64,000 bases of DNA from Phytoseiulus persimilis. Taxonomy: Eukaryota > Arthropoda > Arachnida > Mesostigmata > Phytoseiidae. Under the pieces are notes generated by a model. It was given only the letters and a program-made list of their open reading frames with translations, did not search any database and was not told the origin of the DNA. Shown piece after piece: positions 1 to 64,000 of the stretch (position 1 is the first letter of the stretch; each line of letters opens with the position of its first letter). A program made the translations under genes and the position numbers. The stretch is taken from positions 32,860,001 to 32,924,000 of the forward strand of contig CM075101.1 of assembly GCA_037576195.1 (NCBI GenBank). The letters run 5' to 3'.

Positions 1-2
1 TC

Positions 3-250
3 AATCATGCAGGGTCTTCAAGAGTATCTAACAACGCAAAATGCATTTACGTGCCGGGCGAGCTTACAAGCATCGCCGACCGGGCTAGATTGGAGGAGCT
101 GTTCCGAGACGAGAAACCTGATCGAAAGCTTGCCGTGATCTCAGTCGGTGGAGTTATGCGAGTAGGGAAGAGTTTTCTGCTGAATGATCGGGTGAATGAG
201 ATGCTTACTGTTTCCTTGTGCCCAACTGCACTCGATCACTGTACCGGGTG
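3..250 (+). pseudogene. Atlastin-like GTPase fragment (N-terminal G domain with P-loop)
   Basis: One open frame enters from the left edge. It carries the lead-in of an atlastin/GBP-type dynamin-superfamily GTPase, including RLEELF and KLAVISVGGVMRVGKSFLLN. GGVMRVGKSFLL is the G1/P-loop, matching the G-x-x-R-x-GKS-F-L pattern of atlastins. Atlastins are ER-membrane GTPases that fuse ER tubules. The match fades after about residue 66. A weak echo of the next conserved block (T-G-x-x-W...E-T) continues to about 340 but crosses a stop codon. The matching later parts of the protein appear only from 3,690, also frameshifted. I therefore read this as one end of a broken gene copy. A real exon of a gene lying mainly to the left cannot be excluded, because the window edge cuts it. 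Confidence 0.6.
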
Positions 251-410
251 ACTTTGGTCCTCGGCGCCCAGCCATGAGACATTCCATCTGGAGATCACAC
301 ATCAGAGGGGTGCTCTCGGCCTGAGCAGAATATCGATCTGACATATCTTTTGGATCTTCGTGAATTCTGAATCCGGAGATAACATATGCACTGCTCATTA
401 TCCTCTAACT

Positions 411-623
411 CAGTGGCTCTCAAAGTGGTCGATATCGACCCCTGGGGGTCGATGGCCGATCTCCGGTTTACAGAGGTGATGCCGGAGTGGATTTGACCAT
501 ACTTCTTGGCGTCCACGTAGGTGGACCAAGGGTCGAAGGTCCACCCCTTGGGGGACAGCAGTTCATAAACTTCAACGAAGTACCCTAGGGGGTCGATGCG
601 TCAGTGGAGTTTGAGAGCCACTG
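411..623. mobile_element. 213-bp hAT-type MITE with intact 8-bp target duplication
   Basis: The element begins CAGTGGCTCTCAAA and ends with the exact complement TTTGAGAGCCACTG. It is flanked on both sides by CTCTAACT (403-410 and 624-631), a perfect 8-bp duplication as hAT transposases make. It is too short to code. The interior (about 465-515) contains one diverged unit of the 45-bp sequence that forms tandem arrays at 5.7-13.5 kb. It sits between the two groups of atlastin-like fragments. Confidence 0.9.
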
Positions 624-631
624 CTCTAACT

Positions 632-3179
632 GATCAATGAGGATTCCTTCCCTCATTTGATGACTGATTGTGAGACTGTTGTGAGAAAGAGCTCGTGCAT
701 ATCGCTAATTTCTGCTCGAATGGAACGATACTTGTCCGCCATGGAATGCTGGATGCACATGGGATCTCGCTGGAAGTCAACGGATCCCATGTGCCAAAAC
801 AGTGCTCAGTCGGCCTGAGCCTTTGAGAAACCCTGAATGCGCTGACACCCCTGTCGCCCCACGAGAATGAGCCACCCTTCAGAGTCGGAGCGTATTTTCC
901 ATCATTTAAAACAACTCGAGACAATCCCTGTAGTTGTGACGATCGCGGACCAGGGAAAGGTGGCTGCATGATAGAACATGACGCAGGCGTTGTACTGGTT
1001 TCCCTCCGTCGGCTCTCAGAGTCCGCCGATGAGGTGTTTCTACCGAGAATTTCTTCGAATGCTCCTCGACGAGATTCCCATCAACGATTGTAACAGAGAG
1101 CGACACGATACATTCATCCGATACGATCATTCAATCATGACTTGTTTGTAGTGTCGAATGCTGTTATTTTCATAACAATCGAACTGGACGAGCAGATCGT
1201 AATTTCAGAGTGGCTACCATATCGTGCAAAGCACAAACATATCTAATTGGCTGGAGGTCTCATATTGACGGATGGTAATGGCGAATAAAGTTGGAAGAAT
1301 AGAGGAAGAAACAATCCGGGATAGTCAAGGTACCATAGCGAATCCCCTTCACTGGAAGCTGTACTCGTGAGGTTAGACTCGCGCGCCGACTCACTCCGAT
1401 GCCGCGGGAAGTGGAACTCTGGCGGCAGATGTGAGCAGATACGACGGAGGCGCCGCAGCGCATCCCACACCGTGACTTTGTCGAAAGAGGCAGTAGTCTA
1501 CGCGTTTGTGCATCAAATCAACGATTATTCGTACAGGAGGCGACAAGTCCCCGGGAATTCTTGCTCTCAATGCGCTTGCGAGAGACACCGGTTAGCGGGG
1601 TGACTCCGACGCGACTGGCAGCCAATCAAAAAGTCGCATCGCTCTTCCGACTTCCGTTCCTCCTGCCCGCTCTGCTCCCTCGCTCTCTTCCGCAGAAAGA
1701 GCGATCCCAAGGGAGTGCCCCACATCACAGCTGCGAAAGGAATCGACACTATCAAGACGTTCCGGCTCCGAGGCTTTCCGGCCCCAATACTTTTCGCCCT
1801 CCGAGATTCGCAACCACAAGCCGAATTTCGCAACCGCTCATTCGAAACCTTTGAAACGCCTCAGGGAGTTGGGTGAGATGAACTTTCTTCAGCGATGACT
1901 TCATTAACTGCAACTTCGATTGTCTACACGTCCTCCATGGCAGCCGTCAGCCGGCAACTAGTACCATTTTCTGAATGAACTTCTTTTTCATTCCTGTATG
2001 CTCAGAGGAGGGTTCTGTTCCGTTCGAAGCAGATTTGAATAAATGTCAGATTTCAACCAGCGAGAGAAACTTACAACGAAATACATGATTCCCTCACTAA
2101 GGGAGCTCGAAAGTTCGGAGCAACGAGTGAGACTTGTCAATGCCAAGAAGGAGAAGAAAGATTTTCCCTTGGAGAAAATCGGAACAAAACTGCAGCTTCC
2201 TTCCTGTGGGCAGCTACGCCGACCCCACTCGCATCAAGCATCCGACGCTCATAGCGGACGTAAGAGATAACGATTCGAATGGAGCTTTGTCGCAGTTGTT
2301 ACTGACGAGCCTACGGACTGAGAAGGTGGCTCCATCCTTAATATCCCGGCGGAGAACCGCTTGTTGTAAGGATGAGGAGAAACCTGGATTCGAGGCGTTG
2401 CTTCTCGGATGCTATGTGCTCGAAAGTACCAATCACAGAACAATCAGTGACCCCACCTTGAGAGTTCCTCAAGAGTATGAAATGACTAAATTCAGGGGTC
2501 TACTAAAGTGGTCGAATGCACAGAACTGCTAAAGATGTTGGTGCGTCTTGTAGACAGCTTAATCCAACGAAAACGAGAGGTTCCATCCTTCCGTTCTCTC
2601 CCAATTGGATGTCGAAGCCGGGATAATTTCGCCCCGTGTAGCATGACGAGTTTTCTCATCCTTCCTCTGATGGGAAATGTCTCATTCTGGAATTTCGTCT
2701 AGCCATCGATAGCGGAGAGGATGACGCAACTTCGGGACGCCCGGAAATCGTCGTGGCTCTTCCGGCATTCGATTATGAGCGAGAGCGGCTGTTCGCTATA
2801 CGAGGTTCAAAGAGCGTGCCGGTTTGGTCGGTTTTTTCTTTTTTCCTCGGATACAGGATGTTCACATGTGCTCGAATTTCTCCATTCAGGCGATCAATGA
2901 CTACGCGAGCTCTTCGAGAGAAGAAGCAGGAAGGCGTGCACATTGCGAATACTTTGGGAACCACCGCAGCCAGCATCCTCGGCTCCCCAGAGGAAGTCTC
3001 AGACTTTGCTCACGTTTCGCAATGACGTATCCAAGCGAATCGGGTCCGAACACATTGTTCTCAATCGAAATGAAACACGATGAATCTCATCATTGGTACA
3101 CTCATTGGTCATAACCTTTAAACCTTGAACCGTTCTGATGGGGTGATACTAAGTCAGCCCGAGGCTCCGTCTCTTCCTT
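632..3179. other. No recognisable gene
   Basis: Open frames here reach 132 codons but overlap on both strands and show no family signature I know. I looked for the missing atlastin blocks (switch regions, DTQG-type G3) and found none. A possible weak trace near 730-800 is not convincing. Confidence 0.5.
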
Positions 3180-3420
3180 CAGTGGTTCTCAAACTCCCCA
3201 AACTCAACGACCCCGGAATCGGATGTCGGCCGTCGACCCCGGAATCACCTCCATGATCCTCAAGAGTATGATAAGACTGACCCTGATATCACCCACGCAG
3301 CCCTTGCAAAATATGGTCAGAACGTTCTCAAAGTTACCTACATGGACTTTCAGCAGTCAGGTAACATCGGCCCCGACATAATCCCGGCCGTCGACCCCCA
3401 AATATCGATCGCTTGTAGTA
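3180..3420 (+). repeat. hAT-type terminus followed by diverged 45-bp units
   Basis: It starts CAGTGGTTCTCAAACT, a typical hAT inverted-repeat end. It runs into several diverged copies of the 45-bp motif (GACCCCGGAATCACC..., AATATGGTCAGAAC). I could not find a matching right end or target duplication, so this is a decayed or truncated relative of the MITE at 411-623. Confidence 0.5.
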
Positions 3421-3687
3421 TCATTGATCCATTCTATGCTCAAGTCGCTACTCCAGAGAATAGTCACGGTCATGAACGGATAACATTCTTCCCGAGCGAT
3501 ATTGAAGGAACAAAAATTCGTTTCGAGTGCTTTCTTATCGAGCTCGAGGTCTGATCTCCAAAGTTCTTCTGACGGTGCCTGAGGTGTTCTGCTCTCATCC
3601 AAGCGGATACTCGACGTTAAGCAGCAAATAGATGTGTGAGAACTTGGAAGATTGGAGCTCTTCACGCAGGTCGGCCTCCTATTTTCT

Positions 3688-4360
3688 GGGAGCTGTGTAC
3701 TGGAAGATGCTCAGAGGCCTCTCCAAGATTTAATATTCCTCATCTGGGACTGGCAGTATACAAATGAATACCCCCACGGTTGGAAAGGAGTTGAGAAGGC
3801 CCTAGGGAAGCAAGTATGAGCTCTATTCATCACTGATACGATGCCACAAGGGCACATGAGAACGTGCTGACTATTTCCCTGCAGAAGTTTCGACACGGGA
3901 GATGCTTCTGCAGAGTCGAAGGCGATGATGGGCAGCGTCAGCAGCTGCTTCGAGTCTGTGGAGTGCTTCGTTTTGCGTCTCCCGGGTAAGAAAGTGCTCG
4001 CTTCGATTACCTCCCGAATGAGCTTCTCGGGTACGTTGATGCTGCCAATCGAGCTTTCGGTGATTCCCATTCGGTCCCGAATTGAATCCATGCAGCAAGC
4101 ATCAAGCCGGAAATATTGGCGGCCGTGAGCTCAAAATCCGCGGAGTCGCGGGGTTCGTGGAGGACTACATGGACAAGTTGTTTACCACAAGATATTCACC
4201 TCCTCAACGACGCAATGTGTATGTCACAGAATTTTGGAATAGGAAGGTGGTCGACGGCTACTTGACGGAGTTTCAGGCGGCTTTCTCAAAGCTTATGAAG
4301 CACGAGCCACAGAAGCCTGATTCATTCAGGATTCCTAGCAGCCTTCTTTCCAGTTTATAG
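3688..4360 (+). pseudogene. Atlastin-like pseudogene, G domain to middle domain
   Basis: Successive frames on + match consecutive parts of atlastin. Frame 1 (3,700-3,810) gives LQDLIFLIWDWQYTNEYP, corresponding to the family's F-L-x-R-D-W block (the G4 RD is changed to WD). A 73-74 bp stretch with a GTATGA donor, a CTGAC branch-like site and a TTTCCCTGCAG acceptor separates it from 3,885-4,128, which carries VSSCFESVECF and LPGKKV (family: H-x-x-CF...PHPG-x-KV). The match then moves to frame 3 (KPEILAA, about 4,104-4,124) and frame 2 (RELKIRGVAGFVEDYMDKL; family: PENL...KEI...V...LVEYFKAY). It ends at a stop at 4,358-4,360 after a block resembling the end of the helical bundle. The frames do not join even with the intron removed, and about 70 residues of the middle domain are missing. 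It is a dead copy. Confidence 0.65.
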
Positions 4361-4475
4361 GGGGAGAGCCCGCCGAACATCGATTCAACGGATCGACGGC
4401 TGTGAACGGGAATTCAGAAAGCTCAATTCCAAAGCCCATGATGATAGGCGTTGTGCAAATACAGCAGTTGCCGGA

Positions 4476-4664
4476 ATGGTCCTGGGCCGGACAAGGAGCG
4501 TCGTTGCAGCTCCTGAAGGATTTCAGCTCGCAGGTCCCATAAGAGCCCTTGTTGGAGGTGCTGGAGGTGTCTTTCTGGTTGGAATGGTGACGGGTGTCGC
4601 AGCATATGGAGCTGCGGCTCCCGCAGTACATTGTCTCCACGAACTGGAAAAGCTGCGCATATAA
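4476..4664 (+). pseudogene. Possible hydrophobic tail of the atlastin-like pseudogene
   Basis: A 62-codon frame contains a Gly/Ala/Val-rich hydrophobic run (ALVGGAGGVFLVGMVTGVAA) just where atlastins have their paired membrane hairpin. There is no residue-level match to the family, and the opposite strand is also open for 137 codons, so this rests on position and hydrophobicity only. Confidence 0.2.
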
Positions 4665-4751
4665 TGTAGCGATTCCCGTCCAGGGCTCCGTGATGATAAT
4701 CATGGGAAACAAGCGCAGATTGAAAACACAGTCTGGGCCAATACTCATGAG

Positions 4752-5554
4752 CAGGGCTGTGAATCCGTCTCGGAATTCACGGCTGCAACGAAATCCGTGA
4801 TTTTCTAGAGATGCCGTGAATTTTGTTGGACGCCACGATTTCTCATGCCTGTTTTTCCGTTTTAGAAATTTTAGCGCGAAGCAGCCTGTTGGAGTGGGTT
4901 CGCTAATGTCCGAAGTCGAGCAATCTGCCGGATTCTAGCGAGATAATTGGTTCAACGCTGCGACGTACCACGTGCATCATTCAGGATATTCCCGTGAGCG
5001 ATTTAGCCGAGGTAGAGTTTTGGTTCGAATCACACGGGAAGCTTTGCTTCGTCTCGATCCGCGGCTAACAAATCACAGGTGGGTCAGTTAACAAGGTTGT
5101 AGCCGCATTTGATGTCGAAACTGACTCTTTTTGAGAGTTGTGATGCGCGAGCGAACCTTGACAGTAACGACTGGATGTGCTGATAGAATGGTTTGACGTT
5201 TTTGAATCCCACGAGGGATTTTGGCCTTTACCAATACGTGAAGGAACTGGCTCCATCGTCTCACCCCCATCACGTTCGGTGAGGAAGCCTCAGAACGCTT
5301 CCCAGAGCTTGCAAAAATCGCACTTATCTGTTTGAGCGTGCTTGTCATGGTCCGGCGAAGGCCCTGGATACTTCTGTGAGCAGATGAAGTTAATGTGGGA
5401 CCTGACTGAGATCGTGCTTCCTTCTCCGAAATATTTGTCGCATACAACTCCTTCGTTTGAGGAGAAGTTCACGGCATCCGTGATCCGCCGAGAAAAACGC
5501 CGTGACTTTGCCGTGGATTTCGGCTCAAACCACCGTGACGAATTCACAGCCTCA
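4752..5554. mobile_element. Decayed 803-bp hAT-type DNA transposon
   Basis: The left end reads CAGGGCTGTGAATCCGTC. The right end, read on the other strand, is TGAGGCTGTGAATTCGTC, giving imperfect inverted repeats. The flanks are CTCATGAG (4,744-4,751) and CTCATAAG (5,555-5,562), an 8-bp duplication with one mismatch. Frames on - (5,088-5,447 and 5,290-5,595) are open but show no transposase motif I can identify. Confidence 0.6.
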
Positions 5555-5599
5555 CTCATAAGGGATGGTGGCCCGTCCTTGTGCATGTATGTCAAGGCT

Positions 5600-5725
5600 C
5601 CAGACTGAGCTTTCTTATCTCTCCATCAGCCGGCCTTTGGCCGTCTGGAGTCAGCCGCGTTGCGCGCGGTTGGACGGCGTTCCCTGGCATCGAGGCACTT
5701 TTCTCTCTCTTCAGTTGGTCATGGT
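5600..5725 (+). repeat. Dispersed repeat shared with 20,690-20,785
   Basis: The stretch CCATCAGCCGGCC...GGAGTC(A)GCCGCG...ATCGAGGCAC...CTCTTCA recurs in diverged form at about 20,695-20,785. Both copies are followed at some distance by 45-bp minisatellite (5,725 and 21,060), so the pair probably belongs to one ancestral repeat. Confidence 0.5.
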
Positions 5726-6196
5726 TTTGAAAAGTATGGTCAGATTGGTCCTGGAATCACCCCTCCCGATTCGGAGAAGTATGGTCGGATTGGTCGTGGA
5801 ATTACCCCTCCAGTTTCTAAAAAGTATGGTCAGATTGGTCCCGAAATCACCCCTCCAGGTTTTGAAAAGTATAGCCAGATTGGTCCCGAAATCACCCCTC
5901 CAGACTTGTGGAGTGATGGTCAGATTGGTTCCGGAATCACCCCTCCAGGTTTTGAAAAGTATGGTCAGATTGGTCCTGGAATCACCCCTCCCGATTCGGA
6001 GAAGTATGGTCGGATTGGTCGTGGAATTACCCCTCCAGTTTCTAAAAAGTATGGTCAGATTGGTCCCGAAATCACCCCTCCAGGTTTTGAAAAGTATAGC
6101 CAGATTGGTCCCGGAATCATCCCTCCAGACTTGTGGAGTGATGGTCAGATTGGTTCCGGAATCACCCCTCCAGGTTTTGAAAAGTATGGTCAGAGG
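5725..6196 (+). repeat. 45-bp minisatellite, about 10 copies, with 225-bp higher-order unit
   Basis: The tandem unit is 45 bp, built around AAGTATGGTCAGATTGGTCC followed by GGAATCACCCCTCCAGA. Distinct variants recur in the same order every five units, so a 225-bp higher-order unit is present twice (about 5,733 and 5,958). Because 45 is divisible by three and the unit lacks stops, several frames stay open on both strands (215-221 codons on +, 165 on -). I treat these as by-products of the repeat rather than genes. Confidence 0.9.
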
Positions 6197-6384
6197 TTTC
6201 ATGTTCACACGATGGGGCTCACAAGTGTGACGTGCAGTGGAGTTTCATCTGCCTTAATTGAGTATGACCCATGGTTTCCATTACTCCTCATGCGCAGTAA
6301 GCACTGAACAATACGCGTACAGACACAATAGTACCACAGTTATACGTCCGAAAATCACTTCCGTTACCGCTCCGTCTTTCAGCG

Positions 6385-6756
6385 ATGTAATTGGAAAACA
6401 TTCTGGCCAATCTGAAGCAGTTGTGTAGCCTTCTGAATGAGGACGATCCTGCAATGACCAGGTTCCGTTCAAGATGGGACATGTCGATCATGATGATCGA
6501 ATCCATCGTTAGCTTCAGCGCGTTCGTAAAGAGCCGCATTCATTTATCTACAGCTTCTCTTCGGCGACGAACAACACAGCGACCGGTGGAACATGCTTAC
6601 CGGTTGGCAAGAGATATTCGTTCAGAGTTTGGAGAACTCCAGAGGCCGGGTTGGCTGGCACGGATCAAGGAGAGCGACGACAACGACAGCCCGAGGCTGG
6701 TGAGCGAGTGCGGTCCAACGACAACGTTGACTATACTTCTCAGAATCGTGGGGTGA
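6385..6756 (+). pseudogene. Unknown ORF family, copy A, stop at codon 2
   Basis: This is the counterpart of the ORF at 10,808 in block B. Here the start codon ATG (6,385) is followed directly by TAA, where B and C have GAA, so the shared frame cannot start at the conserved ATG. The remaining frame (ENILANLKQLC..., 6,391 onward) is open to 6,756 and runs into the minisatellite. I do not recognise the family. Differences from B include several amino-acid changes, which does not suggest strong constraint. Confidence 0.45.
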
Positions 6757-7130
6757 TTCCGAGACCAATCTGAGCATACTTTTCAAAACCTGGAGGGGTG
6801 ATTCCGAGTCAGAGCTGACCATTACTTCCCAAGTCTGAAGGGCTGATTACGGCGCCAATCTGACCATACTCTTCCAAGTCTGGAGGGGTGATTCCGAGAC
6901 CAATCTGATCATACTTTTCCAAGTCTGGAGAGGTGATTCCGGGATCAATCTCACGATACTTTTCCGAGTCTGGAGGGGTGATTCCGCGACCAATCTGACC
7001 ATACTCTTCCAAGTCTGGAGGGGTGATTCCGAGACCAATCTGATCATACTTTTCCAAGTCTGGAGAGGTGATTCCGGGATCAATCTCACGATACTTCTCC
7101 GAATCGGGAGGGGTGATTCCGGGACACGGC
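6750..7130 (-). repeat. 45-bp minisatellite array, reverse orientation (block A)
   Basis: About eight units of the same 45-bp repeat as at 5,725, here reading GATTCC...ACCAATCTGACCATACTTTTCC on +. With the + array at 5,725-6,196 it forms inverted arms around the unknown ORF. Adjacent units repeat as longer blocks (for example 6,872-6,961 and 7,007-7,096). Confidence 0.9.
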
Positions 7131-7147
7131 GAAGTCTCCGATGTCAA

Positions 7148-7471
7148 GTGCTCAACCTCCGAGAAAACTGCGTAGGGGGAGAAGCCATACACAGACACTC
7201 AACGCGGAGTTTTACAGGTGATACATACCATATTCTTGATGGTTTCACTGAGTGTCGCTTTTTTCTTCTTCTTCACCATCTGCGTGAGGTTCTTCCGGGT
7301 GTCAAAGTTGTAGTCGGCAGCATTGTCAGCGAAGTTGATTGGTCTCGGGATCACCCCTCCAGAGTAGATCATACAATTCGCTCTGGAAAACTCCTTCGCA
7401 TCGCGCTCAAAGACTGTCGAGGACTTTTCCGATTCCTACCGCCGGATGAAGTGAAGGTACTCGGTGTTTGA
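7148..7471 (+). other. Conserved 107-codon frame of unknown significance (block A)
   Basis: A frame starting GTG is kept with very few changes at 11,525-11,848 (two differences near codons 31-34). No domain is recognisable. Since the whole block is recently duplicated, similarity alone does not show coding. It lies between the minisatellite and the 3' end of the ePHD gene. Confidence 0.2.
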
Positions 7472-7657
7472 AGACATCTGGGAACGACGGCGGTCGCTCG
7501 GATCTATCAGCTCATGATCATAGACCTGGCTGACCGAATCTCGGGATTATCCGGGATGATGACAGCCCCGACTTCCCGAGATTAGATAAAATTTATGTGG
7601 GCCAAGTGTCTAAGCAGAAAAGACGAGCGCTGTTTTTTGACAAAAAAAAATGGAACA

Positions 7658-7663
7658 TTTATT
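7658..7663 (-). promoter_or_regulatory. Poly(A) signal of ePHD copy A
   Basis: AATAAA on -, about 45 bases downstream of the ePHD stop codon (7,708-7,710), followed by a T/G-rich run on that strand. The same signal lies at 12,035-12,040 in copy B. Confidence 0.55.
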
Positions 7664-7707
7664 TTTTAAATGTTCAGCAATATGTACATGTCTGTTCCGG
7701 GATGAAA

Positions 7708-8331
7708 CTACAGGCCGCGCACGTTATCAGCACATCTCGAACATCTTGTGTAGTTGCCGCCGTCGTTACCATCGCCTTCATCCCGCCGACAAGGCCAGTG
7801 GAACTTCCTCCCGCATTGGGCGGAGTTTGGGCAGATGACTGTGGCTCCGCTTCGTTTGCATACATAGCATTGTAAGGTCTGAGCCTGGATGAGCTCGTCC
7901 CGGATATCGTTTCCGAGAGGGACACGGTCTCGAAGGTCGGTAGCGTTCTCCTGAGAAGCGAAGGATGGAAGTTATTGATGAAGCGTCCGTTTCAAGCCCT
8001 CAGTCGAAGTAGGCCTCTTGAAAATCAGCGACTTTTCCATCAATTACGCACCACGCATTGACGACAAGCCAGGAATGATTTCTGGACCACCGTGAATTCG
8101 AAATGACGTGCCTCTATGTCGCGGATATCGTAGTGACAAAAGACGCAAACGTTTCCAGGCACTGCAGAAAGAAACATCATTTCAGGTATATGAGCTGTAC
8201 CTAGCTATGTACACTGAGGAACCAAATCGATGAGCCCAACGCAACAGACAGTCATGTCCGAGGGGCAATCGAGGCACAAGATGCGGGTCAAAGGAGAACT
8301 TACCATCCGCTAACAGTCGAAGAGCGTGCAT
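7708..8331 (-). CDS. Extended PHD finger protein (G2E3/PHF7-like), copy A
   Basis: Three exons on -: 8,331-8,304, 8,161-8,052 and 7,950-7,708. Borders are GATG|GTAAGT, CTGCAG|TGCC, GTG|GTGCGT and TTCTCAG|GAG, and the phases join without a break. Exon 2 encodes a zinc-knuckle-like part (CVFCHYD...FLACRQC). Exon 3 encodes a PHD finger with the ligand pattern C-x2-C-x8-C-x5-C-x4-H-x2-C-x15-C-x2-C (CYVCKRSGATVIC...C...FHWPC...CSRC). Together they match the extended PHD module of G2E3, PHF7 and Drosophila pineapple eye, a histone- or protein-binding reader usually in the nucleus. At about 126 residues it is far shorter than those proteins and lacks RING/HECT parts. Compared with copy B one base is missing at 8,331, so the upstream ATG (8,345) is out of frame and translation would have to start at 8,331. 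Expression is unproven. Confidence 0.65.
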
Positions 8332-8345
8332 TCCAATTGATCCAT

Positions 8346-8921
8346 TTCTGACTGGAGGTCTTCGTGCTCTTGAGAGAACTGTGGACCTCGTCGTGCGATC
8401 AGGCCTTTATGTACGCTCGCTGACTTGTGAGATTCGGAGGGGAAACGTCACAAAAATCGACATTAATACGTGCAATTTCGAATTTTGTGGACAAGCGTCG
8501 AATGGGATGTGTGCGTCCGATTTGACATCACGTTCAGAGGGTGCTACTTCGGACTTCTCGCGACGCGTTGGTCGACAGTGACGGACTGGATTCATACTTG
8601 TCGCAGAGTATTGAGCGGCGCTCTATGTAGATTAAAAACTGATTGTCTCCAAAGAAGTTGTCCACCCTAGAACCAACGGTGAATCCAATTGATTGTTGAA
8701 CGGGGAGCTCCACTCCTGTAGTAAAGATGTTTCCTCTCAGTTATCGAAAGCTGTTGCGGTGGATAGGAGTTAGCAGGATAAAGTAAATGTAGAGCAGATG
8801 GTTATTTTCCTCCTGTAGACGGTGGACACCAAAAACAGAGTGTTCAACGAGATCGAAGTTCATCCCAGGGCTCGAGTAGCGGCCAGCCAACGACTCGGCT
8901 CCCGATGAGCTTCAACTGAGC
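8346..8921 (-). promoter_or_regulatory. Upstream region of ePHD copy A with TATA-like motif
   Basis: ATAAAG lies on - at 8,405-8,410, about 65-75 bases upstream of the start codon, in a CG-containing context. It is kept in copy B but is ATAGAG in the dead copy C. Frames here (8,381-8,581 +, 8,407-8,595 -) are not supported as genes. The motif assignment is by eye only. Confidence 0.3.
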
Positions 8922-9296
8922 GCCGCGGTGTGAAGCTAGCTGTTGGTGTGGACAACTCAGCTCGACACGAAATACGCATTTGTCCTCACTCGAACACGAA
9001 TATTCGTCAGGAAACGTGACGGAACACTCGGAGTTCCTAGTTTCGATCACGCAGCGCACTGCATTTGGTCTGCCGGTTAACAGGAACCTGTTCTCCTTTC
9101 GCTGAGGCCCGTCCAGCTCGCCGATCCTTTTTTGACAGCTACATCACGAGCGAGCTGGGCAGTGAGCTCCTCTAAAGACCAATATAGATGAAGGCGAGAT
9201 TTTTCCTGTTCTCAATTTGTACTTCGTCCTACCACAGGTTTCCATTGAGTTCAATCAGCAGCGTTCGAAATCGATTCACTCGAGCAGCGGATGCAC

Positions 9297-9640
9297 AGGG
9301 TGGCTAGTTTCAGTCGGAAATTTTCGAGCCCAATCTTGATCTGGCCATAACTTTCTCGAAAATCAAAAAATTATCGATGGAGGATATCGAGGCGGTCATT
9401 CACTGCAAAATTCAAATTGATATGATGAAAAGGGGGTAAAAATGTTTCTGTAAATGACCCTCTTTTTTTCGAAGCCTCTCTGAAAGTTATCGTGAAAACC
9501 TCAATATTCATCCGATCGGACTCGTAAGGGCTGCGTTGGACGCGTGAAAGGAAGCCTGTCAATTGCCCGAAAACCGATCGGAGTTATTTCATTTCCTCGA
9601 AAAGTGGCAAGCGATCATATCAAGAATTCCCATTGTGTCG
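9297..9640 (+). repeat. Mariner-like MITE fragment hosting the copia target site
   Basis: It starts CAGGGTGGCTAGTTT and continues with CATAACTTTCTCGAAAATC, the style of long mariner-type terminal repeats (CAGGGTGGCCA also occurs at 55,009). Diverged inverted copies are at about 15,235-15,556 and 20,474-20,690. The sequence GTTATTTCATTTCCTCG (9,583-9,600) is the unoccupied version of the site next to the LTRs. No complete element with both ends was found. Confidence 0.45.
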
Positions 9641-9914
9641 AGGGTGATTTTTGCGACCGAGGGCGGAATACTGAATGAGGGCGATATCCGGTGAAAGTCG
9701 ATAATTGTCAGATCGACCTCGCAGCTGAATATTCGGATGATTGACCCATTCAAGAGTATATTCCACCCCAGGAAATACCTTCGATTCTGCCTCTATGAGG
9801 AGTTACGAGGGGTAATGCGAGGGAAAGCGATGAGAACGAAATTAGCCAACAGGTAGGCCCTTGGAAGAGGGGTGAATACGATCGCTGGCCATTTTTTCGA
9901 GGAAATGAGATGAC

Positions 9915-10345
9915 TGTTGAATTTAAGGTTCAACTCTCAACTCAATTCGATGTTGAGCATAGACACTAACAAGAGATTTACAATTTGTGGTTCAGAACTT
10001 TAGCTGAGGGATCTGGAATGCAGTCGATGAAAACACACACTCGGTCAGAGTGACAGCAGTGAGACAACGAGTCGCTCGCAGTTCACGTTTGCGTGCGTGT
10101 GCTTCTGCTCTTGCTCCTTTTATCCTGTGATCCAAGCACCTGAGAGAGTACCGACAAGGTCGTGGCGAAGACACATCAATAAACAATGCGTTTTATCTTG
10201 AAACATAGTTGCGAGGTGGACAATGGTTCGTAACGCCCGGATAGAGGGACATGAACTCTGGGAACCTTGACACAGTGAATAGTTCACGGAATGGTGCGAA
10301 CCATAGTAAGCCCTGGTGAGCGATTCGTAGTCCGAAATTCCATCA
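9915..10345 (-). repeat. Copia-family LTR (3' LTR type), 431 bp
   Basis: Read on -, it runs from TGATGGAATTTCGGA to ...TTCAACA, the TG...CA form of an LTR. It aligns with 20,047-20,473 (5' LTR of the copia element) and 14,112-14,941. Immediately upstream on - is AAAGGGGGAC (10,349-10,358), a polypurine tract, so this is a 3' LTR. It is followed by GTCATCTCATTTCCTCG, a slightly mutated form of the GTTAT target. Confidence 0.75.
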
Positions 10346-10360
10346 GAGTCCCCCTTTCGG
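10346..10360 (-). other. Polypurine tract of copia element
   Basis: GAAAGGGGGACTC on - directly precedes the TG of the LTR at 10,345. The same tract precedes the LTR at 14,112. It would prime plus-strand DNA synthesis in an LTR retrotransposon. Confidence 0.55.
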
Positions 10361-10807
10361 ATGGGATACAGCTCACCATGGCAGCGAGGCGTGCTCAAAA
10401 GAAAAGTAAAGAACAAGAATGGGATGAGTCCGCTTCCGGCAACGGATCGATCTCTGCAACCAATTCCCGATCCGACGACTTCAAGATACGGGAATCCAGA
10501 TGAACTCAAATTGAATCCACACGGTTATTTATTTTTCGAATTTTCCCTATGACGTCATCATCTTCAACTGCGAATGTTTCGAACTTTGTGTCGCGTCAGA
10601 ACTTCCCGCGTTTCATGTTTACACGTTGGGGCTCATTAGTGTGACGTGCAGTGGAGTTTCATGAGCCTACTGCTGCCTCAATCGAATGTGACCCATGGCT
10701 TCCATCCCCCTTGATGCGCAATGAGCACTGACCAATATGCGTACAGACACAATAGTACCACGGTTTACGTCCGAGAATCACTTCCGTTACAGCTCCGACT
10801 TTCAGCG

Positions 10808-11224
10808 ATGGAATTGGAAAACATTCTGGCCAATCTGAAGCAGTTGTGTAGTCTTCTGAATGAGGACGATCCTGCAATGACCAGGTTCCGTTCAAGATGG
10901 GACATGTCGATCATGATGATAGAATCCATCGTTAGCTTCAGCGCGTTCGTAAAGAGCCGCATTCGTTTATCCACAGCTTCTCTTCCGCGACGAACAACAC
11001 AGCCACTGGTGGAACATGCTTACCGGTTGGCAAGAGACATTTGTTCAGAGTTTGGAGAACTCCAGAGACCGGGTTGGCGCGCACGGATCAAGAAGAGCGA
11101 CGACAACGACAGCCCGAGGCTGGTGAGCGAGTGCGGTCCAACGACAACGTTGAGTATACTTCTCAAAACCTGGAGAGGTGATTCCGGAACCAATCTGACT
11201 ATACTTCTCAGAATCGAGGGGTGA
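10808..11224 (+). CDS. Unknown conserved ORF, copy B (MELENILANLKQLC...)
   Basis: The frame opens at ATG 10,808 (in-frame ATG also at 10,721). The predicted N-terminus is helical (MELENILANLKQLCSLLNED). A basic middle and a C-terminus follow that run into the 45-bp minisatellite before stopping. A good donor (GAGGCTG|GTGAGC, 11,122/11,123) lies before the array, so the real exon may end there. Copies lie at 6,385 (start followed by a stop) and 13,861 (-, open). It points towards the ePHD gene of the same block with the array between. No family is recognised and there is no catalytic motif. It could also be the coding part of an uncharacterised mobile element. Confidence 0.35.
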   Translation: MELENILANLKQLCSLLNEDDPAMTRFRSRWDMSIMMIESIVSFSAFVKSRIRLSTASLPRRTTQPLVEHAYRLARDICSEFGELQRPGWRARIKKSDDNDSPRLVSECGPTTTLSILLKTWRGDSGTNLTILLRIEG

Positions 11225-11515
11225 TTCCGAGACCAATCTGAGCATACTTTTCAAAACCTGGAGGGTGATTCCCAGTCAGAACTGACCACTACTTCCCAAG
11301 TCTGAAGGGCTGATTACGGCGCCAATCTGACCATACTCTTCCAAGTCTGGAGGGGTGATTCCGAGACCAATCTGATCATACTTTTCCAAGTCTGGAGAGG
11401 TGATTCCGGGATCAATCTCACGATACTTTTCCGAGTCTGGAGGGGTGATTCCGCGACCAATCTGACCATACTTCTCCGAATCGGGAGGGGTGATTCCGGG
11501 ACACGGCGAAGTCTC
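11160..11515 (-). repeat. 45-bp minisatellite array, reverse orientation (block B)
   Basis: About eight units with the same orientation and neighbours as 6,750-7,130. Unit content differs: B carries a unit at 11,158-11,203 not in A and lacks a pair found in A. The array has therefore changed since the block duplicated. Confidence 0.9.
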
Positions 11516-11524
11516 CGATGTCAA

Positions 11525-11848
11525 GTGCTCAACCTCCGAGAAAACTGCGTAGGGGGAGAAGCCATACACAGACACTCAACGCGGAGTTTTACAGGTGATA
11601 CATACCATATTCTTGTTGGTTTCATTGAGTGTCGCTTTTTTCTTCTTCTTCACCATCTGCGTGAGGTTCTTCCGGGTGTCAAAGTTGTAGTCGGCAGCAT
11701 TGTCAGCGAAGTTGATTGGTCTCGGGATCACCCCTCCAGAGTAGATCATACAATTCGCTCTGGAAAACTCCTTCGCATCGCGCTCAAAGACTGTCGAGGA
11801 CTTTTCCGATTCCTACCGCCGGATGAAGTGAAGGTACTCGGTGTTTGA
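11525..11848 (+). other. Conserved 107-codon frame (block B)
   Basis: Counterpart of 7,148-7,471 with two residue differences. Function unknown; support is no better than for the A copy. Confidence 0.2.
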
Positions 11849-12034
11849 AGACATCTGGGAACGACGGCGGTCGCTCGGATCTATCAGCTCATGATCATAG
11901 ACCTGGCTGACCGAATCTCGGGATTATCCGGGATGATGACAGCCCCGACTTCCCGAGATTAGATAAAATTTATGTGGGCCAAGTGTCTAAGCAGAAAAGA
12001 CGAGCGCTGTTTTTTGACAAAAAAAAATGGAACA

Positions 12035-12040
12035 TTTATT
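12035..12040 (-). promoter_or_regulatory. Poly(A) signal of ePHD copy B
   Basis: AATAAA on -, about 45 bases beyond the stop codon at 12,085-12,087, identical in context to copy A. Confidence 0.55.
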
Positions 12041-12084
12041 TTTTAAATGTTCAGCAATATGTACATGTCTGTTCCGGGATGAAA

Positions 12085-12723
12085 CTACAGGCCGCGCACG
12101 TTATCAGCACATCTCGAACATCTTGTGTAGTTGCCGCCGTCGTTACCATCGCCTTCATCCCGCCGACAAGGCCAGTGGAACTTCCTCCCGCATTGGGCGG
12201 AGTTTGGGCAGATGACTGTGGCTCCGCTTCGTTTGCATACATAGCATTGTAAGGTCTGAGCCTGGATGAGCTCGTCCCGGATATCGTTTCCGAGAGGGAC
12301 ACGGTCTCGAAGGTCGGTAGCGTTCTCCTGAGAAGCGAAGGATGGAAGTTATTGATGAAGCGTCCGTTTCAAGCCCTCAGTCGAAGTAGGCCTCTTGAAA
12401 ATCAGCGACTTTTCCATCAATTACGCACCACGCATTGACGACAAGCCAGGAATGATTTCTTGACCACCGTGAATTCGAAATGACGTGCCTCTATGTCGCG
12501 GATATCGTAGTGACAAAAGACGCAAACATTTCCAGGCACTGCAGAAAGAAACATCATTTCAGGTATATGAGCTGTACCTAGCTATGCACACTGAGGAACC
12601 AAATCGATGAGCCCAACGCAACAGACAGTCAAATCCGAGGGGCAATCGAGGCACAAGATGCGGGTCAAAGGAGAACTTACCATCCGCTAACAGTCGAAGA
12701 GCGTGCACTTCCAATTGATCCAT
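12085..12723 (-). CDS. Extended PHD finger protein (G2E3/PHF7-like), copy B
   Basis: Three exons on -: 12,723-12,681, 12,538-12,429 and 12,327-12,085, coding 131 residues. This is the most complete of the three copies. ATG 12,723 gives MDQLEVHALRLLADG, and all splice borders and zinc ligands are present. The C-terminal PHD has C-x2-C-x8-C-x5-C-x4-H-x2-C-x15-C-x2-C. Before it, LGNDIRDELIQAQTLQCYVC follows the linker pattern of G2E3/PHF7 ePHD domains. The protein ends shortly after the last ligand pair, so it would be a stand-alone reader or adaptor with no ubiquitin-ligase domain. The small introns are 142 and 101 bp. Differences from copy A in exon 2 include one silent change and a Gln/Lys swap. 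It lies convergent to the ORF at 10,808. Confidence 0.7.
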
Positions 12724-13298
12724 TTCTGACTGGAGGTCTTCGTGCTCTTGAGAGAACTGTGGACCTCGTCGTGCGATCGGGCCTTTATGTACGCTCGCTG
12801 ACTTGTGAGATTCGGAGGGGAAACGTCACAAAAATCGACATTAATACGTGCAATTTCGAATTTTGTGGACAAGCGTCGAATGAGATGTGTGCGTCCGATT
12901 TGACATCACGTTCAGAGGGTGCTACTTCGGACTTCTCGCGACGCCTTGGTCGACGGTGATGGACTGAATTCATACTTTTCGCAGAGTATTGAGCGGCGCT
13001 CCGTGTAGAATAAAAACTGATGCTCTCCCATGAAGTTGTCAACCCCAGAACTAACGGTGAATCCAATTGATTGTTAAACGGGGAGCTCCACTCTTGTAGT
13101 AAAGATGTTCCCTCTCAGTTATCGAAAGCTGTTGCGGTGGATAGGAGTTAGCAGGATGAAGTGAATGAAGAGCAGATGGTTATTTTTACTCCTGCAGACA
13201 GTGGACTTAAAAACAGAGTGTTCAACGAGATCTAAGTTCATCCCAGGGCTCGAGTAGCGGCCAGCCAACGACTTGGCTCCGGATGAGCTTCAACTGAG

Positions 13299-13515
13299 GA
13301 CCGGAATCACCCCCTCCAGACTTGGAAGTGTATAGTTAGATTGGCGCCGGAATCACCCCTCCAGACTTTGGAAGTAATGGTCAGATTGGTCTCGGAATCA
13401 CCCCAGCAGACTTGGAAAGCACAGGTCAGACTGGTCTCGGAATCACCCCTCCAGACTTTGGAAGCAATGGTCAGATTGGTCCCGGAATCACCTCTCAAGG
13501 TTTTGAGAAGTATTC
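13299..13515 (+). repeat. 45-bp minisatellite array, forward orientation (block C)
   Basis: About four to five units (GGAATCACCCCTCCAGACTT...GGTCAGATTGGT). It abuts block B at the breakpoint near 13,298 and runs into the inverted copy of the unknown ORF. Confidence 0.9.
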
Positions 13516-13861
13516 TCAACGTTGTCGTTGGACCGCACTCGCTCACCAGCCTCGGGCTGTCGTTGTCGTCGCTCTTCTTGATCCGTGCGCGCCAACCCGG
13601 TCTCTGGAGTTCTCCAAACTCTGAACAAATATCTCTTGCCAACCGGTAAGCATGTTCCACTAGTGGCTGTGTTGTTCGTCGCCGAAGAGAAGCTGTGGAT
13701 AAACGAAAGCGGCTCTTTACGATCGCGCTGAAGCTAACGATGGATTCTATCATCATGATCGACATGTCCCATCTTGAACGGAACCTGGTCATTGCAGGAT
13801 CGTCCTCATTCAGAAGACCACACAACTGCTTCAGATTGGCCAGAATGTTCTCCAATTCCAT
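13307..13861 (-). CDS. Unknown conserved ORF, copy C
   Basis: Inverted copy of the ORF at 10,808. ATG 13,861 is followed by GAA as in B, and the frame is open through the array to 13,307 (in-frame ATG also at 13,948). The core up to about 13,545 aligns with B; the rest is translated minisatellite. The same candidate donor (CTG|GTGAGC on -) precedes the array. Product unknown. Confidence 0.3.
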   Translation of the reverse strand: MELENILANLKQLCGLLNEDDPAMTRFRSRWDMSIMMIESIVSFSAIVKSRFRLSTASLRRRTTQPLVEHAYRLARDICSEFGELQRPGWRARIKKSDDNDSPRLVSECGPTTTLRILLKTLRGDSGTNLTIASKVWRGDSETSLTCAFQVCWGDSETNLTITSKVWRGDSGANLTIHFQVWRG

Positions 13862-14111
13862 CGCTGAAAGTCGGAGCTGTAACGGAAGTGATTTTCGGAC
13901 GTAAACTGTAGTACTATTGTGTCTGTACGCATATTGGTCAGTGCTCACTGCGCATCAAGGGGAATTCCCGCATCTTAAGTCGTCGGATCGGGAATTGGTT
14001 GCAGAGATCGATCCGTTGCGGGAAGCGGACTCATCCCATTCTTGTTCCTTACTTTTCTTTTGAGCACGCCTCGCTGCCATGGTAACTGTATCCCATCCGA
14101 AAGGGGGACTC

Positions 14112-14941
14112 TGATGGAATTTCGGACTACGCATCGCTCACCAGGGCTAACTATGGTTCGCACCTTTCCGTGAACTATTCACTGTGTCAAGGTTTCCAGA
14201 GTTCATGTCCCTCTATCCGGGCGTTACGAACCATTGTCCACCTCGCAACTATGTTTCAAGATAGAACGCATTGTTTATCAATGTGTTTTCACCACGACCT
14301 TGTCGGTACTCTCTCAGGTGCTTGGATCACAGGATAAAAGGAGCAAGAGCAGAAGCACACGCACGCAAACGTGAACTGCGAGCGACTCGTTGTCTCACTG
14401 CTGTCACTCTGACCGAGTGTGTGTTTTCATCGACTGCATTCCAGATCCCTCAGCTAAAGTTCTGAACCACAAATTGTAATGCTCTTAGGTAATGCACGGT
14501 TTATTACTGGGTACCGGGGGAAATACGATTAAATCGACTAGATAGTCTCCAGCGAAAACTATTCGATACAGTGTTGTTACGGGCCCGCGGTACAACGAAA
14601 AGTCGCCGAGAACGGGTTTTAGTAACACGGGTAACAAAAAAATTCCTAGTGAAATTCAGGCGCTGGATGCAGTGCGCTAGCTTGAGATCCTTATCATCGA
14701 GAACATCATGTATAGGAGGGAGAGAGAGTAAGTCAGGGGAGATACGGCATTTGCGAGCAGCCCTCCTAACGAATTTGCGTTGGAAGCGCTCCAAGGCATC
14801 AGTGGATCCCCTGAGCCAAGGCCGCCAGACTCCCGAACCATACAGGAGAGAGGGGAGGACAAGGGACTTATAGGCCCGAAAATAGACGTCAGGGATTCTA
14901 CAATCCCGAATTGAGTTGAGAGTTGAACCTTGAATTCAACA
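14112..14941 (+). repeat. Copia-family LTR (3' LTR type), split by a LINE
   Basis: Starts TGATGGAATTTCGGA, preceded by the polypurine run AAAGGGGGAC, and ends ...TTCAACA at 14,941. It is homologous to 9,915-10,345 but has 14,480-14,906 inserted in place of about 27 bases. The next bases are GTTATCCCATTTCCTCG. GTTAT equals the bases flanking the 5' LTR at 20,474-20,478 (ATAAC on +), a 5-bp copia-type duplication. Confidence 0.75.
14480..14906 (-). pseudogene. 5'-truncated LINE: C-terminal reverse-transcriptase ORF
   Basis: On - a frame open from 14,906 to the stop at 14,501-14,503 carries AYKSLVLPSLLYGSGVWRPW, then LERFQRKFVRRAARKC, then VVPRARNNTVSNSFRWR. This order is typical of the end of non-LTR retrotransposon ORF2 (L-Y-K-S-L...YGS-x-VW, LERxQR, PRxR...F-R). 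The 3' tail after TAATAAAC is about 20 bases. It is inserted in the LTR at 14,112-14,941 with loss of about 27 bases of target. It is a different family from the LINE at 29-30.6 kb. Confidence 0.75.
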
Positions 14942-15234
14942 GTTATCCCATTTCCTCGAAAAATGGCAAGCGATCGTATTCACCCCTCTTCCAAGGGCCT
15001 ACCTGTTGGCTAATTTCGTTCTCATCGCTTTCCCTCGCATTACCCCTCGTAACTCCTCATAGAGGCGGAATTGAAGGTAACTCCTGGGGTGGAATATACT
15101 CTTGAATGGGTCAATAATCCGAATATTCAGCTGCGAGGTCGATCTGACAATTATTGACTTTCACCGGAAATCACCCTCATTCCGTTTTCCGCCCTCGGTC
15201 GCAAAAATCACCCTCGACATATTGGGAATTCTTG

Positions 15235-15556
15235 ATATGATCGCTTGCCACATTTCGAGGAAATGAAATAACTTCGATCGGTTTTCGGGCAATTGACAGG
15301 CTTCCTTTCACGCGTCCAACGCAGCCCTTACGAGTCCGATCGGATGAATATTGACGTTTTCACGATAACTCTCAGAGAGGCTTCGAAAAAAAGAGGGTCA
15401 TTTACAGAAACATTTTTACCCCCTTTTCATCATATCCATTCGAATTTTGCAGTGAATGACCGCCTCGATATCCTTCATCGATAATTTTTTTATTTTCGAG
15501 AAAGTTATGGCCAGAACAAGATTGGGCTCGAAAATTTCCGACTAAAACTAGCCACC
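15235..15556 (-). repeat. Mariner-like MITE fragment, inverted copy
   Basis: Inverted counterpart of 9,297-9,640, ending with GCCACCCTG on + (CAGGGTGGC on -). The frame at 15,293-15,484 is the same chance frame as on - at 9,371-9,562 and on + at 20,499-20,750. Confidence 0.45.
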
Positions 15557-16509
15557 CTGTTCATCCGCTGCTCGAGTGAATCGATTTCGAACGCTGCTGA
15601 TTGAACTCAATGGAAACCTGTGGTAGGACGAAGTACACATTGAGAACAGAAAAAGTCTCGCCTTCATCTATATTGGTCTTTAGAGGAGCTCACTGCCCAG
15701 CTCGCTCGTGATGTAGCTGTCAAAAAGGATCGGCGAGCTGGGCGGGCCTCAGCGAAAGGAGAACAGGTTCCTGTTAACCGGCAGACCGAATGCAGTGCGC
15801 TGCGTGATCGAAACTAGGAACTCCGAGTGTTCCGTCACGTTTCCTGACGAATATTCGTGTTCGAGTGAGGACAAATGCGTATTCCGTGTCGAGCTGAGTT
15901 GTCCACACCAACAGCTAGCTTCACACCGCGGCGCTCAGTTGAATCTCATCGGGAGCCGAGTCGTTGGCTGGCCGCTACTCGAGACCTGGGATGAACTTCA
16001 ATCTCGTTGAACACTCTGTTTTCGAAGTCCACCGTCTACAGGAGGAAAAATAACCCCCTGCTCTTCATTTACTTCATCATGCCAACTCCTATCCACCGCA
16101 ACAGCTTTCGATAACTGAGAGGAAACATCTTCACTACAAGAGTGGAGCTCCCCGTTGAGCAATCAATTGGATTCACTGTTAGTTCTGGGGTGGACAACTT
16201 CATTGGGGAGAATCAGTTTTCAATCTACATGGAGCGCCGCTCAATACTCTGCGAAAAGAATGAATTCAGTCCGTCACTGTCGACCAACGCGTCGCGAGAA
16301 GTCCCAAGTAGCACGCTCTGAAGGTGATGTCAAATCGGACGCACACATCTCATTCGACGCTTGTCCACAAAATTCGGAATTGCACGTATTAATGTCGATT
16401 TTTGTGGCGTTTTCCGTCCGAATCTCACAAGTCAGCGAGCGTACATAGAGGCCCGATCGCACAACGAGGTCCACAGTTCTCTCAAGAGCGCGAAGACCTC
16501 CAGTGAAAA

Positions 16510-16956
16510 ATGGATCAATTGGAAGTGCACGCTCTTCGACTGTTAGCAGATGGTAAGTTCTTCTTTGAATATCACCCGCATATTGTGCCTCGATTGCCCC
16601 TCGGACATGATTGTCTGTTGCGTTGGGCTCATCGATTTGGTTCCTCAGTGAACATACCTAGTTACAGCTCATATACCTGAAATGATGTTTCCTTCTCCAG
16701 TGCCTTGAAACGTTTGCCTCTTTTGTCACTACGATATCCGCGACACAGAGGCACGTCATTTCGAATTCACGGTGGTCAAGAAATCATTCCTGGCTCGTCG
16801 TAAATGGGTGGTGCGTAATTTTTGGAAGGGTCGCTGATTTTCAAGAGGCCCACTTCGACTGAGGACTTGAAACGGACGCTTCATCGATAACTTCCATCCT
16901 CCGCTTCCAAGGAAAACGCTACCGACGTTCGAGACCGTGTCCTCCTCGGAAACGAT
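16510..16956 (+). pseudogene. Extended PHD finger gene, copy C (broken)
   Basis: Exon 1 (16,510-16,552) and its GTAAGT donor are intact. Exon 2 (16,701-16,810) has a stop where A and B read GGA (CCT TGA AAC), and two cysteines of the zinc knuckle are changed (to Arg and Trp). Exon 3 starts after a weakened acceptor (CCAAG) at 16,912 and is cut at 16,956 by copia sequence, so the PHD finger is gone. The TATA-like motif is also mutated. Clearly non-functional. Confidence 0.8.
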
Positions 16957-17510
16957 TTCTTCTCCTATCTTGATTCATGAATAGACCTGTTCTGGTCCGC
17001 CAAAACTGAATCCCAAGGAAGAATGAGATTGGTTTGTATTCTACCTCGAAGTGTACTCTCAGTCCTTCCAGAAACTTCTCAATTATTTCCTAACTTCTTC
17101 CGAGGACAATCAGATCATCGACGTAACACGCCACGGCTAGTGCATCTTCTCTCGTCCCCTGAACACACAGGGATCTGTGCTGCATTGGGACAGTTTCAAT
17201 TTGAGAAGCATTGACTTCAACTTGTCATGCCAGCGTTTTGGGCCTTGGCGACTTCCGACCAGCGGTTTCCTCAACGACAGAAAATGTTTCCCTTCTTCTC
17301 AGGCATTCCTTCTGGTGCTGCCATGTCCAGCGGTGCATCCAGATCTGTATTTAGATAGGCAGTTCCAATGTCTGCCTGGTAGATTGTCTGGTCTTCTCTG
17401 ACCGCGACGTTGAGTAATTTTCTGAGGACTTGGAATCTGATCACTGGTAAATGCACCTGATCGAAATCCTGACCTGGCCTTTGGGTGAACCCTTTCAGGG
17501 TCAAACGGGT
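16957..17510 (-). pseudogene. Copia reverse transcriptase, frameshifted and 3'-truncated
   Basis: On -, 17,504-17,271 encodes KGFTQRPGQDFDQVHLPVIR and then YQADIGTAYLNTDLDAPLDM, the A-K-G-x-x-Q...PV-x-R and D-(I/V)-x-T-A-(F/Y)-L-N blocks of copia RT (first catalytic Asp present). A shift follows, with LRKPLVGSRQGPKRWHDKL and then DPCVF. In another frame comes CYVDDLIVLG with the YVDD catalytic box at 17,114-17,125, then FFLGIQF. The sequence stops at 16,957, where it abuts ePHD copy C. RNase H and the 3' LTR are missing here. Confidence 0.8.
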
Positions 17511-17699
17511 CCTGAATTAATCGATCGTATTATTAGGAAGGTACTTGGTTTTGAATACAAATTCAGAAGAAGTCATTCGCGCATCAACCAGGGGAGTTAC
17601 TTCCTCCCACACTTTGAACTTTTCCATTATCAACAATTTCTGATTCATTGTTTCGATCCACACTGCTCTCTGTGGGGAATCTAGAGTTTCGGAATGCGT

Positions 17700-18316
17700 T
17701 TACGGGTCTCTTGGTTTTCCTGATTCGCCATCATTTGTGACTGTTACTTGAGAATCGGATCCGTAACGCACCGGTGGTTTAAACTTTGAACGATCGCCTA
17801 AGCTGGTCTTCCTCTCCTCACTCACCACGTCCTGCTCGAGTTGTTGCTTCTTTACTGAGGATTGAACTTCCGATGGAGTGGATCTTTCAACAGGAGTTAA
17901 TGATGGGCCGTGCGGCTGAAATTCTGGTTCTCCCTGCGTTGACTCCAACGGTGATTGCTGCTTACTGGTTGATGCTGGATGTGGTGACTGCTCTCGAGGG
18001 GAGGGTTCTTGCTTCTCTTTGCCCTCGCCGATTTTCAGCGATGCTTTCGGCGGGTAGACTGTTGTTAGCTGGTAACTCTCGGCTCCCTTAATCTTCGGTG
18101 ATTTTGAAAATTCGACTGGATTCATCCTGGACAGGATCGTGGTTTTCTGTGGGTGCTGCTCTGGTGAAATTTATATGTTTTGAGGGAATGACAGTGCGGG
18201 TTCCTGGGATTCATAGTCTGTATCCGAACACTCCGGAATTCAGACCGACTAGTTTCGCAGATAGAGTTTTGGCTACGAACTTTCGGAGTCCCTTTCGCAT
18301 GTTCAACACTGTGCAA
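17700..18316 (-). pseudogene. Copia post-integrase linker
   Basis: On -, 18,316-18,122 and 18,125-17,700 give a Ser/Pro/Lys/Gln-rich stretch. It lies between the expected position of integrase and the RT, as the low-complexity linker does in copia polyproteins. A frameshift separates the two parts. No catalytic motif is expected or seen. Confidence 0.5.
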
Positions 18317-18353
18317 CCCGTTTCAAAAGCCCTGAACGAACCGAAATACAATA

Positions 18354-18490
18354 CTACGACCGTATTTCTACCGAAAGCTGAAGTATTGGTGGTATTTCTA
18401 CCGAAAGCTGCAGTATTCCTACCAAGAGCTGAAGTATTGGTAGTATTTCTACCGTATTTCTACCAAAAAATGAAGTATTGGTGGTTTTGT
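18354..18490 (+). repeat. 30-bp tandem repeat in place of the integrase core
   Basis: Units like ACCGAAAGCTGAAGTATTGG plus TGGTATTTCT repeat with partial copies of 21 and 11 bp. They sit exactly between the pre-integrase motif (18,470-18,540 on -) and the linker, where the D,D,E integrase core should be. About a kilobase of coding sequence appears to have been lost and this repeat expanded at the junction. Confidence 0.8.
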
Positions 18491-19305
18491 TGGAGAACTT
18501 CCAGGATTTTGTGTTTCCCCACGTGTCCAAGAGCGCGAGGAACTTCTCTGAGGCTTAACATGGTCTCACATGAGGCCTTCAGGGCTTTCGGTTCGCCATC
18601 TAGCGGATCCGCTCTGAGTATGTACAGCCCGTTCATCCCACGGGCTACAGCTCTCCTTCTTCCCAGAGACATCACAATCCTATCGTTTCTCTCCGCGATC
18701 TTGTAGCCGTCGCTCGAATGTTGACCCAGCGAAATCAGGCTGCAGTTCATCGCGGGAACCCACAGAGCGTTCTTCAGTTTGATTATCACTATCTTATTGC
18801 CCTGTTGGACGGCGAGCTCAGCCACTCCGCCTCCTTCTGCTTGAAGGGTTGCAGAGTTACCGAGTCTCACCTCACGTGAGTCCACAGAAGCGTTGAGAGT
18901 AGTGAAGAATAGTTTGTCAGTCAAGATATGACGATTGCTGCCTGAATCCACGATGACTCGGAGTGGGCAAGTCTGTGATTGGGAGCATCCCTCGTTGCTC
19001 TCCGAATCTACTATTGCGTAGACGATACTGAAATTAGCTCTAGCTAGGGGCATCACTCTACCCCCTGCCCGATCATTCGTAGTCTTCCTCTTTGGGCAGG
19101 ATTGTGAAACATGTCCTCGTTGTTCACAAGACCAACACGTCACTTCAGTAGTTATAGTGTAAGACTGTCGCCGAGTGGTGTTGGAATGTTGTCTGCGCTT
19201 GTACTGGAATCTTCTTCTTCGGTAGTGTCCGCGCCTGATATGAGTCCGGGCAAGAAGTGTCGTTACGTCACCAACTCCCTGATCCGTCTTCCGACGAACA
19301 GCCAC
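18460..19305 (-). pseudogene. Copia zinc knuckle, protease and pre-integrase region
   Basis: A 281-codon frame. At residues 57-70 is the zinc knuckle C-x2-C-x4-H-x4-C (CWSCEQRGHVSQSC). Near residue 118 is the aspartic protease motif VIVDSGSNRHIL. ALWVPAMNCSLISLGQ and then a pre-integrase block (ALGHVGKHKIL) follow. It ends in the 30-bp repeat. The order gag-knuckle-protease-pre-integrase is that of Ty1/copia polyproteins. Confidence 0.85.
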
Positions 19306-19959
19306 CGACTTGATCAGGTTGATCCAGGAGGTCAGGGATTCGTTGGTTCCGTCGCGAGTGGCCCATGCTTGTTTGAACGCACTCCAATCTTCTGGGAGCG
19401 AAGTCAGTCCGCGAAAACTGCTGGCTGATGCGGGAATACTCGCTTGCTTTCAGTGAGGTTGAATGTGATTTTCTGATAAGTTTCGATGTTCTGTTCGATG
19501 GTTCCCGATGGCGAGAACTCGGAAGCGACCCAGCTGGATATTGCGTGTTCGCGGAAAAAGCCAGACTCATTCTGGAAGTGTTCCTTCGTCTTCTTCCAGA
19601 TGTCGACTGCTGACACAAGGCCAGAGTCGCTGTGGAACAAGGAAAGTATGATGGAGTGTGGAGAAGAATACTGTTGTGGCATCCTTGTTGCCCATGGTGT
19701 AGTGCTCCTTTGCATCCTGGTCCGTCGAGTCGGGGGTGATTGGGTTACTAGGTCGGATAAATTCCCACGCATACAGCTCGCTCTGCATGTGGGCTGGAAT
19801 GAGTGTTTTCCATTGGAGGAAATTCTTCCCATACTCATCGAGCACTTCAGCTGTTCCGAAGTTGATCTTGGCGGTGGTTCCTTCGTCGTTGACTGCGAGA
19901 ACGACGGCACCTCTCTCCTTGCGCGACCTTCGAAACTCTGTCACTTCAGGTTGTTGCAT
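19306..19959 (-). pseudogene. Copia gag, frameshifted
   Basis: ATG 19,959 opens a frame containing NFLQWKTLIPAHMQSELYAWEF, here cited only as the N-(F/Y)-x-x-W-K...L-x-A-W-x-x-I pattern of copia gag. The frame shifts near 19,640 to one with SAVDIWKKTKEHF, and again near 19,420 to SLPEDWSAFKQAW, both also ordinary copia gag blocks. The third frame is continuous with the zinc-knuckle frame. At least two frameshifts make it inactive. Confidence 0.75.
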
Positions 19960-20029
19960 ACACAGGGAAAGTTACTGAACGTGCACCGAATAGTTGAGTC
20001 ACTTCACTTCACTCCCATCAGTGTCTCCA

Positions 20030-20046
20030 CTCGTGCTGATAACGTC
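20030..20046 (-). other. Probable primer-binding region of the copia element
   Basis: On -, directly after the LTR end (...TTCAACA), the sequence is GACGTTATCAGCACGAG. Its position fits a primer-binding site, and TTATCAG resembles the start of sites seen in other copia elements. No tRNA match was checked. Confidence 0.35.
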
Positions 20047-20473
20047 TGTTGAAGTCCAGGTTCAAGGCCCGACTCAATGCGGTGTTGAGCATAGACACTT
20101 ATGAGAGCTTTGAAGTTTGTGGTTCAGAACTTTAGCTGAGGGATCTGGAGTGCCATCAATGAAAACAGTCGGTCATAGTGACAGCAGTGAGACGACTAGC
20201 AGCTCGCAGTTCACGTTTGGGTGCGTGTGCTTCTGCTCTTGCTCCTTCTATTCTGTGATCCAAGCACCCGAGAGAGTACCGATAATGTCGTGGTAACAGC
20301 AAATTAATAAACACTACGTTCTATATTGAAACGTAGTTGCGAGGCGAACAAGGGTTAGTCACGCCCAGATAGAGGGACTTAAATTCTGGGAACGTCGACA
20401 TGGTCAATGGTTTACGGAAAGGTGCAAACAATAGTCAGCCCTGGTGAGCGGTGCGTACTCCGAAAATCCATCA
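20047..20473 (-). repeat. Copia 5' LTR, 427 bp
   Basis: On -, TGATGGATTTTCGGA...TTCAACA, next to the gag leader, in the same orientation as gag-pol. It is flanked on its outer side by ATAAC on + (GTTAT on -), the same five bases that follow the LTR at 14,941. It is more diverged from the LTRs at 9,915 and 14,112 than those are from each other. Confidence 0.8.
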
Positions 20474-20690
20474 ATAACTTCGATCGCTTCTCGGGCGAAT
20501 GACCGGCTTCCTTTCGCGCGTCCAACGCGACCTCTGCGAGCCCGATCGGGCTTTCAGAGAGACCTCGAAGAAAAAAAAAACTCGGACCCCAAATGTTCAT
20601 CATAATCATTCGAATTTTGCGAAAAATTACCACCTCTCTATATATCCTCTATCGATCACTCTTTGGTTTTCGAGGAAATTCCAGGAACTG
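20474..20690 (+). repeat. Mariner-like MITE fragment next to the 5' LTR
   Basis: ATAACTTCGATCGCTTCTCGGG... aligns with 15,266-15,480 (and inverted with 9,400-9,590). It is the host repeat on the 5' side of the copia insertion. Confidence 0.5.
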
Positions 20691-21059
20691 AGGGAGCCGA
20701 CCATCAGCCGACCTCCGGTCGAGTGGAGTCCGCCGCGGTTCCCGGTATAGAGGCACCTTTCTACCTCTTCATCGGGTCAGCATCATTTCCGAATCTATCT
20801 CCGGCTTATATGGTACAAGTCGTCAATTTTCCGTGCAGCAGTTTGCCATATACTAAACATTATTTTCGACTGAAATCAAGAAATATCGACATTGAATCTT
20901 TCCCTCGGTTGTTTCTGAAGCCCTCTTCGTGGATTGCGTATCAGCTCCTAGAATCTCACTCTCGTCTCGTCGACGGTCATCTACGCTCTTGTGGACACTC
21001 GAAGTCGGTCTTCTGGAGTCTCGGAGACGGTCTCGTAAACGCTCGTATACGTCGAATCA

Positions 21060-21250
21060 CCTTCATAGACTCCAAAAAGTATGGTCAAATCGATTTCAGA
21101 ATCACCTCCTCAGACCCAGAAAAGTTTGGTCAGACCGATCCCGCAATACGCTCCCTAGACTCGGAGAAATATAATCAAATCGACGCCAGAATCGCCTCCA
21201 TAGACTCAGAAAGTATGGCCAGATCGACCCCGGAGTCGACTCCATAATCT
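21060..21250 (+). repeat. Diverged 45-bp minisatellite, about four units
   Basis: Units such as AAAAAGTATGGTCAAATCGA...AGAATCACCTCCTCAGACCC keep the 45-bp spacing but differ at many bases from the arrays at 5.7-13.5 kb. This is an older array of the same family. Confidence 0.75.
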
Positions 21251-21367
21251 CGAAAAGTCAGATCGATACCGAACAAACTGACGAAGTGACCGACGGAGCG
21301 GATTATGCATAGGAAGGATATTGCTCGTTTCCGAGAGGCTAGAGATTCAACCAATATAGAATGAACT

Positions 21368-21431
21368 CGGAAATTCTGGGGAGGGGAGGACTGCTCAGCG
21401 CCCCCTCCCCCGCCCCTGGGCTACGCCACTG
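21368..21431. mobile_element. Terminus of a hAT-type element
   Basis: Read on -, CAGTGGCGTAGCCCAGGGGC followed by a G-rich run. Relatives of this end (GCGTAGCCAGGAT...) appear at about 33,523, 42,609 and 60,548. No partner end was found. Confidence 0.4.
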
Positions 21432-22467
21432 CCCTCCTGACTCATCATTCAGAGTTGATTCACACTAGAGTGTCATCTTCTCCTCCTGACACATACAGTC
21501 CTGTATACATGGATACCCTCCAGCAACGCTGGTAGCACTTCTCGGTGGATATTTTCATTGTGGAGTGCTGCATTCTTTTGAGAGATACGGAGGCGTTTGA
21601 CAGAGCATAACGCTGCTGTTCAAATGATTTTTTTTCACCTACTTACATTCTCCAGTTTCACTTAGCGGGAATATGCTCTCTTCCAGAAACCGCATCCCAA
21701 AAGGTCTCATATCCGTTGACATTGCGCCATTCATGGGATTGTTGGAAATGGCAGAACGGACCGTACCGTGGATCTTATTGCGGGAGCAGCTGTCTGAGAC
21801 GGAACATTCACCATCCACAAACACGAATTCTGGAACCGTGGACTGAACTGAATCTGGCGGTCATTTTCCGCGATGCTTCCAAGCACAATCATCGAGACGA
21901 ACCACATCCCCTTCAAGCACATGAAGCGGTGGAAGCCGTGCCATGTTGTCCTCCAGGTCATCCCTCGACTTTGCGGGAGGCCCCTTCAATTTTAGCTCTG
22001 GCGCGGGCCGTCGCGGTAACTCCTATAATTGAATGCATATTCCTCGCTGTTCTTGATTCTCCGCACGCGTCCAGGATCTTCCGAATAAGTCGCGGTCTGT
22101 CTATTGATGAGTCGTCGATGACAAAGCTTCCGTCGATCATGTGTATTGTTCGCGTCCCTTTCGGAAGTCTTGACTCTGTCAAGCTGTCGTAGATTCCCCA
22201 GCGTGACATAGGTTGCCAGCGCTCTCGGATCGCATGCAAGTGTGGGATCGGGGCAGGTTCAATGCGGAACGGGAGATGATCTCTTTTGTATCTGTGTTCA
22301 TGCACGGATACCAATTGCACTCATGGCCGTTATTGATTTTGCCAGTTCGATTTCCAGGTATTGCGAGAAGCTTTTCAAACCTCGCACAGTTTCAGGATAG
22401 TATTCTTCAAGACAAAAGTTGACATTAGTGCGGCTACCTGATCAGATAGGAGAGGTCATACAAGGTA

Positions 22468-22804
22468 CAGTACAACCTCGATTATTTCAACCCCGATTAT
22501 CTCAATTTTGATTATTTGAACCTTCGCATTTCAACCTCGATCATTTCAATTCTGAGGAACAGGCCGAAGGATGTCGACCAGAAGCGTATTTCTACGTGGA
22601 AGATGAATCCATCGTTCAGAATGTTCCATTATCAATATATCTCGTATCATTTTGGATCGGTTAGTGTCGACCTCGGACTCTCATTCCCGAATCGGTTGCG
22701 GAGTCTTAGAATGTGGGTGATTTCGTCATCTCTCGATTATTTCAACTTTCGAATATTTCAACTTTTTTTTGCATCAATCAGTTGAAATAATCGAGGTTGT
22801 ACTG
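22468..22804. mobile_element. 337-bp pogo/Tigger-like MITE, perfect 24-bp ends, TA flanks
   Basis: The left end begins CAGTACAACCTCGATTATTT and the right end is its exact complement over 24 bases (22,781-22,804). TA lies on both sides (22,466-22,467 and 22,805-22,806). CAGT...AACCTCGATTAT is the signature of pogo/Tigger termini. Subterminal copies of GATTATTTCAAC are present on both sides. There is no coding capacity, so mobility would need a transposase elsewhere. Confidence 0.9.
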
Positions 22805-22806
22805 TA

Positions 22807-25800
22807 CATATGTTGGACACGGAAGCTTTGTCGTCTTTTGGGCGTCATTGGTTCCAACACTGGTGATTAGAGTCTCGGCGGAGCAGGTTTGCTTGACCCG
22901 ACTTCCCAGAGCCCGAGATGCCGTCCCAGAGACGGGAACAAGGAGTTCAAACTCTGAAACTCAATCATATCCATTTGGGGCCGCATCGATTCCACGAGTG
23001 ACACGCGACCGTTCGAGCGATAGTTCCGATGATTGAATTTATCGCTGCTACAGAGACAACTCCAGACACGACACAAGATGCAGGAGCTGAACCCGCCGAT
23101 GGAGTCCCCGTCGATTAAACTGCAGGAGACGCCTGTGAGTGCAGCTGACGAGATGGAGACTGGGCGGACACAATTCATCAAATCCGCCGCTGGCATATTG
23201 GCTGCGAGAAAGATGCTCCGTCGATTTCCGATCATTTGAGTCGCGTGCATAGTTCTCGCGCCTCAACACGGAGAAATTCTCACGCCCTTTAATCTAATCG
23301 GCTCCGCGAACAGGAAAATTCATCCACGGAGCAGCGTTAGTATAGACAGCACAAATATATAATATTATACGATGATAGGGCTCGCTTAGGTTGCCAATGC
23401 CAGGTCAATCCCGGAAACACCTCAAATGACCTGGCAAGCATGGTACCGACACCCAATCCTACAACGACGCGGGTCCTTCTACGTTATTTCGTGATTTGAA
23501 GGGGCGAGAAGCTGTCTGGGCTGGGAATCCAGTCGAGACGACATCGGAACGATGTCAATAGCCAGTTAGCAACAACGCTTGCGTGAACAACAATGTCAGA
23601 ACGCATACGATGGATTCAATCCCTGCAGTCAGCCGCTAATGCTCTCACGTCGGTGGTATTCTCCATCCTAATTCTGTGGACGGAACCGCGTGGACTTATA
23701 ATTGATAATCGAATACCATGCGTAACAAGGAGAGCCAGAGAGGCTGTGAGCCGGAGCAATCGAAGGAAAATTCAGTCATAGAGTCGTTTTCCTCGACAGA
23801 AGATTCAAGAATATGGGACCATTCCCTCCGATTCCGCTCTCTTGACAACTCTGCTTTCCTGTAGTGAGTGTTGGCTCCACTGGCAAACATGGCGAGGCCA
23901 AATCAAGCTGCGTGGTCCTCAGCTGGAAGGTGATCCATGAAGAGATCGGCAAGCTTAAGCTCAGTCAACGTCGATGGGAATCCCAGGAAATACAGTGAAT
24001 GACGTTTCTCGGAAACTCAACCCTACCTCAAGCTCAGTTATGTGCCATCAATGGCTCGGTTTCATCGTGGCTGCTCGCCCACCTTCGCACCAAGCAACTC
24101 TGAGTAAGATTTTGACAACAAAAATTAGGAAACATTCCCGCTGAGAACGCATCATAGCCTGAGCAGAATTGTGATCCCTGTTGGTGATCTGGCTCTGGGC
24201 TCGATTGTTCTGATCTCCAGAACCGTCAGTGAAAAGAGAAAGCAGATCTTTTCGATCGAGCCGCTTCTGGCTCCTCGAGCCTCGAGTCGTCACCTCGAGC
24301 CATGCTCTCAACGACTAGCAGAACAGATCGCTCATCCAGGGACTATGTTTTTGACTATCCAGAAAGAGAAATAAGCGGAATGTGGGTTGTCTGCGTTGGC
24401 AAGAGGAGGTGTGCAGTAGATTGCGCCTGCCATGCCACTCGTCACAAGGGTCCTGAAGGTCTTCGAGGCCATCGAGTGGCCTACGAAGGCAAGCGCGTAG
24501 TTGGAGTTTTGAGGAGATGTCGTCAGAGATCGTGCTGTCAAGAGGAATGCTCGTTAGTTGGTTCAGCGACTGGCACCTGGGTACATCCAAGAAAGGTGGA
24601 GACCGGCTCATCCGTCGAGCACTTGGTCAAGAAGAAACTTTCGAGGACGCTCAGTCGAACTTTTCGCATCGATCTTCAAAACGCCCAAGGCAAGCCTTGA
24701 GGCACGTGCCCCATTCGACGCACCTGAATTTCAAGTGGACCACTTGCGTTGGCGGTTAGAGCGACGCATGAATGGCTACAAAAAGGGATCCCGAGCCCGG
24801 CTCGATATTTCCGCAATGGAGTGAGATAACGCAGAGCTATATGAACAAGATTCCAAAGGAGACGAGTTTCGGCAAGGAGCTGTGACCGTTGCAACACCAT
24901 CTAACAGAGTCACGCTACCCTACACACGGCAAGCCGAGACTACAAAGAGTTATTGGAGCCTGCAAAAAGACATTTGTGTATTCGTGGCCTGGAATTTCAG
25001 GATACCTTCTAGATTCCTGCTTTCGAAAAGAACGTAATCTTCGAGAATGCGCGCGCTTCCGAACGCAGACTCGGGCGGACTCCAATGTATAGACTAGTGA
25101 ACTCGAGTCGGAAATCCTTGATGGAAACCGTGCGTTCACCCGACGGAGCCGATCCCTCGGAATGCGTTCGGAGCAGAGGTCAAAAGCCCCTTGCGATCGC
25201 GACTGAATCTCACAGTGCCGTATTCATCGCGAATCGAGGAGAGATAAGGTGAGAAGGAATGAGAAGGGCGTACACCTAGTAACTCGAAACCCAGTTGACC
25301 GAGACGCACTCTACCGAATCTCTCTTCACTAGACCTTCTTTTAATCGTGAAGCCATTCTCGCCGATTTGTAGGAGATTTTGTAGTAGAGGATTGGAGGCC
25401 TCATTGTTTGTGGAGACTGAGAGCCACCGCTGACACTTTGAAGCTCCGGCTGTTCGTTCCTAAGCGTCGTGGAGTAACCATTTTGCCTATTCGATGATCT
25501 CCAACAGCTTGCCATGATTTCCGAGGTCGAAGAAATCGAGGAGACAAGGCACGTTCGAATCTCGATGGAACCAATGGTGTCGAAACCTCTTGATATTTCG
25601 GAGGAGACGGATAAAAGCGGCCAGCTCGTGGAGCACTCTCATTCGATCATTCTCGGGTTCGTTCTCGCGTCGACGATCTCTGGAGGGCGAATCCTGAAGT
25701 ATCATCGCGCGTAGCAACGACATAAGACACGGACCCTGTGCATCGCGTATTTCTTATAGATTCGCTGCGAGCCCGTTCGCGATTCGGAGGTTTCCGTGAC

Positions 25801-28717
25801 ATGAGTTCAGAATAACTGGGTTTCGGCGAATTAAGTCCTGATCGTGAGAAGAGGAGCGATAATTATCGTCATGGACCTCGTCTTCAAACTTCAGAATTCG
25901 CTTTGGTCAGAACTCTCTTAAGTTGCAGAAACAACATCTCTGAAACACTCTCCAGAGGATTACTGATAAATGATCCAATATCGAAATCGATCCGATTTTC
26001 ACGAGGACTGGCGTGGCGAGCCTCCATGATGCCAAATACAAAAAATTATGATCTTGAATGGAGATTCCCCACGAAATCTCCAGAGAAGTGGAGACAACTT
26101 GCGCGAGCTTATCCAAATTTGGTCGACTAGAATATTGTAGGAGCAACTGCACCATCTAATGTTGGAGGCTGAAACTCATGCCGAGAGTTGGAGGGAACCA
26201 GGGCATTATCACAATAATCGGGACCTGGGTTTCGAAGCTGGAACCATGGATGAACTCGAGAAGCTTTCAGGAGCCACTTCTCGTAAGGTTCGTTCTCTGA
26301 TACGAGGCAGAAACAAAATGAGCTGAACGCTGCCTCTCGATCAGGAAGGAGAACGAAAAATAGATGATGGTTCGTCAAGCGGGTGAAAAATCAGATGCAA
26401 CAATCGGACTCTGCCCCCTAATCTGAGGAAAATAAACCGGCCCTCGGTACGCTACTGTTCACGATGCATCACTGCACAGGTTTTGCCATGGCTCCTACAG
26501 GCGAAAGCGTCCGAGTCGTGGGCGCCATCGCGAGCGAAACGCGAAAGCTTCGTACCCACTCGGGCAAGGAGCCATTCAGCTGCAGCGATCGTCTACTGTC
26601 TTGATTCAAGAGTAGAAACAAGTTGACCATCTCGTAGATGCCCGCGCGGGAAATTTCGGTCGATTCCCAGCGAACATCGAGCTCATAGTTGCTGGTGTAT
26701 CGAACTCAGTGTCAGTGGAAATAGACGCAGCTGAAGATGTTGTACACTAGCCTCCGTATCGAAGTAGTTGAGATCATGAATAGCATGTGCCGCTTTCGTG
26801 CTGACGCTCTGCTTCCTTTCAGCATCACTGAGCTTGGGTTTTTTCCTGTCATCGTCCACCGGAACGACGCTTCGAGTGAGAACAGAGCGCAGTTTACGCA
26901 CGATGCAAATATTAAGCTCGCTGAACTTGGCTTCGAAAGGGAGCCAATCTTCCGAACATTTTTCTGGGAGTTGATGGAAACTTTCTGACCAAGTGAGTGT
27001 TTCTGCTCCATTGTTTCGAATGAATGAAAACTTGGGAGAAACGTGACGTCGTTAGTTCATTGTTTCCAAGATAGGTGTTCGGAAATATCTCCGTCACATT
27101 CAGACTGGGCAAGGACGGAACAAGCAACACAAACTGGGGGAACTCGCCCGGGAAATCGAGTACCGAGTCTGCATTTAGGAGCACTCCCCAGATTTCATCT
27201 TATCCTCCATGAGTCAATGCGAGCACCTTGCGAGCTCGACGGGAAATTCGCTTTACCTAAAGGCTCGCGCAAGGGAGCTTGCGAGCTTTTCCATCGTGGT
27301 TTTCAGTCACGGTTCGCAATCCAAAACGAAGCGGCGCGGCTCGGAATACCGTCAGTTCCCCCGGTCAGGGTCTCGGTACGTGACCCCCTGAGTGCTCATT
27401 TGAATACTGGACTCATTCGGAGGGAAGGCGCGCGTGCATGAGATCGCAAGACCTGCTCCCCCGCCCCTTGTGAGGGTTATTGCGATGCCCTGGTGACAGC
27501 GAAGTATTCCTCGCGAACTTGAGCGTCGAGTATGGCTCAGAGAAGTGAGCTATCGGGGAAGTTAGATTAGCGGATGAGATAATATATTTCCGGGTCTTTC
27601 CGATGTTTTACTAACCATGGGGAGCAAACCTTTCCCATTCCTACTGCGTGATCAGCGAGCTCGGAGCTGGCACGTAATGTACTTGGAGTCAGGGGAATAA
27701 GCCTCGAGTCAACAAGTCGGTGGCGACTTTGGAGCTCACCAAGTTCTCCACGGGAGTAGGGATCTCGAACGCGATTTGTATTCGTTTCGGCAGACGGACG
27801 TACACGAGTGCAACGGGGGGGGGGGGGTACTCTGGGGTACACGAGTTTGATGATTACGGCACAGTTTGAGCACGAGAGAAACCAGAGGAAGAGCCGAGAT
27901 CCGACTTTTTCCGTGACATCCGCTATTCGGGAAGATGATTCTCTAATGAGCACGCTGATGCACTGCAGTAGTGCACCGAATGGTTCGGGATAAGCTTGGA
28001 AGATCACTTCCTTCATAGATATTCGGAATCGCAGCGATTCCAAGCTGGTCGGCCGCGATAAGGTGGGGCTTCGACTCACCCACCTGAGAGGCTTGACGGC
28101 CGTAAGTCTCACAGGCTACGACAGAACTGGGATTCCGACCGGCGGCGGCGGGAGTGAAGGCGGTGACAGATCCCAAGATGTTTTTCTCCAGCGTCTGAAG
28201 AATTGGAGTTTCCCTAAGAATTCAAGCCCCGGGCTCATTGAGGGAAGAGAGTTCTGGAATATCGGTGAGCGCTATTACTCTAGCCAGTAGGACCTCATCT
28301 AGGATTCATCTCAGCAATGAAGGAAGCAACAACGACCTGCGCTCGATGATCTGGTGATAGATGAAGACGAGTAGCTCTCACTTGAAGTGAAGAAACTCTT
28401 GTAGTATACCGTTCATGTAATACCGAGGAGGGACGTTCGAAAAATCCAATAGCTGATAGGATAAGTCGACATCCAATCCGAGCTTTCCAGTTCCTCTCAC
28501 ACACCGGTGCGTAGAGTACCGCCCATGTCCCGCAGTCTCCGCATCAGGACGAGACTCATTCCTGAATTAAGGACAGCAAGAATCGTGAAGAAGTTCACTC
28601 TCTATCAACACTATCCGAGTTCACAATCTTCACATGTGTTGCGACTTCGATCCTTCCTCGTTCCGGATACGAACACTTCAAGACGGGGAAGATAACTTGA
28701 AACTAGTCTCCTCTGTA
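22807..28717. other. No recognisable gene
   Basis: Frames up to 181 codons occur but overlap on opposite strands and show no known motif or convincing exon structure. A homopolymer G run lies at about 27,818-27,829. Confidence 0.5.
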
Positions 28718-28830
28718 GACCTATTTCGTTATAACGCATAACGGAAAATAATATTTCCGTTGTTACGGAAAATCGATTTCCGTTATAACGGAGAATCAAT
28801 TGCAGTTATAGCGAAAGATAATCATTTCCT
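28718..28830. repeat. Palindromic TTCCGTTATAACGGAA cluster, left end
   Basis: GACCTATTTCGTTATAACG... contains three to four copies of the palindrome TTTCCGTTATAACGGAAA. It is an inverted counterpart of 31,673-31,729. TA precedes it (28,716-28,717). Confidence 0.7.
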
Positions 28831-29099
28831 TTATATCACCGATTCAGTATTTGCGACACATATGTATATATATCAACTCAATCAATTACATGAGTAATGT
28901 CATCCTCTTCCGCGGCCCAACTCGGATCGGGATGGAGCTCCATGGCAACCCTCCTGGTGGTAGCGCGTGCAAGTTTTTTCGCAATGTTTATACACACAGC
29001 TGGATGCGGGAAAGTGGAAGTCACTTCGTTGGCACAGGTTATGGTAGAATCCATGCACTGAGTATCGGGCTATCATGTGTCGCATGTCGTTGATGGGCA

Positions 29100-30620
29100 T
29101 TTTTCAGTAGTTCATGATAATCGCCGCGGAGGTATAGAATTCAGCCGGGACCTCTCTCATTTTTTGACTAAACAGCTCCCTGAACTTCGACAGTGGCTCT
29201 GTCGGGGGCAGTTGGAGTCTTCTCTCGAGGTCTTCCACAAGAGGTTGCGTTCCAGCCATGGTCGGGACCAGCCGGTTCTTCGCATTCCTGGGCGATCGCA
29301 TTGCCCGTTTCAGGAAAGTTGACTTTACTTTGTCCAGGGCTGCCAGTTGGCTGGCGGTAAGATCCTCCCATATGATGTGGATTCCGTAAGAAGCCGCTGT
29401 ATTCAATCAGGAAGTTCGCGCTTTTCTTCAGCTCTAGAAGCATTCTTTAGTATAGGCCTAGGTCATCGGCATACTGGGTGATTTTCACGCATGAGGAATG
29501 ATTTTCGAGCATCGACGGGGGTCGCTCATAAGGACTATAAAAAATATTGCGCTTAGGTTATCGCCTCGAGCGTACCCAGTCGTTCGTTGGGAGGGCTCGT
29601 GCTCACAGACTCCAAAATCCAGAGCGATAGCGTTCGCCCTCAGTATGGATGACAGGAGCCTCGGGGAACGCTTTCCGACTCCGACGCTTGCCAGTTTCCG
29701 CAGCAGTATCGACCTGGAGGCAGAATCGAATGCGGCACGGTAATCGACGAAGATGGCGTAGAAAGACTTTTTCTTCTCTTCGAGGGAGTGCCGTATTTCC
29801 GATATCAGTTCGCTACATGCCGTCATCGTGGAGTGGTCATTTCGAAAACCGTGCCGCTCTGACGGCTGAACTTCTCTAGCTTCGAGGTATGTGTTCAAGC
29901 GCCGAGCCAGCATCGAGGACAGAATCTTGTAGATGCAGCTTTTCTTGGCAATTCCCCGCCAGGACGAGGGCGAGGGGGGGTAAAGGAAGCTTCACCCTAA
30001 GAAATGACTTTGAGAGAACAGCTCAACCATTCTTTCGGAACGCAGCCAAGTTCAAGGCGCTTGTTGAAGAGGTCGGTCCATAGCGGTATTAGAGGTACGG
30101 CGGCTTTCAGGTTTTCATTCCTGATCAGATCCGGCCCAAACGCTTTTCCTGCTTCCAATCGCTTGATGGTTATTTGGACTTCTTCGATGGTAATAAGCGC
30201 TTCGAGTTCCTCGGCGAGCAATGTCCCGCAAATGGGATTCGGGAACGGAGACGTTTCCGGCACGGGCTGCGAGATGGTATTTGCGGAGCTGAGAAGACTT
30301 TTGAAATGGTCTCGCACGATTTCCGCCGGGATAGGGCAGCTCCGATAAATTTGCGCTGCCCTGAGGGCCATGTAGGGGAGAGACTGAGCTTGGAGAACCA
30401 TTTTGTCTTCCTCCGTACACGCCTGCATCTTCCTCGTGAAGTCGATCAGCGCCCTGAACGTTCTCCGGTGTGCACAGTAGAGATCTTGACAGGGTTTATC
30501 CTAGAGAGAATCAGTGGTTGAATCACCATTCTGCGAGCGTCGTGGCATCTTTGGTCGAACCAGATGGGCGATCGGTGATTGGGTGATGGCGAAAAATCAA
30601 TTCGGGGAATGAATGGAAGA
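29100..30620 (-). pseudogene. LINE ORF2 remnant with reverse transcriptase
   Basis: On -, in order: a pre-RT segment with PIWFDQRCHDARR (30,655-30,446); ITIEEVQITIKRLEAGKAFGPD and LFNKRLELGCVPKEW (30,428-29,997), the finger motifs of LINE RTs; HGFRNDHSTMTACSELISEI and FVDYRAAFDS (29,913-29,485), with the catalytic Asp; TTGYARGDNLSAIFF (family: G-x-R-Q-G-D-P-L-S); YADD at 29,462-29,473 in another frame; and a C-terminal part with ASYGIHIIWEDLTASQL (29,406-29,104). At least three frameshifts or stops break it. No endonuclease is visible. It lies inside the interval bounded by the palindromic termini at 28,718 and 31,729. Confidence 0.85.
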
Positions 30621-30713
30621 CTTGCTATTTGTCCATAATCTGCAGTACTTCTCAAGAAACAGCACCAGGGGTACCAAGAGACAAGGAACCATGGTCATCT
30701 CACGCGGCTGTAG
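30600..30713 (-). repeat. Segment encoding a signal-peptide-like stretch, copy 1
   Basis: On -, PREMTMVPCLLVPLVLFLEK then YC..W....SS...P. It is homologous at DNA and protein level to 31,562-31,681 on +, in opposite orientation. A hydrophobic run after Met resembles a secretion signal. Whether it was ever a gene exon or is only repeat sequence is unknown. Confidence 0.4.
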
Positions 30714-31561
30714 CATGTTTTGATCCGGAGAGCGAATTTCCGTTCCCCATCGCCGGACGATAGAAAATACTCGGTAATTTCCAGCAAGGAGCTTCTTGTG
30801 ATCCTTCTCACGCTCCGAGCGAGTCGCCTCTCTGCCGCTACGAGCCCGACGCGTTGCTGAATTCCTGAGACACTTCAAGCAAGACGCGAGCCGATTCACC
30901 CAATCCCTTTGAGGCTGCAAGATACATTCTCATAAGGAGCCTCGCCCGATTTCTCTGACGCTCCAAGCTTGACGCGTCTCAGAATCTTTGTGACGCCTCG
31001 ATTAGGACTTTTCGCTCTATCTCTACGACGCTTCGACAAAGATGATTCGCTCGATCTCTTCATGTTGGACGATTCGTGATCCGTGCACTTCCTTCGACAA
31101 TATGAGGTGGATCCGATTGGAACTTACATGAATATGTTTATCCAAATATCTATGTGATGTCAACATACATATACGTTCCTGTATAGACTTCCTCTTCATA
31201 TTCTCGTGCTCCTGCAAATTCCACACTCTCGTTCTCGATTGTGAGATTTTGGTAGGGTTCTAGAGTTCTGGTCCCATAGCAAATCCTAGCAGATGGTCCC
31301 ACACAGCAAATGCAGCACGAATACGAGCATGTTCATGAGCGCGTACCGTAGAGCCTCATCAAATAGCAAGTCATTCGAATATTTTCTCAAAAGAGAGATG
31401 GGTGTAACTTGTTATGTAAGCTAAGCTCGAGATCTGGTTCGCATTCCCGAAGTTTCATGGAGACACATGATTTGTGATAGAAATCCCCCAAAGATCCACC
31501 AACACCTTTGAGGGGATATTTGAGGGACAGCATCAGAAAGATCGGAGTTCACACACACACA

Positions 31562-31681
31562 GTAGAGCCGCGTGAGATCACTGTGGTCTTTTGTCTCCTG
31601 GTACTCCTGGGGCTGGTTGCTGAGGAGTACTGCAAGGCCTGGACAGATGGGGAGTCTTCCATGTATTTTCCCGAATTGACG
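31562..31681 (+). repeat. Segment encoding a signal-peptide-like stretch, copy 2
   Basis: PREITVVFCLLVLLGLVAEE then YCKAWTDGESSMYFPE on +, followed directly by the palindromic repeat (FRYNGD when translated). Here the Met of copy 1 is Ile, so no start codon sits before the hydrophobic run, though the frame has an upstream ATG at 31,508. Confidence 0.4.
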
Positions 31682-31729
31682 TTCCGTTATAACGGAGATA
31701 CTATTTTCCGTTATAACGGAAAATAGGTC
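31673..31729. repeat. Palindromic TTCCGTTATAACGGAA cluster, right end
   Basis: Two palindromes ending ...CGGAAAATAGGTC, the inverted counterpart of 28,718 onward, followed by TA (31,730-31,731). Confidence 0.7.
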
Positions 31730-32375
31730 TAATTCTCTGTCATGATCTCAGCCTCGAACTCAGTGGAGGGTGCCTGCAAATGAGAAAAAATTCTCTTAGA
31801 ATGATGTTGGTGTGATCTGAGGAGAAAGTGAGACCGCATTCACCCTGGATTTGGTTGAAGGTCTCTATCTGGATTAGTTCGACCGACTCTCAATCGGTTA
31901 CGCGGCCAAACCTTGAATCCGGGTCACAGCTGCGAGCAATAAGTATGTTGATCTTGCGGAAATTACTCAACGAGAACGACGTCTCCTTCCGAGAAACACG
32001 GGCTTCATCTGATTTCCGGGTTGATGAAATTTGCGCATCTGAATGAAGTAGTTTCCACGGGCCGTCCTGCTGCCAGTCAACCCACTCGCTCTGCTGCGAG
32101 TCTCGAGTCGAGACGGTTGATGTGGAGACTTCTTCATCAATGAGGTTTCGCTCGTAGAGCTCGAGTGGACGAGGTCACCGGAAGCCTGAAAGGCTGATAA
32201 AACTCCGTGACCCGGGTTGCTGCCATTACATCGAAAAACGAATGAGCCGCAGCTAAGATCGCGAACGTTCTCACGAGAATCAGGCAGTCCAGGGAACAAA
32301 TGGAACCAGCGGCCGAGAAGGATTCCCGAACGAGGTCTGCCTCGTCCTCAGAGCCGGAGGTTCGTTTCTCATCTG

Positions 32376-33031
32376 CAGGCTGGTCATCGTAAGTCGGGAA
32401 CTTTCGTACTCTCTCTTCTTTTGCTCATAACTCGGTGAAAAATCATCCGATACTGGAGTACTTTCTCCGGCGTTCGATAGGTTGAAGGATTGCGCATATT
32501 TCTCTCCTGGATTTTCTTGAATCGGCAGAAGGTTGAATATTGTGAATCGACTCGAAGATTGCCTTCTTTTGTTTCAACTTTTCTTAAAAAACTGATCAAC
32601 AAAGTTCTGGAGCGAACCGATCAAATTCGGAAGTGCCAAGATCGACGCAGGATAGGAGGTTGTCAAACGCCCGACAACTCCAGATTTCTAGCTCGGGATA
32701 TATTCGAAAATCGAGCTTCTCCACTTTTTTGTTCGGGAAAGAAAAACTGAGTGGGCTCGATTTTAGGGCGGAGAGAAAAAACGATCGTATCGAACCATGA
32801 ACTTTCTTGACGGGTAGTTTTGACCAATATAAAAACTTTTCACCATCGAATAATTTTTCAAATTCGGCTACCCTGAGGAGTTACGGCCGATTCTTGAATC
32901 GGTGAATTCACCGATTCAAGAGAATCAACTATCCAACGCCGGAAAAAAATACAGGATCGGATTATTTTCCACCGAGCCATGAGCAAAAGAAGAGAGAGTA
33001 AGAAAGTTCCCGACTTACGATGACCACCCTG
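32376..33031. mobile_element. 656-bp inverted-repeat element, mariner-like ends
   Basis: Left CAGGCTGGTCATCGTAAGTC and right (other strand) CAGGGTGGTCATCGTAAGTC lead into matching arms of about 105 bp (GGGAACTTTC..., CTCTTCTTTTGCTCAT..., TCCGGCGTT). The interior has no credible ORF. CAGGGTGG is shared with 55,009 and 9,297. A TA duplication is not clear on the left side. Confidence 0.75.
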
Positions 33032-36000
33032 ATACTACGAATTGTTAGCGTGGTGGCCGAGAGCGCTCCGAGTTCGGCAGCGAATACAAACAATCGGTCG
33101 TCACAATGCGAGCTGCACGAAATCAACCCGAGGATTTACCTATACAACAGCGGCGGGCAACCGGGGTGATAAGAGCCACCGGTAGCTCCTGCCTCTCTTT
33201 CCACCAGCTCCGAGTCATCCGAGTTTGTTCTTTCAAATATGCATCCCTCGCGATACTATGAAAATTCACCTAACATCTCACATTGATTCCCATGACCGTA
33301 GAGGTGGAACTCAGAATCTTCAGAAAGATTAACATTTCCAGCTCGCACATCGGCTGCAGTCTGCTATTTGGAAGGGGGTGGGCGGGTTTCCGGACACCAC
33401 AGATCCTTGCGCAAGAATCCTTGCGTTGATTTGCTTTCTGAGACTCAGTGCTGGAAAAACGCTTGTTTCGCTCAGCTTGAGGCATTGTCATTCAGGTAAT
33501 GCGAGCCCTATGGCCCAGCATTGGCGTGGCCAGGATTTCCCTTGGAAGGGGGGAGGCTGAATTTTTCTTCGTCCGCCTGCTTTTCACGGGTTCTGCCTCA
33601 CCCTGGAGAAACCTTCCCTTTATCTTCTCCCAGCTCATTCACTGAAAATCTATGGAATCTATTCATCTATGGAGTCTCATCAAAACGGTAGGATCGCCTC
33701 GTCAACATATATCCACATGCGTGGTTTTTTATATAATAGCTTCTCCACAACCTGAGGGCGGATCGGAGCTCCCCGAAAGTCAATGTTCTATCGAAGCGCT
33801 CGAGGAGTGGTGGATCGATGCACTAGTTTGACGAGTGTATTCAAATAGTATGAACTCGAGTCTCTGGGAGGGGAGGGGCCATAGCCAAGCCAGCCCGAAG
33901 AAGGATACGCGCCTGTGGCCCAGGTCTCTTGATTTACTCTCACAACGTGTGGCTCATTGCCGTACAAGCCCTCGGAAGAGGCTTGCAGGGTTGGACGAGC
34001 GTTGTTATGAGAGGCATCATTCACTCATCCTGCAATGACGAAGAATATTAGTTCTTCAACAACTCTCACTGTTTGTAGAGGACGTAGAGACGGCGGTCCC
34101 TTTAGAGCTATGAGATCCTGAGTCGCTGAAGGACACGGTATCCTTTGACGAGATTCACGTACGATCCGAGGAGGAACGACGGTTACCAGTGGCCTGATTG
34201 CTCGCTGCCGCGACTTCACACTCGTTCCGAGATTCCAGAAGTTTGACTGTGCCACACCTAACCAGGTTCTCGCGAGAAAGAGGAGAGGATCTCAATACGT
34301 GGAACGTCACTGGTGTTGCTCTTGGGATTGTCAACTCGATTCGTGGCAAATCTCTGCAAAGACGGCTTTCGAATGATAAGCTTGGTTGGGATACGCCTGG
34401 CTCGGTTGTTCGTACTGATGTATTATGGCTAAGTCTGAGCCGTGTCCCGCCTAGATTGCGGAGTCTCTTGACCGGAATCGTAACTTACCTCGATGAGGGG
34501 GGGAGGAAATGCTTCACCCCTTTCAGGCAAATCGACTATGCCTACCCCCTGTAAGCAGAAGCGGACGCTGGGGGTCCCCCCAAAAAAAAACACATTGGTT
34601 ATTCGCCATGAACTTATATCCTGGGTACGCGGATGCCTATGAGGTGCAGCTCCGGGCGAGTCAGCCAGCGTCGAAGCAGCTCCTGTGCGCCGAGAGGCTG
34701 AACACCCCTGCTTCCATACATGAGATAGACCGGCCTGGTCGATTTCCTCTCGGGAGCGAATGGATTCCACGCTGTCTGATTCCTGCTTGAAGCTTCTGGG
34801 AATCTTCCGTTGACTCACCTTCACAGCGACTCGTGCGGTGGGCGGATGCTAACAAATCACGCGATCAGATTTTTTCGGTGCAGATAAAAACCCTTGTAGG
34901 TTGCTCTGAGAACTATTCTTGGAGTCTGCCAATGAATGAGCGCTCATGATTTTTATGCTGTAGGGGAAATACGCAGTCGGTAGCTTCGAAACTCACGTTG
35001 GAAGAGTTGATCTGACATTCGAGAATCGACCCATCGAGGATACTCATTGCGCCTGATATCCTTGATCGGTATATTCCACAGGGGGAACACGTCGCGCGGT
35101 CTCTTCGTCCGGAATGTAAAAACTCCACACCGAGAGACGATATAACACAGAATACGAGGAGATCGTCGACTGATTCACCAAGCTTCCCCCTGGTATTTGA
35201 CGGAGCAGCCATCCCAAGACACCCTGAGCTGAAGTTTGGAAATCATCATGGAAATTCGAGAGTTCAGTGAATATTTGACAGAGAGATTGTTCGAACTTGT
35301 GGGGTCGGACATTTCAACGGCCGCGAGCAATTGTATCGACAGGACGAACGCCACAGGCCTATCGGAAGTCTTGGTGCTTTTTTCACGAACTACAGATTAT
35401 TGCAACGCTATAATAAGGAAGCGAGTCGGAAGAGAATAGACCCCAGTCGTTCGCAAAGAACGAGTCACTGAACTATGTAATGCCCAGTCAGACACTACTG
35501 GTAGGAGATTTTATGGAACGAGGTCATTCGTTTTCCATCTTCTTCGTAACGAGTTTTTCCGCGCAGGCTCTTCCTTATTCACAGATGTGGACACCAATGG
35601 CATCAGACGTAATCACCGTTGTTTCTTGCCGAAGCATCGTAATTGAATCTGCCCTACTCGGACTGTCCGGCCCGTATGCGATTTACTGAAGTCATGCTGG
35701 TGCATGGTAAAAGTTTCATAAGCTCCTTGGGGGCTCTTCTAGGGTTCGTTGTGCCGGTCTTCCGTTGTTTTCTGCGTTCCTGGAGCTGTTGTCCTCGCGG
35801 CTAGGGACCTCCTGTGCGACTGTCCCTCGCCTACAGCAAGATAATCTCGCTGCATCATCATTCTCGGAACACCACCACAAGACATCTTCCGTAACACCGA
35901 CCTGTTCGGCCTCGCTCTCGTCTCCGAGGACCCCGACCGAGATTACAGCCAGAGGCTTGAAGGATTGCTCTGGATTCATATGGTGCACTCCGTTTTTCTG

Positions 36001-39000
36001 GAACCGTTGGAAGGGATTCACAAATTCCGTCTGCGGCCCCGTACAGCATGACGAACTGTACTTGTTCCGCTTCAACAAGCTTAGTCATCACTAAAGCGGT
36101 CGACCGGGAAGGCATGCGGCGAGGAGAGTCGAATATATTCAGGCGGAATCCGTGCCCGTGAATACTTGCTAGCTCCCGAGTAGGTTGGCAAGCTTGGCGA
36201 GCGAGCGTGGCGGGCAAGTGTATGAGCGTACCGTTCGTTGCCAACATCTGCGCGCTGGACTCCCGCAACAGTACCTTTCTAACCAGCGTTATGTCGCCGG
36301 AGTTCAGTTTTGATTCAATATGCCCGTTAAGTGGGAGAACTTTACGCCCCCCCCCCCTCCCTCCCTCCCCCCTAGTCTGATAGGATTTTCAGGTGCAGTT
36401 TGGTGGGGATTTCGAGCCACAAAGATAGGGATGCAAACTCGTCACGGCTCCATCGTGTCTTTCATCTTCCTCGTAGAAGCGTTGAATATCTGCCGAAAGT
36501 TCAAGCGGCGCTATCGAATTTCACAGGCGGAATTCTTTATTCACGACCGGCTTGTACTCTTCGCTTGTGTATTCATTTCCCTCTCATGTTATCCTTATGC
36601 TGTTTCTTTGAGAGTGAGCCTCGCACGCTTGTGTCACTCTTTTGACGGATGAACACAGCACCCGAATATTTGCACGTCCACCCAACGGGGACGAAATTCA
36701 CCTGCAAACTTCTCTCGTTACCTTCGTATTCCGAATTTTGAAGTTGTGTCAACGGCCACATCATAGATGTTACACGTTCGAGAAAACGATCGGGAAACGG
36801 AGCATCGGACCACGTTCCGCATTTCCTGATAGTCAGAGTGAGAGACACGAAAACAAGGCTTTCTCGTGCTTCGCACACGAAGAGTTCTGTGTTCTCTGTT
36901 CTACTCCGAGTCTCATGGAATCGTGGAGAAGAAGTTCGCTGTAATCCTTCGACTGGCGGACTGGAGGCTTCGACTGGCGGACTCGCCGGAGAGGAGATCC
37001 CTCGCGGCAAAGGCATATCCCGAGCAGAGCAAGAGGAAGCATTGCTCCAATTGAATTGATGGATCAACGGCCGTGAGAGCAGAAGTGAAGAGAGAAAATC
37101 CTTCTCGTGCGCAAGCTACACTCCTCAATGGGTCGCCGCTCCATCGCTCTGTGAGCTGTTGAAGAGTCCGTTTGTGAGTCGTGAAGCTCCAGCAGCAACT
37201 CGAGCGCAAATGCCTCAGATATTGGCTCGTGCTCAGAACTCTCGCACGACTCTGCTGGGTCACCATGATCTGAGGTGTTCAACGTGCTCTGATTCCGTCC
37301 GAGAGCCAAGAGAGCTCACGGAGCACTCGACGGGAAAATTGAGGGGTATGGGTCCCGCAGGCCGCTCTCACTACGATGGGGCTATGAGAGCTCGCATGTT
37401 GCTCAATCCACAGAACTGGGGAGGGAAATTAAACCAAACATATCGGCCATCGCTGATTGAGGATCATACTCCCACTTCAGATCGCGGTCTCAACGGAATC
37501 GCCATAGTTCCCCGCGAACCGGCTCATCGAGGTCCTGAGAGTCCACTTCACGTTTCAACGACGACATGAGCCTCCGAGGGCTCACTTATCGGAAGCATTG
37601 TGCGCAGCGCACTCCCAGTGTGCATTCGCTGACTCATCGGAATGACACGTTGATTAGGGTTGGGCAACGTTTGTTGCGTCACTCATAGAGCTCCCTGGTC
37701 GCTGCTCGGGGCGAAATGTCATTCCCAGGTGCGCCAGAAGACAACTTCCGTTCCCGTGACAGCAGTCGAGTAGAAAAGTTCTTCGTCTTTCCTTTTCGCG
37801 TCTCCATCTAGCTCTCTCAGCTGACAGAGCGAGCGTTTGGAGACAGACCCAATACTATGGGAGAGTTCCAGCCTGTGTCAAAAGTAATTCTGCACTTTCA
37901 CAGTCGTTGTTAATGATTAGCAGCTTCCAAAAAGGTAGACTCTCGAATTATCTGCTCTGCGACTGGGTGAATGCACTCAGTTTCGCTGCTAGAGGAGCAC
38001 GAGTGGTACGCCAAGCCGCCGGACGTAGACTTTTTCCCACATTCTGCTGCCTCCTATCGATTTTAGAGTCCACCTCGTTATCTACGGTTTCGTTCGGCTA
38101 ACTTTGCGTGACAGTCAAATCAACGCGGCGAAACGTGGGCGGAGCCTCGACCCAACCTAGCTTTTCGGTCACCAGCGAACCACGAAGCTTGACTAGACCT
38201 GCGTTTCCGTTCGGGAAACGGAAATTCATAATTTCGGAAGCACTCAAGATCGACGTCAAAACCCCAAAACGAATTGGCTCGCCCCTAGAGCCGAGAGCTT
38301 CAGAAAAATCGCTTCGCTTTTTTTCTCTGCATCTCATCCCCTGAGATGGTGGAAAGGAGAGAATCACGAAGACAACTTTTGTTCAGCTCACTATGCTGCT
38401 CAACGTTGATGACCACACTTCTTCGTCTAGGTCCCACCGTTTCAGTTCAAACTTGGAGAACTCCTGGGAACGTTCAAGTCCGATTTTCGCACTCGGGATT
38501 CATCGCTCAAATCGCTACTGAGAGTCTTCCAGAGACGCAACGAGTTTCTCGAGCAATGGCTAGAGATAGGAGTGTTGTCATCGAAATCGTTCATCGCATT
38601 GAGCTGGGCCAATGTGAGCTTAATTGTCTCCACGGGACTAGCACCATGACGAAGAAAACGATGGCGAAAAAGAAAGTGAAAACAACGGAGCAATATTCTA
38701 GAGGTTGTTGGGGTGGACGTCCCCACTCATGGAACATAGAGTTCTGGCCTCATTCTTCTCAAGACTTTTAATCTCCGTTTGCCGTTGAACGAACATGCAG
38801 GGCTGAGCCTGACTGATTTTCATGTCGAAGTGAAAAAAAAACAGCCTTCGCTTCAATATCGTTCAGAGTGTTCTCAACACACGAAAGCGCTTCTGGAACC
38901 GGCCTCGAGCGCCTACGTTCCTTGTGTGAACGGTTCCATCCCTCGGCCAGGATCGTGGACCTGGCCGAGGAATTAGGTTGTTCTCCTGATTTTCGCATTC

Positions 39001-42000
39001 CAGCTGCTCCTCTACGATGAGTCCAGGGAGGGCGGCGAAGGCGACGGGCATGGTTGGATCCATTGATGAGAACAGGGAAATAATGATAATAAGGCGTCCG
39101 TTGATTCGTGGGTACGGGGCGAGATAGCGCTCGGCACTTGGATCACATGCAGCGAATCAGTGCCCCTGACTAATTCCCGGAACGATTGGAGATATCGGAA
39201 GCTCGAGTGATATCTACGTTTCATCAAGAACCACGTAGAACGGTCGCGAGAGTGCGAATATCATAACAGAAATTGTCTCTACGATAGTCAGCGTCAGAGA
39301 ATGAATTTAGTTTCGTTCTTCTCTGTCCCCGAATGCATGGTATGTATGAAGGGGTTTAGAGCACGGAGCTCCTGTCGGATCTTGGAGCTCAGCCGATTAT
39401 TCACACCGTTATCGGCTCAGCTCCCGGAGAAGCACTTTGTGGTGAGCGATGATTCACGGCGAGATCACGCTCCGGATAAGGTGTTGTGCCACAAAGATCG
39501 AGTTGAGTAAGCCGATATTTACGGGCCTTGCTCTTCCGGCGGACCTTATTGTTGTTCAATTAAGCACCTTGTACCCGCGTTATAAATAAGTCACAGCACT
39601 CCACACGAGGATAAATGTGATATCGACACGCTAGACCGGGGACGGAACCCAGGATGGTGGGGAACTTCTCAGACGAAGCATATATCGTGATGAAGCTTCC
39701 CAGTTTTTTGTGTCGGGTCAGCTGACAAGACGTAGCGTCCTTGGGCATCGCTTTGTATTCGGGGAATACATCCAGAATACCACTCCCAAGGCATGAAAGC
39801 TCCTTCTGGTTTGTGCGATGTAGAGCACCGTGCAGAGCTCCCGCCACACGAATTCGGATCTGGTTTGTTTCGGCGAGCTCGAGGTGTTTTATGCGGATCC
39901 GTCAGTCGCTTTTCCGACGGACGGGCGGCGGCGAGTCCGGTGCCCGTGGCATGGAACAAAGAGACAGCTTTTCAATCACAGGCAAACGAAAGCAGCGGAA
40001 GGAGAGGTTCGCAAATGAGACGCGGTCTTCCTGGTTCTGCGAAACGCGACCTCGAACGGGCCAACTCCAATCCAGCCGAGCGAGAAGGATTTACTGTCTT
40101 CCAGAGCTCCGAGGCTCCGTCCTGTCACAATGTTTTGACTTCGTTTGCGAAAGTCCAGCCGGCAGAGCTCGTGACCGACCGAATGGCCGACTGACGGACT
40201 GACTAGCTAGCTGACTGAGTGAGTTAGTGACCAACGTCCAGACATCTCCCATGGTTCCCGCTCCCCCACGTGCTCGGGTCCGGCAGGGCATAAATAACGA
40301 AGTCTGGATCATCTTTGAATTCAGGCCCCCTTCGTCGGATGGACCGGAGCTCTGTTCAAACCTTGTTGAATATAATATCCATGTCTCGTAAACCTGGGTA
40401 CCTACGTGACCGTCGAGGCGAGATTCGTTCCCGTGCTGCCAGGGCAAATGAATGGAGGAGGTCTCACCCTCTGTCGTGAGACTGGCCATTGCGATGGCGA
40501 GTACTTGAATATTCTACTTCCATAAGACGCGTATAACCTGAGGTGAATATTCTCTGTTTCAGAGAGAGCTGGCGGGACGCGCTTCCTGACAGGTTCTGCT
40601 CGACGACAGTAAACTCGCACCTGAGATAAAAGGACGTCATGCTCGCACAAAAGCAGAGAGCACGTTGAGGAAACAACGATCCGTGCGTCCGATTCATCAT
40701 CGTTGCGGATTCAGTCTGAATATATGGGGAATCTTAGCAGAGCAATACAGTCGAGTCTCTGTATCTTTGAGCGCTCAGTGTTTCTGGAAAGTTTCGCCGA
40801 AATCAAGTTGAGTTTCTGCTGAGACTGAGCCCAAGAGCCATGGAAGAAGCTTCTGGGAAGTTCGAGAAACCGAAACTTTGTGTGGATGACCATTGCATTG
40901 ACCGTTCCTGTCGTCATGGGGAATACGTGCTAGCGCGGTCGTCGGAATACAGAAAGAATGTAAATCACGCGCGTGGCTTAGAGGTCTGTTCTCCTCTGAT
41001 AACGTAATGCGTTCGTTACAGTTCCGAATCACGCAGCCATGCTCTTCTGGGCTTGATTTCGAATCTTTTCCCCGCTCCCAATTCGACCTGTGTGCCATGG
41101 CTCCCGCGGCACTCACCTTCAGAGCCGCGCGACGCCCGGCGGGACTGGGGACAACGCGTCAAATGACCAGCCGAATTAGTTCTTCCATCGTACAGCGTGT
41201 GCTCCCATCCGCGAAGCGCTCCCAATCTCTGATATTCTGCGCAACGCGAGTCTCTCTCGTCCAGTTTCAAGGAAGGTGCTGTTCTGCTCGGAAAGCTGAG
41301 GGAATTAATTGTTGCGAATTCTCCACGAGGTCTTTCACAGCGTAAGAGATGTCTCCTCTGGAACGGATCTATTCTCTGCGGCTGGATCCTCGCTCACGTT
41401 AGAGAACAGAGAGGATTTCTCCTCCTTCACTCATCTGAAGACCTGCCAGGGGAACGTAATCGTCTGCGGCCCGAGTTCCGCTCATTTCCTTAACTGTGGA
41501 AGACCTGTAAGGATTTTCAGTCTATATAGTGCGGGTACGTTGAGAAATCATCAGCTGTCCCGGATAACAGGCACAACTTCAGCTGTTCCTTTGAGCTGTT
41601 TCTTCCTCATGGTTTGTCCCCCAACCACGCCTCTAGGGGTGCATCGACAGCCGTCTGAACGATGTGGGCAACTTCACCGAGAAAAGCCTTGACAGGAAAC
41701 TGGAGCTCTCAGCGTCGGAAACAATTTTGGAGAAGGAGTTTCGTCGGGTCTGCTCATTGTCTAGCGCGTTGGAATCTGGCTTCCGCAAGAGATCAAGAGT
41801 CACTCGAGCTCGGGGCATATAGGGATCGTGGGACCGTTCGTCACCGATGGAGGTTCCGGAAATTCAGCGTGCCGGACGATATTAACATGCCAATAGATCG
41901 TAGCCAACTCATCTCTTTTCGAGCCGACTCTGTTCGATTGATCGGACCTCAACAGCGCACGTCACCCCGGGATTCTGTACTGTCAACGACCGTGTGGAAG

Positions 42001-45000
42001 ATCTCGTAAAAGTATCAGTTTTCCTAAAATCCAGCATACGACGAACCCTCGAGATAACGAGCCGGAAAGGCACAAAATCTGCCAGGTTCGGTATCTGAAA
42101 GGTTCGCCATATGATGGTGGTTTTCGATCGAGTTTTACAATAAAAAAGAATTCAGACACGTACCGGGCTTCGAGTTAGCGTCATTGGCATGTCATGTTCG
42201 GATTGGTTTGCTGCGTACAATTTGCGTGCAATAAACTTTGGGCGAAGACATAAGATAGACATCGAAAACTCCCTGCGAGCCCAACTAGGAGCGCCATAAG
42301 TCTCAAAGCTGGCCCGCCCATGTCGGTTCGTTCGCGATCGTGACGACAACGTATCGGATTCCGCGATCTGACATTCTGGCGTATTGCTCGCTAAACAGTA
42401 TATTCCACGGGAAACCTGCGTCCGGCTCAGGGTTTCAGAGAGGGCCACAACTATTTCTTCGAAAGCCACCGGATCCTAGCCTATGATCAGATGATAAACA
42501 GACGATGTTGATGACGGATATGCCTGAACTCGTCTCGAAGTCAGGGGGCCGCTCGTTCTGCATGTATCACGCATGAAAATTCCATTCCCTCAGTAGGAAC
42601 CGTTTCCCTCCACCAACTGCGTAGCCAGGATTTCGGGGGCGAGAACCCGAAGGAATCCATCGTCGTCTGTTCAACCGTTCCAAGATCTTAAAAGAAAACC
42701 ACTTGGCACGTCCTTGACCTCAACACGAAAAGGCGCGTAGGAGAACATTTCCATGCCGCGAGAATCGGGGAGCGAGATCGAGCTGGGCTTTCCTTTTGGT
42801 CGATGTTTCTGCCGGACTTCTCAATTATCTATCGAGGGATGGAACAGCGCCGTATCTGGCGAATTGAGCGGATTCATCGCGATACATCAGTTTTCCTCGA
42901 CGCTCGCATGGAATGAATGATGCGGTTCCAAGCTTGAGCAAGGAGGAAGTTCGACGATGATCACGAGGGTTTTCAGTCTGATCGATTCTCGGGTGCTGCA
43001 ATCACCCTTCGACCTTCTCATAACCGAGGAGCGAGGCCGCTTGTTCAAATCTGATTTCGAGTCCGAATCTTTGTTCTCGATTTTCCACGTGTCTCCAACA
43101 TCGGAAGGACTTCAAAAGAGCGAACTTTTCGGGAAGGATCGAAATCCATCGATTCTGCAGCCCAAGATCTGATGATCGCACAGTAGCTATGTCGTCAGTC
43201 GCAAGAGAGGGGTAAGAGAAGCGGAATACGCGCAGTGTGTTCATTGGCGACGGCTCGAACGAATCGAGGCGAGAAGCAAGAATTCTCCCATCTGTTTCGA
43301 GTTCATAAGAGAGTTCCGGAGCAACCAGTCAGCTTGCTCCTTCACGCTCCAATACGCCATCGGAGCTAGGCCCAAAATGAGAACGAGGAACCTAACTTCT
43401 CTGTCCGGAGGGGTCTCTGGCAGAAACTCATCCATTCATGAGACCTCTGAGGTGAGATTTTCCGATTACCTCCCTTCGGGTCCATGAGTCTCCATCCGAG
43501 TCGCGTCACCTCTATTTTGAAACCATCGAATAAGAGTAGTACGCGAGCCGCCAGATGATTCCACTCTGGTATTGAGAAAATTCTCTGGAGGGAAATTCCG
43601 TCGGCTCCTTTCGGTAGCTTGTCCATCCAATTTTTCCGGTGAAAAGGATACAGCGAACTTTGATCAGGAGTTCTCTCGAGGAACGATAAGTCTCCCAATG
43701 GGACCCCCTCGGTACAATTCGGGTCGAGGCTATCGCTTGGCCATTCTCGAGGGCGGACCGGAAGCTCGCGAAGCTCTGCGGGTTCTCGGCAACATTCCAT
43801 GGAACCGAAATGTGCCAGCGAGGAGGAGAGGAAGATTGGATCTGAGTTCGCCCAGCTGCTGAGAAGAGTCTCGCATCGGAGGAGCGTCTGTTCGTGGCGA
43901 GTCCGCTCCGATGGCCCTGTCCAAGGCTGATTTCTCCGGGGGAACCGGGAGAAACGTTCAAGAATTCTTCGCTATCGAGCTCTCGGGTTGTTCCTACTCC
44001 ATGCGCGCCTATAGCTCGATCCTGCGAACATCATGTAATCACTTGGAAAAGGAGCTACCCGAAACGGTATGAGTCATGTCGGCATCAGGAAGCCTGGAGC
44101 CCACAGCCTCCAAGATCTGCCTCGAGCGACACCCATGAAGATCAGGAAATGAGGAGCGGGTAAATCCGTTCTCTGGCTGTCGCGCCGGCACCGGCGAACG
44201 GAACAGCCCCGGCGATTTCGCACGGAATGACGAACGTTGAACTTTCATGGGTGGCGTGCTGCCCGCTCGGGCTCGTTCCAGGTCCGGAACAGACGCACAG
44301 ATCACAAACAGGTTTGTCAGAGCCCTCAGTCCCCAATGGCATCGTTGGCAGTTTCCATCCGATGATCACGCGCGAGAACAACGAGCGGAACCCAGAGTGT
44401 GACAATTCTTGCCACATCCATCCCTCGGGTCCGCGTTATTGTGCTCGGGCTTTTCACCCAGATCTGCCGCGGTTCGCAACTGAATGGAGGAAATGGCAAA
44501 AGATTTGTAATCTTCTCGCTCCGGGTCGCCGGCGCTGACGACTCGGCAGGGTTCGCTCATTTTTTTCCCACCACGAGCCGAAAGCCGCTACGCGCATAAT
44601 CCATTCCATGGAGATTAAACACGCGGAGAATCCTTTTGTGTCGTGCAAATCCACGAAACGACAAAGCGTCCGACTGGAGTCGAGGCGTGGAATCGGGACG
44701 GAGCCCAACGGATGGTGGAGTAGAGAGCCTCACGGAGAACCGAATGGAGTCTGAGTACGGGTTTGTAAATGTTCCAATCTCGGCCAGGAAACGAATGAAG
44801 TGAACAGGGGCTGACCGACGATTCGACATTCCGGCTCCCATACTAGGAATGATCACTAGCGCACAAAAGCCGACAAACAACGGACAGCCGAGCACGGAAG
44901 ATCACGAATGTGGATCGTTAATGATTGCCTTCGTCTTGTGGCTACTCAAAACCGTCTTCATGACACTGACTCATGGAGCTCTCGAATAACCTTGGACCCT

Positions 45001-48000
45001 CTGTGAATGAAAGTGAGTGCAAGTCTGGCTCTGGAGACTTCTCGGGAGTGTGCTCGAAACGGAACGGTCACCGCCATTCTTCACGAGTCTTTTCACGAGG
45101 CAGTATGACGACCGTTGTTTTCCTCTTTCGTTCCCAGAAGGAATTCCCGAACAGCGCATTGAAACGAAAGTCTAACACGGCAAAGCGACAGAGTGATACT
45201 CCTGACTCTCCTGTTGACCATTCACTTGCCCAACCCAACGGCCCGGGCTCTCAGCCTCCTCGTCGTCCACTGATGTATCTTCCGCAGGCGAAATCACAGT
45301 CGTCTCAGCCGATGGATGTATTTCGGGCATCCAGCAACCACACTTTGGAGGCCTTCCGAGCAGTTTCGGACGGTCACATGCAGCGGGCTGGAGTAAGGCG
45401 AGACCGCCAGTCACGACGGGTTCTCGGTTTCACGACGAGATTGCGGAATTTTTCAATTTTGCTGGGGTGAGAACCAGAGATGCACTTCGAGAATAAACCT
45501 GACTTCCGAGGAGCTCAGGATGGGATTCTCCGGTCGCGCACGCCCGCAGATGCCAAGTATTATTTGAGGAAAGGATCGTATGGAACGTTTTCTGGCTGCT
45601 TTCATAAACATTGGTGAGAATTAGCGGTACGAACCCCGTCAATACTGCATTAGTGATTCGGTCGGATCTTGACGCATTGTACGCATTAGGGATCCTCTCC
45701 GGTGGCTCAGCGCAATCGGAACTCTATCGTACTCGGTGTCGGATCGTGTTTGAAGGGGAAGGAACTCGAGCTTGTGATAGAACTGGCCTCTGCATCGGAG
45801 CTCTCCGCCGCCGAGTCCTACTCGGAGGCGGCCTGAAGGCAAAACAAGCTCGATGAGCTGCAGGCAGTTTGTTGAGATCTGGTTTCCTGTATCGGATATT
45901 CCTCTTTCCGACGTTGTCATTATTGTAATTGCTGCTGTCATCGCTGTTGTCGCTGTCAGGTGTAGAATGTCGACGAGATCAAAGTCGATGGGGCTTCGCA
46001 CTTTCGTCGCTTCCTCGGCCCGAACACTTGGCCGCCCACTCGGCCATTTGTCCACTTGCCGGCCATATAGTCGTCGGCATCCGTTCGTACATTAGGTTAC
46101 GTTGCCGCTAGCGACTTATCCGACCAGCCTGGCCATAGCTGATCACCATCACAAAGGAATCCGAGTGTCTGTCTGTTGCACGCCTGTTGCTCCGTCCGCA
46201 CGGACGTCGACGTGTCCCGGTTTCCCTTGCTTGGCAACGCGTCCTTTGCTGCGCAGTTGAGCTTCTTGCGAGCCTCCATGTGCTGTTGTTTCCTCCTCGT
46301 AGTAGGGTTCGGTTACGGTCCTTGCATCGCAAGCTCACGAGAGCCCTTCCGAGGGGAAAAGTTGTGGCCTGCACAAAAAACAAGATGCGCAGAAAGGAGA
46401 AACAATGACTCTGTGCCTGGGGCGTGAGTTCATAGTCTAATGGTCTGAGTGACAACGAGGAGGGCAGAGAATTCATAAGAGAATGTATCCCCCGAGATGT
46501 TTCGACAACAGCCTTGCATATCTGGACGTCGGCTATTTCTGGGAACTTCCAGGACTTAAACCGAGAACCGGGCATCGCGGGGTTTAACGAAGTCCTATGT
46601 TAGAAGGTGAGTCTTCTAAAAAAGCGACGCGGCGGGAGCGCGCTATTCGGACACTCGTTTGATTTACACTTCTCTGTAGTCAATTCTTTCTGTAATTCTG
46701 GGGTGGGGCCAAACGTTGTTCCGATTCAACGGAAGGGAGTAGTTTATTGGGAGTGGAAAAGCCAATGAAGTACCCTCTCAGAGAACGGAGCACTCGACCA
46801 CATTCGTTCATTCATAGGGAAGAAGTTTCATGCTCCCACCAAAGGTGAAGGGCTAGCTATTCTAGCTCTTACTGAGTAATGGCCCGCAGTTCAGCAGTGA
46901 AATTCAAGGAAGTTCAGCCTCGAAGCCGGGGAGCAAGATTCTCAGGGATCAGGAAGCCTGGCAACGCTTCATCCGACACTGAATCGGGAACTCGTTCGCG
47001 TTAATCAGTTTCTGTCGGTGGCGCGTCAACCGATTCCTCCTCTGACTCCCTGATACGAATCAAACGCATTGATATGTTTTTCGTGGGAGGTCAACGGTCA
47101 GAGAAGATTCCGACGGATGAGGAAAGAACTCCGTGATGGTTCCAGAACAGAGAACGTTCGGGAAAACTGTCTTCGCGGATACTCCCCCATGGAGAGTATC
47201 GCGCTGCCTCAAGGAACGAACGAGTAGAACGCAGACTTAACAATGAGTTCCGGGCTATGTCGACGATTTTTGATGATTGTTCCTCGATCAACGAGATCTT
47301 ACGCATACTCCCTGCTCCTTATTCGATCACTCCGATTCAGTTATTCGCTTAACCCCTTCACCTGAAATCGAAGCTTAAGGCATCATTCACCAGGACCTCC
47401 GACATCCGACCTAGACCGGATCCAATAACTATAATCCTCGCGGAGTCGTAGCGAATCTGAATGATAGATTTCGACACGTCAAAGGAGGAACTTGGAGCAG
47501 GGATTCAGGCTTGAAATCCGAGATTCCCAAACGAACTGCGAAACGAGGCGGGGGATGATGTTTGGCTGATCCCACGGTGGAGTCTGACCGGACTGATTGC
47601 ATCACGCGTGTAAAAAAAACCCCTGGGCCGATCTTTACTCCGCTGCTTCCGATAACTTTGAACGATTCCCGCGATTCCGGGAATCAACCACAGGTTCAGG
47701 GCCTGGGACACCTCCTCGCAGAAATGATAATACATCTCACAAATCCGGAAGACTTTTCCGGCTCGACAGCAGGAGGAGAAATAAAAGAATCTGGTTGCTC
47801 CGAGAGTTTGAGCGAATTGCTCTGAAGAATTTTGGTCAGCAATTCTTGAATCTAACTCACAGCTCACAAACTCGGAGTGAAGTCCCGAGGCGCAGCATTC
47901 AGACTCCGGCCGAACTATGCTGACAGCAAGCTCTCGACTCCCTGTTAGCTCGTCATCTCAATGTCTTTCCCCAATCCCAACCTTGAGTGGTCCCGGGAAC

Positions 48001-49470
48001 TCTTTCCAACGTTGAAAAGCCGACCTTGTGGAAGAACGTACCGTTGGAAGAACTTCGTACGATGCCACGGAACGATGCTAAACATTCCACGCGAAATGTA
48101 GGAGAACTGGATGCCACTGTGTTCCCAAAGCGCTCGATCCGCACTACTGATGAGCTCTATTATCGGATCGAGTTTGAACGGCGGCACAGATTCGGCGCGG
48201 AGCTCGGCTCGGAACACCTTTGCTCCAGATGCTCTCAGCGACTATCAAAACAGCGTTGTGAAATTGGAATGAAATCGGAGGCTTGCCGCTCGAAAACTGA
48301 ACCATCTAGCAGATGTCGGGAGATTCAGAGGGATCTCTGGGAATAAAGAAGTGAGCAAATACGAGAATATCCCCGGGTCCAGGCAGAAACAGGGAATCTT
48401 ATTTCAGGTCTCCCCGGGTCTACGACTCACCAAGGAGCGATTTCCGGATGTTCAGACGAACCAATCATCCAAGCCTGGGTTCACATCAGTCTGATTCGTC
48501 TCGAGCTCCATAACACGATGCTATGTGGCGGGTTTCCCGGAGTTCGGTCGATGTGAGATCAGAGCCAGCGACGAACCTCGAGATCGATATTCTACTGACA
48601 GAAGGAAAGAATGTCTGATCGACGTGCTCCCGGGTTTTGGCGGTTATGTACTCCAAATTCCGGAATATAATTTCGCGAGCCATTACGTCGACAGTGTTTT
48701 TGACATACAGCGGAAATGAGGGACGGTTTTCGAGATCAGACAAGAACAATATGTGTCGCTTGCATGACCTGACCTTTCAAGATGATGTATTCCCCAAATG
48801 ATTATGAGACCGGGAGCCTCGAGCGACCTGCGGATGCAGTTTTAGAACGCCATTAGGAGCCTAATTGCAGTTTGATAGTCCTTGCCACGGAACGTCAAGG
48901 GGGGCGACGCCGTCCTGAGCCCAATCCTCCGATAAGGTAAGATGCATCACCAGGTACCCGGCGTACCGGGCATGTCGAAATGGCTGATTGATCTTGCACC
49001 GTTGAGAAATCGGTTAGATGACCCAAGCCTTCAGTCAACCCTCGAGCCAGAAACACACGTTTTACCCGGAGAGCGGTGGGCGCATTATTCGGTCGGGTGG
49101 TTGCCAATCATGGGTAATAGTGTATTGTGAAACCGTTGTTCGGTCCGAATCGGTTATTGCTTCTTGCTTTATTGGGGAACTTTAGCGATGGTAGCTGTGG
49201 CCCACTCCAGTCAGCTTGTTCGCGTTCCGACTTTCCGTTCAAGCCATGAGAAGTACTACGTGCATTGAACAACCAAACCTCACTCTATTCTCTACCAATT
49301 GATCATGTCCAGTTCGGAGACGACTGCGATGATTGGACTGATCGCTCACTCAGCGACGGAGAACAGACGTCGATTCTGCATCGATTCATGACTCTTTCTG
49401 GAAAATCAAGTTCAACATGCTCCAAAGAAATCGTGGAACAAGAGAGCTCGGTAATCGCTCCATATTATCC
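33032..49470. other. No recognisable gene; scattered low-complexity and hAT-like ends
   Basis: About 16 kb with only short, strand-overlapping frames. Seen: hAT-like sequence GGCGTGGCCAGGATTTCC at 33,523, GCGTAGCCAGGATTTCGGG at 42,608, a CCCCC/AAAAAAAAA run at 34,575, and a C-rich tract at 36,345-36,370. Nothing supports a gene; single small exons of real genes could be missed. Confidence 0.45.
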
Positions 49471-49487
49471 CGTGAGGGCTTAGAAAG

Positions 49488-49500
49488 GTGGAGAACCACT
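49488..49500. mobile_element. Solo hAT-type terminus
   Basis: GGTGGAGAACCACTG reads CAGTGGTTCTCCACC on -, a hAT-style end. It is followed by CTCTAGAA, but I did not find the same eight bases upstream or a partner end. Confidence 0.35.
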
Positions 49501-50075
49501 GCTCTAGAACTTTTGGTCTTTTTATCTCCGGGATTCTGGCCATCATCCCCGACGCAAAACCTCTGAGATTGACGGGCCAATGAGCGCCCTTGAGCTTGAG
49601 GGAACGATTACCTCTCCGTGAATCTCTGAAGAGTCAGAGGGAATTCGATGACCCTCCTACCCCCTTCCCACCCGGGTTATTTATTACATCGGGTTTCCTC
49701 CCAGGGGATCCTTGGTTGCGGACAAACCTGTGTTCGGCGTCGCCCATCGTATTACGGGGAATTCGGATTCTGTCATCGTTCGGAAACTTTCGAGGGATAT
49801 GTCTTTCGAGTGCTAGAAGGCGAAGAACCTTCGCTCCACGGCCACAAGGAGAGCAAGATGGGAACAATTCCAACTGCAACTATCCCGAGCGAGAACTGTG
49901 GAGATCGTTGGATATCTCGTAGCTCTGATCGATCTAAATAGCGATGAAAAACTTCGTGGCATAGAGACGCGCGAGATGAGCTCCATCAGCTCGTGTCGAA
50001 ACCGCTAGGTTGCGCTTCGGACACTCGATCGAAAAGTCCAGATGCAAAACCAATTCACCAAGACCTCTGATTCTA

Positions 50076-50528
50076 TCACGCTCGTCTCCCATCATCCGGA
50101 ACATTCGAAACGTGATGCAGAGCTCGATTGAGGGATTTGATTCTCTCCGATATTATCCGTACTGCACAGATGGCAAAACAAGCGTTTGATCTGAGCGGCA
50201 CAACAAGTGCTGCTGTCCCGGTGTCTCCACTCTCCCTGAGCCGTCTATCATGGGCAAAAGATGTGATGATGCCATCCGCGAGGGTGATGCCACCACTTCT
50301 ACTTCGCGATTTGCCCAGACGTAGTCCACTCTGCAGGAGGCTTCGTTCGGAGTTCGAGCTCGCGCAATATTCGTCTTCATTGACGGACAGCGTCTCGAGG
50401 GCTCCTCGTTGGCAAGCCCCCTTCTCGAACGATTCGTCTCGAACTTGGCGTCGTGCATTCCTGTCCATCGCCAAGAGCTCATGCAAAAATGGCATAGCCA
50501 GCTGGTAGTTGGTCGGATCGGTGGTCAT
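50076..50528 (-). other. 150-codon open frame, coding status unknown
   Basis: ATG 50,528 opens a frame with an acidic and serine-rich middle (ALETLSVNEDEYCASSNSER). No domain is recognised. The opposite strand is open for 126 codons over the same bases, so the evidence for coding is weak. Confidence 0.2.
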
Positions 50529-53500
50529 CGAGCGCTCCTCCGAACCTACGGGTGGTTTCGATGTACGATTCGAATCCTCGGTACGCTTAGGTTGTCTGAA
50601 GCTCCATGGAGGCTACCCTCTCGCCAGGGACGGCAGGACATTCATTGTGGGGGGGAGAGTTCAATGCTATACACGGTGCTTTCGGATGGAAAGAATTTTG
50701 AGAAAGCAAAGTCGCCTCAAATGGCGTGGCAGATATTCTTGAACGTCAGCTCAAGTTCTTAAATGCTTTTGAACCCTTATGGCCGAGTCATAAAGTCGCC
50801 GAAAATTATAGGTGCGGCTTTTGTTAACGATGGAACTCGGGATGCTGTCTTGTCATTAATTTCACTGCGAGCCAGTTATAACAGCCCAATTTTGTTCACG
50901 TTCAAGTGTCCTTTATCGTGTTGGTCCTGACAGAGGAACAGAAGCCAACACTCTCGATCAGAGGCCAGTACTGACTCATGCCGATGTCGTTACCAACAAA
51001 ATGGCGCTTGGGCCAGAAGTCCAGACTTTTCGGAAATGCCGCCCCGCAGGGTCCCCGTTGTAGGAACTGGAGAACAACAAAGCCGTTCGTTGAGAACCTG
51101 AAAGCGATATAAGAGGCTCTCTCTCCTCTGAATGGGGGAAATGCATCCCTGAACGAGAGGATCGCGTCTACTGGTTCAGCTTTTTGCTTCCTCCTTACGG
51201 TATTCCGCCCGAACGATTTTATTCCGATTCCTGGGTGAGATATGCCAGCGTTCTCCCGGAACAAGATTGATCCCGCTCGTAACCGAGTCTTATCAGGGAC
51301 AGTTCGAAAATTGCGAAGATCTAGGGCAATCGGCTCTCGTGAGAAGCTTCTCCGCAACGAGGACTACGCTCTCTGCCCCGCATCAGGCTCACATGCCTGA
51401 CTTGTTTCAGAATCTGTTCGTCGTTTTGTTGAATATCGCCCCGTTTTCGATGCGTCGAGGTGACCGAAATATTGGCTCGCAAGGGAAAGAACGCTGCATC
51501 GAGAATTTCCGCTGACAGCGGTCGCTGTCGGCAGAAAACGGCAAACTCTGAGGCGGGCTCAGCGAGTGAGGTGTCGGCCAGCCGAGTTTGTGACTGACTT
51601 TGTCACCCGGAGTCAAACATCCGTCCGACTCGGAAACTATCCACATGGTAATAAGTCACATCGTGTTGAAAGCGAGGAGGTGGTCGTTCGCCTCCTCCGC
51701 CGCGTTGTTTGGCCAGCTATCGCGCTGTGGATGAATAAGTTTGCGAAAGGAGCATTACACATAATGCAAAAACCAGGTTCGCATTCACAGCGATCGCGTT
51801 TCATGAATCGAGTGCATTTTGGACTAACGCGTTGAGTGCCCGCCGCACAGCTGGATTCGCCTCGATCCGAGGAGTCGAGCCACTGATTTTGGGGAGCGAC
51901 CGCGGCGGCAGTTGCCTGTTCCTGGGTGATGACGCCCCGGATCACTTCCTTATCGAGTGACTCCCACGGGGAACTTCGAGGGTCAATGCTGGGATCCCGA
52001 TGCCAGAAGGCTTTGCGACAAGGGTGTAATATGTGAACCAGTGGCACAACCTGAACACCCTCAGTCGTGTCCCTAACCGGACCAAGCTCAAAGAACCGAA
52101 GCTTATCTACCTTATGCAAGCTGCGCTCAAGCACGTTCGCGGCACTCGTGAGCAAGTCTCATTGATGGGACGCTCCCTTCATGTTGAGGAGGTTGAAGCT
52201 TCTCCGCGGCTCACGACGGAGGCACAAGCTCGAAGATATCGGGGAGCGAGGTTGCGCCGGCCCCCGCAATCGAACCCGGCCGCGCTGGACGGGGTTTATG
52301 TGGAAACCCACATCCGCAAGTACAATGCGCGATCCCTGAGCAAGCGATCCGCCGGCGATCTTTAACTCGGGTTAGAAGGAGATTCTGAGGCACCGTACCC
52401 CGACATGCAGCAACTCCGGGGACAGGATCCGTCGTACGAGGGTTTGGCCGGTGTCGCCGGCGGTGTCGAAAACTTCACATCTCGCCCAGCAGGTGAGTGT
52501 AAGGATCTTCTAAGATACAATTAGATCGGAGGGTTAATAATTCGAGTCCACGTTCGACTGTAAACGTCCCTGGAGCTCTTTTCAACGATAGTATCTAAGC
52601 ACACATATGGGCAGTCATGACAGATCCAATTACATAAGAGACAAGAGGGAGAAGGAGGGGCGAATCAATGATGAATGCTTCCCCGTTGCATTCGTGGGCG
52701 ATACGAGGGAAGACAGCTGGTTGTCCTCACATTGAGAGACAAGCGATAGGAGAGACGCTGTTCCTATGTGTGATGGTCTCTGTCGCAAAAAGGTTATTTA
52801 TCCTGACGAGTGGTTCACTAGGCTGTCCGGACGTCGGACGAATTCTCCCATGAGATCTGTCGCATTCGGAGAAGTATCCATGTCTGTTCATCCATTGAGG
52901 GGTTCGAATGAGAACTGTCGCGAACCGACGCGTATATTGCAACCAGGAGCGCCCTCGGGTTGCTCCTGCCGACTCCGAATCCCCGGGTTATTGAAGATCG
53001 TCTGATCAAACTAGCCGTCTTGCTCATGTGGCAGTCTCTAGTGTCACGCCTGAGAAGATCTGCTCGGTAAGTGCCCGCGCTCGAGTTGCCATGAAACTTC
53101 ATGAATCTGTTCCGGATCTGAGAGGGAACCCAGCCCGAGTCCCAGTCCCCTGTTCCCTCCCACATCAGAGTCATCTGTGAAACGAGATGCGCTGCTGGGA
53201 GAAAGCCCTTTTTTCTCCAGATGGGCCACCCTCTGATGCTACGTTTCAGTTTACCGGTCACATCGGACACATAAATATATCGGACTTGGTTCAAAATACT
53301 GGTAGCGATAGGGGGGTACTGGGAAATATTCCCGATCGTAACGATGTTCAAGGCATCATGATTCGATGAACCGAAATGTCTGATCGAAGCTGGTCCTGTA
53401 ATACAGAACGATAATGATTATGTAGCACCCTTTCGATATCGATGAAACTTGCACGTCTATAGAAGCTCCTCGAGGTGGCATCAATCGAAATGGTGGAAAA

Positions 53501-53667
53501 AATACAGGAAAATATTCGCCTTGGTTCCCAAACAGCGCGATCTGCTATCCGTCATGGCAAGCTGCGCGTGGGGTTTCCGAGAGAGTTGTCGCTCGACTAT
53601 GCGGTTCATCAAGCGCTCCTCACGTAGGGCTGTTCCAAGTATTCCGGGCTTCAAACCATCACAAGTA
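50529..53667. other. No recognisable gene
   Basis: The longest frame (172 codons on -, 51,637-52,155) overlaps a 110-codon frame on + and shows no family signature. No RNA gene or repeat was recognised. Confidence 0.4.
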
Positions 53668-54689
53668 TTGGGTGCGTGCGAAAGTTCTGAGCGCTAACTT
53701 TGACAGGTCATAACTCCGCTTCCAGGAGTCGCAGGAAGATGAAAAAATTCGAAAATCGCGAAACTCAGTCAGCAGCATCGTTCCGATTCAACAAACGGCC
53801 TGCCAACACCGAGGGTTTTATGAGATGGGTCGAAAATCGAAAAATCGTGATTTCCGGTTCGGCGGAACTAATATCATGACCCCTGTTTTCTTTTCGGAAT
53901 CACGAACAGTTCGTGAAAATTGAGATGTTCTATGGAAGAATTTAGCGATTCTGCCGCTGCCAAGCGGGGATGGCGGCTCGAAAGTCTCGATGTTTAGCTC
54001 TCTCGATCAATGTTGAGTGAATAGGAGAATATGAGTCGTCTCGAAAAAATGCTCATCTCCCCAAGAAATGAGCCAATTTGAGATGGCATAGCATATCTCA
54101 TAGCCCGGTTCAAGGTTCCGGAACATGTCATGTGATACTTTCAGGCTTTCCAAAGAGTTTCCAGGAAAAAATCGTGCCGGCGCCAGCCATCGGACGGCTC
54201 AGCCAGCGAAACTGAAATTGGGATACCGACTCGCAATCTGAAGCTATGGGTGAAGAGCAAAAAATTTGATCAGATGACATGTTTCGGAGCTTTGAGCCCG
54301 GCTTTAACATGTGCTCACGGCAACTCAAATTGGTCCGTTTTCGGGGGGGGGGGAATAAAGCATATTCTTCCTTCTCACTCAACATGGACCGAGAGGGCTG
54401 AAAATCGAAAATTCCGAGGCCCGAATCTCCGCTTTAAGCAGCGAATTGCTCAGTTTCTTTGTGGAACTGCTCCGCCGGCATCGAAAAATCGCGATTTTCG
54501 ATATTGACCATCTCACTAAAACTGCAGTGTTGGCAGGCCGTACGTTGAATTAGGAAATCGGCAGCAGGTGGGAGCCGACTGAATTCGCGTAGTTTGAGTA
54601 TTTTATCATCTTTCTGCGACTCCTGGAAGCGGAGTTATGAGCTGTCAAAGTTTAGCGCGTCAAAGTTCAGAACTTTTGCACACGCCCAA
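53668..54689. mobile_element. 1.0-kb element with about 190-bp inverted repeats and TA flanks
   Basis: Left TTGGGTGCGTGCGAAAGTTC and right (other strand) TTGGGCGTGTGCAAAAGTTC. Both continue with CATAACTCCGCTTCCAGGAG, and further in with GGCCTGCCAACAC and AAATCG.GATTT. TA flanks both ends (53,666-53,667 and 54,690-54,691), as in Tc1/mariner insertions. The centre includes a G run (about 54,342-54,353). No transposase is visible. Confidence 0.8.
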
Positions 54690-55008
54690 TAGGTAGCGGG
54701 CAGGAGGGGCCTCGAACTCCCTTTGGGTCTCCCTCTCCCAGTTACTGGGAGAAAGTCCCAGAGGGAGTAATCTGACCCAGAGTAATCTGGCGGAGCGTGG
54801 TTGTTGCAGCTACTGGAAGATCGTTTTTGAGGATCCACGCTAAGAGTGACAGCGCTGCCACAGGAGAGTAAGAGCCCCCAGAGTTGATGGGAGCAACTGT
54901 CGAAATTCCGAAGCATTTGTATCAATGGGGGGAACGCCATCTGGCACATGGCGAAACAGTGGGGAAAAATGAATTTTGCCGACTCGCTCCGTCAGTCCAC
55001 GACCTGTA

Positions 55009-55110
55009 CAGGGTGGCCAACGTGAGTCGAGTATTTCCTCAACTTCTCTTGTTTTGCTGATTACTTGGTGGAAAATAATCCGAAAATCTTCCCGCCATCA
55101 GGCAGGGCTA
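55009..55110 (+). mobile_element. Solo mariner-like terminus
   Basis: TA then CAGGGTGGCCAACGTGAG, with TTGGTGGAAAATAATCCGA further in, which matches the right arm of the element at 32,376-33,031 (GGTGGAAAATAATCCGAT). No right end was seen. Confidence 0.5.
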
Positions 55111-56651
55111 CAGCTGCTCAACGGTCGGTTTTGGACTGTTTATTTATATTCCACTGGAAACCTTCACGACAAAATGAATACTCCGTAACAATGCAATGTT
55201 TGAAGACTAAGTGTTCTAGAAAAGGAAGAGACAGCGAATTCTGCTTGAATCCATCGGAAACCTGCGAGTTTATGGAGTAAAATATTCATGTTAGGTGCAT
55301 TCCGGATATCTCTAGGGCATCATGCCTATTGCGCTACCTACAAGCCAATGAGCGTGAGGGCTCAGTGATGAGCTGCGGCAGATTTTTCACTATTGTGTTT
55401 GGTACAGCGAAATCAGCGGAGGTCATTCGAAATAATTGTCGCGTCCGCCTCACCGCTAGCACTTCGCGAAACATTCACGGTTGAACAGAATTCATTCGGT
55501 TTTGGAACCGATATAGCGGAGCCTTTGTGCTGCGAATGCATATCCCCGGACCCTGATCTTATGCACCGGAGGACCGAAGGTCGGCCAGGTGGTCGAGCCT
55601 GGAGGCATCCTCTTTGAAGGTCTTGAGGGGTATCGTTTCCGACCGCCAGTTGCTGCCCAGAATCGGCGCAGTCAAGGGCCTGGGCGAGTCATAGGAGGCC
55701 GATGATTTTTGCTTTTTGGATCGAGGATTCCGAGATGCGGTGGCTCACCTGGAGCAGCGGGGTTCATGATCCGTATGTCGGCCTGGAAGGTTAATCGCAG
55801 GCAGTTGTCTACAGATGAGCCTAACCACTCTCGTGCGTTTCTTGAATCCGATAGGCTATGGGAGCGGTGCATGAATCATCGACCAGAAGCACTGCGTCCC
55901 TGGATCATCGAGTGAATAAAGACTTCCCCCACCCCAGATCGGAGCTTAGACCAAAATTGGGTGCTTCCTGAACAACACGTCTGCGTCTCAGAGGCGATCA
56001 GACGATGTTGAATGAGGTTGTGGGGCGCATGCGTCGGATGCGAAACGCCCCGAAACGCTGGCGCGGGGAGTTGAGGACAGTCGATGGAGCGAAGTAAGGG
56101 GAGGGTCGGTATGCCCTGAGATCTGACTGAATACCGGATTTTCTCTGTGCTGACAGAGACAGACCTGAAGAACTTTTCTCACCAGGCCTACCAGCTTCTC
56201 TAGTAGTGAGCTATCTCACTGAAATGCTGAATGAGGCCCATCAACCTCAACGTGCATCGTGGCTACAGCAATATCCGGATTCTGATTGATTGCTCCACAA
56301 TAGTGCCAGTGTTCTCGCTATTGACGAAGATGCGACGAAGTATTGATCCAGTCTTTCGAATGAGATGATGAGAACGATCTTATAACGTCGAGGATGAACG
56401 AGACTTGCAACCGATGTACATAAGCACGAAAGATGTGCGGGGGGCTCCTCATTACTGAGCTCAAGCTCGTTGGCTGTAGCGCTATAGCATGATGCCCGTC
56501 AGAGGGGTCGGGATGAGAAATTGAGAATTTCGTCGTTTGGTCGTCAACGATCAGGCTGATATCAGCATGCACAAGAGATGAGTCCCGGGTGCACCTAAAC
56601 ATGAATATTTTCATCCGTCAACTCGCATGGACCCTCAGTGTTGTGTTCATG

Positions 56652-56720
56652 CAGTGGTCTCAACTACGGGACCGGCCCCACCGAGGGGCCCAGCGACTTC
56701 TTTAGTGGGGCCCGGATGCC
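56652..56720 (+). mobile_element. Possible hAT-type terminus
   Basis: CAGTGGTCTCAACTACGGGA followed by GC-rich sequence with GGCCC runs. Resembles other hAT ends; no partner or duplication found. Confidence 0.3.
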
Positions 56721-57117
56721 GTGTCCGTAGAATAACCGCAGGGGAACATCCGTAATTTGATGATCAGGGGATTGCTGTTCTAATGTGCAATTCTGCGTTC
56801 GAAATAATGCACCGAAATACGCCGGTCATGAAAACCCTAAAAAACTGACCGGAAAAACCGATCACAGCTCTCAATCGGCTCTACGACTCAAACCGACCGG
56901 ATCGGGATCCGGCATGAGGATCGACTTCGATTCCTGATCGATGCTAAACGGCAACAAGCTTTCCTATCGGACGGTCAGACTGGTTGAGTAATCATTTACG
57001 ATCAGATTCTTCACGAGTGGATGCTTATCCTTGCTAGTTTCCAATCCCGTGTCTTAGATGAAACACCTGAGAAAAATTGGAGCTCAAATCTCTGAGCGAC
57101 ACTCTCAATTGAAGCCT

Positions 57118-57276
57118 GGTGGGACCCAGGTGTGTGCCTTCCTGCCAAGAGGGGCCCCGTTGTCTGACTTCCTGCCAAGAGGGGCCCAGGTGTCTGACTT
57201 CCTGCCAAGAGGGGCCCCAGAAGTCTGAGTTTCTGCCAAGAGGAGCCCGGGTGTCCGAGTTTCAGCCAATGGGGCC
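57118..57276 (+). repeat. 30-bp minisatellite, about five units
   Basis: TGTCTGACTTCCTGCCAAGA followed by GGGGCCCAG, repeated with 30-31 bp spacing and increasing divergence to the right. A 61-codon frame across it (57,119-57,304) is a by-product. Confidence 0.85.
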
Positions 57277-58232
57277 TGAGCCAATAAGGTGTGGGAATCA
57301 GTGATGTACAGGATTCCAGAAAGCTTTCCTTATCCCTGCGGGATCATTTTTCCACCGCGAAGGAGACCGTTTTGTTAGCATTTTTCTCGGCTTAGCTTCC
57401 TTCCCGATGGATCAGAGCTGAAGTCACTTTGTCTTCGCGTTCCGGACACCGAGTCTGTCAAACATCGCAATATTTCATAGGAGTTTTTTCTCTTTCTCGG
57501 AGGTATTTACTGACATATAATAGTACAGAAGGTGATTGGAATGATCGAAATCGGGAAATCTCCCCCGGAAAAGGGCAATCTACATAGATCAGTTCGCGAA
57601 GCCCTTCGGGGCCCAAGACCTACCCTCAAATTTGGCTGTGTCCTTCTCCGGATTCAGCTTTCTTGGAATCCACCGTTACTCAACTCGTCGTTTCTGAAGA
57701 CTCAAGCGACGGGGAACCAGTCAACGGGAAGGTAGTCCTCTTCGGAAGTATACTGAACGCTTGCGACGAGGACCACTGACAGATGGAGGGATTTGTGCCT
57801 CAGACCCAAGAAGGAGAAAGATGTTTCCCTCGAGAGGTGAACTTAAAAGGAACGAAAGGTTGCTTCCCTCGCGAAAACGTTCGTGTGAGTCAAGTTTCGA
57901 AGCTCGTCGAGCCGGTGGGGCGATTATAATTAGCATCAGATTCGGAATCCCCTCACAAATTGAGTCATGTCGTTCGCTCACACCACACGCGGTTCCAACG
58001 ACTTCTGCGAGTCGTGGTGATTTTACGAGACATCCGTTGAAGGTTCGTGCCATCCGCGGACTAGTTTAGCCGACCAGATTTTGTCAGCGGAGTGTTCTCA
58101 ACATTTATACGCTCTGACGAGGCAGAGAGCCATGCCTGGCCTTCATCGTGATCGGAAGCCCTCAAGAACCTAGGAAACAAGGGGCTACCGAAGGTGGAAG
58201 GAGCGAAGGATATTTGATCGAGCCTCGATGGT

Positions 58233-58671
58233 TAGGGCTGGGAGTTATTGGCGCGGGGAAATTCACGGCCTCCGTGAGTCCTGCAAGGCGTTGTGGCTTC
58301 CGGACTTCAACCTACAGGAACGAGAAGGGGCGCGAGGCTTCTGAAGTATTCCGCTACCGGGGGGTGGCGGAACCGGCACGACGATATTGGAGATTGAATG
58401 CAACGAGAGGTAAATTCGAAATTCTCCGCCGATATTCATTTTCTACACTGACGTCGAATGACCTATACCGTGAGATGTTGAGTTACTGTGATAGCTGGCA
58501 GCGAAAGCTCAGGAAGCTTCCCGAATGCGAGGTTTACCTCGTGATCGATCTGACTGCGCGAGATATTCAAGAATCCGTGCATTCTGCGGAGAAGATGCGG
58601 AACTCACGCACGTGGCACGGAATTCACGGCCGGGGCACGACCGTGAATGCCGCGCCAAACTCCCAGCCCTA
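58233..58671. mobile_element. 439-bp hAT-type MITE
   Basis: Left TAGGGCTGGGAGTTATTGGC, right (other strand) TAGGGCTGGGAGTTTGGC, both continuing GCGG...ATTCACGG. The flanks are TCGATGGT (58,225-58,232) and CCGATGGT (58,672-58,679), an 8-bp duplication with one mismatch. It accounts for most of the 222-codon frame at 58,148-58,816, which I therefore do not call a gene. Confidence 0.8.
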
Positions 58672-58679
58672 CCGATGGT

Positions 58680-61528
58680 CGAACCGTGTGAAGGCCCTGG
58701 TCAGCGGAGAGCAGACTTACCACGAGGGGACTGACCTCAAATGTCAACCGATGATACGCGGGAGCCTCGGCATGCCAGTTCCTTTCAGTAAATACTTTCG
58801 CTCGACATTCGCATGATTGATACTTCTCCAGATACTGCCGGGATCGTCAAACATTGGCTGTTCATTATCTTGCGGAATAAAAAACAGCTGTCAGCCAAAA
58901 TCCTCCCGAATCGTTCATGAAACATTCACCTGAGTGTGATGTATATTTACGCTTCGCCTCTCCCGATTTCGTCGAAAAACACTCCGCCATTTTAGGAGCC
59001 CTGAAAACGATTCATCCCAGCTGTGCGGCTAATTTCCAGCTCCCGAAGGAGAGGCTGGCTACAAAAAGCTTGGCGGCAATCATTTTCGAAGCAGCACCGT
59101 GAAGGATCCGGCAGACAGGAGCCGATTGAACACCAACGGAACCTTTCGGAGTTGATTAGAAAGCTGAAGTGAAAGGAATGAGTAGAGCTGGCGGGGAAGG
59201 AGAACCATGCCAAATTCTGCGTACCATCTGTGTATGACTAAGAAAGTTCCCTCATTTTCTCGAGCGAAGCACAATTCGAGATCGACCAATTCAGCAGTCT
59301 TCGCGACTGAGGAAAGCGTATACTTCTCCATGAAACCTGAGTTTACGTCGGGAAGGTTTAGAAATCTGGCAAATTCTTGAGGGCGACAGTGCACGGATCC
59401 ATTTCGAGTCAAGTCAGGCTGCGTGAGAACGTTCTAGCATCGCAACGTGGAATCAGAGCTCCGAGTCAGGCAAGGAGAGGTACAAACAGAGAAACGAAAA
59501 GCTCAAATCGGAAAACAGCATTGTCAAAGTATAAAGAGAAGCATCACCGGAGAATGATCCGCCGACACGATCGAGAGTTTCCCAGGTGACTCGTCGGCAA
59601 ATACACATTAAAGAAGTCTCAAGCCATCTTAACCTCAGGTTCCTTGATATGCATCATCCGACTTTATTGAAAGCTCCTACTTTTGTTCCTCGCGCAGATT
59701 CTTCGAGACTACTATGAAGCAATGACGTCGAACGAATGAGAATGAATTCCCCTCTCGGAAACTCACGTAAAGCAGGCCTCCACAGTTGCGAGTGGGCGTA
59801 ACATTCGTACAAACACAAAACGGAGTATGATGCAAATATGATAAGACGACGCTATATAGCCACATATTCATGCCAACAAACGCCCTGTCCTCCTCCGACC
59901 TTGGTTGCAGACTATGCCTCAGCTTGGGGTCCGGGAGATGCCGTTGCTGGTCTTGTTTGTGCTTCTGCTGCAACTCCTGATGCCATTGTTCCTGATAAGG
60001 AGGAGGCGTCGCTCCTCTTTGTCTCTGAAGAGAATTATACAGACCTCGCCTCACCTCCTCCGAGCCTACGCTCAGCTTCCTCGGAGAAAGAGTCGGGGAA
60101 AAGGATGCGCTGCATTAATATTGCTGAATCACAAGACGTTTGTTCTCGTTCCGTTTCTTCGGGGCGCTGCCCGAGTGCCATGCCCCGCGAGGATAGCCTG
60201 CTTACGATCAAGATGCCACATTCATTGGATTCCTTGGGAGCTCCGATGCTTCTCATACGGGGCGTATACAATCTCCGTTACGATCCTCATCACTGCATGT
60301 GGAATGGAATGTCGTCACGTCTAGCCTGCATCCTGGTCAACTCCGCGCTCTTGGATCATTTGGAACAAATTCTACATTTTCGTAGACCAGTCTGAAAAAA
60401 CATTTGGACCGCGAGGTATCACTCCACTTTTTTTTGGTAAATGCTCGGTCAACTCTGAATTTCTGTCAGCCGACCTGGCTAAGGAGTGGAAACTACTCGG
60501 CGACGGTCCTTGATAGGAGAGTTCAGGGAAACCGCGCAGAAGGGGGCGTAGCCAGGATCGGTCCATATTAGGGGCGGCCTATTTATGGAGAATAGGTCGA
60601 ATCCTTGTGTACAGCGGATCATATGGTGGACGTTGAATCTTCTCATTTTCATTCAAAAAGAGCTGGAGAGACTGCGTCGGTATTATGAGCGTTTTCAGTG
60701 GGGCCCAACTTTGCATTTCTGGTCACATTCTTTTAATCCGAGGCTGAGAAAAAGACTTATAGGGTAAGGGATCGCTGTTTCGGAATTGCTCCGAAATCTG
60801 GAGGGAGGGAAGAAGGGTAAGGGAAGTCAGTGTCATTCTCTGGGGCTCCTTTTCACTCCTTGAAGAGGTCATCACCAACGACCGCGGAGCCCATCTGTTT
60901 CCAGGTTCATCCCCCCATTCAGAATCCCATGGGTCCTGAAAATGGCCTGGAATAAACTTCGAATCGGAAAGCAGAGACCTTGGTCGCAGTACAGGAGCTC
61001 ACTACTGCTCAGGCGACCGAGCTGTAATTGTTTCGTTTGCCCATCACGCCGAATTTTCCTCAAATTTCGCACTCAACGCAACTCCGATGCTCAGCATGCC
61101 GTTGGAGTGAGTAGCGCCATACTCTATCCGAAGGTTACAGATTACAGAGCTTTTAGGGATTACAAAGGAAAAAGCTGATCCGCTGGAGCAATCGAGACGT
61201 AAATAAGTCTTCAAGGCGCGCAATCTGAGGCCCTAGCTGCACCCCCGTCTATATGCTATGATTCAGCTCCCAATATTTGAATGTTTCCACTGAAAATGTT
61301 CTCCCTGCCCTCGAGGAGTTTCGCACATTATATCGCAGCTCTCGTCAATGACTCCTGAAACTGCTCGCTTTCGCTGACCTGGGAGAAATGCTCAAGCTCA
61401 GCAGAAGTATTCTCTCGAGCAACGGTTCGTGACTTCACTGTGACTCAAGATGATTCCTGTGGGATCTCCTGGTCGATTCTTCAATGGGCCGGTGTGTGGT
61501 CATTCAAGGAAAAGAAAAGGGCTCAAGA
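58680..61528. other. No recognisable gene
   Basis: Overlapping frames at 59,677-60,395 (185 and 139 codons on +, 125 on -) share the same bases and none shows a known domain. A hAT-like GGCGTAGCCAGGATCGG lies at 60,547. Confidence 0.4.
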
Positions 61529-61598
61529 AGAGTTGGGCAGATTCGAATCAAGTTAATTCGCCTCGCGTATCAGAAGTGATTCGAATCTGCCCAACTCT
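61529..61598. other. Perfect hairpin: 22-bp arms, 26-base loop
   Basis: The left arm, AGAGTTGGGCAGATTCGAAT plus CA, is exactly complementary to 61,577-61,598. The loop is 26 bases. Arm and loop sizes are like those of a small-RNA precursor, but a perfect stem is also what a young foldback or MITE remnant would show. No flanking pairing extends it. Confidence 0.6.
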
Positions 61599-64000
61599 AG
61601 GTTCAAGTCATTGCGAGCTTCTGCGATGAATGGGAGAATGAGCCTCAGGATCAGATTGAGGGACTCGAGAGTGTGATTTGAGATCGATGGGTCGCTCCCT
61701 GACGGCTGCACCCTGGGATCCTTGAGAGACTACAGCAAAGGGGCCCGATCACATCTCCGGAAAACTTCCAAAGCATCTGGACGAGCCTGATTGGGCAGAA
61801 CTGTACATCAGGTTTCTCTGTTTCACAGAGGAGAGTCGGATGTACTGTCAGCTGTCAAGCGAGCGTCAGAGTGCTGCGTATTCCGCGGAACAAGATCCTT
61901 CCCTCGAAGTTTTGACTTGCAGGTGTCTCACTTGACATTCCGAGCGCAGAGCGGCAGCTCCAAGGATTGGAACAGAAGATCGCGAGGAATACCAACTCGA
62001 AGAGTTCGCAGGAATTTTCCTCGAATTCCGAGTGAGGAGCGCGCGGAACGCGAGGAGCAAACCAGCGAGAAAAATTTCGAGACGTTTCACATTATTCACA
62101 GCTGAGTTTCGTCGCCGGAAGAGTTCGCACTCGCTGGGAAGAACGAACCACTTTGAAACGCCTTCCTTCAAAGACGCGTCGGAAAGCGATCAAATGAACC
62201 CGAACATCATGAAGTAGATCGGGAAGCCTCTAAGTTCTGCAGAAGTGCCCAAGATTGTCGCTTGCAGTGCAGCGCCAATCAATCTGTATAGGGGGAAAGA
62301 GGAGCGAAACGATCGAGGCAAAACACAACTGGGACCGTGAGGGATGTGCGGACGAGGTGGTGATGGAATCATCAATCACTGATCTAGCGCCCCATCCTAG
62401 GAGAACAGTTCATCTCTCTGAGTATTAGGATCCATACGAAACACGGAGGTCATCATAATCGACCATCTTCACGATACAGATGAGTTATCCCAGACATGAC
62501 TGACGGGTACGAATGATGGTGTTCTCTACCCCACACAGAAACACGATTCGACAAGAAGGAAATTCAGCAAGGGAGGAGGTCCCATGCAGGAAGTCGGCTG
62601 ACATCGCATGGAAGAACAAGGAACAAGCCGTGAAATATTTGCGACCTGGGTAGAAGGAATAGCTGGCGAGTGGAATGATGAGTTATGACCGTTTGTTTGT
62701 CTTTCTGGATCAATTAAGCGAGCCTCATGAGACCCACTCGCAGCTCCATATCGCCATAACTTCGGTGGCTCGGGGAGTCAGTGGGCAGTCAAAGACTCCC
62801 TGCGTTTGTCCGCAAGTCATCTTGAGGGCAGGCAGTGAATGGTCCTCCCGGATGCTTATCAGCTGTTCCAACCGTATGTCGCTTACCCGCACCATATTAG
62901 CCACCGGGAACTACCACGCAAAGTTTTCCCAGTTCCGTTCAACGTGAATACAGCAATTTGCGTGGAACGTCGCTTTTTGTCTGATGTTTAGCCAGGCTTG
63001 ATCACCGAACATACAAAATTAGAGAATGTAAGGGTTTCGAGATTTTCACCCGCGAGTTAGACGAATGGTCGCTCCGCACAGATCAGCCCAGACATTTGGA
63101 GCTTACCTCAGAGCAGCCCTCAGCTCAGGCTGGGCCGACTCTGTCGGATTCGATGCCCGGATTCTCACACCATCGAGGCTTCGAACGTCGGAGGAGCTTC
63201 CTTCCGTCTCTGAGACCCAAGATCGCTCGACCCTCGAAACCTAGCTCCCGCAACACAGGGCGGAACGACGGGATGCGCTGCTATGGCATAGAAAGGGAAG
63301 ACCACGGGCAGCGAATGTCAATCTTGGGACTGTCGCTCCAGGAGTCGTTACCAAGTCTTGATCCGAGAAGGCCCGGACGGGCCCAAACGAAGCGGTCTCA
63401 ACTCCAACGGCGGCTCTTCATTATTCCTAGCAAACACATTGGAACCCTATCAAACTTATTTATAGCCCTGGATGGTGCCACGCACAAGATCCCATCGCCT
63501 CCCACCTCGAGAGGGAGGTCTTTGCTCGGTCTCGCATTCTTCTTCCGGGAGATTGCTGGCAACGACTGACTGCAGTTCTCACTGACCTTTGCTTACTCGG
63601 GAGGGAAACACGAAGCATTATCCCTCGGCAGGTCTCCTCACTCCACACATGATTCACATTCATGAGGCACAAGCGGCGTGTTTTGCCACGAATGCCGTCG
63701 CTCCAGGATCCAAGAAAAGATGCAACAGCCTGTATGAGCATCCCAAGCCAATCGAATTCACGGAGCACGCCGTTTTCTCGATCAAATGCAGGGGATCGTG
63801 TCCGAAGTATCCGAACTCAGAAGCGTCATTATCGCTTCTTGTCCCGGTCGTGTGACCGTTGCTGTTTCTACAGGCGATGCTTGAAGCGTCAGGGCTCGCA
63901 AGTGTTTGCGCAATGATTCCTGTTCCGTTAGGTGGTTTATTCGAGACGTCTATTGGATGGAATATTTCTCTAACTTTCCTGTTCTTGGTCGGCTCCGATC
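61599..64000. other. No recognisable gene
   Basis: Frames up to 157 codons (63,096-63,569 +) with an overlapping frame on the opposite strand. No motif, splice structure or repeat that I can support. Confidence 0.4.

Follow-up and report, generated by a model that had tools for sequence, protein, structure and literature searches.

Stand-alone extended PHD genes in Phytoseiulus persimilis: a small family with a likely origin in a PHF7/G2E3-type gene

Our analysis of a 64,000-nucleotide stretch of contig C1 (C1:32860001-32924000; hereafter the window) identified three copies (W1, W2 and W3) of a three-exon gene encoding an extended PHD (ePHD) module, and searches of the 181-Mb genome (127 contigs) showed that these copies belong to a wider family. 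Sequence comparison suggests, with a probability of about 0.6, that this is a small family of stand-alone ePHD genes which arose as a RING-less copy of a PHF7/G2E3-type gene, and that W1, and perhaps W2, code for protein.

Gene copies and duplications in the window

W1 (12723-12085, minus strand) is intact, with exons of 43, 110 and 243 nt joined by GT-AG introns and a product of 131 residues, and the intron bounds that had been proposed from the letters (12680/12539 and 12428/12328) proved to be correct. Exon 2 encodes the pre-PHD knuckle (C-x2-C ... C-x2-C) and exon 3 the PHD part with ligand pairs C-x2-C, C-x5-C, H-x2-C and C-x2-C, and 19 residues lie ahead of the first ligand and 7 past the last. 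The features of the window are as follows.

12784..12789, minus strand: TATA-like CATAAA about 60 nt before the W1 ATG, a possible promoter element
12681..12723, minus strand: W1 exon 1, 43 nt, ATG at 12723, donor GTAAGT
12429..12538, minus strand: W1 exon 2, 110 nt, acceptor CTGCAG, donor GTGCGT
12085..12327, minus strand: W1 exon 3, 243 nt including the stop, PHD part
12035..12040, minus strand: AATAAA about 45 nt past the W1 stop, followed by a T-rich run
8304..8345, minus strand: W2 exon 1, 42 nt, 1-nt deletion, in-frame ATG at 8331
8052..8161, minus strand: W2 exon 2
7708..7950, minus strand: W2 exon 3, identical to W1 exon 3 (243/243)
16510..16956, plus strand: W3, inverted pseudogene copy, exon 1 intact
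6196..10609, unstranded: first duplication unit (T1)
10610..13298, unstranded: second duplication unit (T2), 93% identical to 6196-8920
13302..16959, inverted copy of 7903-11363, in pieces at 93-97%, interrupted at 14487-14906

W2 (8345-7708) is 99% identical to W1 over the gene, and both copies keep all zinc ligands and splice sites as the earlier note had stated, but a 1-nt deletion in W2 exon 1 had been missed. Because of this deletion the first ATG of W2 soon meets a stop, and the in-frame ATG at 8331 opens the correct frame of 126 residues. Three copies are thus present as claimed, but only W1 is fully intact and W3 is broken: a stop interrupts its exon 2, two zinc cysteines are replaced and exon 3 is broken off after 15 codons.

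The duplicated copies are spaced 4378-4423 apart within the window and positions 6196-8920 recur at 10610-13298, in agreement with the recent 4.4-kb tandem duplication noted previously. The inverted copy begins at a 45-bp repeat array; such arrays sit at two duplication junctions, and the 45-bp repeat was also found on C3 (L047). Copia-like remains, a LINE-like fragment and the 45-bp arrays surround the window copies. Between the W1 and W2 regions a run of 835 nt is letter-identical (11626-12460 = 7249-8083), running from within exon 2 across intron 2 and exon 3 into the 3' flank, and beyond it identity falls to 88-96% in 200-base steps. Non-coding sequence (intron 2, 3' flank) is included in this run, so its identity does not come from coding constraint alone and would be best explained by recent gene conversion.

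Family members across the genome

A genome search with exon 3 returned at least 19 places at E up to 1, with 17 at E of about 0.005 or better, and not the hundreds of decayed copies that the earlier note had named as the mark of mere repeat sequence. A DNA search found at least 11 places, and a genome search with PF13771 found 28, including unrelated ePHD genes and LINE-like ORFs. Seven complete three-exon frames were recovered, namely W1 and the six given below, and these represent about five separate branches with a and b, and f and L043, as near twins.

C1:39.446 Mb, member a: complete three-exon frame, 93% protein identity to W1
C1:39.452 Mb, member b: complete three-exon frame
C1:39.457 Mb, member e: complete three-exon frame, 55% protein identity to W1
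C1:39.455 Mb, member f: complete three-exon frame, 42% protein identity to W1
C1:39.877 Mb, member L043: complete three-exon frame, near copy of f
C1:39.461 Mb, member g: complete three-exon frame, 46% protein identity to W1
41.91 Mb, member L044: exons 2 and 3, 63% protein identity to W1; exon 1 not found, interspersed repeat directly before exon 2
C1:39448489-39448703, 39454154, 39458624 and 39464774: broken copies or fragments in the 39.4-Mb cluster
C2:28850677, C1:29459844 and C66:120953: broken copies or fragments elsewhere, in addition to W3 in the window

The places and phases of both introns, with GT-AG sites, are constant among the seven complete frames down to 42% protein identity. 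A similar TATA-like motif lies near the matching place in a and b (CATAAA), g (TATAAG) and f (TTTAAAA), and among the sequences read AATAAA also follows the stop in W2, a, b, g and L044 and is absent in f. Local and segmental duplication may have multiplied the copies, chiefly within the C1:39.446-39.465 Mb cluster, of which the window copies would be a later outpost.

An ePHD module without further domains

PF13771 was reported for all six diverged members at E up to 1 (best 1.2e-6; W1 3.1e-6). W1 alone scored 27.7 bits against this profile, just below the curated cut-off of 29.1, and in the PF13771 genome search W1 exon 3 scored 32.3 bits, above the same cut-off. In 7/7 complete frames a stop codon follows 6-9 residues past the last zinc pair, leaving no room for a RING or HECT-like part, and these results together uphold the earlier description of the product as an ePHD alone. 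The profile search that had been recommended for the predicted protein thus matched PF13771, and the best solved (PDB) relative of W1 was PHF7 (E 1.3e-6 with a slightly misspliced 133-residue form as query; E 1.3e-5 against the PHF7 structure for a profile with the correctly spliced form).

Eleven of the 12 ligand columns are invariant, within 26 invariant columns among the six diverged members, an enrichment (hypergeometric p 2.6e-8) that is partly trivial because cysteine is conserved anyway. The twins f and L043 are without one knuckle cysteine, and this loss indicates that the knuckle may be relaxed in their branch. Structure prediction for exon 3 alone gave a fold of low confidence (mean pLDDT 41).

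Selection on family members

The ratio of non-synonymous to synonymous substitution (omega) was estimated by pairwise maximum likelihood for 16 of the 36 possible pairs among nine sequences; W3 was excluded, L044 entered with exons 2 and 3, and W2 was read from its later ATG. Diverged family members are under purifying selection: omega = 1 was rejected in 13 of the 16 pairs (omega 0.11-0.55, p of 0.03 or less), with the reservation that dS has reached saturation for several of the distant pairs and that the pairs are not independent of one another. Values include 0.26 for W1 and a (p=0.002), 0.44 for W1 and L044 (p 0.002), 0.12 for W1 and e (p=4e-10) and 0.49 for f and g (p 0.005). In this comparison of dN/dS between copies, which had been proposed as a check, the three youngest pairs, W1-W2 (0.78), a-b (0.43) and f-L043 (0.53), were indistinguishable from omega 1.

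W1 and a share 94% identity in exon 3, in comparison to 77% in intron 1, 85% in intron 2 and 84-85% in the flanks, and the 14 exon-3 differences fall 2/2/10 by codon position. The same contrast is weak between f and g, with exon 3 at 77%, introns at 71-73% and a 5' flank that is higher at 83%.

Alternatively, these loci could be the dying pseudogenes of a decaying family in which W1 survives by chance and through gene conversion with W2. Many members are indeed broken or fragmentary (W3, the first ATG of W2, copies in the 39.4-Mb cluster and on C2 and C66), and the 835-nt identity of W1 and W2 includes non-coding sequence. We regard this outcome as unlikely given the low omega values of the diverged pairs and the seven complete frames, some of them highly diverged; in contrast, the copy at C1:39454154, with 65% identity to exon 3 and two stops, illustrates an unconstrained copy at similar divergence.

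Probable origin from a PHF7-like gene

The genome holds a PHF7-like gene at C2:30.412 Mb (C2:30412410 onward), and its 268-residue model aligns to PHF7 over residues 21-262 (E 2.6e-36) and scores 70.5 bits against PF13771. Its later part scores 24.6 bits as PHD (cut-off 24) and 19.3 bits as RING, the second value being below cut-off, and this part is named RING because of the PHF7 alignment. The gene has an exon 1 of 49 nt (phase 1), predicted as the only one to pass a simple scan of the upstream sequence retrieved, an exon 2 of 113 nt (phase 0) and an exon 3 that comprises the rest.

Both introns of the part common to this gene and the stand-alone family match in place and phase (2/2), with exons of 43/49 and 110/113 nt, and in both the phase 0 intron 2 lies one residue past the second zinc pair. 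Seven other ePHD loci of the genome (L012, L014, L016, L017, L018, L019 and L021) are a single frame without an intron at the intron-2 point, and L039 also runs through this point uninterrupted, its domain splitting farther on. The domain of L020/L031 is split in two, and L013 duplicates L012 by score. When the family profile was compared with 12 PHD domains of the genome (cut by hand; L016 and L020 without the first zinc pair), the PHF7-like protein scored highest at 25.8 bits, followed by 15.6 bits for the next domain. In the protein tree, which resolves little, the branch of the PHF7-like protein is very long (6.63 changes per column), so the case for descent rests on the introns and the profile score. 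The same two introns and the best profile score point to the 5' part of a PHF7-like gene as the most likely starting point of the family, the genome's own PHF7/G2E3-type gene being the likely source. The copied part would have comprised exons 1 and 2 together with the ePHD-coding portion of exon 3, and its end past the PHD may account for the absence of the RING.

The zinc ligands are not identical to those of PHF7. PHF7/G2E3-type ePHDs have the zinc pattern C2HC + C4HC2H, as seen in the genome's PHF7-like protein, and anchoring on the common intron and the last pair showed that both histidines of the PHF7-like protein are cysteines in the family, such that the PHF7-type pre-PHD H-x2-C is C-x2-C and the closing C-x2-H is C-x2-C. 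His-to-Cys changes at both places could still hold zinc. Of the earlier assignment to the G2E3/PHF7 type, the best match to PHF7 and the common intron structure speak in favour, but the two changed histidines do not fit. As the frames stop after the ePHD without a RING, the family is classed only as a likely PHF7 offshoot and not as PHF7.

These changes in both zinc pairs, the low identity to the PHF7-like protein and the long branch would also be expected if the ePHD were a zinc module assembled independently, by convergence, with no descent from PHF7/G2E3, but we find this improbable in view of two introns alike in place and phase, similar exon sizes and the top rank of the PHF7-like protein among the 12 domains compared.

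Possible function and relation to known ePHD proteins

The family's product would be a nuclear zinc module that binds chromatin (histone tail or DNA) and is itself unable to ubiquitinate. Without a RING it has no means of acting as a RING ligase, so its role may be that of a bare reader or adaptor, or of a competitor of the full-length PHF7-like protein. From the domain content it is plausible that the products read chromatin or DNA and have no ubiquitin-ligase activity, which would make them comparable to vertebrate PHF11. Phf7 is termed a histone reader in a passage of PMC7973481, and dsDNA is suggested as a ligand of the PHF11 ePHD in a passage of PMC7390438. A more speculative proposal, to which we assign a low probability, is that RING-less PHF7 offshoots act as fast-turning PHF7-like competitors or independent chromatin effectors, with gene conversion keeping neighbouring zinc-finger exons alike. 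Effector settings that come to mind are the germline, or action against repeats or viruses, as for primate PHF11 on foamy virus.

Among known proteins, PHF7 (PDB 8jws, 8jwj, 8jwu) aligns with W1 from DI..E through the PHD core to FHxPC. Proteins of the PHF7/G2E3 ePHD-RING type differ in that the family has no RING or later part (W1, 131 residues), and G2E3 carries a HECT-like part in addition. The PHF6 ePHD (PDB 4nn2) matches residues 20-110 of the profile, most of the module (E 2.4e-4); PHF6 itself has two ePHDs within a larger protein. PHF11 is not known to have a RING or HECT, and by description alone it resembles the family in having one ePHD and a multiplied locus. In the passages concerned, the mouse PHF11 locus comprises five paralogues within 148 kb, of which four are possibly pseudogenes (PMC4239810), or four genes of variable sequence (PMC7390438); mouse Phf11d has 337 residues with N- and C-terminal domains, and PHF11 is apparently vertebrate-only (PMC4239810, PMC7390438). 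PHF11 differs in these domains around its ePHD, as W1 has only 19 + 7 flanking residues. With its one ePHD and a locus multiplied in mice, PHF11 shows that the stand-alone ePHD kind is already known. In the open-access literature searched we found no report of a stand-alone ePHD family in an arthropod, nor of an intron-traced PHF7 offshoot with a single ligand histidine in its ePHD.

If the family is expressed, PHF7, an E3 ligase known from the germline, would have yielded a family keeping only the chromatin-reading module. With such a family, the function of the reader could be studied apart from the ligase. It would also bear on whether amplification of ePHD genes has recurred in animals, with PHF11 in mice as a parallel.

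Repeats and mobile elements

The earlier suggestion that the gene is a passenger of an unrecognised mobile element spreading through the genome is highly improbable: the window copies do lie among copia-like, LINE-like and 45-bp repeats with one copy inverted, and some members are far apart on C1 and C2, but the ends of homology vary from pair to pair (1.15 kb between the window copies and a/b, 0.55 kb with L044, 0.27 kb with L045 and 3.7 kb between a and b), no inverted repeat joins the W1 unit ends in the W1 region (three weak pairs have at least one arm inside), copy number is low at the places counted above, and a companion open frame at 10715-11224 is without coding signal. It is important to note that a gene among repeats should not be written off as repeat debris.

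The companion frame was also considered as a second gene or element protein and rejected. It had no Pfam match, its codon-position differences are 4,1,5 and 5,6,8 and thus not clearly enriched at third positions, a stop interrupts one window copy, and its sole matches outside the window are three fragments at C3:25.21 Mb; it is taken as non-coding repeat.

PHD fingers in the repeated ORFs L034 and L037 likewise represent a short PHD-like finger in repeated DNA. They differ from the family in having a longer single-frame ORF and family-profile scores of 9.6 and 12.3 bits, respectively, and both were labelled LINE ORF1 by eye.

Identity between the tandem copies

The two tandem copies carrying the ePHD gene share 835 identical bases (7249-8083 versus 11626-12460) while their outer parts, unlike this core, differ by several percent, a distribution that likely reflects gene conversion. 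Arrays of a 45-bp minisatellite, also found on contig C3 (L047, 3265-4168), are the site of two of the window's duplication junctions. The companion open frame present in each of the three units was rejected as coding, as its length fits but its codon-position differences do not.

Features of the window
5678-6262, 6706-7230, 11155-11502, 13274-13518, both orientations: 45-bp minisatellite
10715-11224 (+), 6391-6756 (+), 13307-13954 (-): companion open frame
18460-19449 (-): Ty1/copia-type Pol_BBD ORF (Pfam match)
20046-20473: stretch near the Pol_BBD ORF, recurring at 9914-10345 and 14112-14485 (83-85%)
14504-14935 (-): ORF in the stretch interrupting the inverted copy
29485-30500 (-): reverse transcriptase ORF (Pfam RVT_1, 29485-29991)

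Probable mobile element remains

The stretch close to the copia-type Pol_BBD ORF recurs inside the duplicated unit and is perhaps a solo LTR. The reverse transcriptase ORF is probably part of a non-LTR element. No Pfam match was found for the ORF at 14504-14935, which by eye resembles a LINE end.

PHD-type fingers elsewhere in the genome

Two ePHD loci on contig C1, L012 (5168463) and L013 (5180330), score 84.6 bits each and lie 12 kb apart. The pair either arose by duplication not long ago or was doubled in the assembly; by eye, L012 looks like a PHD-ePHD-bromodomain protein. PHD-like fingers also occur in repeated ORFs at L034 (C3:28.28 Mb) and at L037 and L038 (C1:54.46 Mb and C3:24.63 Mb), the latter two with similar scores, and these ORFs were labelled by eye as probable LINE ORF1 proteins.
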